Assembly: GCA_025362395.1 (NCBI GenBank)
Contig: JANYGK010000037.1
Location: forward strand, 1-64,000
DNA length: 64,000 bases
Reading direction: 5' to 3'
Source of the DNA: Bacteroidota bacterium
GTDB taxonomy: Bacteria; Bacteroidota; Bacteroidia; B-17B0; Aurantibacillaceae
The notes under the pieces are model-generated. The model was given only the letters and a program-made list of their open reading frames with translations. It made no database searches and had not been told where the DNA came from. The translations under genes were made by a program, and so were the position numbers. Numbering within the stretch: position 1 is the first letter of the stretch; the number at the start of each line of letters is the position of its first letter. This document shows positions 1 through 64,000 of this stretch, one piece after another.

Positions 1-977
1 TTGATTCGGTTAAAACCACCGGAACAGCCGCGCCTTATACATCTGTTGTATATGTGAAGCAAAAATTATTTGGAGCGCCTTCTTTATATTCTAATGTGCC
101 TTTGGAGCTTACATTTATGAACTCAGCATGGGCCCGGGAAGTAAAGAATATCAGCATGAGCGGGGCGGCTAATTCTTTTACGGTGCAAACCAATATTAAA
201 CCTGTATATACAGGTATAAATAATGAATCGAAAATAAGTGATGCTGTTACATCCGAATATAAAACTGTAAAAACAAATGCAACCATTGCTTATGCGTTAG
301 GCCATGTTACATTAATAGTATCAAATAAAGGAGCAGATTCTTCTTTTATTCGTGTAGAGCATAATTTTGCAAAACCCGATCCTTTCAAAAACAATGTACA
401 TAACTTCAGGTTAAACACACAGCACTATTGGAAAATAAACGGTGTAATGTCCCCCGGCTTTTCCGGTAAATTAAGGTTAAATTACGATGGTAATAAAACA
501 ACCAACGGCAACAGCTACCTGGATACCTGCTTAACCGCCTATAACGGCGACAGTTTACTGCTGCTTTACCGGAAAAACGCGGCAGATGATTGGCATGAGG
601 CGGGCAGCTACTCAAAATTAATATTCGGTGCAAAAACAGGCCTAATTACTGTAGATACATTTAAATTGGGAGAGTATGTTTTTGCTAACGGAAAAAGTAA
701 TGTGGTTGGTATTGCAGAAATAAAAAAAGAAACGGTATCCTTAAAATTATTCCCCAATCCTGCCACCGATATTATTACGGTTAATGTAGAAAATTATAAA
801 ATTCAAACAAGCTCGGGTTTTACCATCTATGATATTCAGGGCAAATCGGTTATACAGGTCAATAAAATAAGCCGTTATACTGCAATTGACGTTAGTGAAC
901 TGGCAAAAGGAAGTTATATTATAGATCTTACAGAAAATGATAAAAAAGTATTGAGCAGAAAATTTATCGTGAATTAA
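1..977 (+). CDS. Secreted protein with T9SS type A C-terminal sorting domain (5' truncated by window edge)
   Basis: Frame open from base 3 (DSVKTTGTAAPYTSVVYVKQK...) through the ORF at 54; C-terminus LKLFPNPATDIITVNV...IYDIQGK...DVSELAKGSYIIDL...RKFIV is a typical Por secretion tail. Confidence 0.85.
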   Translation, partial: DSVKTTGTAAPYTSVVYVKQKLFGAPSLYSNVPLELTFMNSAWAREVKNISMSGAANSFTVQTNIKPVYTGINNESKISDAVTSEYKTVKTNATIAYALGHVTLIVSNKGADSSFIRVEHNFAKPDPFKNNVHNFRLNTQHYWKINGVMSPGFSGKLRLNYDGNKTTNGNSYLDTCLTAYNGDSLLLLYRKNAADDWHEAGSYSKLIFGAKTGLITVDTFKLGEYVFANGKSNVVGIAEIKKETVSLKLFPNPATDIITVNVENYKIQTSSGFTIYDIQGKSVIQVNKISRYTAIDVSELAKGSYIIDLTENDKKVLSRKFIVN

Positions 978-989
978 TTCAAATTCCTG

Positions 990-2123
990 TTACTCCAAAG
1001 CTTTTATCATTGCATAGGCTTTCAATAAACATTCTTCGTATTCTTCTTCAGGATTACACATAGCAGTAATGGCGCTGCCCACTGTAAAGCTTAAATAATG
1101 TTTTTCTTCATCATAAAAAACGCTTCGTATCAATACGTTTAAATTAAAATCACCGTTTGCTTCAATGTATCCTAAAGAGCCTGAGTAAGGCCCGCGGTTA
1201 TATATTTCGTAATCGTCAATTAATTGCATGGCTCGGTGCTTTGGCGCGCCGGTCATACTGGCCATAGGGAAAGCAGCATCAATTATAGCCTTAAAAAACG
1301 TATTTTCTTTAAGCTCGCAGCTCACAGTGCTCACCATTTGGTGAACCTGACTGTAAGATTCAATCTCACATAATTTTTCGACCGTTACACTGCCTTTTAC
1401 AGCAATCCGTGACAAGTCATTTCTTGCTACATCTACGATCATTACGTTTTCGGTACGCTCTTTTAAATTCGATTTTAGATTTTGTTTAATGATCTCATCT
1501 TCTTGAGGCGTTAAGCCTCTTTTTGCTGTTCCTTTAATAGGTTTGGTAATAACGGTGTTTCCTTTTTTGGATAAAAATAATTCAGGGCTTGAAGAAACAA
1601 TATACCTGTTTTCGAACTTGGCCAATGCAGAATAAGGAGCGTTGCTGATGGCATTTAGTTTTTGGTAAAGGGCAATAGGATCAATGGTTACGTCATGTGC
1701 TTCAAAAGTAATGCAATAGTTTATCTCGTAAATATCACCCAATTGTATATGTTGCTTTAACGCGCTTACTTTACTTATGTATTCTTGTTTGGTAACAGTT
1801 GGTTGTATGGTTATCGGTTGCATGGAAACAGCTGTCTGCAGGCAGGTTAAAACATATTGGTTTGTTTTTTTTTCGGCTTCAATAAATAATTGTTTAGGAA
1901 ATGTAAGCGGATTATTTTCTTTTTCCGGGAAGTTTTCTACATCATTCTTATGATCGTAGTTTATAAAAGCTATGTAATTTTTACCGGGAACAATTGTTTC
2001 TGACGACTCTTTATTGGATAAATAAATGCAATTTTTAAAACCGGCAGAGTGAGCGTTCGAATTAAATAACGCAACGAATTTATAGTCTTTAAAATATGTT
2101 TGTATAAAATTGATGTGTTTCAA
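990..2123 (-). CDS. pabB: Aminodeoxychorismate synthase component I / anthranilate synthase component I family
   Basis: Chorismate-binding motifs IYEINYCITFEA, SSSPELFL, KPIKGTAKRG, ENVMIVDVARNDLSRI, AAFPMASMTGAPKHRAMQLIDDYE, RGPYSGSLGYI. Confidence 0.9.
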   Translation of the reverse strand: MKHINFIQTYFKDYKFVALFNSNAHSAGFKNCIYLSNKESSETIVPGKNYIAFINYDHKNDVENFPEKENNPLTFPKQLFIEAEKKTNQYVLTCLQTAVSMQPITIQPTVTKQEYISKVSALKQHIQLGDIYEINYCITFEAHDVTIDPIALYQKLNAISNAPYSALAKFENRYIVSSSPELFLSKKGNTVITKPIKGTAKRGLTPQEDEIIKQNLKSNLKERTENVMIVDVARNDLSRIAVKGSVTVEKLCEIESYSQVHQMVSTVSCELKENTFFKAIIDAAFPMASMTGAPKHRAMQLIDDYEIYNRGPYSGSLGYIEANGDFNLNVLIRSVFYDEEKHYLSFTVGSAITAMCNPEEEYEECLLKAYAMIKALE

Positions 2124-2307
2124 ATTAGGATAAAACCTTTTTTTAATTGGTTTGCAGGTTTATTAAATCAATAAAACTAAACCGATAAACTATTTTAACT
2201 TTTGGCGAATGTATATAATAAGTGAGTAAAATTTATAGTATAGCTATTCAATAAAAATAATTTAATTTTCTTTTTTCGTAAATTTAATTAAAATTTAATT
2301 TTTTGTC

Positions 2308-3060
2308 ATGAAAAAATTTACATTCACATTTATTATATCTCTTATTATTACGACTCTTACAAAAGCTCAAAATGTTGGGATCAATGGTACGGGAGCAGCT
2401 CCAAATGCAAGTGCAATGCTTGACGTTGCGGCTACAAACAAAGGTGTTTCTTTTCCAAATATTTCTTTAGCTTCCGAAACAGATGCCGCTACAATTGCAT
2501 CCCCTATGACAGGTTTAATGGTTTACAATACTAATACAGCAATGCCATGCGGAGCAGGATTATATTTTAATAATGGCACGGCCGGAGCACCTGTATGGGC
2601 TTGTTTTAGTAAAACTGTAAAGCAATACCATGCTTATGATACAGGTGGCCGAGCAGGCGTTAATTCAACTGCCTTTACATTACAACCGGGATGTACAATT
2701 AACTTAACTATTCCCTCGGGACAGATTGCAGATGTTAAGATTGACGGTGTTCTTGGAGGATTAAATGTGTCTACGACTGCAGGTGCTTACAGTGTATTTG
2801 ATGTCGCCGTTATTTTAGACGGTAGTTTTTTAGCACAGGGAGGGTATAACAGAACGTCAGTTGTAAATCCAAGCGGTACAAATACAAATAGCTTTAATGT
2901 CTGTACTTTTTCTACCTGGGCCACAGGATTGACTGCGGGAGCTCACACAATACAATTATTTGCTTCTCGTTTTGCAGGAACATCTGCGATTAATTTGGGA
3001 GGAAGTTGCGCTACTTCTTCTAATTGCGGAGAAATTCATGCTATTGTTTCATATCGATAA
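2308..3060 (+). CDS. Secreted hypothetical protein
   Basis: N-terminal signal peptide MKKFTFTFIISLIITTLTKAQ; NVGINGTGAAPNASAMLDVAATNKGVSFPNISL is a motif common in Bacteroidota surface proteins. Confidence 0.7.
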   Translation: MKKFTFTFIISLIITTLTKAQNVGINGTGAAPNASAMLDVAATNKGVSFPNISLASETDAATIASPMTGLMVYNTNTAMPCGAGLYFNNGTAGAPVWACFSKTVKQYHAYDTGGRAGVNSTAFTLQPGCTINLTIPSGQIADVKIDGVLGGLNVSTTAGAYSVFDVAVILDGSFLAQGGYNRTSVVNPSGTNTNSFNVCTFSTWATGLTAGAHTIQLFASRFAGTSAINLGGSCATSSNCGEIHAIVSYR

Positions 3061-3068
3061 TATTCAAC

Positions 3069-3377
3069 ATGAAAAAATTATTATCTTTTATTTTTTTTAT
3101 CATAGTTTACTCAAGCACTGCTTTTTCACAAAGCAGTGTATCTGTATCTACGAATAAGAGTAAAAATATTTCAACACAAAGCAGTTTAGAACCTTCTGTT
3201 AGTGCGACCCCCGGCTCTGCCACAAATAAAAACTTAATTATTTCAAATGAGCTTGAAGCTCAGCCTCTTTTAATTTCGAACATTGATACTATTACAGGTA
3301 TTTCGTTAAAAAGGTCTTCTGCATCTAAACCTTTATTAAAAGACGAAAAGAAATACAAGCCGGAAACTAAACAATGA
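3069..3377 (+). CDS. Small secreted hypothetical protein
   Basis: Internal Met of the 3024 ORF gives a clean signal peptide MKKLLSFIFFIIVYSSTAFSQ; stop overlaps the next start (ATGA). Confidence 0.6.
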   Translation: MKKLLSFIFFIIVYSSTAFSQSSVSVSTNKSKNISTQSSLEPSVSATPGSATNKNLIISNELEAQPLLISNIDTITGISLKRSSASKPLLKDEKKYKPETKQ

Positions 3378-4942
3378 AATATTTATTATCTTCATATTTT
3401 ATCCTATTAGCATGTTCCTGTTTTTCTCAGGGATTGATCAATAACGGTGCAAAAATTGTTTTTTCAGGCGCTTCGCAAATTTATATTGACGGAACTACAG
3501 GTCATTACACCAATCAATCGGGCGGCTTAATTACACCGAGCGCTTCTTCTACCATTACCCTTTTAGGAAACTGGGTTAATAATGCGGCTAATGTTGCTTT
3601 TAGTGCAGACGGAGGCGGAGTGGTGTTGGCAGGAGCAGCACAATCTGTAGGCGGTTCGGCCGCAACCGCTTTTTATAATTTAACCCTGACGGGCACAGGT
3701 ATAAAAGCCTTGGCAGTCAATTCAAACACAGTCGGCGGCCAATCTGTTTTTACAGGTGTATTGGCAGTAGGTGCCTCTACGTTAGATCTCAACAGTAATA
3801 CGATTAATATTACAAACAGTGCCGTAGGAGCTATTACCCGTTCAAGCGGTTACATTATCAGTGAAACCAATTCGGGCAGTAACCCAAGTATTATCAGGTG
3901 GTATCACCGAACAGTGGGCGGCTCAAAAGTATACCCGTTCGGTGTAGCAGGTTCTTATATTCCTTTTACGTTTAATATTACAGCACCTATGGCAGGAGCT
4001 TCCGATTATGTTGAGGTGTCAACCCGTACTACCGGTTCCAATAATACGCCATGGGCAAGCGGTGTCACGCACATGTATTCACCAAATGTGCCTTATGCCG
4101 ACGGTACTATTCCGGCAGTGGTTGACAGGTGGTGGCAGGTTAATAACAGCAGTGCGGTTACAGCAAATGCCACTTTCAGCTACAGAGGTTCAGAAAACAC
4201 ATTGAATGCTTTATATTCAAGCGGTTTAATAGGCGCGCAATATTGGGCAAGTGCTTGGCTTCCTAATAATGCAAATCTTGGCAGTGCTGCCGTTGTATCG
4301 GCAGGCGTTGGTGCAGTTACTGCTTCAGGACTTAGTACTTTTGGGCCATGGGTGTTAACAGCATTGCTATCACCATTGCCTATTGAACTCATAAACTTCG
4401 ACGGACAGTGTGTCAATAATAATATTGCTCTAAACTGGTGCACAGCCTCAGAAGCCAATAACGATTATTTTACGGTAGAACAATCTACCGATGGAAGCAA
4501 TTTTACAGGCGTTACTAAAATTTACGGTAACGGCACTACCGATTTAAAGTATTGCTATAATTATACGGCAACTTCTATCAGTGCCGATATTAATTATTTT
4601 CGCTTAAAGCAAACCGACAAGAACGGCCAATCAAAAACGTCGGCTATTATATCGATAGCTTCCTGCGATAAAACCAACGGGCATATTGTAATTGCCAATA
4701 ACGGCGGTAAAGAAGTAGGTGTTATTTTAACGGCAGCAACCGATCAAAAACTGCAATTGTATGTACACAATACATTAGGTCAGATTATTGAAACGAAAGA
4801 CTTGCAAGCCGTTAAAGGGTATAATAACATTAATGTAAATTTAGATAATGCAGCCAATGCGATCTATTATATTTCTGTGTATAATACTGCCGGTGAACAG
4901 CTCATCACTAAAAAAATAGTTGTATCAGATCTTAACCGATAG
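3374..4942 (+). CDS. Secreted protein with T9SS-like C-terminal domain
   Basis: Signal peptide MKYLLSSYFILLACSCFSQG; PLPIELINFDGQCVNNNIALNWCTASEANNDYFTVEQSTDGSNF is typical of T9SS substrates, followed by a sorting-like C-terminus. Confidence 0.75.
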   Translation: MKYLLSSYFILLACSCFSQGLINNGAKIVFSGASQIYIDGTTGHYTNQSGGLITPSASSTITLLGNWVNNAANVAFSADGGGVVLAGAAQSVGGSAATAFYNLTLTGTGIKALAVNSNTVGGQSVFTGVLAVGASTLDLNSNTINITNSAVGAITRSSGYIISETNSGSNPSIIRWYHRTVGGSKVYPFGVAGSYIPFTFNITAPMAGASDYVEVSTRTTGSNNTPWASGVTHMYSPNVPYADGTIPAVVDRWWQVNNSSAVTANATFSYRGSENTLNALYSSGLIGAQYWASAWLPNNANLGSAAVVSAGVGAVTASGLSTFGPWVLTALLSPLPIELINFDGQCVNNNIALNWCTASEANNDYFTVEQSTDGSNFTGVTKIYGNGTTDLKYCYNYTATSISADINYFRLKQTDKNGQSKTSAIISIASCDKTNGHIVIANNGGKEVGVILTAATDQKLQLYVHNTLGQIIETKDLQAVKGYNNINVNLDNAANAIYYISVYNTAGEQLITKKIVVSDLNR

Positions 4943-5945
4943 TTAATTTTTTTATCGTTTCCACCCAATCATCACCACTGTTCAGGCTTTCCACCAATTG
5001 TATTTTGTTGCCGCCGTGCTTATGGAAAATTTCCTGGTACTCGGTACCAATCTCATAAATGGTTTCAAGGCAATCGGCGGTAAATGCCGGTGAAAACACT
5101 AAAATGTTTTTAGAACCTTTTTTGGCGAGGTCTTCCACAACCTTATCACTAAAGGGTTTCAACCATTTATCATCGAGCCGGCTTTGGAAGCTTAATGTGT
5201 ATTTACCTTCCGGGATGTTTAATTTTTCCGCCACGTCTTTGGTAGTTTGGTAACACGCTGCTTTATAACAGTAATAATTGGTGTCGGTTAATTCATCTTC
5301 ACAATTATGGTCGTTGCATAAATACCCGTCGTTATATACTTTATCAACCTGCCTTTCGGGTAAGCCGTGGTAGCTGAAAATAACATGATCGTATTTAGCG
5401 ATATCGTGTTCTTTGCCGCGGTTTACAATACAATTTAAATAATCTTGGTTATCATAGTATTGGCTTATAATTTTTAATTCTGGAATTACCCACCACTTGC
5501 TTACTATTTCCATAAAGCGTTGTAAGGCACTACCGGTGCTACTCGACGCGTATTGCGGAAATAAAGGGAGCACGATTATTTTGTGATAGCCTTCTTTTTT
5601 CATGCGTTCCAACACACTTTCCATACTCGGGCTTTGGTAACGCATAGCCAGTTCTACCTTATAATCAGTACCAACCGCGAGTTGTAGTTTCTTCGCCAGC
5701 TCATTGCTGTTTTTTAATAAAGGAGAACCGGTGGTTTCATCCCAAATTGCTTTGTAAAGCTTAGACGAATTACCGGCTCTGAAAGGCACAATAACACCAT
5801 TAACTAATAACGTACGCGACAGCCAGGGGATATCAATAACACGTTCATCATTTAAAAACTGTGTGAGGTATTTGCGAACGTCCGATTTTGAAGGGCTGTC
5901 GGGTGTTCCTAAATTTAAAAGCAGTATGGCTGTTTTTTGTTTCAT
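4932..5945 (-). CDS. hemH: Ferrochelatase
   Basis: MKQKTAILLLNLGTPDSPSKSDVRKYL, VIFSYHGLPERQ, YTLSFQSRLDDKWLKP, LVFSPAFTADCLETIYEI. Start taken at the internal Met (5945) rather than 5966. Confidence 0.93.
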   Translation of the reverse strand: MKQKTAILLLNLGTPDSPSKSDVRKYLTQFLNDERVIDIPWLSRTLLVNGVIVPFRAGNSSKLYKAIWDETTGSPLLKNSNELAKKLQLAVGTDYKVELAMRYQSPSMESVLERMKKEGYHKIIVLPLFPQYASSSTGSALQRFMEIVSKWWVIPELKIISQYYDNQDYLNCIVNRGKEHDIAKYDHVIFSYHGLPERQVDKVYNDGYLCNDHNCEDELTDTNYYCYKAACYQTTKDVAEKLNIPEGKYTLSFQSRLDDKWLKPFSDKVVEDLAKKGSKNILVFSPAFTADCLETIYEIGTEYQEIFHKHGGNKIQLVESLNSGDDWVETIKKLTIG

Positions 5946-6177
5946 ATATATGTTGATTAACGGCAAAGACGCAAAGTTATTTTTTTAAATAGAGTTCGCA
6001 AAGAAGGAACAAAGATTGTTTAAAATTGTTGCCGGTTATGGATTATATCTTCCGCGCTCTTTTTCTTCTCTCTGCGAGCTTTGCGGTTAAATAATTAAAC
6101 CCTCTATGTTTTCTATGTTCCTATGCGGTTAATTATTTATTTCCTGAATCCCGATTTTTTCACCAATTTTACGCCTC

Positions 6178-7377
6178 ATGAATTTAGATAAAAATAAGGG
6201 AGAGCAGGCGCCAAAACGTATTGCTATTATGGGAAGCACGGGCAGTATAGGTACACAAGCCCTGGATGTAATTCGTGATAACCCGTCGCATTTTGAAGCA
6301 GAGGTATTGGTTGCAAATTCAAATGCCGATTTGTTAATAAAGCAGGCGCTTGAGTTTAAACCTAATGCCGTTGTTATTGGTGATGAAACAAAATACCAAT
6401 ATGTAAAAGATACCTTATTTACGCATAATATAAAAGTATATGCCGGCGCAAAGTCTATTGAACAAATTGTGGAAATGGAAACGGTTGATATGGTTCTTGC
6501 TTCTATAGTAGGCTATGCAGGCCTCGCATCAACTATTAACGCCATTAAATATAAAAAACCGGTAGCACTTGCCAACAAAGAAACATTAGTGGTTGCAGGA
6601 GATATCGTTACTAAGCTTGCTTACGAAAATGCCGTTAATTTATATCCGGTTGATTCTGAGCATTCCGCTATCTTTCAATGTTTGGTGGGAGAGTTTCAAA
6701 ACGAAACGGAAAAAATTTATTTAACCGCAAGCGGCGGACCTTTCAGAGGAAAAGATAAAGCATTTTTATCGACCGTAAAAAAAGAGCAGGCACTTAAACA
6801 TCCTAACTGGGTAATGGGTGCGAAAATTACCATCGACTCTGCAAGCCTTATGAACAAAGGGCTTGAAGTGATTGAAGCAAAATGGCTGTTTAATTTAAAG
6901 CCCGAACAGATAGATGTAATTGTGCATCCGCAAAGTATTGTGCACAGCATTGTTCAGTTTACCGACGGTAGTATGAAAGCGCAAATGGGATTACCTGATA
7001 TGAAATTACCTATTCAATATGCATTTACTTACCCCGACCGCATTAAAAGTAAGTTCCCTCGTTTTGATTTTTTAAGTTATCCGCAGCTTACATTTGAAAA
7101 AGCAGATATGAATGTTTTTAAAAATTTAGGATTGGCATTTGATGCGATGCATAAAGGCGGTAATATGCCCTGTGTATTAAATGCGGCTAATGAAGCAGTA
7201 GTACAGGCTTTTTTAGAAGATAAGATCGGATTTTTGCAGATGAGCGATGTCATTGAATCCTGTTTAGCGAGAATGCCACTTATAAAAACGCCTTCTCTGG
7301 AAGACTATATGCAATGTGATAAGGAAACACGCATCCTCGCTTCCGAATTATTGAAGAAGCAGGTCAAGATAGGGTAA
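6178..7377 (+). CDS. dxr: 1-deoxy-D-xylulose 5-phosphate reductoisomerase
   Basis: IAIMGSTGSIGTQALDVI, ANKETLVVAGD, PVDSEHSAIFQCL, TASGGPFR, HPNWVMGAKITIDSASLMNKGLEVIEAKWLF. Confidence 0.97.
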   Translation: MNLDKNKGEQAPKRIAIMGSTGSIGTQALDVIRDNPSHFEAEVLVANSNADLLIKQALEFKPNAVVIGDETKYQYVKDTLFTHNIKVYAGAKSIEQIVEMETVDMVLASIVGYAGLASTINAIKYKKPVALANKETLVVAGDIVTKLAYENAVNLYPVDSEHSAIFQCLVGEFQNETEKIYLTASGGPFRGKDKAFLSTVKKEQALKHPNWVMGAKITIDSASLMNKGLEVIEAKWLFNLKPEQIDVIVHPQSIVHSIVQFTDGSMKAQMGLPDMKLPIQYAFTYPDRIKSKFPRFDFLSYPQLTFEKADMNVFKNLGLAFDAMHKGGNMPCVLNAANEAVVQAFLEDKIGFLQMSDVIESCLARMPLIKTPSLEDYMQCDKETRILASELLKKQVKIG

Positions 7378-7477
7378 TCAGCCCCAAATTATCTAAAAAC
7401 CGGTAATTTATTGCCGTTACTTTATCATTCTTAGTATATTCGTAGATTAATTAAAAAAAGCATCTTCACAACCATAT

Positions 7478-8842
7478 ATGGGAACTTTTATCCAGATTTC
7501 ACAATTCATTGCCAGTTTAGGATTATTAATATTACTGCATGAATTCGGACATTTTATTGCCGCACGTGCATTTAAAATACGCGTAGACAAATTTTATTTA
7601 TTCTTCGACTTTTTATTTCCCTTACCCGGCGTTTTAAACTTTGCTATTTTTAAAAAGAAAATAGGCGATACAGAATACGGATTAGGTTGGTTCCCGATGG
7701 GCGGTTATGTGCAAATTGCAGGGATGATAGATGAAAGTTTAGATACCGAACAAATGAATAAACCTGCTGAACCATGGGAATTTAGAGCACACCCTGCTTG
7801 GCAGCGTTTAATAGTAATGTTAGGCGGTATTATTGTAAATGTGTTATTGGCATTTATTATTTATGCCATGGTATTGTTTACCTGGGGTGAAGAAAAAATT
7901 CCAATGAGCAGCTTAAAAGACGGTATTGAATGTTCTGATTCCTTAGGAATGGCAGTTGGTTTTAGAACAGGCGACAAAATAGTTTCTGTTGACGGCAAGA
8001 CTTTAAAATATTTAGATGATCTGAGAATAGAAATTTTATTAGGGCACACTGTTCAGATTGATCGTAACGGTGAGAAAGTAGAGATAGTTTTACCGAAAAA
8101 CTTTTTAGATCAGATTGCTACTTCAGAAAAATTCGGTTTCGGCACGCCGCGTGCACCTGCTATCTTCGCTGAATTTATAGACGGCTCTGTTAATAAATCC
8201 GCAGGCTTAAAAAAGGCAGACAGAATAATCGGGATCAATGATTCAATACCTGTTAAGTTTTACGATGAGTTTAAAGAAGACCTGAAGAGTTTTACGGGTA
8301 AAACTATTAATTTAAATATATTAAGAGGAACAGAAAAATTATCAGTTCCCGTACAAGTTACCTCGGAAAATAAGATAGGAGCCGGTTTTGCGAGCAGACC
8401 TGATGATCTTGTTAAACTTGGTATTGTAAGTGTTGAAACTAAAACGTTCGGTTTCTTCGAATCTTTTCCGGCGGGTGTTTCAATGACTTTTGATAAATTG
8501 AATTTTTATGTAAGACAGTTTAAACTTTTATTTTCGCCAAGCACAGGAGCCTACAAGCATTTAAGCGGCTTTAAAGGCATGGCTAAAATGTTTGGTGACG
8601 AATGGAACTGGGAAGAGTTTTGGAACCGTACAGCTTTCTTATCGATTGTATTGGCATTTATGAACTTGCTCCCGATACCTGCATTAGACGGTGGCCACGT
8701 GGTGTTTACGTTATATGAAATGATTACAAGAAGAACGCCGAGTGTAAAAGTATTAACTTATGCGCAGTATGTGGGTATGGCATTTTTACTAGGCTTAATG
8801 CTGTATGCAAACCTTAATGATTTTGTGCATTTTTTCAGATAA
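7478..8842 (+). CDS. rseP: RIP metalloprotease RseP family (site-2 protease)
   Basis: LLHEFGHFIAAR (HExxH) near N-terminus, FPMGGYVQIAG, C-terminal LNLLPIPALDGGHVVF; PDZ-like central region. Confidence 0.93.
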   Translation: MGTFIQISQFIASLGLLILLHEFGHFIAARAFKIRVDKFYLFFDFLFPLPGVLNFAIFKKKIGDTEYGLGWFPMGGYVQIAGMIDESLDTEQMNKPAEPWEFRAHPAWQRLIVMLGGIIVNVLLAFIIYAMVLFTWGEEKIPMSSLKDGIECSDSLGMAVGFRTGDKIVSVDGKTLKYLDDLRIEILLGHTVQIDRNGEKVEIVLPKNFLDQIATSEKFGFGTPRAPAIFAEFIDGSVNKSAGLKKADRIIGINDSIPVKFYDEFKEDLKSFTGKTINLNILRGTEKLSVPVQVTSENKIGAGFASRPDDLVKLGIVSVETKTFGFFESFPAGVSMTFDKLNFYVRQFKLLFSPSTGAYKHLSGFKGMAKMFGDEWNWEEFWNRTAFLSIVLAFMNLLPIPALDGGHVVFTLYEMITRRTPSVKVLTYAQYVGMAFLLGLMLYANLNDFVHFFR

Positions 8843-8872
8843 TTTTTCTTACTTTTTGTATTATAGTAAAAG

Positions 8873-9682
8873 ATGATCGCATTACACTTTAGACATAAAA
8901 TCAATTTCATCTTAGGTGTTATGTGTTGTGTTTTTTGCTTCCATTCAAAAGCACAGGACAAAACAATAGGTCAGGGATCTACTTCTTCAACAAAGGAGCC
9001 TGTAAAAAAACACAAGATCATGCTTATTCCTTTTGAGAACAGGATGTATTTAAGTGAAATTGATTTCCTGATCAATAAAGAATCAAAGTTGGACGCGAAG
9101 CAAATAAAGGCTATTATGCGTGACGGATTAAATGAGCAATTCTATAAAAAATTAAAATCTAAAATGGGCGTGGTCGATCTGTTGGACGATACCGTAAAAA
9201 CCCGGGAAGACCTTGCAAGCATTTACAGGTATTTAAGCTATCAGTACCAAAAAGTGCCTAGCCAAACTAATTACAAAGCGCCCGGTAAAGAAAAAGAAGA
9301 GAAGGCGATAGAAAAAGGACAGTTAAATGTAGAAAGCAATACGGATAGCCGCTTTATGAATGCCAGGCTTAAAAATGCAACGTTGGTTCCTTATTTATAC
9401 AGGAAGTTTAAAACTGATCTGTACTTGTTTATTAATGAGCTTGATATTAAATCGCTTACCGGTTCACCGGCAGATATGAATGCGAATAACTCGTCCCGTA
9501 AAATCATTATGCATTATACCGTTTATACTTACGATGCCAAGGAGATAAACTCGGGTATTGCGGAAACAGACCTTCCTGCAACAGTTAACAGTCCTGCAAA
9601 GATCATTAATGTATATTTTGCTCAATTAGCGGATATCGTTGCTTCACGAATCGATAAAGCCTTGTTACCGGTAAATAATTAG
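8873..9682 (+). CDS. Secreted hypothetical protein
   Basis: Long uninterrupted ORF with N-terminal hydrophobic signal-like segment; no family recognised. Confidence 0.7.
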   Translation: MIALHFRHKINFILGVMCCVFCFHSKAQDKTIGQGSTSSTKEPVKKHKIMLIPFENRMYLSEIDFLINKESKLDAKQIKAIMRDGLNEQFYKKLKSKMGVVDLLDDTVKTREDLASIYRYLSYQYQKVPSQTNYKAPGKEKEEKAIEKGQLNVESNTDSRFMNARLKNATLVPYLYRKFKTDLYLFINELDIKSLTGSPADMNANNSSRKIIMHYTVYTYDAKEINSGIAETDLPATVNSPAKIINVYFAQLADIVASRIDKALLPVNN

Positions 9683-9764
9683 CAAGAGTGCCTTGTTGAT
9701 AAATACCGGTTTTGCTTCTCCCTTATACTACTATTACATTTATTTTTGTTGTAAAATAATTTAA

Positions 9765-10766
9765 ATGAAAACAGTATATTTTTTCCTGTGTATTTTTATA
9801 ATAGCATTGAGTTCCTGTGTTCCGGAGCGTAAATTCGAAGAAACTAAAAGCAAACTGGCAGACTGCGAAACGTCGATGGCAGCAGCTAAAAAAGCAAACC
9901 GGGAATGTGAAACCATTTTAACCGAAGCTAAAGAAAAAATGGCGAAAGAAGAGAAAGAATTAGCAGGCCTGCAACGTGATACCGCTATTCTTGGAACTAA
10001 TTTACGTTTGTTGAGCAATAAATACGATAAGCTTAATTTGGTAAATGATCAGCTGTTGGATAAATATAACCGTATGCTGACAGGTTCAGAGAAAGACAAT
10101 GCTTCCTTAAGCGGAAAATTGCAATTAACTCAAGAGCAATTATTAAAGAAAGAAGATGAGCTGAAAGCGCTGGAACTTAGGCTTAACAAGCAACAACAAG
10201 ACCTCGATGCTTTATCGGCTGAATTGAAAAAAAGAGAAGCGCGCGTAAATGAGTTGGAAGATGTATTAAAGAAAAAAGACATGGCGACTGCTGACTTGAA
10301 AAAGAAATTACAGGATGCCTTATTTAATTTTGAAAATAAAGGATTGACCATTACACAAAAAAACGGGAAAGTATATGTGAGTATGGATGAGTCTTTATTA
10401 TTTGCAAGCGGTAAAACGGATGTGCAACCTAAAGGAGTAGAAGCTTTAAAAAATGTGGCGAAGGTATTGGAACAAAACCCGGATATAAATATTTTGGTGG
10501 AAGGTCATACAGATGATGTCCCTATGAAAGGGGCAGGAGAAATAAAAGATAATTGGGATTTGAGTGTAATGCGTGCTACATCGGTTACTAAAATTTTATT
10601 ACAGAATTCTAAAACAGATCCTACGCGAATTACATCGGCCGGAAGAGGAGAGTTTTTTCCTTTAGATCCCGCTAAAACACCGGAAGCAAGAAAGAAGAAT
10701 AGGAGAACGGAAATTATTTTAACTCCTAAATTAGATGAGCTTTTAAAAGTATTGGGGAATAATTAA
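9765..10766 (+). CDS. OmpA family protein with coiled-coil region
   Basis: Lipoprotein-like N-terminus (IIALSSCVPERK), long coiled coil, C-terminal OmpA motif ILVEGHTDDVPMKG...NWDLSVMRATSVTKIL...RITSAGRGEFFP...KKNRRTEIIL. Confidence 0.9.
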   Translation: MKTVYFFLCIFIIALSSCVPERKFEETKSKLADCETSMAAAKKANRECETILTEAKEKMAKEEKELAGLQRDTAILGTNLRLLSNKYDKLNLVNDQLLDKYNRMLTGSEKDNASLSGKLQLTQEQLLKKEDELKALELRLNKQQQDLDALSAELKKREARVNELEDVLKKKDMATADLKKKLQDALFNFENKGLTITQKNGKVYVSMDESLLFASGKTDVQPKGVEALKNVAKVLEQNPDINILVEGHTDDVPMKGAGEIKDNWDLSVMRATSVTKILLQNSKTDPTRITSAGRGEFFPLDPAKTPEARKKNRRTEIILTPKLDELLKVLGNN

Positions 10767-10793
10767 TTATTATAAACTAAAAACAGACACAGC

Positions 10794-11207
10794 ATGAGCT
10801 TTATAAAAGAATTTAAAGAGTTTGCCATGAAGGGCAACCTGATAGACTTGGCGGTAGGTTTTGTAATGGGTGCTGCTTTTACAAAAATTACCACTGCCTT
10901 TATTAATGGTATGATTATGCCATTGGTTGGAATGATACAGGGTAAAGACTTTAATGAATGGAAGTGGGTTTTAAAGCCTGCCCAAATTGGCTCCGACGGT
11001 AAAGAAATTGCTGCTGAGGTAGCCGTGAAATACGGAACATTTATTACAGTGAGTATTGAGTTTGTTATTGTTGCCTTTGTAATGTTTATGTTGATTAAAG
11101 CCATTAATCGCATGAAGAAAAAAGAAGCAGAAGCTCCTTCGGCACCTGTTGAACCTACAACTACAGAGGTGTTATTAATGGAAATCCGAGACTCCTTAAA
11201 AAAATAA
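10794..11207 (+). CDS. mscL: Large-conductance mechanosensitive channel
   Basis: FIKEFKEFAMKGNLIDLAVGFVMGAAFTKITTAFINGMIMPLVG. Confidence 0.97.
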   Translation: MSFIKEFKEFAMKGNLIDLAVGFVMGAAFTKITTAFINGMIMPLVGMIQGKDFNEWKWVLKPAQIGSDGKEIAAEVAVKYGTFITVSIEFVIVAFVMFMLIKAINRMKKKEAEAPSAPVEPTTTEVLLMEIRDSLKK

Positions 11208-11228
11208 TTTTATAATATAATTTTACTA

Positions 11229-11258
11229 GCCTCTGCCAACCGGCGGAGGCTTTTATTT
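11229..11258 (+). terminator. Rho-independent terminator after mscL
   Basis: GCCTCTGCC-AACC-GGCGGAGGC stem (one G.T wobble) followed by TTTTATTTTA. Confidence 0.8.
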
Positions 11259-11268
11259 TAATTTAAAA

Positions 11269-11550
11269 ATGACACAGTATCATAAGCTCATTATAGGTTA
11301 CACCGTATTTATAAATTGCTTTGCCTATGTATTAATGTGTTATGATAAGTGGCAGTCTAATAAAAAAGGACAACGCGTCCCGGAAAGGAGGTTAATATTA
11401 GTTGCTTCGTTATTAGGGGCTGTAGGTGTTTATGCCGGCATGAAATCGCCGCTGTATCACAAAGCCGCTAAACCTAAATTTAAAATCGGAGTTCCTTTAT
11501 TAATAGGAGTAAACGCAGCTTGCATTTATATTATTTTTAAATTTTCATAA
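11269..11550 (+). CDS. DUF1294 domain membrane protein
   Basis: YVLMCYDKWQSNKKGQRVPERRLILVASLLGAVGVYAGMKSPLYHKAAKPKFKIGVPLL is characteristic of the family. Confidence 0.85.
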   Translation: MTQYHKLIIGYTVFINCFAYVLMCYDKWQSNKKGQRVPERRLILVASLLGAVGVYAGMKSPLYHKAAKPKFKIGVPLLIGVNAACIYIIFKFS

Positions 11551-11552
11551 CA

Positions 11553-11586
11553 CAAAAAAGCTACCTGTTACTACAGATAGCTTTTA
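11553..11586. terminator. Bidirectional terminator between convergent genes
   Basis: AAAAAAGCTACCTGTTACTACAGATAGCTTTT: A-tract, AGCTAYCTGT stem, T-tract, between DUF1294 (+) and slyD-like (-). Confidence 0.75.
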
Positions 11587-11600
11587 AAGCATATTATTAT

Positions 11601-12113
11601 TTAATGGTGATGTCCGCCGGGGCCGTGTACATGGCCATGTTCAAGCTCTTCTGAAGTAGCTTCTCTTACATCTAATACTTCACCTACAAAGTGTAAGTTG
11701 TGGTCCGCTAAAGGGTGGTTAAAATCCATTACAACATAATCATCACCGATCTCCTGAACAAAACCCATTAATTGGTTTCCATCTACATCGTTCATCATTA
11801 ATTCTTCGCCTTCTTTTACGCGCTCCTCATCAAATTTTCCGTCTACATTAAACGCGTCTTTAGGTATTTTAGCGATCATTTCTTCATCAGAAATACCATA
11901 ACCGTTTTCAGGAATTACTTTAAAATCAAACTTATCGCCCACTTTTTTATCTATTAAATTTTTTTCGAAATCAGGCAATAATTGTCCTGATCCAAAAATA
12001 AATACAAACGGATTTTCCTTAGTCGTTTGTTCTACCAATTCAGGTGAATCGTCTTTTATGTGAGAAGATAAATGATAGTTTACCGTTACCACTTTGTTTG
12101 TGTTGATTGTCAT
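11601..12113 (-). CDS. slyD: FKBP-type peptidyl-prolyl cis-trans isomerase, SlyD-like
   Basis: VTVNYHLSS, PFVFIFGSGQLLPDFEKNLIDKKVGDKFDF, insert-in-flap domain, His-rich tail HGHVHGPGGHHH. Confidence 0.9.
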   Translation of the reverse strand: MTINTNKVVTVNYHLSSHIKDDSPELVEQTTKENPFVFIFGSGQLLPDFEKNLIDKKVGDKFDFKVIPENGYGISDEEMIAKIPKDAFNVDGKFDEERVKEGEELMMNDVDGNQLMGFVQEIGDDYVVMDFNHPLADHNLHFVGEVLDVREATSEELEHGHVHGPGGHHH

Positions 12114-12142
12114 TTTTTCCGTTTTGTTGTTTATAATTTTAA

Positions 12143-13666
12143 TTAGAAATCAAATTTAATGCCTTGTGCCAATGTTAGTTTAGTGCCGTAATTGATCGTG
12201 TTTGTCTGGCGACGCATGTATGCTTTCCAGCTGTCAGAGCCACTTTCACGGCCACCGCCTGTTTCTTTTTCTCCACCGAACGCGCCGCCTATTTCAGCAC
12301 CGCTTGTTCCGATGTTTACATTGGCAATACCGCAATCGCTGCCTGATGCCGCTAAAAATTGTTCAGCTTCACGCATGTTTAAAGTCATAATGGAAGAAGA
12401 TAAACCCTGAGGAACGCCATTTTGTAATTCAATGGCTTCTTCAATCGTTTTGTATTTCATGATGTATAAAATAGGAGCAAAAGTTTCGTGCTGTACAATT
12501 TCAAAATCATTTTTTGCTTCTGCAATACATGGTTTTACATAGCATCCGCTTTCATAGCCTTTACCGTCTAATACACCGCCCGGTACTAAAATTTTTCCGC
12601 CTTCTGATATCACACGCTCAATAGAAGCTAAATAATCTTTTACAGCCGTTTTATCAATTAACGGCCCTACGTGATTTTTTTCGTTTAACGGATCTCCAAT
12701 AACTAATTGCTTATACGCACCAACTAATTTTTGTTTTACATCTTCATAAATATCTTCATGAATAATTAAACGGCGTGTTGAGGTGCAGCGTTGCCCTGCG
12801 GTACCTACAGCGCCAAAAACAATTCCCGGTAAGCAAGCTTTCAGGTCCGCATTATTAGAAATGATAATAGCGTTGTTACCTCCTAATTCAAGAATAGAAC
12901 GGCCGAAACGGTTAGCTACTTTAGTACCTACAATTTTACCGACACGTGTAGAGCCTGTAGCCGATACTAACGGTACGCGGCTGTCTTCACACATTTTTTC
13001 TCCAATAGCTCCCGGGCTTACTAATAAGCAAGAAATGCCTTCCGGTAAATCATTTGCTGCGGCTACTTCATTCCAAATGTTATGACAAGCAACAGCGCAT
13101 AAAGGCACTTTACTTGAAGGTTTCCAGATACATACGTCTCCGCAGATCCATGCTAATGCCGTGTTCCAGTTCCATACAGCTACAGGGAAATTGAATGCGG
13201 AAATAATTCCTACAATTCCCAAGGGATGCCATTGCTCATACATACGGTGACTTTCTCTTTCAGAATGCATGGTTAGGCCATATAACTGACGTGATACGCC
13301 TACTGCGAAATCGCAGATGTCGATCATTTCCTGAACTTCACCCAAACCCTCCTGTAAGGATTTTCCCATTTCATAAGAAACTAATTTCCCAAGGTCATTT
13401 TTCTTGGCGCGTAATTTTTCTCCAAACTGGCGAACAATCTCTCCTCGTTTGGGAGCAGGAACATTACGCCATACTTTAAATGCTTCACTTGCTATCTGAA
13501 CTACTTTTTCGTAATCCGCTGCATTAGCGGCTTGTACTTTTGCAATTAATTTTCCGTCAACCGGGCTGTAAGATTCTATAATATCGCCATTTGCAAAATA
13601 ATTTTTACCGGTTGCGCAGCCAATATTCAGATCTTTAATTCCTAATGATTTTAATACTTTTTCCAT
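12143..13666 (-). CDS. amaB: Aldehyde dehydrogenase family 7 (alpha-aminoadipic semialdehyde / piperideine-6-carboxylate dehydrogenase-like)
   Basis: ALDH motifs GIISAFNFPVAVWNWNTALAWICGD, ATGSTRVG, LELGGNNAIII, GAVGTAGQRCTSTRRLIIHE; ALDH7-like N- and C-termini. Confidence 0.82.
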   Translation of the reverse strand: MEKVLKSLGIKDLNIGCATGKNYFANGDIIESYSPVDGKLIAKVQAANAADYEKVVQIASEAFKVWRNVPAPKRGEIVRQFGEKLRAKKNDLGKLVSYEMGKSLQEGLGEVQEMIDICDFAVGVSRQLYGLTMHSERESHRMYEQWHPLGIVGIISAFNFPVAVWNWNTALAWICGDVCIWKPSSKVPLCAVACHNIWNEVAAANDLPEGISCLLVSPGAIGEKMCEDSRVPLVSATGSTRVGKIVGTKVANRFGRSILELGGNNAIIISNNADLKACLPGIVFGAVGTAGQRCTSTRRLIIHEDIYEDVKQKLVGAYKQLVIGDPLNEKNHVGPLIDKTAVKDYLASIERVISEGGKILVPGGVLDGKGYESGCYVKPCIAEAKNDFEIVQHETFAPILYIMKYKTIEEAIELQNGVPQGLSSSIMTLNMREAEQFLAASGSDCGIANVNIGTSGAEIGGAFGGEKETGGGRESGSDSWKAYMRRQTNTINYGTKLTLAQGIKFDF

Positions 13667-13803
13667 ATTGATTTGATCTGCTGATTTTTTAAATAATGAA
13701 TGTTAAATATAGGAAATATATTAAGTTTAACTTAACTAATTAACCTAAAAGTAAAATTAATTTCCTGTAAATTTATTAGTGGTAGGATAGTCTGTACGTC
13801 TTG

Positions 13804-14151
13804 CTAGTTGTCAATCCTCTTTTTATTTAACATGTTAAGAGCCTTTACACTGTTCTTAATTCTGTCAAAAAAACGGGTGGTTGTTTGTACAATGGGAGTG
13901 GCGTAAATATAAAACTCTTTGTTTGGGAATTCTTTGGCCAGAGAAGCTTCTATTTCGCTAAATAATAATGATTTAGTGGCAAACTGTAATTTATAAATTA
14001 CGGCTTGTTCTATAACATTTTCAGTATTCGTAAAATACGCCTGTTCAGCGTTTCCTAAAATAACATTAGTGGCGAATTTATTTTTAAGAATAAGATTAAT
14101 AATAGTGTCAATTTGTTCCTTATTGGAAGTAATTAAATTTAAAAGGATCAT
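13804..14151 (-). CDS. Hypothetical protein, possibly CutA-like fold
   Basis: 115 aa; ordering LNLITSN...LILKNKFATNV...VIYKLQF...EFYIYATPIV resembles divalent-cation-tolerance CutA; weak similarity by eye. Confidence 0.5.
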   Translation of the reverse strand: MILLNLITSNKEQIDTIINLILKNKFATNVILGNAEQAYFTNTENVIEQAVIYKLQFATKSLLFSEIEASLAKEFPNKEFYIYATPIVQTTTRFFDRIKNSVKALNMLNKKRIDN

Positions 14152-14355
14152 AGTGGTTTAATAAGGTAGTATTTGGAATAACAAGTATAGGATTCATTTT
14201 GGTTGTAAAGAGTATTTTCACTTTGTTTAACAGGTTCAATCATAATGCCGTAATTGCATATTAAGGAATAATCGAAACATATTTTAAAACAGCATTTTGT
14301 TAGTTTACGGATTTAAATTATATTGCATTATTAAACGGTTTTTCAGCCAAATTAT

Positions 14356-15333
14356 ATGAATTCTTTTCTCAACCGCATTATTATACACTATGTTCTTAAG
14401 CAGAAGAATAAGAAATTTGATATTAAAGAAACGTATTCAAGATTTGAGATAGCTAAAGGCTTTCGGGAATTTAAAATTTTAGCTTTTCGGTTAGTTAAAG
14501 ATGTTATTTTAATGGTATTGGGAATTTTTTCTGCGGCCTTTGGTTTGGAAAGTTTTTTATTGCCAAGTAAATTCATTGATGGTGGCGCCACCGGCATTTC
14601 ATTACTAATCGCTGAGCTAACCACCATTCCTTTATCACTGCTGATTATTTTAATTAATATTCCGTTTATTATTTTAGGGTTTAAAATAATAGGAAAACAA
14701 TTTGCCGTTAAAACCGCTTTTGCCATTATAGGTTTAGCTATCTGTATGTATTTTTTTCATTTCCCCGAGGTAACACATGATAAATTACTGGTGGCTATTT
14801 TTGGCGGCTTTTTCCTGGGATCAGGCATTGGACTGGCTGTAAGAGGCGGTTCTGTGATTGATGGTACAGAAGTATTGGCAATATTTTTAAGCAGGAAATT
14901 CGGTACTACAATGGGTGATATTATTATTGCAATTAACGTGGTTATCTTTTCTGCTGCTGCATATTATTTATCTGTTGAAACCGCCTTGTATTCTATGATC
15001 ACTTATTTGGCAGCTTCCAAAACATTAGACTTTATTATACAAGGTATAGAAGAGTATACGGGCGTTACTATTATTTCATCACACAGTGAACAGATACGGA
15101 AAATGATTATTGAAACCATGGGCAGGGGCGTAACTGTGTATTGCGGAAAACGAGGCTATGGTAAGAAAGGCGAAGGTAACGATATAGATATTGTTTATAC
15201 AGTTGTAACGCGTTTAGAATTAAATAAGCTTAAAACAGAAATTGAAACGATAGACCCCAATGCCTTTGTAGTAATGAACAGCATTAAAGATACAAAAGGA
15301 GGGATGATTAAAAAACGACCGTTACAGCATTGA
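14356..15333 (+). CDS. YitT family membrane protein (DUF161 + DUF2179)
   Basis: GIFSAAFGLESFLLPSKFIDGGATGISLLIAELT, GGFFLGSGIGLAVRGGSVIDGTEVLAIFLSRK, C-terminal GRGVTVYCGKRGYGKKGEGNDIDIVYTVVTRLE. Confidence 0.92.
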   Translation: MNSFLNRIIIHYVLKQKNKKFDIKETYSRFEIAKGFREFKILAFRLVKDVILMVLGIFSAAFGLESFLLPSKFIDGGATGISLLIAELTTIPLSLLIILINIPFIILGFKIIGKQFAVKTAFAIIGLAICMYFFHFPEVTHDKLLVAIFGGFFLGSGIGLAVRGGSVIDGTEVLAIFLSRKFGTTMGDIIIAINVVIFSAAAYYLSVETALYSMITYLAASKTLDFIIQGIEEYTGVTIISSHSEQIRKMIIETMGRGVTVYCGKRGYGKKGEGNDIDIVYTVVTRLELNKLKTEIETIDPNAFVVMNSIKDTKGGMIKKRPLQH

Positions 15334-15337
15334 GCTA

Positions 15338-15733
15338 TTATGCAGAAGGCCTCGGCATAATTTCACCGGATGAAAAAATAGTTTGAGAATGAAGCGGGAC
15401 AATTACTTTTAAACTAGTGTCCTGTGTTCTTATTTGTTTGATAGAATTTACAATCCTTATTTTCATAACATCAGGATTACCGGCATCTTCAAGGATAACA
15501 GCCGATGTCTTTTGTAATAAAAATAAAAAAGGTGTAGGATTATTTAATTTTATAACCGGTAATTCATTCCATATTTTCAAAAATGTATCACTTAGTAGAC
15601 GAGAAGTTTTTTCTTCATCATCGGTAACTTGTAAAATAAACGAATACAATTTACAAGAATATGCATCGTAAATTTGTTTAAAACCGTCATTGGTTTTTTC
15701 TTTAAGTAACCGGATAAATAGTACTTGATGCAT
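15338..15733 (-). CDS. Sigma-70 region 2-like protein lacking region 4
   Basis: LLKEKTNDGFKQIYDAYSCKLYSFILQVTDDEEKTSRLLSDTFLKIWNEL resembles ECF sigma region 2; remaining ~65 aa have no HTH-like region 4. Confidence 0.55.
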   Translation of the reverse strand: MHQVLFIRLLKEKTNDGFKQIYDAYSCKLYSFILQVTDDEEKTSRLLSDTFLKIWNELPVIKLNNPTPFLFLLQKTSAVILEDAGNPDVMKIRIVNSIKQIRTQDTSLKVIVPLHSQTIFSSGEIMPRPSA

Positions 15734-15937
15734 TTAGTTTGATTAGTTTTGTCTAACACTAATTACTAAAAGCATTCCGTAATTTTATTAAAATCTATCT
15801 TTGTCATGTATGACTAAATCATTATTATAAATAACTTATTATCAAGTATTTAAATAAATGATTTTAAATGAAAATAGTATAATTTTTTATTTGAAAAAGC
15901 AGATGTTTAAAGCGGGAATTTTATTCGTGGAAATATT

Positions 15938-15952
15938 ATCCCGTTTCGGGAT
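15938..15952 (-). terminator. Small hairpin downstream of ridA-family gene, possible weak terminator
   Basis: ATCCCG-TTT-CGGGAT perfect 6-bp stem; on the minus strand it follows the ridA-type gene and is followed by AT-rich sequence. Confidence 0.35.
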
Positions 15953-15990
15953 TATAATTCTACAGCCGTATAAATATATAAATGGCTCTT

Positions 15991-16413
15991 CTAGTCAACA
16001 GTAGCAATTACTTTTAACTCAATGGCAATAGGAGTAGGCAGGCAATTAATTTCAATGGTAGTGCGGCAGGGAGGGTTTTCTTTAAAGTATTCTGCCCACA
16101 ATGTATTGTATTTCGGAAAATCATCTTTCATATTAGTTAGGAACACCTGTACATCCACAATCTTATCCCAAGAGCTGCCGGAGTCTTCCAAAATGTATTT
16201 TATATTTCTGAAAACAGAATGACATTGCGCTTCTATATCGTATGATATGATGTTTCCTTTTTCATCGAGTTCAACACCGGGAATTTTTTTTATTCCTCTT
16301 TCGCGCGGACCTACACCGCTTAAAAACAATAAATTTCCTACGCGGCGCGCATGTGGATATAAACCAACCGGTTCAGGTGCTTTTGATGATTCGATAGAAG
16401 ATTCGTTGCTCAT
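15991..16413 (-). CDS. RidA family protein, 2-aminomuconate deaminase-like
   Basis: APEPVGLYPHARRVGNLLFLSGVGPRERG...EAQCHSVFRNIKYILEDSGSSWDKIVDVQVFLTNM...PPCRTTIEINCLPTPIAIELKVIA. Confidence 0.88.
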   Translation of the reverse strand: MSNESSIESSKAPEPVGLYPHARRVGNLLFLSGVGPRERGIKKIPGVELDEKGNIISYDIEAQCHSVFRNIKYILEDSGSSWDKIVDVQVFLTNMKDDFPKYNTLWAEYFKENPPCRTTIEINCLPTPIAIELKVIATVD

Positions 16414-16462
16414 GTTATTATAGTTAAAAGTTTATAAAGTTATTAGAAACATAATAATGATT

Positions 16463-16807
16463 TTAAGGTGCTACTTCAATAATTATGTTTTTATCATTTA
16501 AGCCAACGTTATCTTTTTGTGCTAATTTTTTTCCGTCTTTATATGCAGTGATCCATTTCGTTTTTGATTTAGAAGCCATTTTTTCATTAATGATAAAGGT
16601 TCCGTCTGTCGCTGTATATATTTGCCCGATCACGATTTCGGTACAGTTTTCGCCGTTAGTTTTACACTCAATATAGTTTATCAATACACCGGCAACACCC
16701 GCTCCTGTGCTTACGCTTACTACCTTTCCGCCAATGCTGCTCTTTCTAATATCGCACGCCGAAAACAAGCAGATAATTATGAAGAGCGTGAGAATCTTTT
16801 TTATCAT
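16463..16807 (-). CDS. Small lipoprotein, carboxypeptidase-regulatory-like fold
   Basis: Lipobox-like IIICLFSACDIR; GGKVVSVSTGAGVAGVLINYIE...TATDGTFIINE. Confidence 0.6.
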   Translation of the reverse strand: MIKKILTLFIIICLFSACDIRKSSIGGKVVSVSTGAGVAGVLINYIECKTNGENCTEIVIGQIYTATDGTFIINEKMASKSKTKWITAYKDGKKLAQKDNVGLNDKNIIIEVAP

Positions 16808-16824
16808 TATACTAATTTAATAAA

Positions 16825-17913
16825 TTATTTAAACGCGTTCCAACCTTGTGCAGTGATAGGATGCGAAGTTCCTGCTTTAGCAATTAAATTTAATCCGCTT
16901 GTCTTAGCCGTAATATGTCCTATAATTGTAAAGTCAGGAATATTTTTTATTTTTTCATATTCACTCATCGGTATGGTAAACAATAATTCGTAATCTTCGC
17001 CGCCACTCAGTGCGCAAACCGTTGGGTCTAAGCCAAATTCTCTGGCCCTGTCAAAGGTTTGTGGATCTAAAGGAATTTTATCTTCGTATAGTTCACACCC
17101 AACATCCGATTGAGTACAAATGTGAATCAGCTCTGAAGCCAGGCCGTCGCTCACATCTATCATACCGGTCGGTTTAATATCTAAGGTTTTAAATAATTCA
17201 ATAATGTCAATACGGGCTTCAGGTTTCAGTTGGCGCTCTAAAATATAATCGTTACCAACTAAATCGGGTTGTAGTTGTGGGTTATCTTTAAATACAAATT
17301 TCTCTCTTTCCAATACCTGCAATCCCATGTAAGCGCCACCAAGGTCACCACTCACGCAAATAAGGTCTTTTTCTTTAGCGCCGTTACGGTAAACAATATC
17401 TTCCTGTTTAGCTTCGCCGATGGCTGTAATGCTGATAATTAACCCGCTTGTAGAAGAGGTAGTATCACCGCCAACTAAATCAACATTATATTTTTTACAG
17501 GCAAACAACATCCCCGCATACAATTCTTCAATAGCTTCTACCGAAAAACGATTAGAGGCTGCAATGCTTACGGTGATTTGTTTTGGTGTACCGTTCATGG
17601 CGCAGATATCCGAAACATTTACGGTAACGGCTTTGTATCCTAAATGTTTTAAAGGCACGTAGCTGAGGTCAAAATGAACGCCCTCCACCAACATATCAGT
17701 TGATACTAAGGTTGATTTATCACTATCATATTTTATAACGGCTGCATCATCACCAATTCCTTTTATGGAGGATGTCGGGTTATATATTTCTACATGTTCC
17801 GTTAAATGATTTATTAATCCAAACTCACCTAATTCTGTTAACTCTGTTCTTCCGCTGTTTTCTAACATTTTGTTTATTTGATTTTCTATATTTTCTTTAT
17901 TGTGATTGTCCAT
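16825..17913 (-). CDS. thiL: Thiamine-phosphate kinase
   Basis: ELGEFGLINHL, KGIGDDAAVIKYDSDKSTLVSTDMLVEGVHFDL, GGDTTSS, ISGDLGGAY-type motif, MIDVSDGLASEL, ALSGGEDYELLFT. Confidence 0.96.
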   Translation of the reverse strand: MDNHNKENIENQINKMLENSGRTELTELGEFGLINHLTEHVEIYNPTSSIKGIGDDAAVIKYDSDKSTLVSTDMLVEGVHFDLSYVPLKHLGYKAVTVNVSDICAMNGTPKQITVSIAASNRFSVEAIEELYAGMLFACKKYNVDLVGGDTTSSTSGLIISITAIGEAKQEDIVYRNGAKEKDLICVSGDLGGAYMGLQVLEREKFVFKDNPQLQPDLVGNDYILERQLKPEARIDIIELFKTLDIKPTGMIDVSDGLASELIHICTQSDVGCELYEDKIPLDPQTFDRAREFGLDPTVCALSGGEDYELLFTIPMSEYEKIKNIPDFTIIGHITAKTSGLNLIAKAGTSHPITAQGWNAFK

Positions 17914-17989
17914 TGTATTTTGTCCGATGTATTAAGTCTGGGTATGGAAAAATTTTGAACCCAGACTTAATACAATAGACAATGGACAA
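17906..17989. repeat. Long imperfect inverted repeat (hairpin) between ALDH gene and thiL, overlapping the thiL start
   Basis: Inner arms TATTAAGTCTGGGT (17930-17943) / ACCCAGACTTAATA (17959-17972), 14/14 paired; outer arms TTGTCCATTG (17906-17915) / CAATGGACAA (17980-17989), 10/10 paired. Confidence 0.85.
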
Positions 17990-18000
17990 CAAACATTGTT

Positions 18001-19446
18001 CTATTTCAACTTAACACACACATTTTTCGGTTCAGTAAAAAAGTCTAATGCTTCAAAGCCGCCTTCTCTGCCTACGCCCGATGATTTTACACCTCCAAAC
18101 GGAGTTCTCAGATCTCTCAGTAACCAACAGTTAACCCATACAATGCCGGTATGTAAATTCATAGCTACGCGGTTTGCTTTTGTAATGTCCTGTGTCCATA
18201 CCATAGAGGCTAAACCGTATTCAGTAGAATTAGCATACAGCATTACCTCTTCTTCTTTTTCAAAAGGCATAATGGTAACAACGGGCCCGAAAATTTCTTC
18301 TTGATTTGTGCGGCAGTCGTATGATAGCCCTTCTATGATAGTAGGCTGTAAATAGTATCCGTTCTCAAATTCACCGGTAACGGTTTGCTGCTTACCTCCG
18401 CATAAAATTGTCCCGCCTTCCTGTTTTGCGAGTTCAATATAGGATAATATCTTCTCCATATGTGATTTGGAAACAACCGCTCCTATTTTTGTTTTATCGT
18501 CCATAGGAGCTCCTACGACAAGCTTTTGAGTTTTAGCAACGAAATCATCTTTAAATTTTCCGTAAATCGATTTTTCTACAAAGATCCTTGAACCGCATAA
18601 GCAAATTTGCCCTTGGTTTGCAAATGATGACAACATGGTAGTAGAAAGCATTTTATCATAATCGCAATCGGCAAAAATAATATTCGGATTTTTTCCACCT
18701 AACTCCAATGATAATTTTTTGAACATCGGAGCGGCAATGGAAGCAATAGTAGCACCCGTTTTTGTGCCTCCCGTAAATGAAATTAAAGGAACATCTTTAT
18801 GGCTGACAATCGTGTTACCAACTTTGTGACCGTAACCGTGTACAATATTTAAAACGCCTTTCGGTAAACCGGCCTTTATACAAATTTCAGACAGCAGATA
18901 AGCCGTCATTGGTGTAATTTCTGAAGGCTTTGCTACCACAGTACAACCTGCAGCTAAAGCGGGAGCAATTTTCCAGCTGAATAGATATAGTGGTAAATTC
19001 CATGGTGAAATACAACCTGCTACACCAACCGGTTGGCGTAAGGTGTAATTAATAGCAGTGTCTTCCATGCTGTGCGCATGCGCCGCATAATGTAAAATAC
19101 CGGTTCCGTAAAAATGAAAATTAGCCGCAGCCCTTGGTATATCAACCGTTTTAGCTAAATGTAAAGGCTTACCGTTATCTAAACTTTCTGCTACTGCTAA
19201 GTCATGTAATTGCTCTTCAATAATAGCTGCAATTTTTAAGAGGTAGGCAGAGCGTGTATCTTTAGGAGTAATGCTCCATGTTTTAAATGCTTCTTTAGCG
19301 GCAGCAATAGCTTGTTCAGCATCGCGTTCGTCACTATCCGGGATTAGTGAATACACAACACCGCGCGACGGGTCATAATTATCAATATAGTGTTTAGAGG
19401 CCGGCTCTAACAGCTCCCCGTTAATGTAATTTTTTAGTTTAAACAT
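18001..19446 (-). CDS. Aldehyde dehydrogenase (2-aminomuconic / 2-hydroxymuconic semialdehyde dehydrogenase-like)
   Basis: GCISPWNLPLYLFSWKIAPALAAGCTVVAKPSE, SFTGGTKTG, LELGGKNPNIIFADCD, NQGQICLCGSRIFVE, VNCWLLRDLRTPFGGVKSSGVGREGG. Confidence 0.85.
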   Translation of the reverse strand: MFKLKNYINGELLEPASKHYIDNYDPSRGVVYSLIPDSDERDAEQAIAAAKEAFKTWSITPKDTRSAYLLKIAAIIEEQLHDLAVAESLDNGKPLHLAKTVDIPRAAANFHFYGTGILHYAAHAHSMEDTAINYTLRQPVGVAGCISPWNLPLYLFSWKIAPALAAGCTVVAKPSEITPMTAYLLSEICIKAGLPKGVLNIVHGYGHKVGNTIVSHKDVPLISFTGGTKTGATIASIAAPMFKKLSLELGGKNPNIIFADCDYDKMLSTTMLSSFANQGQICLCGSRIFVEKSIYGKFKDDFVAKTQKLVVGAPMDDKTKIGAVVSKSHMEKILSYIELAKQEGGTILCGGKQQTVTGEFENGYYLQPTIIEGLSYDCRTNQEEIFGPVVTIMPFEKEEEVMLYANSTEYGLASMVWTQDITKANRVAMNLHTGIVWVNCWLLRDLRTPFGGVKSSGVGREGGFEALDFFTEPKNVCVKLK

Positions 19447-19553
19447 GGCTTTAAATCGGTCAGCTAAATTAAGGAAATTAGGGCAGAAATTCTAATCCTG
19501 ATTTCTATGCCAAATAGCAGGTATAAGCCTTTTAAACACGGTATTTGTAATAA

Positions 19554-21053
19554 TTAGTTCCCGTCTAAATAAGATTCCAGCAATGCTTTTTTGTCCGTTT
19601 TGTAATTGCTGTTCAAAGGAAATTCCGGTTTCATAATAAACTCGGACGGGATCATATAAGACGGTAAATACTTTAAGAGAAATGATTTCAGTTCTTCATT
19701 TATATTTTTAAATGCAGATGCATCAGCGATTACAAAGCAAATTATTTTTTTCGCAACATTGCCGGCTACTAAAGGAACGGCCACTGCATTTTTTATACGA
19801 GGATGTGTCAGTAATACATTGCTTATTTCTTCAAGTTCTATGCGGTATCCGTTTAGCTTTATCTGGTTATCATTTCTTCCTAAATAAAAGATTAAACTAT
19901 CTTTAATATAACCGACGTCACCTGTTTTATAAATGCGCTTACCGTTTTTATTTACGAAAGCCTGTTTGGTTTTTTCTTCATCTTTAAAATAACCGATTGA
20001 TAGGTTTTGACCTATTAAACCAATTTCACCAATGCCGGTTTCTTCGTCTTTGTTTAAAATTACTATTTCAGCATTTGGCCTGCAGTAGCCTATTGGCAAT
20101 GACTTTGGATGTTCGGCCAACACTGCTTCCGTAATTTCAATGTAGGTTGTGACAACAGTTGCTTCTGTAGGGCCAAAGGCGTTAATTATTTTTACGGAAG
20201 GAAATTTTAGCTTTAATTTTTTAACTGTGTTCACCGGCAATTCTTCGCCCATAAAAACAAACTGATTAATCTCCGGGGAATGTTCCCCGTTAAATTCAGG
20301 AATGGAAAGATAGATCAAAACAAAGGATGGTGTACAAACTAAGGTGGTGGCGCGGTATTCTTTTAAACGGTTTAAAAAGCCCGCACCGCTTTTTAAAATA
20401 GTGTAATCGTTTAAAACAACCGTGCTGCCTTTTCCGAAGCAGGCAAGAAAATCGCACAAAGACACATCAAAACTAAAAGGTGCCTGGTTCATCAGCACAG
20501 AACTTTCATGGATCAAAGGCCAAGTTAAATACCAGTTTGCAAAACTGTTTAAGGCATTTTTTGTTATTTTTACTCCTTTGGGAATTCCCGTACTTCCTGA
20601 AGTAAATAGAATGTAACGGATGGGATCAGATTGATTATCCAAAATAAAAAAATCAGGGACGGGCTCATTAATTTTTAGTTGAAAAGTGTTGTCCAAGTAA
20701 ATTTCAAAAGAAACTTCGCATAATTTATTCGAACAATTAATAAGCACTTTACTCTTAGTTTGTGCTTTTATTTTTTCAATTCTTCCTGCCGGCATAATGG
20801 CATCAATAGGAATGTAAGGGATGTTTAATGAAATTAATGTGATCATTACCACAGGAAACAACGCTTCCTTTTCGCCATAAATGCAAACGGGATGGCCTTG
20901 AGGAATTTGTAATTTAAGTAATTGATCTTTTAATATGAGGTGTAGATCGTAAACTTGCTTTTGATTTAATATGCGGTCAGAGCCAATAATAAAAGGCTTT
21001 CCGGAGAGTTTATCCGTATTTATAAATTGGTTAGTATTAAAATCGAATGTCAT
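19554..21053 (-). CDS. dltA: DltA-like D-alanine--carrier protein ligase (AMP-binding)
   Basis: ILFTSGSTGIPKGVKIT, NQAPFSFDVSLCDFLACFGKGSTVVL, NAFGPTEATVVTTY, GYRIELEEISNVL; sits in dlt operon. Confidence 0.85.
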   Translation of the reverse strand: MTFDFNTNQFINTDKLSGKPFIIGSDRILNQKQVYDLHLILKDQLLKLQIPQGHPVCIYGEKEALFPVVMITLISLNIPYIPIDAIMPAGRIEKIKAQTKSKVLINCSNKLCEVSFEIYLDNTFQLKINEPVPDFFILDNQSDPIRYILFTSGSTGIPKGVKITKNALNSFANWYLTWPLIHESSVLMNQAPFSFDVSLCDFLACFGKGSTVVLNDYTILKSGAGFLNRLKEYRATTLVCTPSFVLIYLSIPEFNGEHSPEINQFVFMGEELPVNTVKKLKLKFPSVKIINAFGPTEATVVTTYIEITEAVLAEHPKSLPIGYCRPNAEIVILNKDEETGIGEIGLIGQNLSIGYFKDEEKTKQAFVNKNGKRIYKTGDVGYIKDSLIFYLGRNDNQIKLNGYRIELEEISNVLLTHPRIKNAVAVPLVAGNVAKKIICFVIADASAFKNINEELKSFLLKYLPSYMIPSEFIMKPEFPLNSNYKTDKKALLESYLDGN

Positions 21054-21063
21054 TAGTTTACTG

Positions 21064-22188
21064 TTATTGATACCTGCCGCTAAATATATAAAGGGCGATA
21101 CAAATTAAATGAAATAGAATAACAACAGAACTATATTTTATGATCTTCGGATCTAAATTTCCGAAAACAATATCTTTATCTTTTTTGCGGCATTGAATGG
21201 CGTAAGTATTATGAACTACGCTGTAAATACCATAAATGATACCGCTCCATATAAAATTAGGCTCAAGTCCATTCCAGATCCCCATCATAAAAAGCGTAAA
21301 AAAGATGGCAATATTTTGTTTGGTAATCGGGCTTTTTTTCAGTTTTTGAAATCCGTTGAGCCACTTGTAAAAAGGCTTGAAGAAATAGTCACTTAACCAG
21401 CTTGTTAAGGAAGCATGCCAGCGCTGCCAAAAATCCGGAGGATTAATAGCGCTAAACGGTTTATTAAAATTAAAGGGAAGGCTTATTCCAACTAAGTTTC
21501 CCATGCCCACTGCCATGGAAGAATAGCCGGCAAAATCAAAAAATAAATAAAAGGCGTAGGCGTATACATCACTCACACGTGCACCGGCAGTTAAGCCTTC
21601 CTCTAAGGAATGATTTAGCCAATAGCGCGAAATATATTCGGCAATAATAAATTTATAAAATACGCCTTTTATAAATTCCTGTAAGCCGCTTAGAATGATG
21701 GATTGACTTATAGATTGATAACCGTTAATACTATTCTCCGTAAAACGTTTGTACCTGTCTAGCGGACCAATATAAAACGAAGGAATAAAAAATAGGAAAT
21801 TAAAATAGTGCATGAAATTAAGCGGCGCTTCTTTCGAATAATCAATGCTCACCTGTATGGCTCTAAATGTGACAAATGATAAACCGGCAAAATATAAAAA
21901 AGAAGGATTTAAATGTATCTTTAATAAAACCATAGGTATTGCTATAATAACAGCGCAAATTAACCGGTGATTTATTTTTTGTGATAAAAAACGAATGAAT
22001 AAAAAAGTAAAAATTACATAGCTTATAGCAACTGTTGTATATCTGAAATAAAAAACGAGATAGATAAGTGTTAACGCAAAGGTGATAGCCGGGTAGTGTT
22101 TTTTATCCGAAATAATACCAAATAGCCATACTATTAATACGTACAGTAAGGCAAAAAGAAAAAAGTCGATATCGGTAAATGGCAACAT
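21064..22188 (-). CDS. dltB: DltB-like MBOAT O-acyltransferase
   Basis: MBOAT signature: SFVTFRAIQVSIDY, FFIPSFYIGPLDRYKRF, YLFFDFAGYSSMAVGMGNLVGISLPFNFNKPFSAINPPDFWQRWHASLTSWLSDYFF, FMMGIWNGLEP. Confidence 0.87.
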   Translation of the reverse strand: MLPFTDIDFFLFALLYVLIVWLFGIISDKKHYPAITFALTLIYLVFYFRYTTVAISYVIFTFLFIRFLSQKINHRLICAVIIAIPMVLLKIHLNPSFLYFAGLSFVTFRAIQVSIDYSKEAPLNFMHYFNFLFFIPSFYIGPLDRYKRFTENSINGYQSISQSIILSGLQEFIKGVFYKFIIAEYISRYWLNHSLEEGLTAGARVSDVYAYAFYLFFDFAGYSSMAVGMGNLVGISLPFNFNKPFSAINPPDFWQRWHASLTSWLSDYFFKPFYKWLNGFQKLKKSPITKQNIAIFFTLFMMGIWNGLEPNFIWSGIIYGIYSVVHNTYAIQCRKKDKDIVFGNLDPKIIKYSSVVILFHLICIALYIFSGRYQ

Positions 22189-22346
22189 TAAAATTGAGCG
22201 TAAACAAATGAAAAATCAGTATGCGGAATGTTATTAAGGTCTTTATTACCATAGTTGTAAAGGAAATACCCGCCAACTACAATGCATGTGTATACCAGCG
22301 TGTTCTTTGCAAACAGCCAAAGGTGTTCGTTTCGTGCTTTAATCAT
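22188..22346 (-). CDS. dltX: DltX-like 52-aa membrane microprotein (not in the supplied ORF track)
   Basis: Hand translation: MIKARNEHLWLFAKNTLVYTCIVVGGYFLYNYGNKDLNNIPHTDFSFVYAQF*. Single TM, C-terminal FVYAQF (cf. FIYNEF of DltX). Start overlaps dltD 3' end, stop overlaps dltB start (TAATG). Confidence 0.83.
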   Translation of the reverse strand: MIKARNEHLWLFAKNTLVYTCIVVGGYFLYNYGNKDLNNIPHTDFSFVYAQF

Positions 22347-23610
22347 AATAATTGTCTAAAATAAATTTGTCTATTTTATACCAACCTACATTGTAAGGAT
22401 GCATCATATCTTCCAACACCCCTTTTTGATAAGACGTTACATTAGGCGAAAACATATCGAGTGTTTTCAAATCATTCTCTTTTAAGAGTTGTTTAATATC
22501 ATTGATGGTTGGCTGCAGTGCTTCTAAGTTTTCGTGTGCTAAAGTGTTTAAAGGCATGATCACAAATAACGGTTTAACATGATTCTCTTTTAAAAAACGA
22601 ATAAGTATTTTAAAATCTTTAAGCTCTTGATTGTTTTCTGCGTTAACGGCTTTTACTTTTTTCTTCGGTTTATTTTTTAATCCGCTTTCGTAGTACTTAT
22701 TTTCAACACCAAGGGTGTTATTGTTACTGATCAACTCAAAGCTTTGCAAGGCCTCTTTGTTTAGGGAGTCCCAGTTAACAGTCCTGTTTTTAAATTTGTA
22801 AGGAGTCGTATATGTCCTGTATACGGTATTCACGATCACATTTTGTGACACGAGGTAAAAATCTTTTTGCTCTTGTTCATATAATTCTAAACGATCTAAC
22901 GCTTTAAAAGGATAATTGAAAAATGTATTTAATACGGTTGCTTGCTTTTTGCCCATCGCTCTCAGTATGGCATTAGGTTTGGTAATTTTATCATAATTTT
23001 CATAAATGTATTTTTTTATGTAGTGTTTTGTTTCCTTATCAATAGCCGTATCTTTATATATTTGATATAAATAATTAGGGGGACAAAATTCAAAAAACGA
23101 GGGTAAAGAAGTCCCTGAAGCATAGTGGCCTTCAAACCAACCCGGTGATAGAATAATGGTAATCTTTGCGTCTTTTAAAAGCGGCCTGTTTGCGGCCAGT
23201 GTGGTTAAAATGGCAAAGCTTTGAAAACCCGCGTGACCAACGGCCAAAAATTTATCCGCGCTATTTTCTCTTCCAAAAAATTGTTGAGCAATCCCTTTTA
23301 AATGATGGGATGTTAATTCTGATGAGCCAAACAAAACAGGTATCCGTTCTTTCAAAGCTACTGCCAGGGCAGTTTCGTGCGTTATATCATTCGGATAAAA
23401 TTTATCGAAGCTGTGGAGTGTATTGAGGATTCGCGACGTAAATGAAGAATTTACAATTTCACTTCTTTTTTGCGAATACCTCATATAGGCAGCACACAAA
23501 GTACCGGCAATAAGGATCGGTAAAATATGAAAATAAATTATTTTTTTTAAAAAGCCCGGCACTTTATAATTCTTTAGTGTAGGTTTGTTATCAGATCTTT
23601 TTTCGTTCAA
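22339..23610 (-). CDS. dltD: DltD-like D-alanyl transfer protein
   Basis: N-terminal TM; VLFGSSELT (catalytic Ser motif), PGWF, C-terminal MMHPYNVGWYKIDKFI (Asp/His-type motif); between dltC-like and dltB-like genes. Confidence 0.86.
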   Translation of the reverse strand: MNEKRSDNKPTLKNYKVPGFLKKIIYFHILPILIAGTLCAAYMRYSQKRSEIVNSSFTSRILNTLHSFDKFYPNDITHETALAVALKERIPVLFGSSELTSHHLKGIAQQFFGRENSADKFLAVGHAGFQSFAILTTLAANRPLLKDAKITIILSPGWFEGHYASGTSLPSFFEFCPPNYLYQIYKDTAIDKETKHYIKKYIYENYDKITKPNAILRAMGKKQATVLNTFFNYPFKALDRLELYEQEQKDFYLVSQNVIVNTVYRTYTTPYKFKNRTVNWDSLNKEALQSFELISNNNTLGVENKYYESGLKNKPKKKVKAVNAENNQELKDFKILIRFLKENHVKPLFVIMPLNTLAHENLEALQPTINDIKQLLKENDLKTLDMFSPNVTSYQKGVLEDMMHPYNVGWYKIDKFILDNYYD

Positions 23611-23815
23611 TATAAGTTTGAATCAATTGCGGGGTACTGAAATTTTCTAAAGTTATTTCCGTGAAAGGAATTGAGATGTTAAATTCATCTTCCAGCGAAG
23701 TTGCCAGGTCAACCACAAGGATCGAAGTAAGGATCCCCGATTGAAATAATTCATCCGTATCGTTTACTTTTTTAAAAGCAACTTCTTTAATTTTTTCTTT
23801 AATTATCTCAATCAT
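23591..23815 (-). CDS. dltC: DltC-like acyl/D-alanyl carrier protein
   Basis: 74 aa carrier fold DTDELFQSGILTSILVVDLATSLEDEFNISIPFTEITLENFSTPQLIQTYI; overlaps dltD start by 20 nt. Confidence 0.85.
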   Translation of the reverse strand: MIEIIKEKIKEVAFKKVNDTDELFQSGILTSILVVDLATSLEDEFNISIPFTEITLENFSTPQLIQTYIERKKI

Positions 23816-23961
23816 TCAGAATGTTTTTTACAGGTAATCGTTTTTTTTTAAAAGTAATGGTATTAACACATTGTTATCAGCAAGTTTTTTCCGTAAATAT
23901 AATAAACTGTTTTTATATCAGTTATTAATGTATACTTTTATAATTCATTAAATTTATTTCA

Positions 23962-24789
23962 ATGATTCGAGTGTTTTTTAGCATGCTGTTGGTTTTAACC
24001 TTTTCCCTTGTCGTGCATGCACAGGACATTATATACACAACGGGAGGTAATAAAATTACGGCCAAAGTTACTGAGCTTAATATGACGGATGTTAAGTATA
24101 AAGATTTTGCTAATTTGGAAGGTCCAACGTATGTTATTTCAAAAGTAGAGGTAGTGCTTATTCAATTCAGTGACGGCTCTTCGCAGATTATTAATGAAAA
24201 TCCACCTTCTTTAGAACCAAAAAAGCCGGAAGAAAAGCAGGCAAAGACTCCGGTTAAAAAGAAAGATTTTAACCTGTATTATTTAAGTAAAAATTTATTG
24301 TCAATTAATGCTTTAGCACTCGCTAACGGCGATGTAACGCTTTTATATGACAGAGAGTTGTTAGACAGTAAGCTGTGCCTTACATTTTTAGGAGGGTATA
24401 ATTTTAATCCCCACATGGGCGGCCTCAATGGCTTAATTGCAAATGCCTATCAGCATACTAAAAAAAATTATGATGCGGGTTTTGGCATCAGTTTTATGCC
24501 AAGAAACACAAGGCGTGTACAATATTTTATTGGATTACTCGTAAAGTATATGTCTTATAACTATGAGGACCTTACGGTTGTTAACAGCCAATCAGTCCTT
24601 GCTGTAAGTAAAGGTTCACAGCTTGCCATTATGCTCAATAACGGCTGGGTTTTCAGGATTACCCCTAATTTAAATTTTAAATTTTTTGGTGCAATAGGCG
24701 CACCTATCAATACTCCCAAGCTAACCCAACAGGATGCGAACCTTGTGCCTAAAGTATATTTAGGATATTGTTTCGGATATAGATTTTAA
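23962..24789 (+). CDS. Secreted hypothetical protein (paralogue of next gene)
   Basis: Signal peptide MIRVFFSMLLVLTFSLVVHAQ; NKITAKVTELNMTDVKYKDFANLEGPTYVISKVEVVLIQFSDGSSQII. Confidence 0.7.
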   Translation: MIRVFFSMLLVLTFSLVVHAQDIIYTTGGNKITAKVTELNMTDVKYKDFANLEGPTYVISKVEVVLIQFSDGSSQIINENPPSLEPKKPEEKQAKTPVKKKDFNLYYLSKNLLSINALALANGDVTLLYDRELLDSKLCLTFLGGYNFNPHMGGLNGLIANAYQHTKKNYDAGFGISFMPRNTRRVQYFIGLLVKYMSYNYEDLTVVNSQSVLAVSKGSQLAIMLNNGWVFRITPNLNFKFFGAIGAPINTPKLTQQDANLVPKVYLGYCFGYRF

Positions 24790-24796
24790 AAACAGT

Positions 24797-25639
24797 ATGA
24801 AGAGCGGCTTACATATTATTTTTTTATTACTTGTTTTTGCAGGATTTAAGGGCTATTCGCAGGATAAATTATTTTTAAGAAAAGGAGCGTTACTTAAATG
24901 TAAGATCATTGCGGTTTCTGAAAAGACAATTACTTACAGGGATACCGCAGCAAATTCACAACTCATTACTATTCCCAAGGGAGATGTTATTTTGGCGGAA
25001 TATCAAACAGGCGTTATTTATATTTTCAGCTCCGAAAATCCTATTGTTCAACAACCTGAAGTTTTTGAAACGCGCGACCAGAGGAAAGAACGGAAGATGA
25101 AGGAATGGAAAACAAAAGAGCATGCTTTGTCGGATAATATACTGGGCTTCTATATTCCCGATCTAATCCTGGGAAGGCTTACGATGTCTTTCGAAAGATT
25201 AATAGCAAATAAAACGGTTGGGATCACTGTTCCTTTAAGCTTAACGTACGACTCGTTCGGCGCTTTAGCGGCGGCGAGTGCTAATTCAAATTCGGTTAAT
25301 AACGGGCAAACTGTCTCAAGTCCTATTCGGCGTACGCGTGGATTAGGTTTTATTGCAGGTATTGATGTCAATTATTATTATGATTTGAAACCCGAATTAA
25401 AATATTATTTCGGCCCCCGCATACGGTATGGTACCGATATGGTTTTAGGAGGAATTAACGGGCTTACTTTTCAATTACAAAACGGAATTTTCAGGAGCAG
25501 GGGCCAGAATATGACCAGTACCATTGGGTTTGGCGTTGGCTTTGTAAAACTGACAGGTAACAATACGGTTAGGTCGAGAGATCCGAAACAGGTTTATCCC
25601 TGGGCATCATTTACATGGCGTTTAGGGTTCAGGTTATAA
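24797..25639 (+). CDS. Secreted hypothetical protein (paralogue of previous gene)
   Basis: Signal peptide MKSGLHIIFLLLVFAGFKGYSQ; GALLKCKIIAVSEKTITYRDTAANSQLITIPKGDVILAEYQTGVIYIF. Confidence 0.7.
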   Translation: MKSGLHIIFLLLVFAGFKGYSQDKLFLRKGALLKCKIIAVSEKTITYRDTAANSQLITIPKGDVILAEYQTGVIYIFSSENPIVQQPEVFETRDQRKERKMKEWKTKEHALSDNILGFYIPDLILGRLTMSFERLIANKTVGITVPLSLTYDSFGALAAASANSNSVNNGQTVSSPIRRTRGLGFIAGIDVNYYYDLKPELKYYFGPRIRYGTDMVLGGINGLTFQLQNGIFRSRGQNMTSTIGFGVGFVKLTGNNTVRSRDPKQVYPWASFTWRLGFRL

Positions 25640-26472
25640 CGCGCTTCATACCCTTTATTTCCCTGCAGGCCCCCTGTATGGATCATTAAAATTTTATCGG
25701 AAGTATTCAATTTATTTTTTTTGATCAGGTCAAATAGGGCGTAAAAAGCTTTACTTGTGTAAACATAATCCAATTCAACGTTGAAATTTTCTTCAAACCA
25801 ATTTTTAAACTCTATTAATTCGGAAGTATGTTTTGCATAACCGCCAAAATGATACTCATTTAAAATTTCAATGTTCTGTAAGTCAGAATTTGCTTCATAT
25901 TTTAAAACATTTATAGCCCTTAAAGTTTGATGGTTACGGAGTGATTTCGAAATTCCTTTTGCTGTTGTTCCTGTGCCATAAGCACAAAACAGGTGAGTGT
26001 AATCATGCGTCGCGTCGCTTAAAATTTCTTCACAACCCTTTTGTCCTAACGCATTATCACCACCTTCCGGGATAACATAAGCTGAAGGATAATTTTGTTG
26101 TAAAGCATTTAAATATTCAGGGGAATCTTTTTGCTTGTATGCTTCGCGGCTTAAAAACTTAAATTGCATGCTGTTTTTTTTAGCAAAAGCTAGAGTCGCG
26201 TTATCACCGGAAGAAGCTTCCCCTCTGATGATGCCGATACATTTTAAACCCGTTTCCTTGCACGCATAAGCTGTAGCAGCAATATGGTTGGAAAACGCAC
26301 CGCCAAATGTAATAACGGTATCTTTCCCTTGAAGCTTTGCTTCACGTAAATTGTATTTTAATTTAAACCATTTATTTCCTGAAATTTCAGAATCAATCAT
26401 ATCTAAACGGAGTATAGAAATATCATAACCCCGGTAATTTAATGTATGAATAATAGGAGTATAGTGAAGCAA
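25594..26472 (-). CDS. 1-aminocyclopropane-1-carboxylate deaminase / D-cysteine desulfhydrase family (PLP-dependent)
   Basis: RLDMIDSEISGNKWFKLKYNLREAK, TFGGAFSNHIAATAYACKETGLKCIGIIRGE, PEGGDNALG, GTGTTAKGIS, HTGGLQG. Confidence 0.9.
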   Translation of the reverse strand: MLHYTPIIHTLNYRGYDISILRLDMIDSEISGNKWFKLKYNLREAKLQGKDTVITFGGAFSNHIAATAYACKETGLKCIGIIRGEASSGDNATLAFAKKNSMQFKFLSREAYKQKDSPEYLNALQQNYPSAYVIPEGGDNALGQKGCEEILSDATHDYTHLFCAYGTGTTAKGISKSLRNHQTLRAINVLKYEANSDLQNIEILNEYHFGGYAKHTSELIEFKNWFEENFNVELDYVYTSKAFYALFDLIKKNKLNTSDKILMIHTGGLQGNKGYEARYNLNPKRHVNDAQG

Positions 26473-26522
26473 TGGAAATCGGAATTTTAGATTCAGCTAT
26501 AAATATAATACCTTTACCGGCA

Positions 26523-26696
26523 ATGTTTAAAAAAGAGTTAGATCCCGAAGATTTTTATTACAGTCCTGAAGGTTATTTGGTATTTACTGAAAAATATCAT
26601 TTAAAACGAGGACATTGCTGCAAAAATGGTTGTAAACATTGTCCTTACGGGTATAATAAAAAAACCGGTAAGTTCGAAAACGATAAAAAAAGCTGA
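26523..26696 (+). CDS. Small Cys-rich protein (DUF5522-like)
   Basis: MFKKELDPEDFYYSPEGYLVFTEKYHLKRGHCCKNGCKHCPYGYNKK; internal Met chosen over 26472. Confidence 0.72.
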   Translation: MFKKELDPEDFYYSPEGYLVFTEKYHLKRGHCCKNGCKHCPYGYNKKTGKFENDKKS

Positions 26697-26759
26697 TAGC
26701 TTCTTCATTTATCATTCAATTAAATTTAAGATATTTGAGTATATTTAAAATACATCATT

Positions 26760-27737
26760 TTGTTTAAAGTTAGGGAACTAAATAACGATCAAATTAATTA
26801 CATCAACATTGGTTTAATGTTAGTGTCTTGCGCGTTGGCATTTATATTACCCTTTGAGCTTTTTTTATTTTCTTACGCTGTATTGGGCCCATTGCATTAT
26901 TTAACGGAAATTGGATGGCTGCATAAAAAAAATTATTTCACAAAAGGCAAGTACGATTTTTTAGCGCTTAGTTTTTTATGTGGTTTGGTGTTTTATTTTT
27001 CATTTGTTCAGCCTGCTAAATCTCAAACTCAGGTGCCTAATATTATTGCATTCGGTTTATTGCTGGCTTTGATTTTTGTTTTCGTGAAAGATAATCTATA
27101 CCGTGCGGCCCTGTGTGTACTGGCTCTTATAGGCATAGTAATAGCCAAAACCGGTAATACGTATTTTGTATGGATAGGTGTTTTTTTACCAACTATTATT
27201 CATGTATTTGTTTTTACTTGGGCATTTATGCTTTACGGAGTTTTAAAAAACAAATCACTATCCGGCTATTTATCTGTAGTGGCGCTTATTTTGATCGCTT
27301 TTTCATTTTTCATTTTTAAAGCCCCTGGCCTTCAATATGAGGTTTCAAAATATGTAGGCAGCAGCTACAGCTTATTTAGTCTTTTAAACAAATACCTGAT
27401 CGATTTTTTCGGACTCACCACTTCTACTAACGATCATACAGTCTTTAATACAAACGCCGGGTTTATTGTGATGCGGTTTATCGCCTTTGCTTACACGTAT
27501 CATTATCTTAACTGGTTCTCCAAAACATCCGTTATTAAATGGCACCTTGTTCCTCAAAAAACTTTATTAATAACCCTTGCTTTATGGTTGTTTTCGGTGG
27601 CTTTATATATCTATGATTATAATATCGGGCTAAAAGCATTATATTTTTTAAGCTTTTTACATGTTTTCTTGGAATTCCCTTTAAATATTACGTCGTTTCA
27701 AGGCATTGCAAAATCACTATTTTCTTTCAAGAAATAG
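26760..27737 (+). CDS. Polytopic membrane protein of unknown function with conserved-looking intramembrane His
   Basis: 325 aa, multiple TM segments; LGPLHYLTEIGWLHKKNYF, IIHVFVFTWAF, YTYHYLNWFSKTSVIKWH, LHVFLEFPLN. TTG start in track. Confidence 0.65.
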   Translation: MFKVRELNNDQINYINIGLMLVSCALAFILPFELFLFSYAVLGPLHYLTEIGWLHKKNYFTKGKYDFLALSFLCGLVFYFSFVQPAKSQTQVPNIIAFGLLLALIFVFVKDNLYRAALCVLALIGIVIAKTGNTYFVWIGVFLPTIIHVFVFTWAFMLYGVLKNKSLSGYLSVVALILIAFSFFIFKAPGLQYEVSKYVGSSYSLFSLLNKYLIDFFGLTTSTNDHTVFNTNAGFIVMRFIAFAYTYHYLNWFSKTSVIKWHLVPQKTLLITLALWLFSVALYIYDYNIGLKALYFLSFLHVFLEFPLNITSFQGIAKSLFSFKK

Positions 27738-27798
27738 CGGGCTGCCAAAGCCTTTTTTAATAAAAATATGTATATTAGTGACTTCAAAAAAAACGTTT

Positions 27799-28800
27799 GT
27801 GAAGATCACTAAAGAATTAAAAATCGGGATTGTTGTAACAGCGGCTATAGGGTTATTTATTTATGGCTTTAACTACCTGAAAGGAAGTAATTTATTTAAC
27901 CGTAAATACGTACTGTTTGCAGTTTATCCTGAAATTGACGGACTCGTAGAAGCAAATCCTCTTTTAGTTAACGGCTATAAAGTAGGACAGATCAATGACA
28001 TTTCATTAGTTCAAAATAAAGAAGGAAAATATGTGGTATTGGTTAAATTTCTTTTAACGGAAGATGTTCAAATTCCTAAGCATTCCATAGCCCGCGCGGT
28101 AAGTTCCGATCTGTTAGGATCAAAAGCTGTCGATCTTATTTATAGTAACAATAAAGAATTTGTAAAATCGGGAGATACATTGTTAGCGGAATCTGAGGAA
28201 GGTATTAAAACGGCAGTAAGCAAACAGTTAGCACCTTTACAACGAAAAGCAGAAGGCTTAATTTCGTCAATGGATTCGGTAATGACGGTAGTGAGTAGTA
28301 TTTTAAATGATAAAACCAGGGACAATGTAGATAAGTCTTTCGAAAGCATTAAAAAGGCCATTCAGAGCTTAGAGCAAACCGCTTATAAATTGGATGACCT
28401 GATAGCTTCCGAAAAAGCAAAGATCTCCGCTATTTTAACTAAATTAAATAACCTTGCGGGCGTATTGGATAATGATAAAGGAAAAATAGATAACATTATC
28501 ACAAACTTTAGTTCTATGTCCGACAGCCTTGCTAAATCACAATTGAAAAGCGCGGTTAATAACGCTGATAAAACACTGAAGGAATTGAGCGAGGTAATGG
28601 CTCAAATCAATAGCGGCAACGGAACGATCGGTAAATTAGTTAAAAACGACTCGCTTTATAAAAACCTTACCGCTGCAAGTGCCGATTTGGATAAACTTTT
28701 ATTGGACCTGAAAGCACGCCCGGGACGATACATTCATATTTCTGTATTTGGATCTAAAGACAGGCATAAAGACGACGAAAAAATTCCCGTTAAACCTTAA
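27799..28800 (+). CDS. mlaD: MlaD/MCE family lipid transport protein
   Basis: KITKELKIGIVVTAAIGLFIYGFNYLKGSNLF...VYPEIDGLVEANPLLVNGYKVGQINDISL...ARAVSSDLLGSKAVDLIY. GTG start at 27799 proposed; track ORF begins at 27706. Confidence 0.87.
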   Translation: MKITKELKIGIVVTAAIGLFIYGFNYLKGSNLFNRKYVLFAVYPEIDGLVEANPLLVNGYKVGQINDISLVQNKEGKYVVLVKFLLTEDVQIPKHSIARAVSSDLLGSKAVDLIYSNNKEFVKSGDTLLAESEEGIKTAVSKQLAPLQRKAEGLISSMDSVMTVVSSILNDKTRDNVDKSFESIKKAIQSLEQTAYKLDDLIASEKAKISAILTKLNNLAGVLDNDKGKIDNIITNFSSMSDSLAKSQLKSAVNNADKTLKELSEVMAQINSGNGTIGKLVKNDSLYKNLTAASADLDKLLLDLKARPGRYIHISVFGSKDRHKDDEKIPVKP

Positions 28801-28809
28801 AACTTACTT

Positions 28810-30135
28810 ATGATAGCTTCTATTATATTTGGTATATTTCTTATAACAGGCAGTACATTTTTTTTTATTAATTCAAAAAAAATCCGCCGTAATATTTTAT
28901 TGGGGAAAGATATTTCTATTACCGATAACAAGCTGCAACGTTTAAAAGTAATGACGTTAGTGGCTTTGGGCCAAAAGAAAATGTTCGCGAAACCTATTCC
29001 GGCCGTATTGCATTTATTTTTATATACTGCCTTTGTTATTACTCAAATAGAATTGATTGAAATAGTATTGGACGGGTTTACAGGCCATCACCGTATATTC
29101 AGGGCTTCACTTGGGGGCTTTTATACATGTATCGTAAGCTTTATCGAAATAGTATCGGTGCTCGCTTTTATAGGGACAATAGCTTTTTTATCGAGACGAA
29201 ATTTATTGAAAGTTCCGCGTTTGGTAAAAAGTGAGTTGAACGGTTGGCCAAAACTTGATGCCAATTTAATTTTAATTGGAGAGCTCGTTTTAATCTGTTT
29301 TATATTTATGATGAATGGCGCCGACGAAGTGCTTTATGCCAAAGGAGCTTCACACGCTCAAAATCTTGGCGACGGTTCATTGGGCCTTACTGTCAGTAGC
29401 CATATCGGACCTTTATTATTCGGAGGCTTATCAAATGAGTCTTTACATATTGTAGAGCGTATCGGTTGGTGGGGACATATTACGATTGTATTTGCATTCT
29501 TAAATTATTTACCGTTCTCAAAACACCTGCATATTTTATTGGCATTTCCCAATACCTATTTTTCTAATTTGAAAGCTAAGGGAGAATTTAAAAATTTGTT
29601 TGAAGTAACAGATGTGGTGAAACCAAACTTCGATCCGACTTACCAATCGGTATTAGACCCTAATGCTCATATAAAATTTGGCGCAAAGGATGTTATGGAT
29701 CTTACCTGGAAACAATTACTGGATGCGTATTCATGCACCGAGTGCGGCAGGTGTTCAGCTGCCTGTCCTCAAAATATTACCGGTAAGGCATTATCGCCTC
29801 GTAAAATTATGATGGATACGAGAGATCGTTTAGTAGAAGTCGGTAAAAATATAGATGCCAATAAAGGAACTTTTGTAGACGACGGTAAATCATTATTGGG
29901 AGACTATATAAAGCAGGAAGAAATTTGGGCGTGTAATACCTGTAACGCTTGTGTGCAGGAATGCCCTGTAAACATTGATCCTTTATCGATCATTATGGAC
30001 TTGCGTCAGCAATTGGTATTAGAACAAAGTTCAGCACCAAACGAATTGAACGGGATGTTTACAAATTTAGAAAACAATGGTGCGCCTTGGCAATTCAGTC
30101 CGGCTGACAGAGCAAATTGGATACATGAACAGTAA
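28810..30135 (+). CDS. Membrane-anchored (Fe-S)-binding protein, Hdr/GlpC-type with two 4Fe-4S motifs
   Basis: SCTECGRCSAACPQNITGKALSPRKI and ACNTCNACVQECPVNIDPLSIIMDLR; N-terminal TM region. Confidence 0.88.
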   Translation: MIASIIFGIFLITGSTFFFINSKKIRRNILLGKDISITDNKLQRLKVMTLVALGQKKMFAKPIPAVLHLFLYTAFVITQIELIEIVLDGFTGHHRIFRASLGGFYTCIVSFIEIVSVLAFIGTIAFLSRRNLLKVPRLVKSELNGWPKLDANLILIGELVLICFIFMMNGADEVLYAKGASHAQNLGDGSLGLTVSSHIGPLLFGGLSNESLHIVERIGWWGHITIVFAFLNYLPFSKHLHILLAFPNTYFSNLKAKGEFKNLFEVTDVVKPNFDPTYQSVLDPNAHIKFGAKDVMDLTWKQLLDAYSCTECGRCSAACPQNITGKALSPRKIMMDTRDRLVEVGKNIDANKGTFVDDGKSLLGDYIKQEEIWACNTCNACVQECPVNIDPLSIIMDLRQQLVLEQSSAPNELNGMFTNLENNGAPWQFSPADRANWIHEQ

Positions 30136-30152
30136 ATATAGGCAGTTTTATA

Positions 30153-30170
30153 AGTAGGCAGTTCAGTTAA
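30153..30170 (+). repeat. Left arm of inverted repeat flanking the four-helix-bundle gene
   Basis: AGTAGGCAGTTCAGTTAA versus the reverse complement of 30600-30616, AGTAGGCAGTTTGTTAA; a second partial copy (TTAGCAGG...AGCAGTAG) lies at 30192-30212. Confidence 0.7.
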
Positions 30171-30232
30171 TAGTAAAAAGTATAACAGTTTTTAGCAGGT
30201 AGTAAGCAGTAGAGCAAAGATTAAAAAGTAAA

Positions 30233-30631
30233 ATGAGTAATCAGGGATATAAGGAGTTAATCGTTTATAAGAAATCTTATGATGCTGCTATGTCTATCTT
30301 TAATGAATCAAAATTATTTCCAAAAGAAGAAATATATTCTTTGACCGATCAAATTAGGAGGTCTTCCCGTTCTGTATGCGCTAACATTTCAGAAGCTTAC
30401 AGAAAAAGAATATATCCGAAACATTTTATTTCAAAATTAAGTGATTCTGACGGAGAATGCGCAGAAACTATGGTGCACTTAGATTTCGCAAGAGATTGCG
30501 GGTATCTAAAAGAGGAAAAACATAAATTAATTACAGAAGAATATTTACAAATAGGAAAAATGTTAGGCAGCATGATGAGAACACCTGAAAAATTTTCGGT
30601 TAACAAACTGCCTACTGCTCCTGCTAACTAA
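30233..30631 (+). CDS. Four helix bundle protein (23S rRNA intervening sequence / S23 family)
   Basis: KELIVYKKSYDAAMSIFNESKLFPKEEIYSLTDQIRRSSRSVCANISEAYRKR...FISKLSDSDGECAETMVHLDFARDCGYL. Confidence 0.93.
   Translation: MSNQGYKELIVYKKSYDAAMSIFNESKLFPKEEIYSLTDQIRRSSRSVCANISEAYRKRIYPKHFISKLSDSDGECAETMVHLDFARDCGYLKEEKHKLITEEYLQIGKMLGSMMRTPEKFSVNKLPTAPAN
30600..30616 (-). repeat. Right arm of inverted repeat flanking the four-helix-bundle gene
   Basis: TTAACAAACTGCCTACT, within the last codons of the four-helix-bundle CDS. Confidence 0.7.
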
Positions 30632-30637
30632 TTAACT

Positions 30638-31426
30638 ATGACAGCTATTAAAGTGCCAACAATGCAGGAAAAAATTGCGAAGGGCGAAACACCGGATATT
30701 TTATTTTGGGTAGGCTGTTCAGGCAGTTTTGATGACAGGGCAAAAAAAATTACTAAAGCCATTGTTCGGATATTAAATCATGTAGGTGCAAACTTTGCGG
30801 TGCTTGGAGTAGAAGAGTCTTGCACAGGTGATCCCGCAAAACGCGCCGGCAATGAATTTTTGTTTCAGATGCAGGCGATGCAAAACATTACTATTTTAAA
30901 TGGGTATGCCGTAAAGAAAATTGTTACAGGCTGTCCGCATTGCTTTAATACCATTAAAAATGAATATCCTGAGTTGGGAGGAAAATATGAAGTGATCCAC
31001 CACACACAATTAGTTCAACAATTAATTGATGAAGGAAAATTAAAAGTACAAGGAGGCGCCTTTAAAGGAAAAAAAATAGTGTACCACGATCCTTGCTATT
31101 TGGGTCGTGCAAACGATGTGTATGAAGCGCCGAGAGAAATTATTCAAAAATTAGATGTTGAATTAGCGGAAATGAAACGCAGTCGTGCTGACGGTTTATG
31201 TTGCGGAGCAGGTGGCGCCCAAATGTTTAAAGAAGCGGAAAAAGGTACTAAAGAAGTAAATGTAGAGCGGGCGGAGGAAGCCCTGTCTCACAACCCCGAC
31301 ATTATTGCTGTTGGCTGTCCGTTTTGTAATACCATGATGACGGACGGCGTAAAACATTTCAATAAAGAAGATAAAACGAAGGTGATGGACGTAGCAGAAT
31401 TAATTGCTTCTGCCAACGAACTTTAA
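30638..31426 (+). CDS. (Fe-S)-binding protein with CCG domains (HdrB-like)
   Basis: FWVGCSGSFDDRAKKI, VTGCPHCFNTIKNEYPELGG, YHDPCYLGR, LCCGAGGAQMF, VGCPFCNTMMTDG. Confidence 0.9.
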   Translation: MTAIKVPTMQEKIAKGETPDILFWVGCSGSFDDRAKKITKAIVRILNHVGANFAVLGVEESCTGDPAKRAGNEFLFQMQAMQNITILNGYAVKKIVTGCPHCFNTIKNEYPELGGKYEVIHHTQLVQQLIDEGKLKVQGGAFKGKKIVYHDPCYLGRANDVYEAPREIIQKLDVELAEMKRSRADGLCCGAGGAQMFKEAEKGTKEVNVERAEEALSHNPDIIAVGCPFCNTMMTDGVKHFNKEDKTKVMDVAELIASANEL

Positions 31427-31477
31427 TTAATATGACATCCTTATTTTCCTGATCATTTAATTTTAAACACTACTATA

Positions 31478-32512
31478 ATGAAGTTACTTTTATTTTATTT
31501 TATTTCTGTTCTTTGCCTCATTATTTTTACGGTCTGTAAACCTGCGGTAACCAAAGCTGAAACAGGCGAACGCCAAAGGGCTGATTCATTAATGCAGCTT
31601 TTAAACTCACCCGAATTAAAAGCAGTAAATCAAAAAATATTGGATGATCCAAGTAATGCCGCTTTATATAATGAAAGAGCAAATTTATACTTAAGGCTGA
31701 AACAGTTTGAAGAAGCCATCTATGATGCTAAAAGAGCTATAAGAATGGACAGTAGCAACGCCACCAATTATTTAACGGAAGCCGATGTATTTTTTGCAGC
31801 CAATGAAACCCGCAATGCCAAAGAAACCCTTGAGAAAGTTGTAAAAAAATTCCCCGGAAACACAGAAGGTTTATTAAAGTTGGGAGAGCTTTTTTATTTT
31901 GTGAAGCAATATGAAAATGCTTTTGACTGTATTAATAGAGCATTAAAAATAGATCAGAATTTAGCCAAAGCCTATTATTTAAAAGGAAGCATTTATAAAG
32001 AAACCGGTGATACGGCAAAAGCTATATCAAGCCTGGAAACAGCTATTGACCAGGACAATAAAAACTACGGCGCCTTTTTAGACATGGGTATTATTTACGG
32101 TGCAAGGAAAAATACCATTGCGCTTGAATATTACGACAATGCCATTCGCATTAAACCGACACCTGAGGCATTGTACGCAAAAGCAAAATTATTACAGGAT
32201 CTTAATAAAATGGATAATGCTGTAGCATTGTATGAGCAGATCATAAAGAATGATTCGACGCACGGGTTTTCATTATATAACTTAGGCGCTATTTATTTAC
32301 AGAAGAAAGAGCTTGATAAAGCCTTAACTTATTTTACGAAAGCAATCAATACCAATCCTAAATACGCGGAAGCGTATTTTGCAAGAGGCGTTTGCTATGA
32401 AGAGTTAAAGGATAAAAATAACGCGTATGCGGATTACACTATGTGCCTTCAGCTAAAGCCGAATTATGAGCCTGCAGTGGATGCGCTAAACGCTTTGGGG
32501 AAAATAAAATAA
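31478..32512 (+). CDS. TPR repeat protein (probable lipoprotein)
   Basis: Lipobox-like segment IIFTVCKP and multiple TPRs (AIYDAKRAIRMDSSN, AFDCINRALKIDQNLAKAYYLKG, ALTYFTKAINTNPKYAEAYFARG). Confidence 0.85.
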   Translation: MKLLLFYFISVLCLIIFTVCKPAVTKAETGERQRADSLMQLLNSPELKAVNQKILDDPSNAALYNERANLYLRLKQFEEAIYDAKRAIRMDSSNATNYLTEADVFFAANETRNAKETLEKVVKKFPGNTEGLLKLGELFYFVKQYENAFDCINRALKIDQNLAKAYYLKGSIYKETGDTAKAISSLETAIDQDNKNYGAFLDMGIIYGARKNTIALEYYDNAIRIKPTPEALYAKAKLLQDLNKMDNAVALYEQIIKNDSTHGFSLYNLGAIYLQKKELDKALTYFTKAINTNPKYAEAYFARGVCYEELKDKNNAYADYTMCLQLKPNYEPAVDALNALGKIK

Positions 32513-32542
32513 AGCTTTTTTCATTAAAATATATTTCAAAAC

Positions 32543-32576
32543 AAAAACCCCGGATTAATTCAATCCGGGGTTTTTT
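32543..32576. terminator. Strong bidirectional Rho-independent terminator
   Basis: AAAAACCCCGGATT-AATTC-AATCCGGGGTTTTTT between convergent TPR gene and rpsP. Confidence 0.92.
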
Positions 32577-32594
32577 GCTGTTATTAATTTAAAA

Positions 32595-33146
32595 TTATGC
32601 TTCCGTATTTTCTGAAGGAGTTTCCGTTTCAGAAGTTTCAGTTTCAGGAGCTGCGATTTCTTCAGTAGCAGGAATTACTTCCTCTACAGGAGTGTTTTTT
32701 GCCGCAACTTTTGCTGCTTTAGCTTCTTTCGCTGCATTTTCAGCTTTCATTTTATCAGCTTCCGCTTTTTTAGCGCCTGAAGATAAAGTGTCTTTTTTAG
32801 AATTAATTTTTCCGTCTTTAGAATCTTGCCATTTAGCAAAACGCTCTTCAACTTGTGCTTCTGTTAAAGCACCTTTTTTAACTCCGTCTAACAAATGTTT
32901 TTTCATTAAAATCCCTTTGTAAGATAAAATAGCTTTACAGGTATCTGTAGGTACAGCACCGTTTTGTAACCATTTTAGAGTAGATTCGAAATTCAAATCA
33001 ATTGTTGCCGGGTTTGTATTAGGATTGTAAGTTCCTAATTTTTCGATAAAAGCTCCGTCTCGTGGTGCACGACCATCCGCTGCTACTACGTGGAAAAACG
33101 CTGCGTCTTTCTTACCGTGTCTTTGTAGTCTAATCTTTACTGCCAT
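32595..33146 (-). CDS. rpsP: 30S ribosomal protein S16 with extended C-terminus
   Basis: MAVKIRLQRHGKKDAAFFHVVAADGRAPRDGAFIEKLGTYNPNTNPATIDLNFESTLKWLQNGAVPTDT; long Lys/Ala/Glu-rich extension. Confidence 0.97.
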   Translation of the reverse strand: MAVKIRLQRHGKKDAAFFHVVAADGRAPRDGAFIEKLGTYNPNTNPATIDLNFESTLKWLQNGAVPTDTCKAILSYKGILMKKHLLDGVKKGALTEAQVEERFAKWQDSKDGKINSKKDTLSSGAKKAEADKMKAENAAKEAKAAKVAAKNTPVEEVIPATEEIAAPETETSETETPSENTEA

Positions 33147-33357
33147 TGTATTGTTTTTAAAGTTTGGGCTGCAAATATCGGTAAATTTCTTTAATTAACG
33201 CTGAAATCTTAAAAAATATTTTTATAAAGATCTATATACCATTAATTTGACTATTTTTGTACGTTAAATTAACACCCTTTAAAAACCTTAATTTCGGGTA
33301 TCTCATAAACGGAACCCTGCAAAATAAAGGGCATTACAAGGCATTAAAACACATTAT

Positions 33358-34185
33358 ATGAAATTACAAGAACGTGGTACTTTATTAATTCCTATTGATT
33401 TTACGGAGCAATCCCTTTTGGCTATTAAACAAGGCTATAATTTAGCAAAATACACGCATTCAAAAATCATATTATTACACACGTACGAAAAAGTAGGCGA
33501 AGAGCGATACGAAGAATTAAAAGCACTTAGCAAGCTCACACAGCAGGAAAGTGGTGTGCCTACCGAATTTATGAATGTAAAAGGCAATATATACTCCGAA
33601 GTGCCGCGGGTTGCGGAAGAAATAAACCCTGTAATAGTTATTGTAGGTTTAGAAAGCAACATGAGCTCTAAAAATATTGTAGGGGCAAGCGCTTCTAAAA
33701 TGATCAGGGAATGTAAGTGCCCTGTTATTTCTATCAGGGGAAAAGACCATAGAGACGGATGCGAAAATATTTTATTGCCTTTGGATCTGTCGCGCGAGTC
33801 ACGGGAAAAAGTAGATGTAGCGGTTCAGTTTGCTCACTATTTTGGAGCATCAATCCGTATTTTAGGTGTGTTCAGCTTGTCCGATAACGCGTACGAAAAT
33901 CAATTGCTAGCCTATTCTCACCAAGTAAAACAATACATTAAAGGCAAAGGCATTTCTTGCTCCAACAAATCATTGGCAAGTGATAATGTGGCTGAAACAG
34001 TGGTGGAATACGCCAATAAAATTGAGTCGGATCTTATCATTATCATGAACAAGCCTAACTTAAGCATTAAGGAATTTTTTAGCGGTACAGAAGCACAAAA
34101 AGTGGTTGATATCAGTAACTTGCCGGTGATGACCATTAACCCCGAAAAGAAAGAAAGCTTGAACCATTTCGGTACGGGATTTTAA
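33358..34185 (+). CDS. Universal stress protein, two tandem USP domains
   Basis: LLIPIDFTEQSLLAIKQGYNLAKYTHSKIILLHTYE...GASASKMIRECKCPVISIRG and second half NILLPLDLSRESREKVDVAVQFA...SDLIIIMNKP. Confidence 0.85.
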   Translation: MKLQERGTLLIPIDFTEQSLLAIKQGYNLAKYTHSKIILLHTYEKVGEERYEELKALSKLTQQESGVPTEFMNVKGNIYSEVPRVAEEINPVIVIVGLESNMSSKNIVGASASKMIRECKCPVISIRGKDHRDGCENILLPLDLSRESREKVDVAVQFAHYFGASIRILGVFSLSDNAYENQLLAYSHQVKQYIKGKGISCSNKSLASDNVAETVVEYANKIESDLIIIMNKPNLSIKEFFSGTEAQKVVDISNLPVMTINPEKKESLNHFGTGF

Positions 34186-34210
34186 TTTTTTATAACACCT
34201 GTTTAATTGA

Positions 34211-34237
34211 ACGCTCCGAGGCCGGGGCGTTTTTTTA
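34211..34237 (+). terminator. Rho-independent terminator after USP gene
   Basis: ACGCTCCG-AGGC-CGGGGCGT stem (one wobble) followed by TTTTTTT. Confidence 0.8.
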
Positions 34238-34292
34238 TCGCTTCATTTGATAGATAAATAAACACTTAGTCGTATATTAGCCCTTCATAATT

Positions 34293-35033
34293 ATGAACTT
34301 ATTTTTTCATTTAGGCAGGTATTTTATCCTTATTAAACGTGTGTTTAGTAAGCCTGAAAAAATGTCGGTATACGGAAAACAGATGGTTCATGAAATAGAT
34401 AATATCGGCATCAGCTCATTACCTATCATTGCCATTATTTCTTTTTTTATGGGTGGAGTAATTACCATTCAATCGGCTTTTGGTTTTACAAGCCCTTTAG
34501 TTCCTTTATATGCTGTGGGGTTTACGGTGCGCGAATCTATGTTGCTTGAATTTTGTCCTACCATTGTTTGCCTTATTCTAGCGGGAAAAATGGGATCAAA
34601 TATCGCATCGGAGATAGGCTCTATGCGGATCACCGAACAAATTGACGCCTTGGAAATTATGGGCATTAATTCGGCCGGCTATTTAATTTTACCTAAAATA
34701 TTAGCGGGTGTTCTTATTTTACCTTTTCTGATCGCTATCAGTATGTTCCTCGGTATTTTTGGCGGTTATGTAATGGGCATTGCTACTCACGCCTGTTCTG
34801 CTTACGAATACATATTTGGAATTCAGTATGGGTTTGAACCCTGGAAACTCTATTATTCTTTTACCAAGGTTATAACCTTTGCTTTTTTAATTACGTCTAT
34901 CTCTTCTTATTTTGGCTACTACACACACGGCGGCGCTTTAGAAGTTGGTAAAAGCAGCACATCAGCCGTTGTATACAGCAGCATTCTTATTTTAATTTTC
35001 AATTTCCTGTTAACACAATTATTTTTAACATGA
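34293..35033 (+). CDS. mlaE: ABC transporter permease, MlaE family
   Basis: QMVHEIDNIGISSLPIIAIISFFMGGVITIQSA...ILAGKMGSNIASEIGSMRITEQIDALEIMGINS. Confidence 0.92.
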   Translation: MNLFFHLGRYFILIKRVFSKPEKMSVYGKQMVHEIDNIGISSLPIIAIISFFMGGVITIQSAFGFTSPLVPLYAVGFTVRESMLLEFCPTIVCLILAGKMGSNIASEIGSMRITEQIDALEIMGINSAGYLILPKILAGVLILPFLIAISMFLGIFGGYVMGIATHACSAYEYIFGIQYGFEPWKLYYSFTKVITFAFLITSISSYFGYYTHGGALEVGKSSTSAVVYSSILILIFNFLLTQLFLT

Positions 35034-35797
35034 TCGAAATTAAAAGAATATCAAAAAGCTTTGGCGACCGTTTAGTGGTAGATGATGTATCCTTTACTTT
35101 TGAACAGGGTAAAACCAATTTAATTATCGGGGAAAGCGGCAGTGGTAAAACTACTATTATGAAATTAATGGTTGGTTTGCATGAAATTGATAAAGGAGAG
35201 ATTTTATACGATGGCTTGAACTTTCCTACTTTAGAGGTTAAAGAGAAGCAGGAAGTAAGAAAAAAAATAGGCATGCTTTTCCAGGGTGGAGCTTTATTTG
35301 ATTCACAAACCTTAGAACAAAATGTTCGCTTTCCTTTAGATATGTTCACGGACATGTCTCCCGCTGAAAAAATAGATCGCGTAAATTTCTGTTTGGAAAA
35401 AGTTCAGCTCTCAGGTAAAAACGACCTTTACCCGGGGGAATTATCGGGTGGAATGAAAAAACGGGCAGCCTTGGCGAGGGCAATTTCCAATAGTCCTCAA
35501 TACTTATTTTGCGATGAGCCTAACTCGGGCCTCGATCCCAAAACATCCATCGTCATCGATAACCTGATCCAAAGCCTAACACACGAATTTAATATTACCA
35601 CCATTGTTATTACACACGATATGAATTCGGTAGTGGAGATAGGGGAAAAAGTATTGTACATCTATAAAGGAAAACCTTGGTGGACAGGGAACGGAAAGGA
35701 CATCTTAAAAACCACCAATCCCGAACTATTGGATTTTGTATTTGCTTCCGGGTTTATGAAAGAAGTATTTAATGCCGTAAAAGAAAAGAACGGTTAA
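35030..35797 (+). CDS. mlaF: ABC transporter ATP-binding protein, MlaF-like
   Basis: Walker A GESGSGKTT, MLFQGGALFDSQTLEQNVRFPL, signature LSGGMKKRAALARAI, FCDEPNSGLDPKTS; overlaps mlaE by 4 nt. Confidence 0.92.
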   Translation: MIEIKRISKSFGDRLVVDDVSFTFEQGKTNLIIGESGSGKTTIMKLMVGLHEIDKGEILYDGLNFPTLEVKEKQEVRKKIGMLFQGGALFDSQTLEQNVRFPLDMFTDMSPAEKIDRVNFCLEKVQLSGKNDLYPGELSGGMKKRAALARAISNSPQYLFCDEPNSGLDPKTSIVIDNLIQSLTHEFNITTIVITHDMNSVVEIGEKVLYIYKGKPWWTGNGKDILKTTNPELLDFVFASGFMKEVFNAVKEKNG

Positions 35798-35837
35798 TAG
35801 ACTAACATTAGGATCCGTAATTTTAAATTTTAGAATC

Positions 35838-36722
35838 ATGAAAAAGAACCTTTTAATTTTACTGTCTGCTTTTTCATCCGGTGCATTATTTTGTCAAGAA
35901 ATCCCTTCAGGCTATAATGAATTAATAAGAGTAGCAGATTCTTTATACCATATAAAAGATTATAAAAATTCTGCAATTGTTTATTCATCAGCCTTTAAAA
36001 CAATGAGCTGGAAAGGTACTGAGCACGATCGTTATAAAGCGGCATGTTCTTGGGCTTTAGCAAATATTCCGGATAGTGCTTTCTTTTCTTTACAACGCAT
36101 AACAGATAATTTATATTTTGATAAGTATGATAAAATAATTATTGAAAAAGATTTTAATAGTTTACATGACGATAAACGCTGGCTGCCTTTACTTACTAAA
36201 ATTAAAGAAAATAAACTGCCTACAGGTTGGGTAAGGAGGGAAACAAAGCCGATGACCTATAAAATTTTCATGGCAGAAGGAGAGGGACAAACAGGTGGTA
36301 AAGCGGGGATAGTTAAGTCTATTGGTGAGCAACGGGGCGGTTTCGGTAATTTAATGCAAAGCTTTTCTTCTGAGAAGTATAGAGGTAAAAGGATTCGTAT
36401 GTCGGGTTATATGAAATCAGAAAATATAACGGAGTGGGCAAGTTTTTGGTTAAGAGTAGATAAAAAAGATTCTAAAGATTATTTATCATTTGATAATATG
36501 CATGATGGAAACACAGACCGATCTATTAAAGGTACCACTCCCTGGAAAAAATATGAGATTGTTTTGGATGTTCCCGATAATGCTTCTAATATTTATTTTG
36601 GTGCTATGGTTATAGGTAGTGGGCAAATTTGGTTTGAAAAAATGAATTTTAAAGTGGTTGATAAATCTATACCGACTACAGGAAGAATAAAAGACGAGCC
36701 GAACCTTGATTTTAATAAATAA
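35838..36722 (+). CDS. Secreted hypothetical protein
   Basis: Signal peptide MKKNLLILLSAFSSGALFCQ; TPR-like N-terminal part and beta-rich C-terminal part. Confidence 0.65.
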   Translation: MKKNLLILLSAFSSGALFCQEIPSGYNELIRVADSLYHIKDYKNSAIVYSSAFKTMSWKGTEHDRYKAACSWALANIPDSAFFSLQRITDNLYFDKYDKIIIEKDFNSLHDDKRWLPLLTKIKENKLPTGWVRRETKPMTYKIFMAEGEGQTGGKAGIVKSIGEQRGGFGNLMQSFSSEKYRGKRIRMSGYMKSENITEWASFWLRVDKKDSKDYLSFDNMHDGNTDRSIKGTTPWKKYEIVLDVPDNASNIYFGAMVIGSGQIWFEKMNFKVVDKSIPTTGRIKDEPNLDFNK

Positions 36723-36769
36723 AAAATAAAACATTGAAAGAAATAAAAAATACAGATTCCGATTTTGAA

Positions 36770-37924
36770 ATGAAAGCCACAACCTTACACGGGTTGGAAG
36801 ATACGTTGGCGAATGAATTAATGAAACTCGGTGCGCGGGATATCGAACCGTTTAAGCGCGGCGTTTCTTTTACCGGAGACAAAGGGTTTATGTACAAGGC
36901 AAATTTATGTTTGCGTACCGCACTAAAAATATTGGTGCCCATTTATTCATTTACAGCCGCTGACGAGCATGAGTTTTACGCTAAAATGAAGGAATATAAT
37001 TGGGAACAGTTTTTAAACCCGGAGGATACTATCGCAATCAACGCTACTTTAAATTCAGAAATATTTACGCATACGTTATACGTTTCTCAAAAATCGAAAG
37101 ATGCTATTTGCGATCGTTTTGTGGAAAAATTTCAGGTAAGACCAAACGTAGATCTTGATCAGCCGACATTGAGAATTTATGTGCACATTTTTAAAGACTT
37201 TGTCAATGTGAGCTTAGACAGCAGCGGTGACTCTTTATTTAAAAGAGGTTACAGGGTCAACATTGATACTGCACCTATGAAAGAAGTATTGGCTGCAGGC
37301 ATGGTTCTATTATCGGGCTGGCAGCCGCATTTACCCTTAATCGACGGGATGTGCGGAAGCGGTACGTTGGGAATTGAAGCGGCTCTATTTGCCAATAATA
37401 TTCCGCCGGGATGTTTCAGGGAAGGTTTTGGTTTTATGAAGTGGCATGATTATGAACCGGAGTTATGGGATACAATTTATTCATCTTCCATTAATCGCAT
37501 TAAAGAAGATATGCCGGCAATCTATTCAAGCGATATTGATAGTGTTCCTTTAGAAATGGCTAAGAATAATGCAGCCGTTGCTAAAGTAGAAGATGTCATT
37601 CAGTATGAGCAAATTTCCTTTTTTGATGTCATGCCTACAAAACCCCGCGGCACTATTTTATTGAATCCACCGTATGATGAGCGCATGAAAATGGAAGATA
37701 CCAATGCGTTTTATAAGCAGATAGGAGATAAATTAAAAAAAGATTTCGGTGGCTGGACAGCCTGTATCATCACGTCTAACATGGAAGCCATAAAACACAT
37801 CGGCTTACATCCGAGTAAAAAAACAACCTTGTTTAATGGCGCTTTAGAATGTAAATTATTAAAGTTCGAAATGTACAGCGGTTCTAAAAAAGCGTCTAAA
37901 CAAAGTAAAGACACTGAGCTATAA
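36770..37924 (+). CDS. THUMP-domain class I SAM-dependent RNA methyltransferase (RlmL/RlmK-like)
   Basis: MKATTLHGLEDTLANELMKLGARDIEPFKRGVSFTG, LIDGMCGSGTLGIEAALFANNIPPG, SSDIDSVPLEMAKNN, ILLNPPYDERM. Confidence 0.9.
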   Translation: MKATTLHGLEDTLANELMKLGARDIEPFKRGVSFTGDKGFMYKANLCLRTALKILVPIYSFTAADEHEFYAKMKEYNWEQFLNPEDTIAINATLNSEIFTHTLYVSQKSKDAICDRFVEKFQVRPNVDLDQPTLRIYVHIFKDFVNVSLDSSGDSLFKRGYRVNIDTAPMKEVLAAGMVLLSGWQPHLPLIDGMCGSGTLGIEAALFANNIPPGCFREGFGFMKWHDYEPELWDTIYSSSINRIKEDMPAIYSSDIDSVPLEMAKNNAAVAKVEDVIQYEQISFFDVMPTKPRGTILLNPPYDERMKMEDTNAFYKQIGDKLKKDFGGWTACIITSNMEAIKHIGLHPSKKTTLFNGALECKLLKFEMYSGSKKASKQSKDTEL

Positions 37925-37929
37925 ATGGT

Positions 37930-38505
37930 TTAGAGGGCATGCATGTAAACCAGTAGTTTTTGTAAGGCAATTTTTCGGTGCGAGATCGTATTCTTTTCTT
38001 CAAAGCTCATTTCAGCAAATGTTTTTGTATAGTCCTGAGGCATAAAAACAGGGTCGTATCCAAAGCCGTTTGTGCCTTGTTTAATGCGTGTAATAGTTCC
38101 GTTAACAGTGCCTTCAAATAGATGTTCTTTGCCGTTTAAAACCAAGGCCATTACTGTTTTAAAATGGGCTTTTCTGTTTTTAGTATCTCTTAATTCAACT
38201 AATAATTTATCAATATTATCATTATCATTTTTTTGCTCACCAGCGTAGCGTGCCGAATAAACTCCCGGTGCTCCGTTAAGTGAATCTACCAATAAGCCGC
38301 TGTCGTCTGCAAAACAGTTTGTGTTAAATTTTACAGCTATCGTTTTAGCTTTTAACAAAGCATTTCCCTCAATGGTTTCAGCTGTTTCCTCAATCTCCTC
38401 TTCATCGTTTATGTCGTAAAGACTTAACAAATTAATAGACGGCGGCATTAGGCTTTTTACCTCTTTTATCTTATTTTTGTTATGTGTGGCGAATAGTATA
38501 TTCAT
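37930..38505 (-). CDS. rdgB: Non-canonical purine NTP diphosphatase (RdgB/HAM1 family)
   Basis: MNILFATHNKNKIKEVKSLMP, ETIEGNALLKAKTIAVKFNTNCFADDSGLLVDSLNGAPGVYSARYAG, GTNGFGYDPVFMP, NTISHRKIALQKL. Confidence 0.95.
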   Translation of the reverse strand: MNILFATHNKNKIKEVKSLMPPSINLLSLYDINDEEEIEETAETIEGNALLKAKTIAVKFNTNCFADDSGLLVDSLNGAPGVYSARYAGEQKNDNDNIDKLLVELRDTKNRKAHFKTVMALVLNGKEHLFEGTVNGTITRIKQGTNGFGYDPVFMPQDYTKTFAEMSFEEKNTISHRKIALQKLLVYMHAL

Positions 38506-38524
38506 AGCTCACAAAGGTAACAAT

Positions 38525-39343
38525 ATGGAGTTTGAAATAAAACCGCGTAGTAAATTTAGTTTAGGATTAAAAGAATTGTGGGAATACCGTGAACTATTTT
38601 ATTTTTTTACCTGGCGCGATGTTAAAGTAAAATATAAGCAAACGGTTTTAGGTTTTTTGTGGGCAATTCTTCAGCCTTTATTTATGACAGTTATTTTTAC
38701 TGTTTTTTTGGGAGAATCAATTTCCGCTAAAACACACCTTCCTATCCCTTATCCCGTGTTTGCTTTAAGCGGTATGTTGTTGTGGGGTATTTTTAGTAGT
38801 GGCATGAGCAATGCCGCAAATAGCATGGTAAACAATGCCAACATTATTAAAAAAATTTATTTCCCCCGTTTAATCATCCCTATTTCCGCACTATTAGGCG
38901 CTTTAATCGATTTTTTTGTCGCAATACCTGTTTTTATAATTACACTTTTTATATATAAAGTGGAGCTCAATTTTTCAGCTTTACTTTTTTTGCCCGTAAG
39001 CGTTTTTATAACCTGTTTATCAGCTATGGGTTGCGGCCTTCTGTTAGCGGCACTCAATGTTAAGTACAGAGATGTGCGTTACATCATTCCTTTTTTGGTA
39101 CAGGGGCTTTTATTTATAACGCCTGTTTTATTTCCTTCTAATATATCTCAAAACCCTATCGCTCAGTTTTTCTTACAATTAAATCCTTTATCAGGCGCCT
39201 TAGAATTAACAAGGGCATTATTTACAGGGTACACCATAAATATGGAAACTGTTTTTTTAAGTATGGCAGTGTCTGTGCTTTTATTTATTACAGGAGTCGT
39301 TTATTTTAGAAAAACTGAAGGTTATTTCGCTGATTTAGCATAA
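38525..39343 (+). CDS. wzm: Polysaccharide ABC transporter permease (Wzm-like)
   Basis: LWEYRELFYFFTWRDVKVKYKQTVLGFLWAILQPLFMTVIFTVFLG; LNVKYRDVRYIIPFLVQ. Start at internal Met. Confidence 0.9.
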   Translation: MEFEIKPRSKFSLGLKELWEYRELFYFFTWRDVKVKYKQTVLGFLWAILQPLFMTVIFTVFLGESISAKTHLPIPYPVFALSGMLLWGIFSSGMSNAANSMVNNANIIKKIYFPRLIIPISALLGALIDFFVAIPVFIITLFIYKVELNFSALLFLPVSVFITCLSAMGCGLLLAALNVKYRDVRYIIPFLVQGLLFITPVLFPSNISQNPIAQFFLQLNPLSGALELTRALFTGYTINMETVFLSMAVSVLLFITGVVYFRKTEGYFADLA

Positions 39344-39347
39344 TACA

Positions 39348-40541
39348 TTGAAACCGATTTTAGAAATACAGAATGTCAGTAAAAAGTTTATGATCCATCA
39401 TGAACAGCAGCCTTATTTAAGTCTGCGCGATTCTATATCTACTATTTTTAAAAGGAAGCATACCAAGGAAGATTTTTGGGCCTTAAAAGATGTAAGCTTT
39501 GATGTAATGCCGGGTGATACTGTTGGGATAATTGGTAAAAATGGTGCAGGAAAATCAACCTTATTAAAAATACTCTCTAAAATAACGCCTCCTACTTCCG
39601 GTAAGATTACAGGCCGCGGTCGCATAGCCAGTCTATTGGAAGTTGGCACAGGCTTTCACCCGGAGCTTAGCGGCCGCGAAAATGTTTTTATGAACGGCTC
39701 TATATTAGGAATGCGTCGTTCAGAGATCTTAAAAAATTTTGACGCTATTATTGATTTTGCCGGTGTTGAAAAATTTATTGATACGCCTTTAAAGCATTAC
39801 AGCAGCGGTATGCAATTACGCCTGGCATTTGCCGTAGCGGCTTTCCTTGAAAATGAAATACTGATCATTGATGAGGTACTTGCGGTAGGCGATGCAGAAT
39901 TTCAAAAAAAATGCATGGGGAAAATGAGCGACGTGAGCAAAAGCGGAAGAACTATTTTATTTGTAAGTCACAACATGAGCGCCATCGCGCAATTATGTGC
40001 TTCATCTGTTTTTTTAATTAACGGCACCGTTAGGCAAACCGGTAAAACAGAAGATGTGATTGGCGCCTATATTAATTTAAGCAGCGGCAATAATGAAAGT
40101 ATATTCCGACCTCAAAACAGGCTTGGCCCGGGCGAGGTAACGGTTACGAACCTTACTCTGAATAAAAAAGAATTATTGTCAGGCGAAAAAATGACCCTTA
40201 CATTTTCATTATCTAAAAAAGTTCCCATAAGCTCTGTTTACCTCGATTTCAGGATAGATAACCACATGGGAGAGAAGTGTGTGTGGATCAGCGACAAGCT
40301 AACCATAAAGCCTAAAGAGGATACAAGTGTGGATAAAGTGATCTATGAAATTCCAAGGTTAAATCTTAATATCGGTATTTATCATATTACTTATTGCCTG
40401 TTCATTAATAACCGGGTAGAAGATATGGCAGATAATTGTCTTGCTTTTGATGTCATGGAAAATAATTTTTACCCTAACTGGAAATTTCCACCAAAGGAAC
40501 AAGCCAATGTCTTGGCTGATTTTACAACGCATTATGAGTAA
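39348..40541 (+). CDS. wzt: Polysaccharide ABC transporter ATP-binding protein with C-terminal Wzt-like carbohydrate-binding domain
   Basis: GKNGAGKSTLLKILSKITPPTSGKITGRGRIASLLEVGTGFHPELSGRENVFMNGSILGM, YSSGMQLRLAFAVAAFLENEILIIDEVLAVGD; beta-rich tail after residue ~250. Confidence 0.92.
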   Translation: MKPILEIQNVSKKFMIHHEQQPYLSLRDSISTIFKRKHTKEDFWALKDVSFDVMPGDTVGIIGKNGAGKSTLLKILSKITPPTSGKITGRGRIASLLEVGTGFHPELSGRENVFMNGSILGMRRSEILKNFDAIIDFAGVEKFIDTPLKHYSSGMQLRLAFAVAAFLENEILIIDEVLAVGDAEFQKKCMGKMSDVSKSGRTILFVSHNMSAIAQLCASSVFLINGTVRQTGKTEDVIGAYINLSSGNNESIFRPQNRLGPGEVTVTNLTLNKKELLSGEKMTLTFSLSKKVPISSVYLDFRIDNHMGEKCVWISDKLTIKPKEDTSVDKVIYEIPRLNLNIGIYHITYCLFINNRVEDMADNCLAFDVMENNFYPNWKFPPKEQANVLADFTTHYE

Positions 40542-41250
40542 ACTATCTAAATATATGGACATGAAGCTGACGAATCTTTTTGACAGAGGGTTCAGAAAAA
40601 GCAAAGAGCAAATTATTAAAAAGATTGTTTCCGCGGCTTCACATGATTATTTGCTAGCTCATCTCAGCGGCAATATAGTTATACCTTACAATGCCTGGAG
40701 CATTTCGCCGCAAGGCATGATGGTAATTGTGAACCATGTTTTAATAAATAACGTAAAAACAATTGTAGAATTCGGAACAGGTATCAGCACTGTATTTTTA
40801 AATAACTTATCCATAAAAAATAATCTTGATCTTAAAATAATTTCTGTTGATCATGATTTAAACTGGCAAAATACGGTCAAAGAAAAATATAAAGTGTATA
40901 ATGTAGAATTTATTTGCGCGCCCTTAAATACAAAGCAGACATTTAAAAATGAACAATACCTTTGGTACGATCATAACCTGTTAAAACATATTGAAAAGAA
41001 AAAAACGGACTTTGTAATTGTTGACGCGCCAATAGGCAACGGAAATTTATATGAGAGGGCCGGGGCTTTCGAGTTTTTTAAAGAAGAACTCATGGGTGCG
41101 AATTTTAGTTGTTATTTAGATGATACGAATGAAGGCCCTTTAAAAGAGATTATGTTGAATTATTTTCCTGATGCAAAGTTCTATCCTGATTTCAGTATCG
41201 CGGGCTTAGGCAACTCGTATGAGATAGAGCCTGTGATCTTTACAAAATAA
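40534..41250 (+). CDS. Putative class I SAM-dependent methyltransferase
   Basis: TIVEFGTGISTVFLNNL...KIISVDHDLNWQ...FVIVDAPIGNG; start at internal Met MSKLSKYMDMKLTN overlapping wzt end. Confidence 0.65.
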   Translation: MSKLSKYMDMKLTNLFDRGFRKSKEQIIKKIVSAASHDYLLAHLSGNIVIPYNAWSISPQGMMVIVNHVLINNVKTIVEFGTGISTVFLNNLSIKNNLDLKIISVDHDLNWQNTVKEKYKVYNVEFICAPLNTKQTFKNEQYLWYDHNLLKHIEKKKTDFVIVDAPIGNGNLYERAGAFEFFKEELMGANFSCYLDDTNEGPLKEIMLNYFPDAKFYPDFSIAGLGNSYEIEPVIFTK

Positions 41251-41252
41251 AT

Positions 41253-43076
41253 ATGTGCGGCGTTTTAGGATATTCAGGAAATTTTGAAAAAGAAAAATTA
41301 AGCGCCGGGCTTGAAAGGATAGCGCATCGAGGTCCTGACGGACATGGTATTTTTTTTCATAATAAAACAGCTCTTGGTCACCGCCGATTATCTATCATTG
41401 ATGTTTCAGAAAACGCAAAACAACCGCTGGAAGTGCTTGATCGTTATGTGATCACATTTAACGGGGAAATTTATAATTACCTTGAGCTGAAACAAGAGTT
41501 GGCTAAAGAAGGCTTTGTTTTTAAAAGTAACAGCGATACAGAAGTCTTGTTATATGCATACGTAAAGTGGGGCAGGGCTTTTGTAAATAAACTAAACGGC
41601 ATGTGGGCGTTTGCCATTTATGATAAAAAGGACGGCTCTCTTTTTTTATCGAGAGACCGACTAGGTAAGAAGCCGTTGTTTTATTCACTTTCAAAAGCAG
41701 GTATTGTTTTTTCTTCTGAAATGAAAGGCATTTACCCTTTTTTGAAACAGGTAGCTATCAATTATACGACAGCCGCCATAGCGCTTAATAATAGTTTCGG
41801 CTACGAAAGTACAGAGCATTGCCTTATAGAAGGTATACTCCGGTTTCCGGCCGGTACTAATGCAATTTATACAGATAGTGATTTAAAGTTTGAAACGTTT
41901 TGGCACCCCGAAAAAATTAAAACAAACGTTCCTGAAAACTATAACGAACAAAAGGAATTATTTCGCGAGCTTTTCCTGGATGCCTGTAAAATTCGCATGA
42001 GGAGTGATGTCGCTATTGGTACTGCACTTAGCGGTGGGCTTGATTCGAGCGCCGTTATTTGCGCGATGTCGCATCTTAGTAAAGATACTAGTACACAAGC
42101 TCATACTCAAAAAGACTGGCAGCACGCATTTGTTGCTTCGTTCCCGGGCACGGCATTGGATGAGACCAAATATGCAAAAATGGTTACGGATCATCTGAAT
42201 ATTGAAGCTCATTTTTTAAATATAGATCCTTTAAAAGATTTGGACGCTGTTTTTTATAAGACCTATTTATTTGAAGAATTGTTTTATGCGCCGGTAACGC
42301 CCTTTGTGCAATTATACGAAAATGTAAAATACAATGGGGTAACCGTTAGTATAGACGGTCATGGCGCTGATGAGCTTTTTGGAGGATATCCGTTTGATAT
42401 GGATGCAGCGCTTATTGACAGCTTACTGGGCTTATCAAAATTTAAAAAAATACTGGAAGCTATTAATAATACATCAGGCAAAGCGAAGCATACCGATTAT
42501 AATAATAAACTTAAATATGCGTTACTGAATAAATATCCTTTTCTCCGTAAATTTTCAAAGCATCTTAATTTAGTTCCTAAAATGGAACAGTTCGATTTTT
42601 TAAATTCGACTCTTTTTCACTCTTCTTTTAAAACGATTTTACCAACCCTGCTTAGAAACTACGATCGGTATTCTATGATGAACGGTGTTGAAATAAGAAT
42701 GCCTTTCCTGGATCACAGAATCGTTGAGTTTGCTTTTTCTATACCGTATACTTCTAAAATAAGGAATGGCTTCGGGAAAGCCATCGTGCGCGATGCTTTG
42801 GCAGACTTGATGCCGGAGGCGATCGCGTATCGTAAAGATAAAATAGGATTTAATGCACCTATGAACTCCTGGATGAATAAAGAATTGAAAACATGGATCG
42901 GTGATCTGATCCATTCAAACGACTTTAATAATTCAACGCTGATTGATAAGAAAATAACATTTGAAACAGTAAACAGGGCGATTACCAAAAGTGATATGAA
43001 CTTTATGGAAGGCTCGAAAATATTTGAACAATTAATTCCGGTGATCTGGGAAAAATCATTAACCTATGCTAAGTAA
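41253..43076 (+). CDS. asnB: Asparagine synthase (glutamine-hydrolysing)
   Basis: MCGVLGYSG, RGPDGHGIF, GHRRLSIID, FNGEIYNYLELK, AIGTALSGGLDSSAVI, SIDGHGADELFGGYP. Confidence 0.95.
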   Translation: MCGVLGYSGNFEKEKLSAGLERIAHRGPDGHGIFFHNKTALGHRRLSIIDVSENAKQPLEVLDRYVITFNGEIYNYLELKQELAKEGFVFKSNSDTEVLLYAYVKWGRAFVNKLNGMWAFAIYDKKDGSLFLSRDRLGKKPLFYSLSKAGIVFSSEMKGIYPFLKQVAINYTTAAIALNNSFGYESTEHCLIEGILRFPAGTNAIYTDSDLKFETFWHPEKIKTNVPENYNEQKELFRELFLDACKIRMRSDVAIGTALSGGLDSSAVICAMSHLSKDTSTQAHTQKDWQHAFVASFPGTALDETKYAKMVTDHLNIEAHFLNIDPLKDLDAVFYKTYLFEELFYAPVTPFVQLYENVKYNGVTVSIDGHGADELFGGYPFDMDAALIDSLLGLSKFKKILEAINNTSGKAKHTDYNNKLKYALLNKYPFLRKFSKHLNLVPKMEQFDFLNSTLFHSSFKTILPTLLRNYDRYSMMNGVEIRMPFLDHRIVEFAFSIPYTSKIRNGFGKAIVRDALADLMPEAIAYRKDKIGFNAPMNSWMNKELKTWIGDLIHSNDFNNSTLIDKKITFETVNRAITKSDMNFMEGSKIFEQLIPVIWEKSLTYAK

Positions 43077-43965
43077 AAGCCCTGCCCCGGTTGTTTTATT
43101 TGTATACAACCGTCCAAGACATACGCAACAAACTCTTGAAAGCTTAGCGAATAATTTACTCGCTAAAGTAACGGAACTATATGTTTTTGCTGATGGCCTT
43201 AAACCAAATGCAACTAACGAAGACAAAGATAAAATAGCTGAAACAAGACACATTATTAAAAACGCGGCGGGTTTTAAAAATGTGATACTCGTCGAAAAAG
43301 AAAAGAATGAAGGACTTGCACACTCTGTCATATCAGGAGTTACAGAAATAGTAAATAAACATAATCGCGTCATAGTATTGGAAGACGATCTGATCGTATC
43401 CTCTTTTTTTCTTGACTTTATGAATGATGGATTAGAACTTTATGACTCTTCACCAAATATTTATTCCATAAACGGATTTATGTTTCCGATCGAACATAAA
43501 AAAAATGAAACAGTATTGCTTCCTTATACATCTACCTGGGGTTGGGCTACATGGAAATCAAAATGGACTGCCTTTAATACTAAAATGCCGGGCAAAGAGT
43601 TTTTAAAAAATAATCCGTTTTTGGAGGGAAGGTTTAATTTAGGAGATTACAGTTATACGGATATGCTTGATTACGGAAATAATGCATGGGGTATAAAATG
43701 GTATTTTTCGGTATTTTTAAGAGGAGGTTTAAATGTTTTTCCAACATATTCTTTAGTAAAAAATATTGGTTTCGACGGCTCAGGTACGAATGGCGGAAAT
43801 GCAAGTGACTTTCACGGCGACTTTAGATCCGAAAAAGTTGTTATGTCGCATTTAGAGGGTATGGATCTTGAGTTTTTTAACAAGTTTATCAATTATTTTA
43901 AAAAAGAAAATATATCTTTACTCAGGAGGCTTATAAATCGTTTAAAGAAGGGTTTGAAAGCATAA
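43066..43965 (+). CDS. Glycosyltransferase (GT2-like)
   Basis: SPAPVVLFVYNRPRHTQQTLESLANN, RVIVLEDDLIVSSFFLDFMND, TWGWATWKSKW. Confidence 0.82.
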   Translation: MLSKSPAPVVLFVYNRPRHTQQTLESLANNLLAKVTELYVFADGLKPNATNEDKDKIAETRHIIKNAAGFKNVILVEKEKNEGLAHSVISGVTEIVNKHNRVIVLEDDLIVSSFFLDFMNDGLELYDSSPNIYSINGFMFPIEHKKNETVLLPYTSTWGWATWKSKWTAFNTKMPGKEFLKNNPFLEGRFNLGDYSYTDMLDYGNNAWGIKWYFSVFLRGGLNVFPTYSLVKNIGFDGSGTNGGNASDFHGDFRSEKVVMSHLEGMDLEFFNKFINYFKKENISLLRRLINRLKKGLKA

Positions 43966-43975
43966 CATAATAAAA

Positions 43976-44596
43976 ATGAAGGATATACTTAAACGAATTC
44001 TTTACAGAATCCTTTTATATATTGATAAAAAGAAAGACACTGCTAAAATTTATTATAAATCTAAAGCATTAGTTTTAGGCCCGGGCTCACTCCTTTCAAA
44101 GGATGCTGTTATTTATAATATGCAGGGTGATATTGATAATATGGTTATTGGTAAAAATACAAGTATTTGCGGAGAATTATTAACCTTTAATTATGGAGGT
44201 AAAATTACGATCGGCGATAATTGTTTTATCGGACCGGGAAGCAGGCTATGGTCGGGAGAAAACATTACTATTGGATCGGATGTATTGATCTCGCATAACG
44301 TAAACATTGTAGATACGAATGCCCATGAAATTGACGCTCTTGAAAGAGCTGAAGGATACAAAAAATTGTCGGCTCACGGATATCCGAAAAATAAAGGATC
44401 TATTAAAACCGATAAAATTACTATTCACGATCTTGCCTGGATCAGTTTTAATGTTACAATATTAAAAGGCGTTACTATTGGTAAAGGCGCAATTGTAGGC
44501 GCTAATAGTGTTGTTACCCAAAATGTGAATGAATATACTATTGTTGCGGGTAACCCGGCAGTGGAAATTAAAGATCTAAAAGAATTGAAAGGATAA
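43976..44596 (+). CDS. Left-handed beta-helix acyltransferase (hexapeptide repeat)
   Basis: Hexapeptide repeats, LAWISFNVTILKGVTIGKGAIVGANSVVTQNVNEYTIVAGNPAVEIK. Confidence 0.88.
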   Translation: MKDILKRILYRILLYIDKKKDTAKIYYKSKALVLGPGSLLSKDAVIYNMQGDIDNMVIGKNTSICGELLTFNYGGKITIGDNCFIGPGSRLWSGENITIGSDVLISHNVNIVDTNAHEIDALERAEGYKKLSAHGYPKNKGSIKTDKITIHDLAWISFNVTILKGVTIGKGAIVGANSVVTQNVNEYTIVAGNPAVEIKDLKELKG

Positions 44597-45207
44597 TGCT
44601 GTTAAAATTATTGCATAAACTTAAATTTAAGAAACAACTCAGGAAAAAATTCTCTGATCAGCTTTCCATACAGTCTTCATCTGTGCTCTTGGAAGGATCA
44701 AATATTGATTTCAGGGTCGGAAAACAAAAGAGACACTATATTACTATCGGGGAAAAATGTTTGATCAATGCCTGCTTTGTTTTTGAAACGCAAACCGGTG
44801 ACGTAAAAATCGGGAACAATGTGCACTTAGGTGGCGTAAATATTATTTGCAGATCAAAAATTGTAATAGAGAACGACGTAACAATGGCCTGGGGAATTAC
44901 ATTATACGATCATAACTCTCACAGCATTTATTGGAGCAAGCGGCAAAATGATAATGTACAATGTTACAGTGATTATTTTGAGCATAACGGAAATAATGTT
45001 GTGAATAAAGATTGGAGCTCTGTAGTTGAAAAACCCATTACAATAAAATCGAAGGCGTGGATCGGGTTTAATGTTATTATTTTAAAAGGTGTAACTATAG
45101 GCGAAGGAGCGGTTATTGGCGCGGGGAGTATTGTAACGCAGGATGTTCCCGATTGGTCGGTAGCAGCAGGGAACCCCGCAAGGGTAGTAAAAAGTGTAAA
45201 AGAATAA
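44596..45207 (+). CDS. Left-handed beta-helix acyltransferase (hexapeptide repeat)
   Basis: KAWIGFNVIILKGVTIGEGAVIGAGSIVTQDVPDWSVAAGNPARVVK. Confidence 0.9.
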   Translation: MLLKLLHKLKFKKQLRKKFSDQLSIQSSSVLLEGSNIDFRVGKQKRHYITIGEKCLINACFVFETQTGDVKIGNNVHLGGVNIICRSKIVIENDVTMAWGITLYDHNSHSIYWSKRQNDNVQCYSDYFEHNGNNVVNKDWSSVVEKPITIKSKAWIGFNVIILKGVTIGEGAVIGAGSIVTQDVPDWSVAAGNPARVVKSVKE

Positions 45208-45218
45208 TGTATTTTTAA

Positions 45219-46112
45219 ATGAAACTTCTTATTATTGGCGCTTCAGGATTTATAGGTAATGCGACCTTAGACTATTTTTCAAAAAAATATACTGTAACCG
45301 GTATTGATGCCATAGGCAATGTAGAAAAAAATATTTTGCAGATCAACGGTTTTAAAGAAGTTGAAGAATTAATATCTAAAAATAAATTTGATGTTATTAT
45401 TAATTGTGCAGGGTCTTCCAATGTATTACAAAGTTTTAATGATCCTGCGCTTGATTTTGAATTGAACACAATGTTGGTTCAACAAATTTTAGATGCGATA
45501 CGAAAACATTTACCGGCTGCTAAATTAATTAATCTTTCGAGTGCCGCAGTTTATGGAAATCCAATATCGCTTCCGGTAAAAGAAACAGACCCGACACATC
45601 CTTTATCTCCGTATGGACTGCATAAATTATTAAGCGAGCAGTTAATAAGCAACTACTGTAATTTTTATGGCTTACAGGGACTTAGTGTGCGCATTTTTTC
45701 GGCATACGGACCGCAGTTAAACCGTCAGTTTTTTTATGATCTGTACATCAAATTTAATTCCGGAAAGGAGTATATAGAACTTACGGGCACCGGGAAAGAA
45801 TCGCGTGATTTTATTTTTATTTCAGATATTGTTGAAGCATTTGATGTGTTGATCAGGAAAGGGAAGTTTACAGGTGAAATTTATAACCTCAGTAGCGGAG
45901 AAGAATCCTTTATTGACACAACTGCCGGGTTATTTGCAGCTATATGCGATTATAAAGGGGAGATCCGCTTTAACCAACAACAATTTGAAGGTTACCCACT
46001 TAACTGGAAAGCAGCTACCGATAAAATAAATGCATTGGGCTTTTCACCAAAAATTAAATTGGATGACGGATTAAATACATACTTTAATTCGGTAAAAAAT
46101 AATCAGGTTTAA
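45219..46112 (+). CDS. NAD-dependent epimerase/dehydratase
   Basis: LLIIGASGFIGNATLDYF, INLSSAAVYGNP, SPYGLHKLLSEQL, GKESRDFIFISDIVEAF. Confidence 0.92.
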   Translation: MKLLIIGASGFIGNATLDYFSKKYTVTGIDAIGNVEKNILQINGFKEVEELISKNKFDVIINCAGSSNVLQSFNDPALDFELNTMLVQQILDAIRKHLPAAKLINLSSAAVYGNPISLPVKETDPTHPLSPYGLHKLLSEQLISNYCNFYGLQGLSVRIFSAYGPQLNRQFFYDLYIKFNSGKEYIELTGTGKESRDFIFISDIVEAFDVLIRKGKFTGEIYNLSSGEESFIDTTAGLFAAICDYKGEIRFNQQQFEGYPLNWKAATDKINALGFSPKIKLDDGLNTYFNSVKNNQV

Positions 46113-47215
46113 TGAGGATCGGGATTATATTAACAGGTGATTATGGTTGGGCGGGAGGCTTATATTATTCGCTCAACATTATTAAATTGTTAAGCAGGAT
46201 CGAAGTTGCAAAAAACATACAGGTAGTGGCTATTGTCAATGCCTCCACACCCTCTGAAGTACTCAACGATTTGCCCAAACACAATGTAGAGATTTATTAC
46301 CTCGATCAGAAACCGTTTTTTTACAGACTTTTTTACAAATTTTTCGGGAATCGTTTTGTCGCAGATATCAACGCTTTGAAGTTAGATGTGCTGTACCCGC
46401 TCATTGCTTATGATCCTGCACATACAAAGTTAAATTGTAAAGTATTATACTGGTTGTATGATTTTCAACATAAATTTTTACCGGATCTTTTTTCAGATCA
46501 GGAATTGAAAAGCAGAGATGTCACCTTTCAAAACATTGCTTCGTTTGGTAAAGACGTGGTGTTTTCAAGTTATGATTCAAAAGATCATTTCAATACATTT
46601 TACCCCGACAGTAACGCTAATAAACACGTATATAATTTTGTGTCCTTGCTTGAAAAAGAACAAGACTATAAACAAACTGACTTTAATATAACAGGTGATT
46701 ACTTTATAGTATGTAACCAGTTTTGGCCGCATAAAAATCATATCGTTGTTCTTAAAGCGCTTGACCTGCTATTGAAGGAAAAAAGGAACATTAAAATAGT
46801 TTTTACAGGCCGTTATAACGATGAAAGAAATAAAATGTATGTTGATGAATTAAAAGCATTTATTTTAGAACATCAATTAGAAAAAAATATACTGCTTACC
46901 GGTTTTATTTCAAGAAACGAACAGGTAAACCTTATGAAACATGCAAAGGCTATTATTCAACCGAGCTTTTTTGAAGGTTGGAGTACAGTTGTAGAAGACG
47001 CGAAGACGTTAAACAAGTTTTTAATTGTGAGTGATATTCAAGTAAATAGGGAACAAATAAAAAATGACGTATTGTTTTTTGATCCGAAAGATCATTTGAA
47101 ACTCGCGGATCACCTTAGTAAATTAAATGACAAAAAAAATATAAAGACTCTTTTAGATTATAATGAGAATATTGAAGATTCTAAAAACGCGCTTCTTACA
47201 TTATTTAAAATTTAA
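46112..47215 (+). CDS. Glycosyltransferase family 4 (GT-B)
   Basis: FIVCNQFWPHKNHIVVLKALDLL, IVFTGRYND, ILLTGFISRNEQVNLMKHAKAIIQPSFFEGWSTVVEDA. Confidence 0.88.
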   Translation: MRIGIILTGDYGWAGGLYYSLNIIKLLSRIEVAKNIQVVAIVNASTPSEVLNDLPKHNVEIYYLDQKPFFYRLFYKFFGNRFVADINALKLDVLYPLIAYDPAHTKLNCKVLYWLYDFQHKFLPDLFSDQELKSRDVTFQNIASFGKDVVFSSYDSKDHFNTFYPDSNANKHVYNFVSLLEKEQDYKQTDFNITGDYFIVCNQFWPHKNHIVVLKALDLLLKEKRNIKIVFTGRYNDERNKMYVDELKAFILEHQLEKNILLTGFISRNEQVNLMKHAKAIIQPSFFEGWSTVVEDAKTLNKFLIVSDIQVNREQIKNDVLFFDPKDHLKLADHLSKLNDKKNIKTLLDYNENIEDSKNALLTLFKI

Positions 47216-47218
47216 AAA

Positions 47219-47342
47219 ATGAAAGTATCGATTGTAATAATTTAGTGTTAAAGTAGAAACTAAGGCGATACAACTCATTATTTACTTCACTATTAAAAGA
47301 CAAGGTACATCTGTAAATTTTCTGAAAGCCTTAGTAAATGAA
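47219..47342 (+). pseudogene. Possible glycosyltransferase remnant (start and tail only)
   Basis: ATG AAA GTA TCG ATT GTA ATA ATT TAG = MKVSIVII* (GT2-like start) followed in another frame by VETKAIQLIIYFTIKRQGTSVNFLKALVNE. Confidence 0.35.
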
Positions 47343-48386
47343 ATGAAAGGAAAACTCTTAAAAATATTTTATAATGGCACGGTCATTCAAAATCAGGTAC
47401 CCGCTAATTTTAAAGAAAAAGATTCAAATCTTTTTGAGAATGATCTGACAATACATTTACCGCAAAGCGGCTTATATATCTTAAAGAATGTTTTTGTTAC
47501 TAATTTAGGGGTTATCTATAAAAATTTAGTTGCGGAAAAAGAAAATATTATTTGCTACGATCTGGACTTTAAAAAATACAAGCTTAAGTACTTTTTAAAG
47601 TCATTTTTAAAATTCAGAAAGCTAAAGTATACAGGCAATAAAGCAATTATTATATTTGATAATTACAGCGGCCCTAACGGTTTTGCTCACTGGATCTGCG
47701 ACGGGTTAACACGTTTAGCGGAAGTTAACGACAGGTTAAGTGAATATACGGTGATAGTTCCTTCCTATTTTAAAGAACAAAATATATATTCCCAATCTTT
47801 AAATTTTTTCAATGTAACATCGTATCATTATTTGGAAAACGATACACTGACTTACTTTAATGAATTGTATTTTCCTTCACATATTGGTGATACAGGGAAT
47901 TTTCATCCCGATAATATTAAAAAACTCAAAAGTATTATAAACTCACAGATAGAGTCGCCTGAACTGCGCGGTAAAAATATTTATATCAGCAGGGCAAAGG
48001 CTAACCGGCGATTTGTTGAAAATGAAAGCGATGTGGTTGAACTTCTTAATAAGTATGATTTTGAGGTAGTGTATATGGAAGATCATAGTTTTACGGAGCA
48101 GATTAAAATTGTAAAAAGTGCCCTGAATATTATTAGCATACACGGAGCTGCTCTAACAATGCTTATGTTTGCGGAAGAGGGCACGGCTGTATTAGAATTG
48201 AGAAGTGAGACAGACAGGATTAATAATATGTATTTCCTGATTTCAAACGTATGTAAGCTTAACTATAGTTACCTTGCCTGTAAAAGTGTAGAACAGGCAA
48301 AAGCAGCCAATAATTTTAACATCACTGTAAATATGGAGGACCTGCAAAAAGCAATTGAATTTATGAAACCAACATACTCATCATGA
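47343..48386 (+). CDS. Glycosyltransferase family 61-like
   Basis: NYSGPNGFAHWICDGLTRLAE, KNIYISRAKANRRFVENESDVVELL, SALNIISIHGAALTMLMFAEEGTAVLEL. Confidence 0.82.
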   Translation: MKGKLLKIFYNGTVIQNQVPANFKEKDSNLFENDLTIHLPQSGLYILKNVFVTNLGVIYKNLVAEKENIICYDLDFKKYKLKYFLKSFLKFRKLKYTGNKAIIIFDNYSGPNGFAHWICDGLTRLAEVNDRLSEYTVIVPSYFKEQNIYSQSLNFFNVTSYHYLENDTLTYFNELYFPSHIGDTGNFHPDNIKKLKSIINSQIESPELRGKNIYISRAKANRRFVENESDVVELLNKYDFEVVYMEDHSFTEQIKIVKSALNIISIHGAALTMLMFAEEGTAVLELRSETDRINNMYFLISNVCKLNYSYLACKSVEQAKAANNFNITVNMEDLQKAIEFMKPTYSS

Positions 48387-49144
48387 GAAAAGAGCTATTA
48401 TATAATCCGCGACTTGTACTTGAACGGTTGGCCGAAATGTCTATCGATAAACGTCGTTTTTCCAAACTGAAATATACGCCCGCTTCAACATTGCAGGATT
48501 CGCAGATCACTTCTATAGAGTTTTTGGAATTAGCCAAAGAGAAATCAGCTATAAAAACCATGTACGATTTGGGGGCAAACATGGGTACTTGGTCTGTTTT
48601 AGCGGACACTATTATTCCGGGAACTGCTATCCATGCATTTGAACCAATCCCGGTTTACCAGGAAAATTATATTCAAACCACCGGTAAAATGACTAACATA
48701 ACGCTTCATAAAGTAGGCGTTGGAGCTGAAACTAAAAAAGCCACATTTAATTTTGCCGGGCATTCTTCCAGTTTTTTGGAAGTATCAGAAAATTTATTGA
48801 AAATGTTTCCCAATGAAAAAAAAGTGGGTGAGCTGGAAGTACAAATGGTAAAACTGGACGATTATGTTGCTGAACATAAACTGCCTTTGCCTGATCTTAT
48901 GAAACTGGATGTGGAAGGTTATGAACTGGAAGCGCTTAAAGGCGCTGTTAACTGCATGAAATATTGTAAATATATTATTCTGGAAGTAAGTTTTATCGAA
49001 CGGCATATCGGGCAACCTTTATTTTCAGAAGTAGCCGGTTTTATGGGTGACCAAAATTATGAGGTGTGTGCTTTCCCTTATAAGATGCCTCTGGGACAGG
49101 AGATTTTTATGGCAGATGTGTTATTTAAAAATAAAACGGTATAA
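48383..49144 (+). CDS. FkbM family methyltransferase
   Basis: TMYDLGANMGTWSVLADTIIPGTAIHAFEPIPVYQENY, PDLMKLDVEGYELEALKGAVNCMKYCKYIILEVSF. Confidence 0.92.
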   Translation: MRKELLYNPRLVLERLAEMSIDKRRFSKLKYTPASTLQDSQITSIEFLELAKEKSAIKTMYDLGANMGTWSVLADTIIPGTAIHAFEPIPVYQENYIQTTGKMTNITLHKVGVGAETKKATFNFAGHSSSFLEVSENLLKMFPNEKKVGELEVQMVKLDDYVAEHKLPLPDLMKLDVEGYELEALKGAVNCMKYCKYIILEVSFIERHIGQPLFSEVAGFMGDQNYEVCAFPYKMPLGQEIFMADVLFKNKTV

Positions 49145-49155
49145 AGCTGAGGCGT

Positions 49156-50118
49156 ATGCAGAGCATTTGTTTAATAACCTGCTATATGGGGCCTCTGCCA
49201 AATTATTTCGGCTATTTTGTTGCCTCGTGCAAACAAAATACGAGTATTGATTTTATAGTTATCAACGATCATATCCGGAAAAACTTTAGCGATGAAAATG
49301 TTCACTATCTTAAAATGGATCTTATTGAACTTAATAACCATGTTTCCGAAAAACTCGGTGTATACATTAGCCTGTCAAGTGCGTGGAAAATTAACGAATT
49401 GAAGCCTTTGTTCGGAGCTGTTTTCAAGGATCGGTTAAAAAATTATGATCGCTGGGGCTGGTGCGACCTGGACATTATATGGGGAAATCTTCGCCACTTT
49501 TTAAGCGACGAAGTTTTGCAAACCTATGATGTAATTACAACTAAAGAATTGTGGACTACCGGGCATTTTACATTGTTTAAAAATAATGAACTCTGTAATC
49601 ATTTGTATAATCGATTTCCGGGAATTATTGGTTTGCTTAATGACCCAACTTATTTTGCGTTTGAAGAGTGTTGTCACCGTTGGAACGGCGAGCTGCTTTC
49701 TTTTGAAGAACTTAATAGGAAAGGATTACCGGTAAGTATGTTTGATATTATAAAAAATTCAGAATCCAAAGGAGAGCTTAGAGCGCATTTCAAAGATATT
49801 ATAAGGGAACACCCTCAGCCTATAAATTATACGTATAAAAACGGCCGGTTAACCGACCTTAAAAATAACGAAGAATTTATGTATTACCATTTAATCACCG
49901 TGAAAAAAATATGGCGTTTCTACATCCCTGAATATAAAAAGGGATGTGATTCATTAGTAATAAACCATTACGGAATACGCTGCGAAAATGACATTAAATT
50001 TACATGGTTTATTAAGCGGGCTTACAGTTGTTTTTTAGGAATCAAAAAGAGCGCTGAAACGCAAGGTATTGGAGCACTTATTAAAAAATTATTCAAATTC
50101 AAGCGTACTTGGGTGTAG
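49156..50118 (+). CDS. Putative glycosyltransferase, DUF6625-like
   Basis: SICLITCYMGPLPNYFGYFVASCKQN, YDRWGWCDLDIIWGNL, TGHFTLFKNN. Confidence 0.75.
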   Translation: MQSICLITCYMGPLPNYFGYFVASCKQNTSIDFIVINDHIRKNFSDENVHYLKMDLIELNNHVSEKLGVYISLSSAWKINELKPLFGAVFKDRLKNYDRWGWCDLDIIWGNLRHFLSDEVLQTYDVITTKELWTTGHFTLFKNNELCNHLYNRFPGIIGLLNDPTYFAFEECCHRWNGELLSFEELNRKGLPVSMFDIIKNSESKGELRAHFKDIIREHPQPINYTYKNGRLTDLKNNEEFMYYHLITVKKIWRFYIPEYKKGCDSLVINHYGIRCENDIKFTWFIKRAYSCFLGIKKSAETQGIGALIKKLFKFKRTWV

Positions 50119-50233
50119 AATTTAACGCATCAAAATTACGGGCTCAACACACTTCATATAGTTATAATCCTTACTTTTAGGGATGGGCGTTTTTCTATTA
50201 CATCTTTTCCTTTATACCGGTATTCAGTAAAAA

Positions 50234-51058
50234 ATGATTATTATTTCCAATAAGCCGGGGCAGTTGGGTAACCTATTATTTATATATGCTCATTTTTTGG
50301 CATTTGGTATAGAAACTAATGTCGCTGTTCTCAATCCTTCATTTTATAGCTATCGCGCTTATTTTTCAATAACCTCCCAACCTTCAATAACAGGTAATAA
50401 ACTCTTTTATACCTGTTGTTATTTTTTTGCCAGAATTTTAGTTAAACTTAAAGTTAAAAATCGGTTCTTAAATGTAATGGCGCTTGATTGGGGTGAAACA
50501 GCAGATCTTGAAGATGCAGTTGCATTAAGGAGTACCCTATGTTTTGTACAAGGTTGGCTGTTCCGATCTGATAGGCTTTTCAAAAAACACAGTAAAGAAA
50601 TAAAAGATTTTTTTGCGCCTGCTGAAATTTATAAAAACAAACTGACTTCCTTTTTCAACAATCATTTTCCAGGTAATAATGAATGTATCGTTGGCATACA
50701 TATCAGGCGCGGTGATTATAAAACGTTTGAAGACGGGAAATATTATTATACCGTTGACGAATATATAAATGTTATTAAACAAGTAGCCGTATTATTTAAA
50801 TCTAATAATCCTCACTTTCTGATCTGTTCCAACGAAACAATTGATTTGGGAGAAGCCGGCAAGAATTTAAAAATCACCTATGCTCCGGGTCATGAATTAT
50901 TGGACATGTATTGCCTTGCGCATTGCAGTTATATTGTAGGGCCGCCAAGTACTTATAGTATGTGGGCTTCTTTTTATGGCACTGTGCCTTTATATATGAT
51001 AAAAGACCTTGCAACAAAAATTAGTATAAATGATTTTAAGCAAGCTTTTAGTAATTAA
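50234..51058 (+). CDS. Alpha-1,2-fucosyltransferase-like (GT11-type)
   Basis: GQLGNLLFIYAHFLAF, IVGIHIRRGDYKTFEDGKYYY, HFLICSNE, AHCSYIVGPPSTYSMWASFYG. Confidence 0.75.
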   Translation: MIIISNKPGQLGNLLFIYAHFLAFGIETNVAVLNPSFYSYRAYFSITSQPSITGNKLFYTCCYFFARILVKLKVKNRFLNVMALDWGETADLEDAVALRSTLCFVQGWLFRSDRLFKKHSKEIKDFFAPAEIYKNKLTSFFNNHFPGNNECIVGIHIRRGDYKTFEDGKYYYTVDEYINVIKQVAVLFKSNNPHFLICSNETIDLGEAGKNLKITYAPGHELLDMYCLAHCSYIVGPPSTYSMWASFYGTVPLYMIKDLATKISINDFKQAFSN

Positions 51059-52185
51059 TGGTGAAAAAAACAAAAACTGTATATTTTGAAAACCTTAATG
51101 CTCTAAGAGGAATAGCTTTTATTATAGTATTTCTTTACCATTTTTTCGGTTACATGAGTAACGGTTCTAAAAACGGAATGGTTACTAGTTTGATTATGAA
51201 AGGCCACTTAGGGGTGAATTTGTTTTTTGTACTCAGCGGATTTTTAATAACCTATTTATTACTCACTGAAAAGGAAGAGACAGGTAAAATAAATATTTTG
51301 TTTTTTTATATGCGTCGTGTTTTAAGGATTTGGCCGCTTTACATACTTGTTTTAATAATGGGTTTTTTTGTTTATCCTTTAATTACGCATGAGTTCCATA
51401 TATCAACATTAAAAGATCATCTTGCTTATTATATTGGGTTTTTAGGCAATTTTGACCGTATTCGTTCAGGCTTCGTCGGCATTGGCAATGATAACTTAGG
51501 TGTTTTATGGTCTGTGGCGGTTGAAGAACAGTTTTATTTATTTTGGCCTGTCATTCTATCAATCGTCAATAAAAAATGGTATCTGCCTTTATTTATAGGG
51601 ATCATTTTTAGCTCGCTTCTTTTCCGTTTTTTATATCAAAACAACGAAGCAGTACTTTATCTTCATACATTCAGCGTAATGTCTGATTTGGCTACCGGCA
51701 GCCTGCTGGCTTATGCGGCTATTTTTAAAACATCTTTGTTCTTTAAGCTTCAATCATGTAAACGTATTTTTATATATGGCGTATATATTATTTTATTTTT
51801 ATTGATTTTCTTTTATGAAGTATGGGCCCCTCTTAATGCGTTTACTATCGTCACAGAACGTTTTATCTTATCGTTGTGTTTTGTTTTTATAATAGGTGAG
51901 CAGTGCTTCGCCTGCGATTCATTTTTAAAGCTTGGAAAGATTAAGTTATTAAGCGGTATAGGAATTATTTCTTACGGGCTATATTGCCTGCATTTATACA
52001 GTATAGTAATAGTACAAAAACTGAATAGTATGTTACATTATAAACAATCTTCCCCGATCGTATTTTTTGCCGAACTTATTGTATGCTTTGGCATCAGCAT
52101 CCTGATGTGCATGATCAGCTACAGGTATTTTGAGAAGAAAATTTTACAATTAAAAAATAAATATGTTACTGTTTACACACTATAA
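51058..52185 (+). CDS. Acyltransferase family 3 (OafA-like)
   Basis: NLNALRGIAFIIVFLYHFFGY, GHLGVNLFFVLSGFLITYLLL, NLGVLWSVAVEEQFYLFWPVIL, ISYGLYCLHLYS. Confidence 0.93.
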   Translation: MVKKTKTVYFENLNALRGIAFIIVFLYHFFGYMSNGSKNGMVTSLIMKGHLGVNLFFVLSGFLITYLLLTEKEETGKINILFFYMRRVLRIWPLYILVLIMGFFVYPLITHEFHISTLKDHLAYYIGFLGNFDRIRSGFVGIGNDNLGVLWSVAVEEQFYLFWPVILSIVNKKWYLPLFIGIIFSSLLFRFLYQNNEAVLYLHTFSVMSDLATGSLLAYAAIFKTSLFFKLQSCKRIFIYGVYIILFLLIFFYEVWAPLNAFTIVTERFILSLCFVFIIGEQCFACDSFLKLGKIKLLSGIGIISYGLYCLHLYSIVIVQKLNSMLHYKQSSPIVFFAELIVCFGISILMCMISYRYFEKKILQLKNKYVTVYTL

Positions 52186-52267
52186 ACAGTAGCTGAAGCC
52201 AAATTTGCTATTTTACAAAAAATGAATATTCATACACCTAAAACGAATTATTTTTAGAACCATAATC

Positions 52268-52482
52268 ATCTCTTATGGCTTATATTGCTTACATTTAATA
52301 AGTAATCAATTTCCTAAAAAATAAAGATTATTTTTTCGAATAGATCAAAAAAAGAGTTTTATTTTTTATATGGAATGCGTAATTTTCTTGCTTTTAATAT
52401 TGCAATAAACTATGTAAGCTATACTTATTTTGAGAAATTATTTTTAAAGCTTAAGCATAAATATTCTGTTGTTCGTAAATGA
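52268..52482 (+). pseudogene. Decayed C-terminal remnant of an acyltransferase-3 gene
   Basis: ISYGLYCLHL at 52268-52297 and, in a different frame, NFLAFNIAINYVSYTYFEKLFLKLKHKYSVVRK* at 52381-52482; collinear with ISYGLYCLHL and ISYRYFEKKILQLKNKYVTVYTL of the intact upstream gene. Confidence 0.75.
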
Positions 52483-53477
52483 TCCCAAATAGCCCTATAA
52501 TTTCTGTTATTATACCCTCTTTTAACCAGGGAGAATTTATTGAAGAAACCATTATGTCTTTGATTAGGCAAAATTACCCAAACTTAGAAATTATTGTTAT
52601 TGATGGGGGCAGTAAAGATCAAACAGTTAACATCATTAAAAAATACGAAACCCATATTACTTATTGGGTCAGCGAAGAAGACAGTGGTCAGAGTGAGGCC
52701 ATCAATAAAGGATTTAACCGTGCTACGGGAGATATTATGACATGGCTTAACAGTGATGATTATTATGAGCAGGAAACATTACAAAAAGTGGCGGCTGAAT
52801 TTGTATCGACACCGTATCTTTCTATTTTACATGGTAAATCTATATTATTTGGTCAGTCGGTAAAAGAAAAAGTGATCGGTCTTGAATATGATATTCCTTT
52901 ATATGACTATTTTCCATTCATGAGGTTTCCACAGCCTTCTTGTTTTATTAAAACAGAAGTTTTAAAAAAAGTATTGCCGGTAAATAATGCGTTGCATTAT
53001 GCAATGGACTTCGAACTGATCATAAAAATAATATTGAAGGGTGGCAACATAAAAAGAAGCAATGAGATCTTTTCGCATTACAGATTGCATAAATCTTCTA
53101 AATCCAACGAGCACGGCGCTTTTTTAAAAGAATGGACATTTGTGGTCGGTAATTTTTTTAATAGTGTGTCGGGAGGACAAAAGTATATAGAAACGCTGAT
53201 TCAATTCGGCTTACTTCAAAAGCCGGCATGCACCCGTTACGCAACTGTTTTAACATTTACCGATAATGAATTGGAGTGTATTTTTTTGCAACATTTAAAT
53301 ATTTGTTACCATTACAGCTATAGGGAATTTAATAAAAAAATATGCGCGGTAATAAGTAGTTATTTAAAGACTAATGCCAATGCTTTTTATACGCTAAATG
53401 GTTACAAAAAATACAACAATAGATTGAAATTTATTCCGAAGTTTGCATTTAAATTTATCAGGTCACTTTTAAAATAA
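52479..53477 (+). CDS. Glycosyltransferase family 2
   Basis: PIISVIIPSFNQGEFIEETIMSLIRQNYPNLEIIVIDGGSKDQTVNII, SGQSEAINKGFNRATGDIMTWLNSDD. Confidence 0.95.
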   Translation: MIPNSPIISVIIPSFNQGEFIEETIMSLIRQNYPNLEIIVIDGGSKDQTVNIIKKYETHITYWVSEEDSGQSEAINKGFNRATGDIMTWLNSDDYYEQETLQKVAAEFVSTPYLSILHGKSILFGQSVKEKVIGLEYDIPLYDYFPFMRFPQPSCFIKTEVLKKVLPVNNALHYAMDFELIIKIILKGGNIKRSNEIFSHYRLHKSSKSNEHGAFLKEWTFVVGNFFNSVSGGQKYIETLIQFGLLQKPACTRYATVLTFTDNELECIFLQHLNICYHYSYREFNKKICAVISSYLKTNANAFYTLNGYKKYNNRLKFIPKFAFKFIRSLLK

Positions 53478-53479
53478 TT

Positions 53480-54358
53480 ATGTTATTTTCTATCATCATA
53501 CCAACGTATAATAGGGCTTCAATTCTTAAAGAAACCATTTTAACTGTATTGGCCCAATCCTATACCGATTATGAAGTTTTAATAATTGATGACGGAAGCA
53601 CTGATCAAACAAGAGAGGCTGTTGAGAATTTAGGAAATGATAAAGTAAAGTACTTTTATAAAGCTAACGAAGAAAGAAGTATCGCGAGAAACTACGGAGC
53701 GGACAAGGCAAAAGGAGAATACCTTATTTTTTTAGATTCAGACGATAAAATGAAAGAAGATCATTTAATGTCTATATGTGAATTTATTAAAAAAACTCAA
53801 CCGGTTCCTCAATTTATTTTTGCAGGTTATCAAATATTAAACCCCGATCAAACGTCTTTATACGCTTATGGAATTACCGGTTTTTTTAATTATAAAAAAT
53901 TGGTTTACGGTAATTTTTTGGGTTGCAGTTCTGTTATCGTAAATAGAAACGTATTTAAAAAACATTATTTTGATATTGATAAAGGTCTTATTTTGTTTGA
54001 GGATTGGGAATTGTGGCTAAGAATAATTTCAGAGAATAAGCTGCATTGCTTTCCCGGTAATTCAATTATTATGGTTAACCATGGAGGCAGAAGCGTTTTA
54101 AATTATGATGCAACACAATTCAATGATAAAATACTTCACTTTAAATCCCATATTCTTAATTCACATAATATTATTAGTAGTTCTTTCATAAATAAAAGAA
54201 TTTTTTTAATGGGCATTTATTCTTACGCTGCCCTGCATATTGCCATGACAAAAAATAACAGGGTAATTGCCGTTAAATACCTTTTAATAAGCTTACTCAA
54301 TAACCCATTGTTTGTTTTAAAAAGACGCTTCTTTGCAATCATTAAACATTTATTGTGA
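53480..54358 (+). CDS. Glycosyltransferase family 2
   Basis: FSIIIPTYNRASILKETILTVLAQSYTDYEVLIIDDGSTDQT, ARNYGADKAKGEYLIFLDSDD. Confidence 0.95.
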   Translation: MLFSIIIPTYNRASILKETILTVLAQSYTDYEVLIIDDGSTDQTREAVENLGNDKVKYFYKANEERSIARNYGADKAKGEYLIFLDSDDKMKEDHLMSICEFIKKTQPVPQFIFAGYQILNPDQTSLYAYGITGFFNYKKLVYGNFLGCSSVIVNRNVFKKHYFDIDKGLILFEDWELWLRIISENKLHCFPGNSIIMVNHGGRSVLNYDATQFNDKILHFKSHILNSHNIISSSFINKRIFLMGIYSYAALHIAMTKNNRVIAVKYLLISLLNNPLFVLKRRFFAIIKHLL

Positions 54359-55563
54359 ATACCAAAAAAAATATTTTAATAGTAACGTATTGGAGTTATA
54401 ACAGTGCTCTGATAAAGACCTATACGTTACCTTACATTGATATTATTAAAAGTAAACTTTCAAACGACAGTACTATTTATTTATTGACCCTTACGGCAAA
54501 ATCCGAAACAGCTTTAAATGAATACGAAGCTAATTACAAGGAGTTAAAACAGAAAAACATTCAACTGATAAATTTTACTTACAGCCCCTTCGGATTTAAT
54601 ATGTTCGTAAAAATGTTTGGTATTTTGCTTTACTTGGCAAACTTTATTTATAGAAAAAAGGTAGACGTTATTCACGCTTGGTGCACCCCCGGCGGAGCAA
54701 TTGGGTATGTATTATCGCGTTTAACGGGAAGGCCTCTAATATTGGATAGTTTTGAGCCGCATGCCGAAAGCATGTTGGAAACAGGTACATGGCAGAAAAC
54801 AGGGTTGGCGTACAGGCTTTTATTTATACTTGAAAAATTGCAATTGAAAAGAGCAAAACATGTCATTTGTGCCGCGCAGGGAATGATTTTATATTCCAAA
54901 AGCGTATACGGTATTTCAAAAGAAAATTATTTTGTTAAGCCCGCGTGTGTTGATCTGAATTTATTTGATCCATCAGGTATTGATTCCTCATTATTGATTC
55001 CCGGAATTGATGAAATATCTGTTGTTTGTATGTACGCGGGAAAATTTGGTGACATTTATTTATCCGGTGAAGTATTTGATTTTTTCGCTGTTGCAAGATC
55101 GTTTTGGGGAGAAAAATTTAAGGTACTGCTATTGACTAACCAATCTGATGATGAGATTCTTAAATTTTGTGAAGGATCAGGGTTGCCTTTTCAAACTATT
55201 ATTAAAAAATTTGTACCTCATAATATAGTTCCCTCATATATGGCCTTAAGTAATTTTGGAATATGCCCCGTAAAGCCCGTTCCTACTAAAAAATATTGCA
55301 CACCCATAAAAAATGGAGAGTATTGGGCCATGGGATTGCCCGTTGTCATTACTAAGGATATATCCGTTGACAGTGATTTAATTGAAGAATATAATATAGG
55401 ATACGTATTAAAAAATTTGACGGTTAAAGAATACTTAAACGCGGTAAAAAAAATAGATGAGCTTTTAAAAACCGGTTCCATACATAATAAAATAAGAGCT
55501 GTTGCCGAAAAACACCGGAATTATTCTATCGCCAATGCTATTTACAGTGCTATTTACGTTTAA
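54355..55563 (+). CDS. Glycosyltransferase family 4-like
   Basis: VDVIHAWCTPGGAIGYVLSRLTGRPLILDSFEPHAE, KHVICAAQGM, C-terminal NGEYWAMGLPVVITKDISVDSDLI. Confidence 0.85.
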   Translation: MNTKKNILIVTYWSYNSALIKTYTLPYIDIIKSKLSNDSTIYLLTLTAKSETALNEYEANYKELKQKNIQLINFTYSPFGFNMFVKMFGILLYLANFIYRKKVDVIHAWCTPGGAIGYVLSRLTGRPLILDSFEPHAESMLETGTWQKTGLAYRLLFILEKLQLKRAKHVICAAQGMILYSKSVYGISKENYFVKPACVDLNLFDPSGIDSSLLIPGIDEISVVCMYAGKFGDIYLSGEVFDFFAVARSFWGEKFKVLLLTNQSDDEILKFCEGSGLPFQTIIKKFVPHNIVPSYMALSNFGICPVKPVPTKKYCTPIKNGEYWAMGLPVVITKDISVDSDLIEEYNIGYVLKNLTVKEYLNAVKKIDELLKTGSIHNKIRAVAEKHRNYSIANAIYSAIYV

Positions 55564-56899
55564 AACTTCCTTTATTAAGATTGTATAATATAAACAAAGA
55601 GCAAAGGTAAAAAGGAATACACGGTATTTTGAGTCGTGCCAAGGCCCCGTAGTTAGCCGTTGTGAGCCCAACTGAAAAAGCAAAGAAAAGCGCAAATAGT
55701 ATTGAGAAAATAAGTAACGGATGGCTGAATATCGATTTAATTAAAGTAGAAAATTTCACTTTAATTAAAATATATAAACTGAATGACAACATAAATAAAT
55801 TTTCAACACCCGATAAAAGCATCACAGGATTTCTTGCATCCCAAATATAGGGTCTGAATAGGGCAAGATTGAGGGCTGCCGGTATCTTCATTAAAATGCC
55901 TGAAATAGTGGGTTCAAATTCGCCGATATTATAACTGTTCCCTCCATATTGTTCCCTTATCAAGTCCTGTTGGGTTTTAACGGCCTTATTTAAAACATTA
56001 TCTAAACTGTATTCCCCTAAATATTCCCCGAAGTTATTAAGTAAAAAAACAACGGCTCCCAATGTGCTTATTAATAATAAAGGAACAATCATTGCTGCCA
56101 AAAGCTGGTTTTTCATGTTTTTTATCCTATGAAAGAAAATCCATATCAATGACCCCGGAAGCAATGCGAAAAAGAAATAAGGTTTGATATATATAAATAT
56201 AATGATGGCGCCTATCATCATAAATAAATATTGAAAATTTCTTTTTTTAAGAATTTGGTAATTGTAAAGGCCATATATATAAAATCCTACCGCGCTAAAG
56301 GTATAAGTGTCTTTTAAAATGCCTGATCCCCAGAAAAAAACCGAGGGGATGAAAAATATGGCAAAAGCAAATTCCTTTGTTAATTGCGGGAACTGATCAA
56401 TAAATACTTCATATAGTTTCCATAATCCTATAAAGCTTAAGCTCGCTAATATCATAGATGTAACTATAAAACTTTTGCAAGCTATTAAGCAAATAGGAAT
56501 TGTAAGAGATACCGTAAATAGCGCGTAATAATCGCTTGGACTAAATTCGAGTGTTCCGTATATATTACCTGACGATAAAATGTAATTAATATTGTTGGTT
56601 TTATAATCTAACATATCAAACAGTTTTTCAATATGTCCTTCCAATAAAACATTTACAAAAGTTTTGGTTGATACGAAGTAGTTAATGACATCACCTCCGT
56701 CATAATAATAAGTATAAATGAGGCATAAGCAAATGCTGCCGAATATTTTACAAAACAAAGCCGGTAAAAAATATTTGTAATGTTTTTTATGATATATATG
56801 TAATTTTGTATTTTTATAATAATACGCTATATATAGGATCAGTATAAAATAGAAAGGACTTAAAAGTAAATCATATATATCTAAGTATCTTTGCTGCAT
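55550..56899 (-). CDS. Polytopic membrane protein in polysaccharide locus (polymerase/GT-like, unassigned)
   Basis: ~10 hydrophobic segments, FIPSVFFWGSGILKDTYTFSAVGFYIYGLYNYQILKKRNFQYL; only long inner minus-strand gene of the cluster. Start at internal ATG (56899); track begins at TTG 56938. Confidence 0.7.
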   Translation of the reverse strand: MQQRYLDIYDLLLSPFYFILILYIAYYYKNTKLHIYHKKHYKYFLPALFCKIFGSICLCLIYTYYYDGGDVINYFVSTKTFVNVLLEGHIEKLFDMLDYKTNNINYILSSGNIYGTLEFSPSDYYALFTVSLTIPICLIACKSFIVTSMILASLSFIGLWKLYEVFIDQFPQLTKEFAFAIFFIPSVFFWGSGILKDTYTFSAVGFYIYGLYNYQILKKRNFQYLFMMIGAIIIFIYIKPYFFFALLPGSLIWIFFHRIKNMKNQLLAAMIVPLLLISTLGAVVFLLNNFGEYLGEYSLDNVLNKAVKTQQDLIREQYGGNSYNIGEFEPTISGILMKIPAALNLALFRPYIWDARNPVMLLSGVENLFMLSFSLYILIKVKFSTLIKSIFSHPLLIFSILFALFFAFSVGLTTANYGALARLKIPCIPFYLCSLFILYNLNKGSFKRK

Positions 56900-56932
56900 A
56901 GCCACGTAAAAATATATATATAAATTCAAATA

Positions 56933-57676
56933 ATGCAACTCTCCGGATCATTTCATGTAAAATATAAACGGTTATGTTTCACTGTAAACGATTGCTTTAC
57001 AAGTTCTGAGGGGAAAGCGGATGCCGACATTAATTACTTTATACAAAGCCCTGTAAACATTGGTAACAGTCTTAATGAGTTTTATACTCTGTTGATTGAT
57101 CTTTATCATACAAAAGAAACGATATGGGACGGTATTTACCATCGCACCCGCGCAGAAATTTCATCTTTCATGAACCATCAACACTTTGAGCATAAAATTT
57201 TGATGAATTTGCCCGATAAAGAATTAAAAAATTATATTAACCTGTTTAATGTGTTCGCTTCTCGTAAAAATATCCGGAAAGCGGAAGCCTTTCGTTTAAA
57301 AGCCTACAATGCTCATGGCATTTTAGCGGTGTCTTACATTAAACAGGACAGTCAATATGTATGTATTAATTTTTATCGCTTAACAAAACAAAGAGCTACT
57401 AACTTATATTCTTTTACATTTAAGCACGTGTCTTCTTCATTTAATAATTCTCACTTCGGAAGGGCGCACCGCACCTTACATTGGCTTGATATACTGGAGT
57501 TTAAAAAGCAGGCGGTGAAGAGTTATGATTTTTGCGGTTGGTATAACGGTAACAGTGATCAGGAGCTTTTAAACATTAATAAGTTTAAGGAGCAATTTAC
57601 AACCTATAAAGTAAAAGAGTACAGCGGCGTTATTTATAATAATATAGTATTGAGGTTTCTTAAAAAACTAAGATGA
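56933..57676 (+). CDS. Hypothetical protein, possibly GNAT/FemAB-like
   Basis: C-terminal SYDFCGWYNGNSDQELLNINKFKEQFTTYKVKEYSGVIYNNIVLRF resembles the FemAB-type ending; family call weak. Confidence 0.6.
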   Translation: MQLSGSFHVKYKRLCFTVNDCFTSSEGKADADINYFIQSPVNIGNSLNEFYTLLIDLYHTKETIWDGIYHRTRAEISSFMNHQHFEHKILMNLPDKELKNYINLFNVFASRKNIRKAEAFRLKAYNAHGILAVSYIKQDSQYVCINFYRLTKQRATNLYSFTFKHVSSSFNNSHFGRAHRTLHWLDILEFKKQAVKSYDFCGWYNGNSDQELLNINKFKEQFTTYKVKEYSGVIYNNIVLRFLKKLR

Positions 57677-58437
57677 AAGACCCTAACTTAAAGACCTATA
57701 ATTCTAAAAATGTATTAAAATGGTATGGCCGCTTAGATTCAATTATACCCATAGAAGAATATATTTTTAAAACCAATGAATTTGTAATTAAGCCCGGAAC
57801 CCTTTTAGATATTGGTATTGGCGGCGGCCGAACTACCCGGTACCTGATAAATAAATGTAAGGCATATATAGGCATTGATTACTCAGAGGGCTTTATAAAT
57901 AAGTTAAAGGGTTTTTATCCTGAAGCCGACCTTCGCTTAATGGATGCCGGAAACCTAGAGGCTTTTGAAGCAAACACATTCGATTTTGTTAACTTTTCAT
58001 TCAATGGCATTGATTATGTAAATTTACAAGATAGAGAAAAAATATTAGAGGAAATATACCGCGTTCTTAAGCCGGGCGGAATTTTCTTTTTTTCCACTCA
58101 TAATATGCTTCACCCTTCCTTTAATAAAAACCCTTGGGGGAATAAGAGTGACAGCTCGGCTACAAGAATAAAAACATTTATTAAGTTGATGCCATTTTAT
58201 GGCAGACATTTAATAAATAGAACTAAAGAAACGCGTGAAAAGCATTACTCCATCATTAACGACAGTGCCCATAATTATGGCCTAATGACCTTTTATACAA
58301 GCCCCGAATTTATACAGCAACAATTAGGCGAGCATCATTTTTGTAACATCAATCTGTATTCTAAAAAAAGTAGAGTGAGTGACGCTGAAACGTTAGACGA
58401 CTGGATTTTTGTAACCTGTAAGAAACTACTTGTATAA
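57673..58437 (+). CDS. Class I SAM-dependent methyltransferase
   Basis: LLDIGIGGGRTTRYLINKCKAYIGIDYSEGFINKL, VLKPGGIFFFSTHNM; overlaps previous gene by 4 nt. Confidence 0.9.
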   Translation: MKDPNLKTYNSKNVLKWYGRLDSIIPIEEYIFKTNEFVIKPGTLLDIGIGGGRTTRYLINKCKAYIGIDYSEGFINKLKGFYPEADLRLMDAGNLEAFEANTFDFVNFSFNGIDYVNLQDREKILEEIYRVLKPGGIFFFSTHNMLHPSFNKNPWGNKSDSSATRIKTFIKLMPFYGRHLINRTKETREKHYSIINDSAHNYGLMTFYTSPEFIQQQLGEHHFCNINLYSKKSRVSDAETLDDWIFVTCKKLLV

Positions 58438-59460
58438 TTTATTGTGAAATCCGTTGATCAGGAAAAACACTTCTTCAGCAGTATCATGATGTATATTAAA
58501 ACGGGGGAGATTATACATATATTCTTTTTCCCTGTTTATTTTTTTAAGATTTACAAGGTCATTGATCCTCGTAAAACTTATTTTATAAAGCCGTTGAGCA
58601 TAGGCTAAAGATACATCGTTCCATTTTGCGAACGGGAAAGCAAATATTTCTACACGAGTCTGTAGTTCCCTTTCAATAATATCTTTTGAATCACGCAGTT
58701 CCTTTTCTATAAAAAGAGGATCCGTTTCTTTTTTAAAGCTTGGATGCGTTAAACTATGTGAAGCAGTAGTAACAAGAGCTTTATCCAATTTTTTTAATTC
58801 GTCAAATGATAATAACTCATGCTCAATAATGCGGTTATCCGTCACAAACTTGCTTTGCAGCTCTTCAATGATCACCGATCTTTCCGAATGAGCCATATCA
58901 CACAAGCGTATCGTAATATCTAAATTGAGTTTAAAACCACTATAAATATTGCTATAAGTAATAATAATACTTTTTTCTTTAAAAAAAGCGTTGATCTCAT
59001 TAAATGAATAATGCTTAACAAAAAACACAATCGTTGACGTCCATATATGCCCCTTATTTATAATATCTGTGGGTAAAACAAATAAAGTGGAGGGTATATT
59101 ACTTTTTTTTAAAATTGGATAGGCGTAATCTAAAAAGTCCTTATAGCCGTCGTCAAATGTCACAAAACAGGCATTTATTAATTCTTCCGGCTGCTTAGCG
59201 TACAAATCGGTCAGGGGTAAAATAGTATAATGTTTATTTAATAATGTAATGATTTTTTCAAATAATTTCGGATGTATCCCCGGCCACACTTCGTCGTATT
59301 CAGGGATAATTTTGTGAAAAACAAGTACCGGGATCCTTTGTTTTTTGCGGTTTAAGAAAAGAAGATAATCCCCGATTCCGCATTTATATAAAACCTTAAA
59401 AAGATTATTTCTGAGAGAACCCATTCTGTAAAATAAATATAGGAGAATAATCGCTATCAC
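58426..59460 (-). CDS. Polysaccharide deacetylase family protein
   Basis: IPVLVFHKIIP, NACFVTFDDGYKDFLDYAYPILKKSNIPSTLFVLP, TASHSLTHPSFKK, FAFPFAKWND. Confidence 0.9.
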   Translation of the reverse strand: MIAIILLYLFYRMGSLRNNLFKVLYKCGIGDYLLFLNRKKQRIPVLVFHKIIPEYDEVWPGIHPKLFEKIITLLNKHYTILPLTDLYAKQPEELINACFVTFDDGYKDFLDYAYPILKKSNIPSTLFVLPTDIINKGHIWTSTIVFFVKHYSFNEINAFFKEKSIIITYSNIYSGFKLNLDITIRLCDMAHSERSVIIEELQSKFVTDNRIIEHELLSFDELKKLDKALVTTASHSLTHPSFKKETDPLFIEKELRDSKDIIERELQTRVEIFAFPFAKWNDVSLAYAQRLYKISFTRINDLVNLKKINREKEYMYNLPRFNIHHDTAEEVFFLINGFHNKLYK

Positions 59461-59501
59461 ACAATTTTTTTTTATATTTAATAGTACAAATTTCTATCAT
59501 T

Positions 59502-60530
59502 ATGCAAACAATAATTGTTACCGGCGGGGCAGGCTATATAGGTTCACATACGATCATCGAATTATTAAAACAAACAGACTATAATGTTGTATCAGTCGAC
59601 AATTTTTCTAATTCAACAGTTAAAACATTCGACAGGATAGAAGCGATTACCGGTAAACGCGTTAAAAATTTTAATGTTGATATTTCAAATTTCGAAACGT
59701 TGGAGTTTGCCGTAAACGCCATTAAAAATCCGATAGGCATTATTCATTTTGCGGCTTTTAAGTCAGTACCGCAATCTGTCGCTGATCCCTTGTTATATTA
59801 TCACAATAATTTAGGGTCTTTAATTAACATCTTAAAGATTTGTAAGGCCAAACAAATTCCGAACTTTATTTTTTCTTCTTCCTGTTCCGTATACGGTAAT
59901 GTAGATAAATTGCCTGTTACAGAACAAACCCCTTTTTCAGCTGCTGAATCTCCTTATGCGCAAACCAAGCAGATGGGAGAAGATATAGTATTTAACTTTA
60001 CTAAAAGCGACCCTGCTTTTAAATCAGTGTTATTACGTTATTTTAATCCTGTAGGCGCGCATGTTTCTGCTTTAAACGGTGAGTTATCAAATTCAAAACC
60101 TGATAACTTAGTGCCGTATATTACACTTACGGCGGCAGGGCTTTTACCAAAACTGACTGTGTTTGGCGGCGATTATGATACAAGAGACGGTTCATGTATA
60201 AGAGATTATGTGCACGTAAGCGATATAGCCGATGCGCATGTAAAAGCAATGAATTACCTGATTGCCGGTAAACAAAAAAAAGAATGTTCTGTATTTAATT
60301 TAGGCACAGGAAACGGGGTAAGTGTTTTAGAAGCTATCCATTCTTTTGAAAAAGTGAGCGGCGAAAAATTAAATTATGAGATAGGTCCTCGTAGGGCGGG
60401 TGATGTTATAAATATTTACGCAAACAATGACTTTGCAAAGCGTGAGCTTCAATGGGAACCAAAATATAATTTGGATGATATGATGTTGAGCTCCTGGAAA
60501 TGGCAGCTGCAACTAAAAAATAACTACTAA
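59502..60530 (+). CDS. galE: UDP-glucose 4-epimerase
   Basis: IIVTGGAGYIGSHTIIELLKQ, IHFAAFKSVPQSVADPLLYYHNN, FSSSCSVYGNVDKLPVTE, RYFNPVGAH, RDYVHVSDIADAH. Confidence 0.96.
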   Translation: MQTIIVTGGAGYIGSHTIIELLKQTDYNVVSVDNFSNSTVKTFDRIEAITGKRVKNFNVDISNFETLEFAVNAIKNPIGIIHFAAFKSVPQSVADPLLYYHNNLGSLINILKICKAKQIPNFIFSSSCSVYGNVDKLPVTEQTPFSAAESPYAQTKQMGEDIVFNFTKSDPAFKSVLLRYFNPVGAHVSALNGELSNSKPDNLVPYITLTAAGLLPKLTVFGGDYDTRDGSCIRDYVHVSDIADAHVKAMNYLIAGKQKKECSVFNLGTGNGVSVLEAIHSFEKVSGEKLNYEIGPRRAGDVINIYANNDFAKRELQWEPKYNLDDMMLSSWKWQLQLKNNY

Positions 60531-60545
60531 CAATAAATAGTTTTA

Positions 60546-63167
60546 GTGATGGAAAAACGTTTTAAATTTAAAGGCCTTTCAGCTTATTCTTCTGACGAAT
60601 GGATGGCGAATTCAACTAAAAGATACCGTACCATATTTGATAAAGCAGAAACAACGTACCTTCGTTTTGAATTAGCTTTATATAATAAATTGTTTGATGA
60701 AGAAGATTGGACCGGTAAAGCGGTAGTAACCTGTGAGGAAATAGTACCTGCCTGTAATAAAATTATTTGCACACTCGATTCTGAACTGAAAGTGAGTAAA
60801 GACGATAATATCGTTTACGTTCGCGATGGCTGGGGAACCCCTTTAATTAGCTCCTTTTGGAAAAAAGGAACCTATGAATGGGTGGCTGCAATTGATGGTG
60901 TAAAAATAGGTTCGCAACGGTTTTATGTAGAAGATGTAGGCCTGGTAACCGCTAATATTAATCCTTATTTTACCATTGAACATGTAAAATTGTACCATGG
61001 TAATGTGGATGGCTGGAACCAACGCCAACGGAAATACCTTAAAACATTCAGCAAAGAAACCACACAATATATTTGGGCAGAAGTTAAAATTAAAGTAAGC
61101 ACCAATGTGTCTTTTAACTACGAAGTTTTCCTGAATTATGTAGATGATGCAGGACAACACAAAGCGCATCAGCAAAAAACAGGTTACATTGATGCGGATA
61201 AAAAAGATTACAGCTACACATTGGATCTTGGATGGGGAAACGATGTGGCAGGTTCATGGAAAGACGACCAGTATACATTAGAAGTAGTGTTTATGGATAC
61301 ATTGATCGGCGCAGTTTCCTTTGAATGCAAGGATGCCGAAGAAGAAGGCGAATTAACATTGATAAGCAACATCAACCAAACGTTAGCTATTAATTCAGGT
61401 AACACCACCACCACAACCGGCAATACCGTTGTTGCTCCTGAAAAATCGTTGGATGAATTACTGAAAGAAATAGATGACCTGATAGGGTTGGAGGGTGTTA
61501 AAAAAAGCATTCACGAAAATATTACGTATTTAAATTTTACAAAGCTTCGTAAAGAAAAAGGATTTGATGACGGTTCAACCATGTCTTTACACTCCGTGTT
61601 TACAGGCAATCCCGGAACAGGAAAAACAACGGTTGTAAAAAAGCTCGGTAAGATTTATCAAAAAATGGGGCTGCTTACTAAAGGACATGTATATGAAGTA
61701 GACCGTTCTATATTGGTGGGAGAATATATTGGACAAACGGCGCCAAAAGTAAAAAAAGCGATTGATGAAGCCCGCGGCGGAATTTTATTTATTGACGAAG
61801 CCTATTCCTTAGCGCGTTCAGGGGAAGACAGTAAAGATTTCGGTAAAGAGGTCATTGAAATTTTAATAAAGGAAATGAGTGACGGCATTGGTGATATTGC
61901 TATTATAGTTGCGGGTTACCCTAAAGTAATGGATACATTTATTGACAGTAACCCGGGGCTTAAATCACGGTTTTCACAGTATTTTCACTTCGATGATTAC
62001 CTGCCGGATGAGCTTTATCAAATTTCTTTATATACTGCCGAACATAAGCAATTAACCATTGCTCCCGAAGCGCAGGAGTATTTGAAAGAACAGCTTACAG
62101 AAGCTTACCGTAAACGCGATAACAGTTTTGGTAACGCGCGTTTTGTAAATGGTGTTATTGAAGAAGCAAAGCAGGATATGGGCTTGCGTTTAATGAAATC
62201 AGAAAACATGGATGCGTTGACGAAAGAAGACCTGTCAACCATTACATTAGCTGATCTCAAAAATGTATTTGTTTCAGGTGAAAAGAAAAAACTGAAATTA
62301 TTTGTCAACGAAAAAGAATTGCAATTGGCATTAGCGGAATTGAACGAATTGGTGGGGATGGATAACATTAAACAGGATGTGAATGAACTGGTAAAACTGA
62401 TCCGCTTTTATAACGAAATAGGAAAGGATGTGGTCAATAAATTTTCTCTTCATTCTGTATTTACCGGTAACCCGGGTACAGGAAAAACAACCCTGGCGCG
62501 TATCATTTCAAAAATTTATAAGTCGTTGGGCTTATTGGAACGAGGCCATGTGATAGAAGTAGACAGGGAAGGATTGATTGCGGGCTATACAGGGCAAACC
62601 GCTATTAAAACACGCGAAAAAATTGACGCGGCTATGGGCGGCATCTTGTTTATTGATGAAGCTTATGCCTTGGCGGAAGGCAGTGGTTTTGGACAAGAAG
62701 CCATTGAAGTGATACTAAAACAAATGGAAGATAAGCGTGGGCAGTTTGGCGTTATAGTAGCAGGCTATCCCGAAAACATGCATCACTTTGTAGAGATGAA
62801 CCCGGGCTTAAAATCACGGTTTGATAAAACCTATGCGTTTCACGATTACGAGCCGGAACAATTAGTTGTTATAGCGCAAAATTTACTAAAAAAAGAAGGC
62901 TTAATTCCCAATGAAGAAGCATTGACCCATTTAACGAATTACTTTAAAGATTTGGCTGCTAAAAAAGATAAATTTTTCGGTAATGCGCGAACCGTTAGGC
63001 AAACAGTCGGTGAATGTGTCATGAAACAAAATTTGCGAATGGCGTCTATACCAAGCAGCGAACGTAAACCGGAAGATCTTTCAATATTAACGCTGGAAGA
63101 TGTAAAACATTTTACGGTAGAAGGCTCACAAAGGCCAACCTTAGGTTTCAGGTTCGGTGCGCAATAA
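60546..63167 (+). CDS. Double CbxX/CfqX-type AAA+ ATPase with N-terminal beta-rich tandem domains
   Basis: Two Walker A motifs (both SLHSVFTGNPGTGKTT), two Walker B motifs (GGILFIDEAYSLA / GGILFIDEAYALA), two NPGLKSRF motifs; ~270 aa N-terminal beta-rich region. Confidence 0.93.
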   Translation: MMEKRFKFKGLSAYSSDEWMANSTKRYRTIFDKAETTYLRFELALYNKLFDEEDWTGKAVVTCEEIVPACNKIICTLDSELKVSKDDNIVYVRDGWGTPLISSFWKKGTYEWVAAIDGVKIGSQRFYVEDVGLVTANINPYFTIEHVKLYHGNVDGWNQRQRKYLKTFSKETTQYIWAEVKIKVSTNVSFNYEVFLNYVDDAGQHKAHQQKTGYIDADKKDYSYTLDLGWGNDVAGSWKDDQYTLEVVFMDTLIGAVSFECKDAEEEGELTLISNINQTLAINSGNTTTTTGNTVVAPEKSLDELLKEIDDLIGLEGVKKSIHENITYLNFTKLRKEKGFDDGSTMSLHSVFTGNPGTGKTTVVKKLGKIYQKMGLLTKGHVYEVDRSILVGEYIGQTAPKVKKAIDEARGGILFIDEAYSLARSGEDSKDFGKEVIEILIKEMSDGIGDIAIIVAGYPKVMDTFIDSNPGLKSRFSQYFHFDDYLPDELYQISLYTAEHKQLTIAPEAQEYLKEQLTEAYRKRDNSFGNARFVNGVIEEAKQDMGLRLMKSENMDALTKEDLSTITLADLKNVFVSGEKKKLKLFVNEKELQLALAELNELVGMDNIKQDVNELVKLIRFYNEIGKDVVNKFSLHSVFTGNPGTGKTTLARIISKIYKSLGLLERGHVIEVDREGLIAGYTGQTAIKTREKIDAAMGGILFIDEAYALAEGSGFGQEAIEVILKQMEDKRGQFGVIVAGYPENMHHFVEMNPGLKSRFDKTYAFHDYEPEQLVVIAQNLLKKEGLIPNEEALTHLTNYFKDLAAKKDKFFGNARTVRQTVGECVMKQNLRMASIPSSERKPEDLSILTLEDVKHFTVEGSQRPTLGFRFGAQ

Positions 63168-63254
63168 CAGTTGACGCGAAAATAATTTAGCATACCGGTT
63201 AATTTTCCGGATGCGTTGCCCTCTCGGCGGGGCAGGATATACTATTAACAGCAA

Positions 63255-63417
63255 AGATTCACTTGTATCTAAACTAAACCAAATCTCATATCTTATCTTT
63301 TGCGTCTTACGGATGTTTCTTTATTCAGCGAGATTCATATCGTATTTAAATTAAACCAAATCTCACATCTTACATCTTACATCTCAAATCTCACATCTCA
63401 TGTCTCTTACCTCTTCC
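63255..63417. repeat. Degenerate direct repeat grading into an ATCTCACATCTTA-type simple repeat
   Basis: AGATTCACTTGTATCTAAACTAAACCAAATCTCATATCTTA (63255-63295) vs AGATTCATATCGTATTTAAATTAAACCAAATCTCACATCTTA (63331-63372), then further CATCTTACATCTCAAATCTCACATCTC units. Confidence 0.75.
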
Positions 63418-64000
63418 TAATAAATTCTAAATTTCGTTTCAAACCCTTGTACTTAGTGCGTTTTACCGGGCTGTTTTTAAATACGTTTCCAAATACCTCT
63501 TCCGTTATTTCGTTCCAGTCTTTCGAAGAATAATCCAATAAACCGGTTTTATTATTGAACTGCGGTTCACTATGCGGCATGCTAAACTTATTCCATGGGC
63601 ATACGTCTTGGCATACATCACAACCAAAAGCCCAGTCATTGAACTTATTTTTAAACTCGTTAGGAATAGTGTCTTTCAATTCAATGGTAAAATAGCTGAT
63701 GCATTTACTGCCGTCTACTACAAAAGGTTCCACAATGGCCTCCGTAGGGCATGCATCAATACAGCGGGTACAGGTGCCGCAATAATCTTTTATAGGCCCG
63801 TCATATTCCAGGTCAATGTCAATAATCAGTTCGGCAATAAAAAAGAAAGAGCCACGGTCCTTATTAATTAAATTGGCATTTTTTCCGATCCAACCGATGC
63901 CGCTTTTCTTTGCCCATGCTTTATCTAATACCGGTGCACTGTCAACAAAAGCCCGGCCGTTAACATCACCTATTTTTTCTTTCAGTATATTTAAAAACTC
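63407..64000 (-). CDS. queG: Epoxyqueuosine reductase (5' end beyond window)
   Basis: Reading continues past 63733 to the window end; [15 protein letters not shown] and [15 protein letters not shown] 4Fe-4S motifs. Confidence 0.9.

Follow-up and report, generated by a model that had tools for sequence, protein, structure and literature searches.

The dlt cluster and its small reading frame

The window, by which we mean the whole stretch of 64,000 nucleotides that was analysed, carries a tight cluster of five genes on the minus strand in the order dltC-dltD-dltX-dltB-dltA, with the following features:

23591..23815, minus strand: dltC-like acyl carrier protein, 74 aa (PF00550, E 2.6e-7; phosphopantetheine Ser in GILTS)
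22339..23610, minus strand: dltD-like SGNH acyltransferase, 423 aa if the uncertain start codon is right (PF04914, E 3.2e-48, 165 bits)
22188..22346, minus strand: dltX-like ORF, 52 aa, putative single-pass membrane microprotein, kept in 9/9 family loci
22254..22304, minus strand: predicted transmembrane (TM) segment of the DltX-like peptide, approximately residues 15-31 (hydropathy and alignment with Gram-positive DltX)
22191..22208, minus strand: C-terminal hexapeptide FVYAQF with a putative acyl-shuttle role (FXYXXF motif of PMC12148441); Tyr49 codon at 22200-22202
21064..22188, minus strand: dltB-like MBOAT, 374 aa (TIGR04091, 244.1 bits; 6bug, E 4.7e-50)
21415..21417, minus strand: DltB His258 codon (RWH), equivalent to S. 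thermophilus His289 in the alignment to 6bug
21271..21273, minus strand: DltB Asn306 codon (WNG, not WHG) at the His336 position in the alignment to 6bug
19554..21053, minus strand: dltA-like D-alanine carrier-protein ligase, 499 aa (best families NF003417/TIGR01734)

A preliminary description of this DNA had placed a 52-aa ORF with a single TM helix between dltD and dltB on the minus strand, overlapping both neighbours, and its coordinates and translation (minus strand, 22346..22188: MIKARNEHLWLFAKNTLVYTCIVVGGYFLYNYGNKDLNNIPHTDFSFVYAQF) proved to be exactly as claimed. At its ATG the ORF shares 8 bases with the 3' end of dltD (ATGATTAA), and its TAA has one base in common with the ATG of dltB (TAATG). 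Hydropathy analysis finds one hydrophobic segment in the peptide, preceded by an N-terminus with a net charge of +1; the topology is a prediction. Tyr49 lies within the C-terminal FVYAQF. The neighbouring dlt gene products match their Pfam families above the cut-offs and miss the NCBIfam equivalog cut-offs; as judged from sequence, the cluster is divergent yet complete.

Conservation and selection

Within the genus, four further genomes carry orthologs of dltB, and a profile search added four from elsewhere in the family, so that dltB is present in 9 of the 89 family genomes, with a clear score gap to other MBOATs (548 vs 175 bits). All nine loci contain an ORF of 49-52 aa at the same position that ends in F[VI]Y[AQ]QF, as the preliminary description would lead one to expect of related operons, and the dltX-like ORF and dltB co-occur exactly, with both in nine family genomes and neither in the remaining 80. 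Eleven positions are invariant across the nine orthologs (M1, F12, Y19, Y27, L29, Y30, N39, F47, Y49, Q51 and F52). A profile of the peptide gave strong matches in exactly the nine dltB-bearing genomes and no strong match in the other 80 family genomes or in 398 further Bacteroidota; since it was built from the nine sequences themselves, only its absence elsewhere is independent. No DltB was found in Verrucomicrobiota at 1e-60, in a search run without a positive control, and viral contigs scanned with the Enterobacter DltB gave no match. Two Bacteroidota matches at approximately 190 bits (L096, L097) lie in frames of 508-535 aa, the length of an AlgI-type MBOAT, and were set aside.

Coding constraint, the other property on which the earlier claim hinged, is also seen: the two most similar dltX-like genes have a pN/pS of 0.04, and none of the 36 pairs reaches 1, although dS is saturated in most of them. 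This codon pattern shows purifying selection. That the ORF is a mere chance frame might be argued from its shortness and from its score under the Pfam cut-off, but the low pN/pS, the invariant C-terminus, the starts and stops coupled to those of the neighbours and the recurrence in nine of nine loci make this explanation negligible. The ORF is confirmed as a real gene because it is conserved at all nine loci, is under purifying selection and gives the best match among 745 short stop-to-stop frames of the window to a profile of five Gram-positive DltX sequences.

Relationship of the peptide to DltX

Conservation, synteny and profile-profile comparison back the preliminary description in likening the peptide to DltX and in matching its end to FxYxxF, while the proposed search with the Pfam DltX model gave a score below the threshold. 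PF12459 is indeed the Pfam match of the ORF, but at 12.8 bits (E 0.085) it is sub-threshold against a gathering score of 25 bits, where a Listeria control reached 57.1, so that the score does not by itself place the peptide in the family in the strict sense. Eight of the nine orthologs match PF12459, all below threshold (best 19.5 bits, E 0.00069), and in some of the related copies the alignment extends as far as the last positions of the model. One ortholog (G454) has no DltX match in the Pfam scan and in another (G462) a different Pfam family outscores DltX. At the level of alignments, hhalign matched the nine sequences to five Gram-positive DltX sequences, drawn from plasmid records, with P 1.7e-6 and a probability of 90, and the match spans both the TM segment and the FxYxxF C-terminus. 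Single dltX-like sequences score barely above residue-shuffled controls against the five-sequence profile (one block-shuffled control gave 18.7), and the case for DltX therefore rests on family, position and motif together. A PDB sequence search with the peptide returned nothing meaningful, and PF12459 had no matches across the phylum to which a Tenericutes bin belongs.

Like Gram-positive DltX (PF12459), the peptide is about 50 aa long, has one predicted TM helix and a short positive N-terminus, probably exposes its C-terminus on the outside, ends in FxYxxF with an invariant Tyr and has its gene clustered with dltA, dltB, dltC and dltD; profile-level homology adds to these features. It differs in the position of its gene, which lies between dltD and dltB, whereas the Gram-positive gene precedes dltA, and in a longer predicted periplasmic stretch before the motif, which contains the conserved N39. 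Besides the differing gene order, other MBOATs of this genome carry the same hexapeptide as a fusion, which could suggest that the tail is not homologous to Gram-positive DltX and is instead the C-terminal shuttle helix that became separated, independently, from an AlgI/PatA-type MBOAT. We regard this as improbable, since the match to the Gram-positive profile includes the TM segment and not the motif alone, and since the DltB of the cluster is nearest to DltB and not to AlgI/PatA. The ORF is thus a probable DltX ortholog, and the proposal that its product works like DltX is well supported.

Gram-negative dlt clusters in other phyla

DltX in Gram-negatives has already been reported, in Dickeya, whose operon Pandin et al. 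are said to have named dltDXBAC in 2016. Gram-negative dlt clusters also occur in Dickeya, Pectobacterium and Photorhabdus (PMC3544676). An Enterobacter cloacae plasmid carries dltD-X-dltB-dltA-dltC, with near-identical plasmids in Klebsiella, and its X (L048, 5701-5823) is a 40-aa “hypothetical protein” ending in FEYQKF (MMKTAIRLFLLYLLLAITIVAWTSVDDSMSLQLHFEYQKF) for which no Pfam match was found. With this putative X, the D-X-B order is seen in a second phylum of diderms. The cluster described here and the plasmid cluster share this order, a small peptide ending in FxYxxF and a DltB with WNG; they differ in that dltC is first here and last there, in that DltX has only 40 aa in the plasmid, and in the DltB sequences, which are 33-36% identical. 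DltX of diderms is overlooked by family models, as the Enterobacter copy, annotated as hypothetical, illustrates. E. coli genomes gave no match to the Enterobacter cluster. In the Enterobacter plasmid the cluster is flanked by insertion sequences, and some of the Enterobacter and Klebsiella dlt plasmids are conjugative.

An asparagine in the active site of DltB

The DltB of the window matches the solved S. thermophilus DltB (6bug) over its full length (E 4.7e-50), and TIGR04091 also matches it at full length, with 244.1 bits under a cut-off of 375. With respect to the S. thermophilus structures (6BUG, 8JF2; residue numbering of PMC11035591), the equivalent of His289 is kept as His258, which is invariant in 11 of 11 DltBs, whereas His336 is replaced: MGFWHG of S. 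thermophilus DltB reads MGIWNG in the alignment to 6bug, placing Asn306 at the His336 position. Asn occupies this position in all ten diderm DltBs (the nine from Bacteroidota and that of Enterobacter), while Listeria has His. When 85 MBOAT frames, many of them from redundant loci, were compared, 23 had Asn, all of which are copies of the ten diderm DltBs, and 62 had His, among them eight DltBs from Gram-positives and AlgI/PatA-like MBOATs from the same genomes. Almost all of these AlgI/PatA-like MBOATs end in a fused hexapeptide of their own (e.g. FIYFRF), whereas the DltB ends in FSGR and has no fused shuttle motif. DltX in Gram-negatives being already known, the replacement of His336 by Asn in DltB is the less expected result.

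In eukaryotic MBOATs Asn or Asp comes first and His second (PMC11035591, PMC8316800). Thus, most eukaryotic MBOATs have the order WN...WH, PatA/AlgI and Gram-positive DltB have WH...WH, and the diderm DltBs have WH...WN, such that the presumed His/Asn pair of diderm DltB is in reverse order compared with the eukaryotic enzymes. We infer that His258, the His289 equivalent, is the base in catalysis. His326 was considered as a stand-in for the lost His and ruled out, since it is Tyr in one ortholog. An AlphaFold model of DltB made from five sequences had a pLDDT of 42 and was discarded.

The literature describes the MBOAT His as invariant, and most of the MBOATs that have been tested depend on it (PMC8316800, PMC11035591). 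The Asn is present in every one of the diderm DltBs, so that DltB could be catalytically dead or repurposed and the cluster devoid of acyl transfer. Against this, the five genes are intact and co-conserved across divergent genomes, and neither His258 nor the DltD triad nor the DltX motif has been lost. Moreover, an MBOAT need not be inactivated when its second His is removed, since Hhat H379A retains ~50% of its activity (PMC2890405), and polymyxin sensitivity is seen in a dltB mutant of Dickeya (PMC3544676), a Gram-negative outside the set of DltBs aligned here. A DltB that has lost its function is therefore very improbable. As naturally occurring DltBs in which the “invariant” MBOAT His is missing, the diderm enzymes lend themselves to testing which His does the chemistry in MBOAT acyltransferases.

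DltC, DltD and the substrate pocket of DltA

The closest NCBIfam equivalog of the DltC-like protein is DltC, under its cut-off, and Ser31 is invariant. DltD scores 143.9 bits with TIGR04092 (cut-off 150) and has the SGNH Ser and Asp-x-x-His with an intact triad, Ser97, Asp401 and His404 being invariant in an alignment with DltD of Listeria, Enterococcus and Enterobacter. The best NCBIfam families of DltA are NF003417 and TIGR01734 (400.9 and 382 bits, below the cut-offs; 401 vs 476), and the amine-binding Asp196 is kept.

Cys268 of DltA selects the enantiomer of alanine (PMC8972799), and this column holds Met268 in the window and Ile in Enterobacter. Within the pocket, Cys200 and Met268 here stand against Met200 and Cys268 in Gram-positives, an apparent reciprocal swap, and the substrate preference may differ. 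These changes favour a variant of the relay in which the mechanism is real and D-alanine is replaced as the acyl group, for instance by a small amino acid such as L-alanine or glycine. However, the best NCBIfam families are those of DltA, the amine-binding Asp is present and sub-threshold scores are expected at such a distance, so that we consider a different acyl group rather unlikely and assume D-alanine.

A putative acyl relay via Tyr49

In our main reading, to which we assign a probability of roughly 85%, the ORF encodes a diderm DltX that would carry an acyl group on Tyr49 within a DltA-DltC-DltB-DltX-DltD relay to a surface polymer. Judging from its family, DltA would charge DltC with an amino acid, in all likelihood D-alanine. 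DltB, by analogy with work on S. aureus Dlt and PatA, would move the acyl group through the membrane to Tyr49 of DltX at the periplasmic mouth, presumably with His258 as the base. DltX, as a single-pass inner-membrane peptide, would hold the acyl group on the Tyr of FVYAQF and swing to the SGNH enzyme DltD, whose Ser would take it over. Finally, DltD would esterify a surface polymer, probably O-antigen or a capsule-like polysaccharide, which is the weakest step of the scheme.

The acyl-Tyr shuttle via FXYXXF is established for PatA and has been described for S. aureus DltX (PMC12148441). The preliminary description had held that the same relay operates here as in Gram-positive Dlt. Because acyl-Tyr formation in FXYXXF motifs has been described (PMC12148441), we infer on good grounds that this lineage would use the same acyl relay; the DltB step, where Asn replaces His336, cannot match exactly, and since the canonical MBOAT His is absent the relay is not the same in this detail. 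Compared with PatA/PatB and AlgI-type MBOAT-SGNH systems, which have the motif fused to the MBOAT C-terminus, an acyl-CoA donor and the canonical WHG, the shuttle motif is supplied here by a separate DltX.

A regulatory role of DltX on DltB has been proposed (PMC11035591), and much of the TM segment is as well conserved as the tail, as might be expected if the homolog only scaffolded or gated DltB-DltD without a covalent Tyr intermediate. Yet Tyr49 and both flanking Phe residues are invariant, the same motif has a proven acyl-Tyr in PatA (PMC12148441), and it is fused to MBOATs that are without DltX (PMC12148441 and the MBOAT survey), which renders a purely structural role quite improbable. 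The relay via Tyr49 would extend the DltX acyl-shuttle mechanism to Bacteroidota.

Acceptor and genomic setting

To our knowledge, Bacteroidota make no teichoic acid. No TagF-type CDP-glycerol glycerophosphotransferase (PF04464) was found in the source genome (G000), and among 25 relatives two match PF04464, one of which has no dlt cluster (G016) and the other of which matches weakly (G008). The flanks of the dlt cluster change from one lineage to the next, in the manner of a mobile cassette, and in two relatives (G003 and G012) the cluster lies inside an O-antigen/exopolysaccharide-type locus (L036, L074); its neighbours in G012 are a Wzy/O-antigen ligase (Wzy_C), a DegT aminotransferase, a sugar transferase (Bac_transf) and a glycosyltransferase. 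This setting is a hint to the acceptor. Since no TagF-type polymerase was found in the genome and the cassettes of two relatives lie in an O-antigen-type locus, a non-teichoic acceptor seems plausible, as the preliminary description had implied, and a Wzy-type surface polysaccharide is a first guess. For Dickeya, the Dlt acceptor was described as unknown and loss of dltB led to polymyxin sensitivity (PMC3544676).

Tentatively, and with somewhat less than even confidence, diderm Dlt systems may be characterised by a relocated MBOAT His (WH...WN), in which the His289 equivalent alone would activate the DltX Tyr, and by a relay that decorates a Wzy-type surface polysaccharide in place of teichoic acid. 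The diderm DltBs also offer a test of the polymer that is modified by Gram-negative Dlt systems.

Two further observations concern the surroundings of dlt genes. On a Ligilactobacillus murinus plasmid (L050, 3579-4987) a lone dltB, near which no other dlt genes are annotated, adjoins a gene for a bactofencin A-type cationic bacteriocin. In the window, a tandem pair of genes at 23962-25639 diverges from the dlt cluster; their products, of 275 and 280 aa, are related to each other and look secreted, and the first has no Pfam match. Relatives of these proteins adjoin the dlt cluster in two other genomes (G006 and G008).
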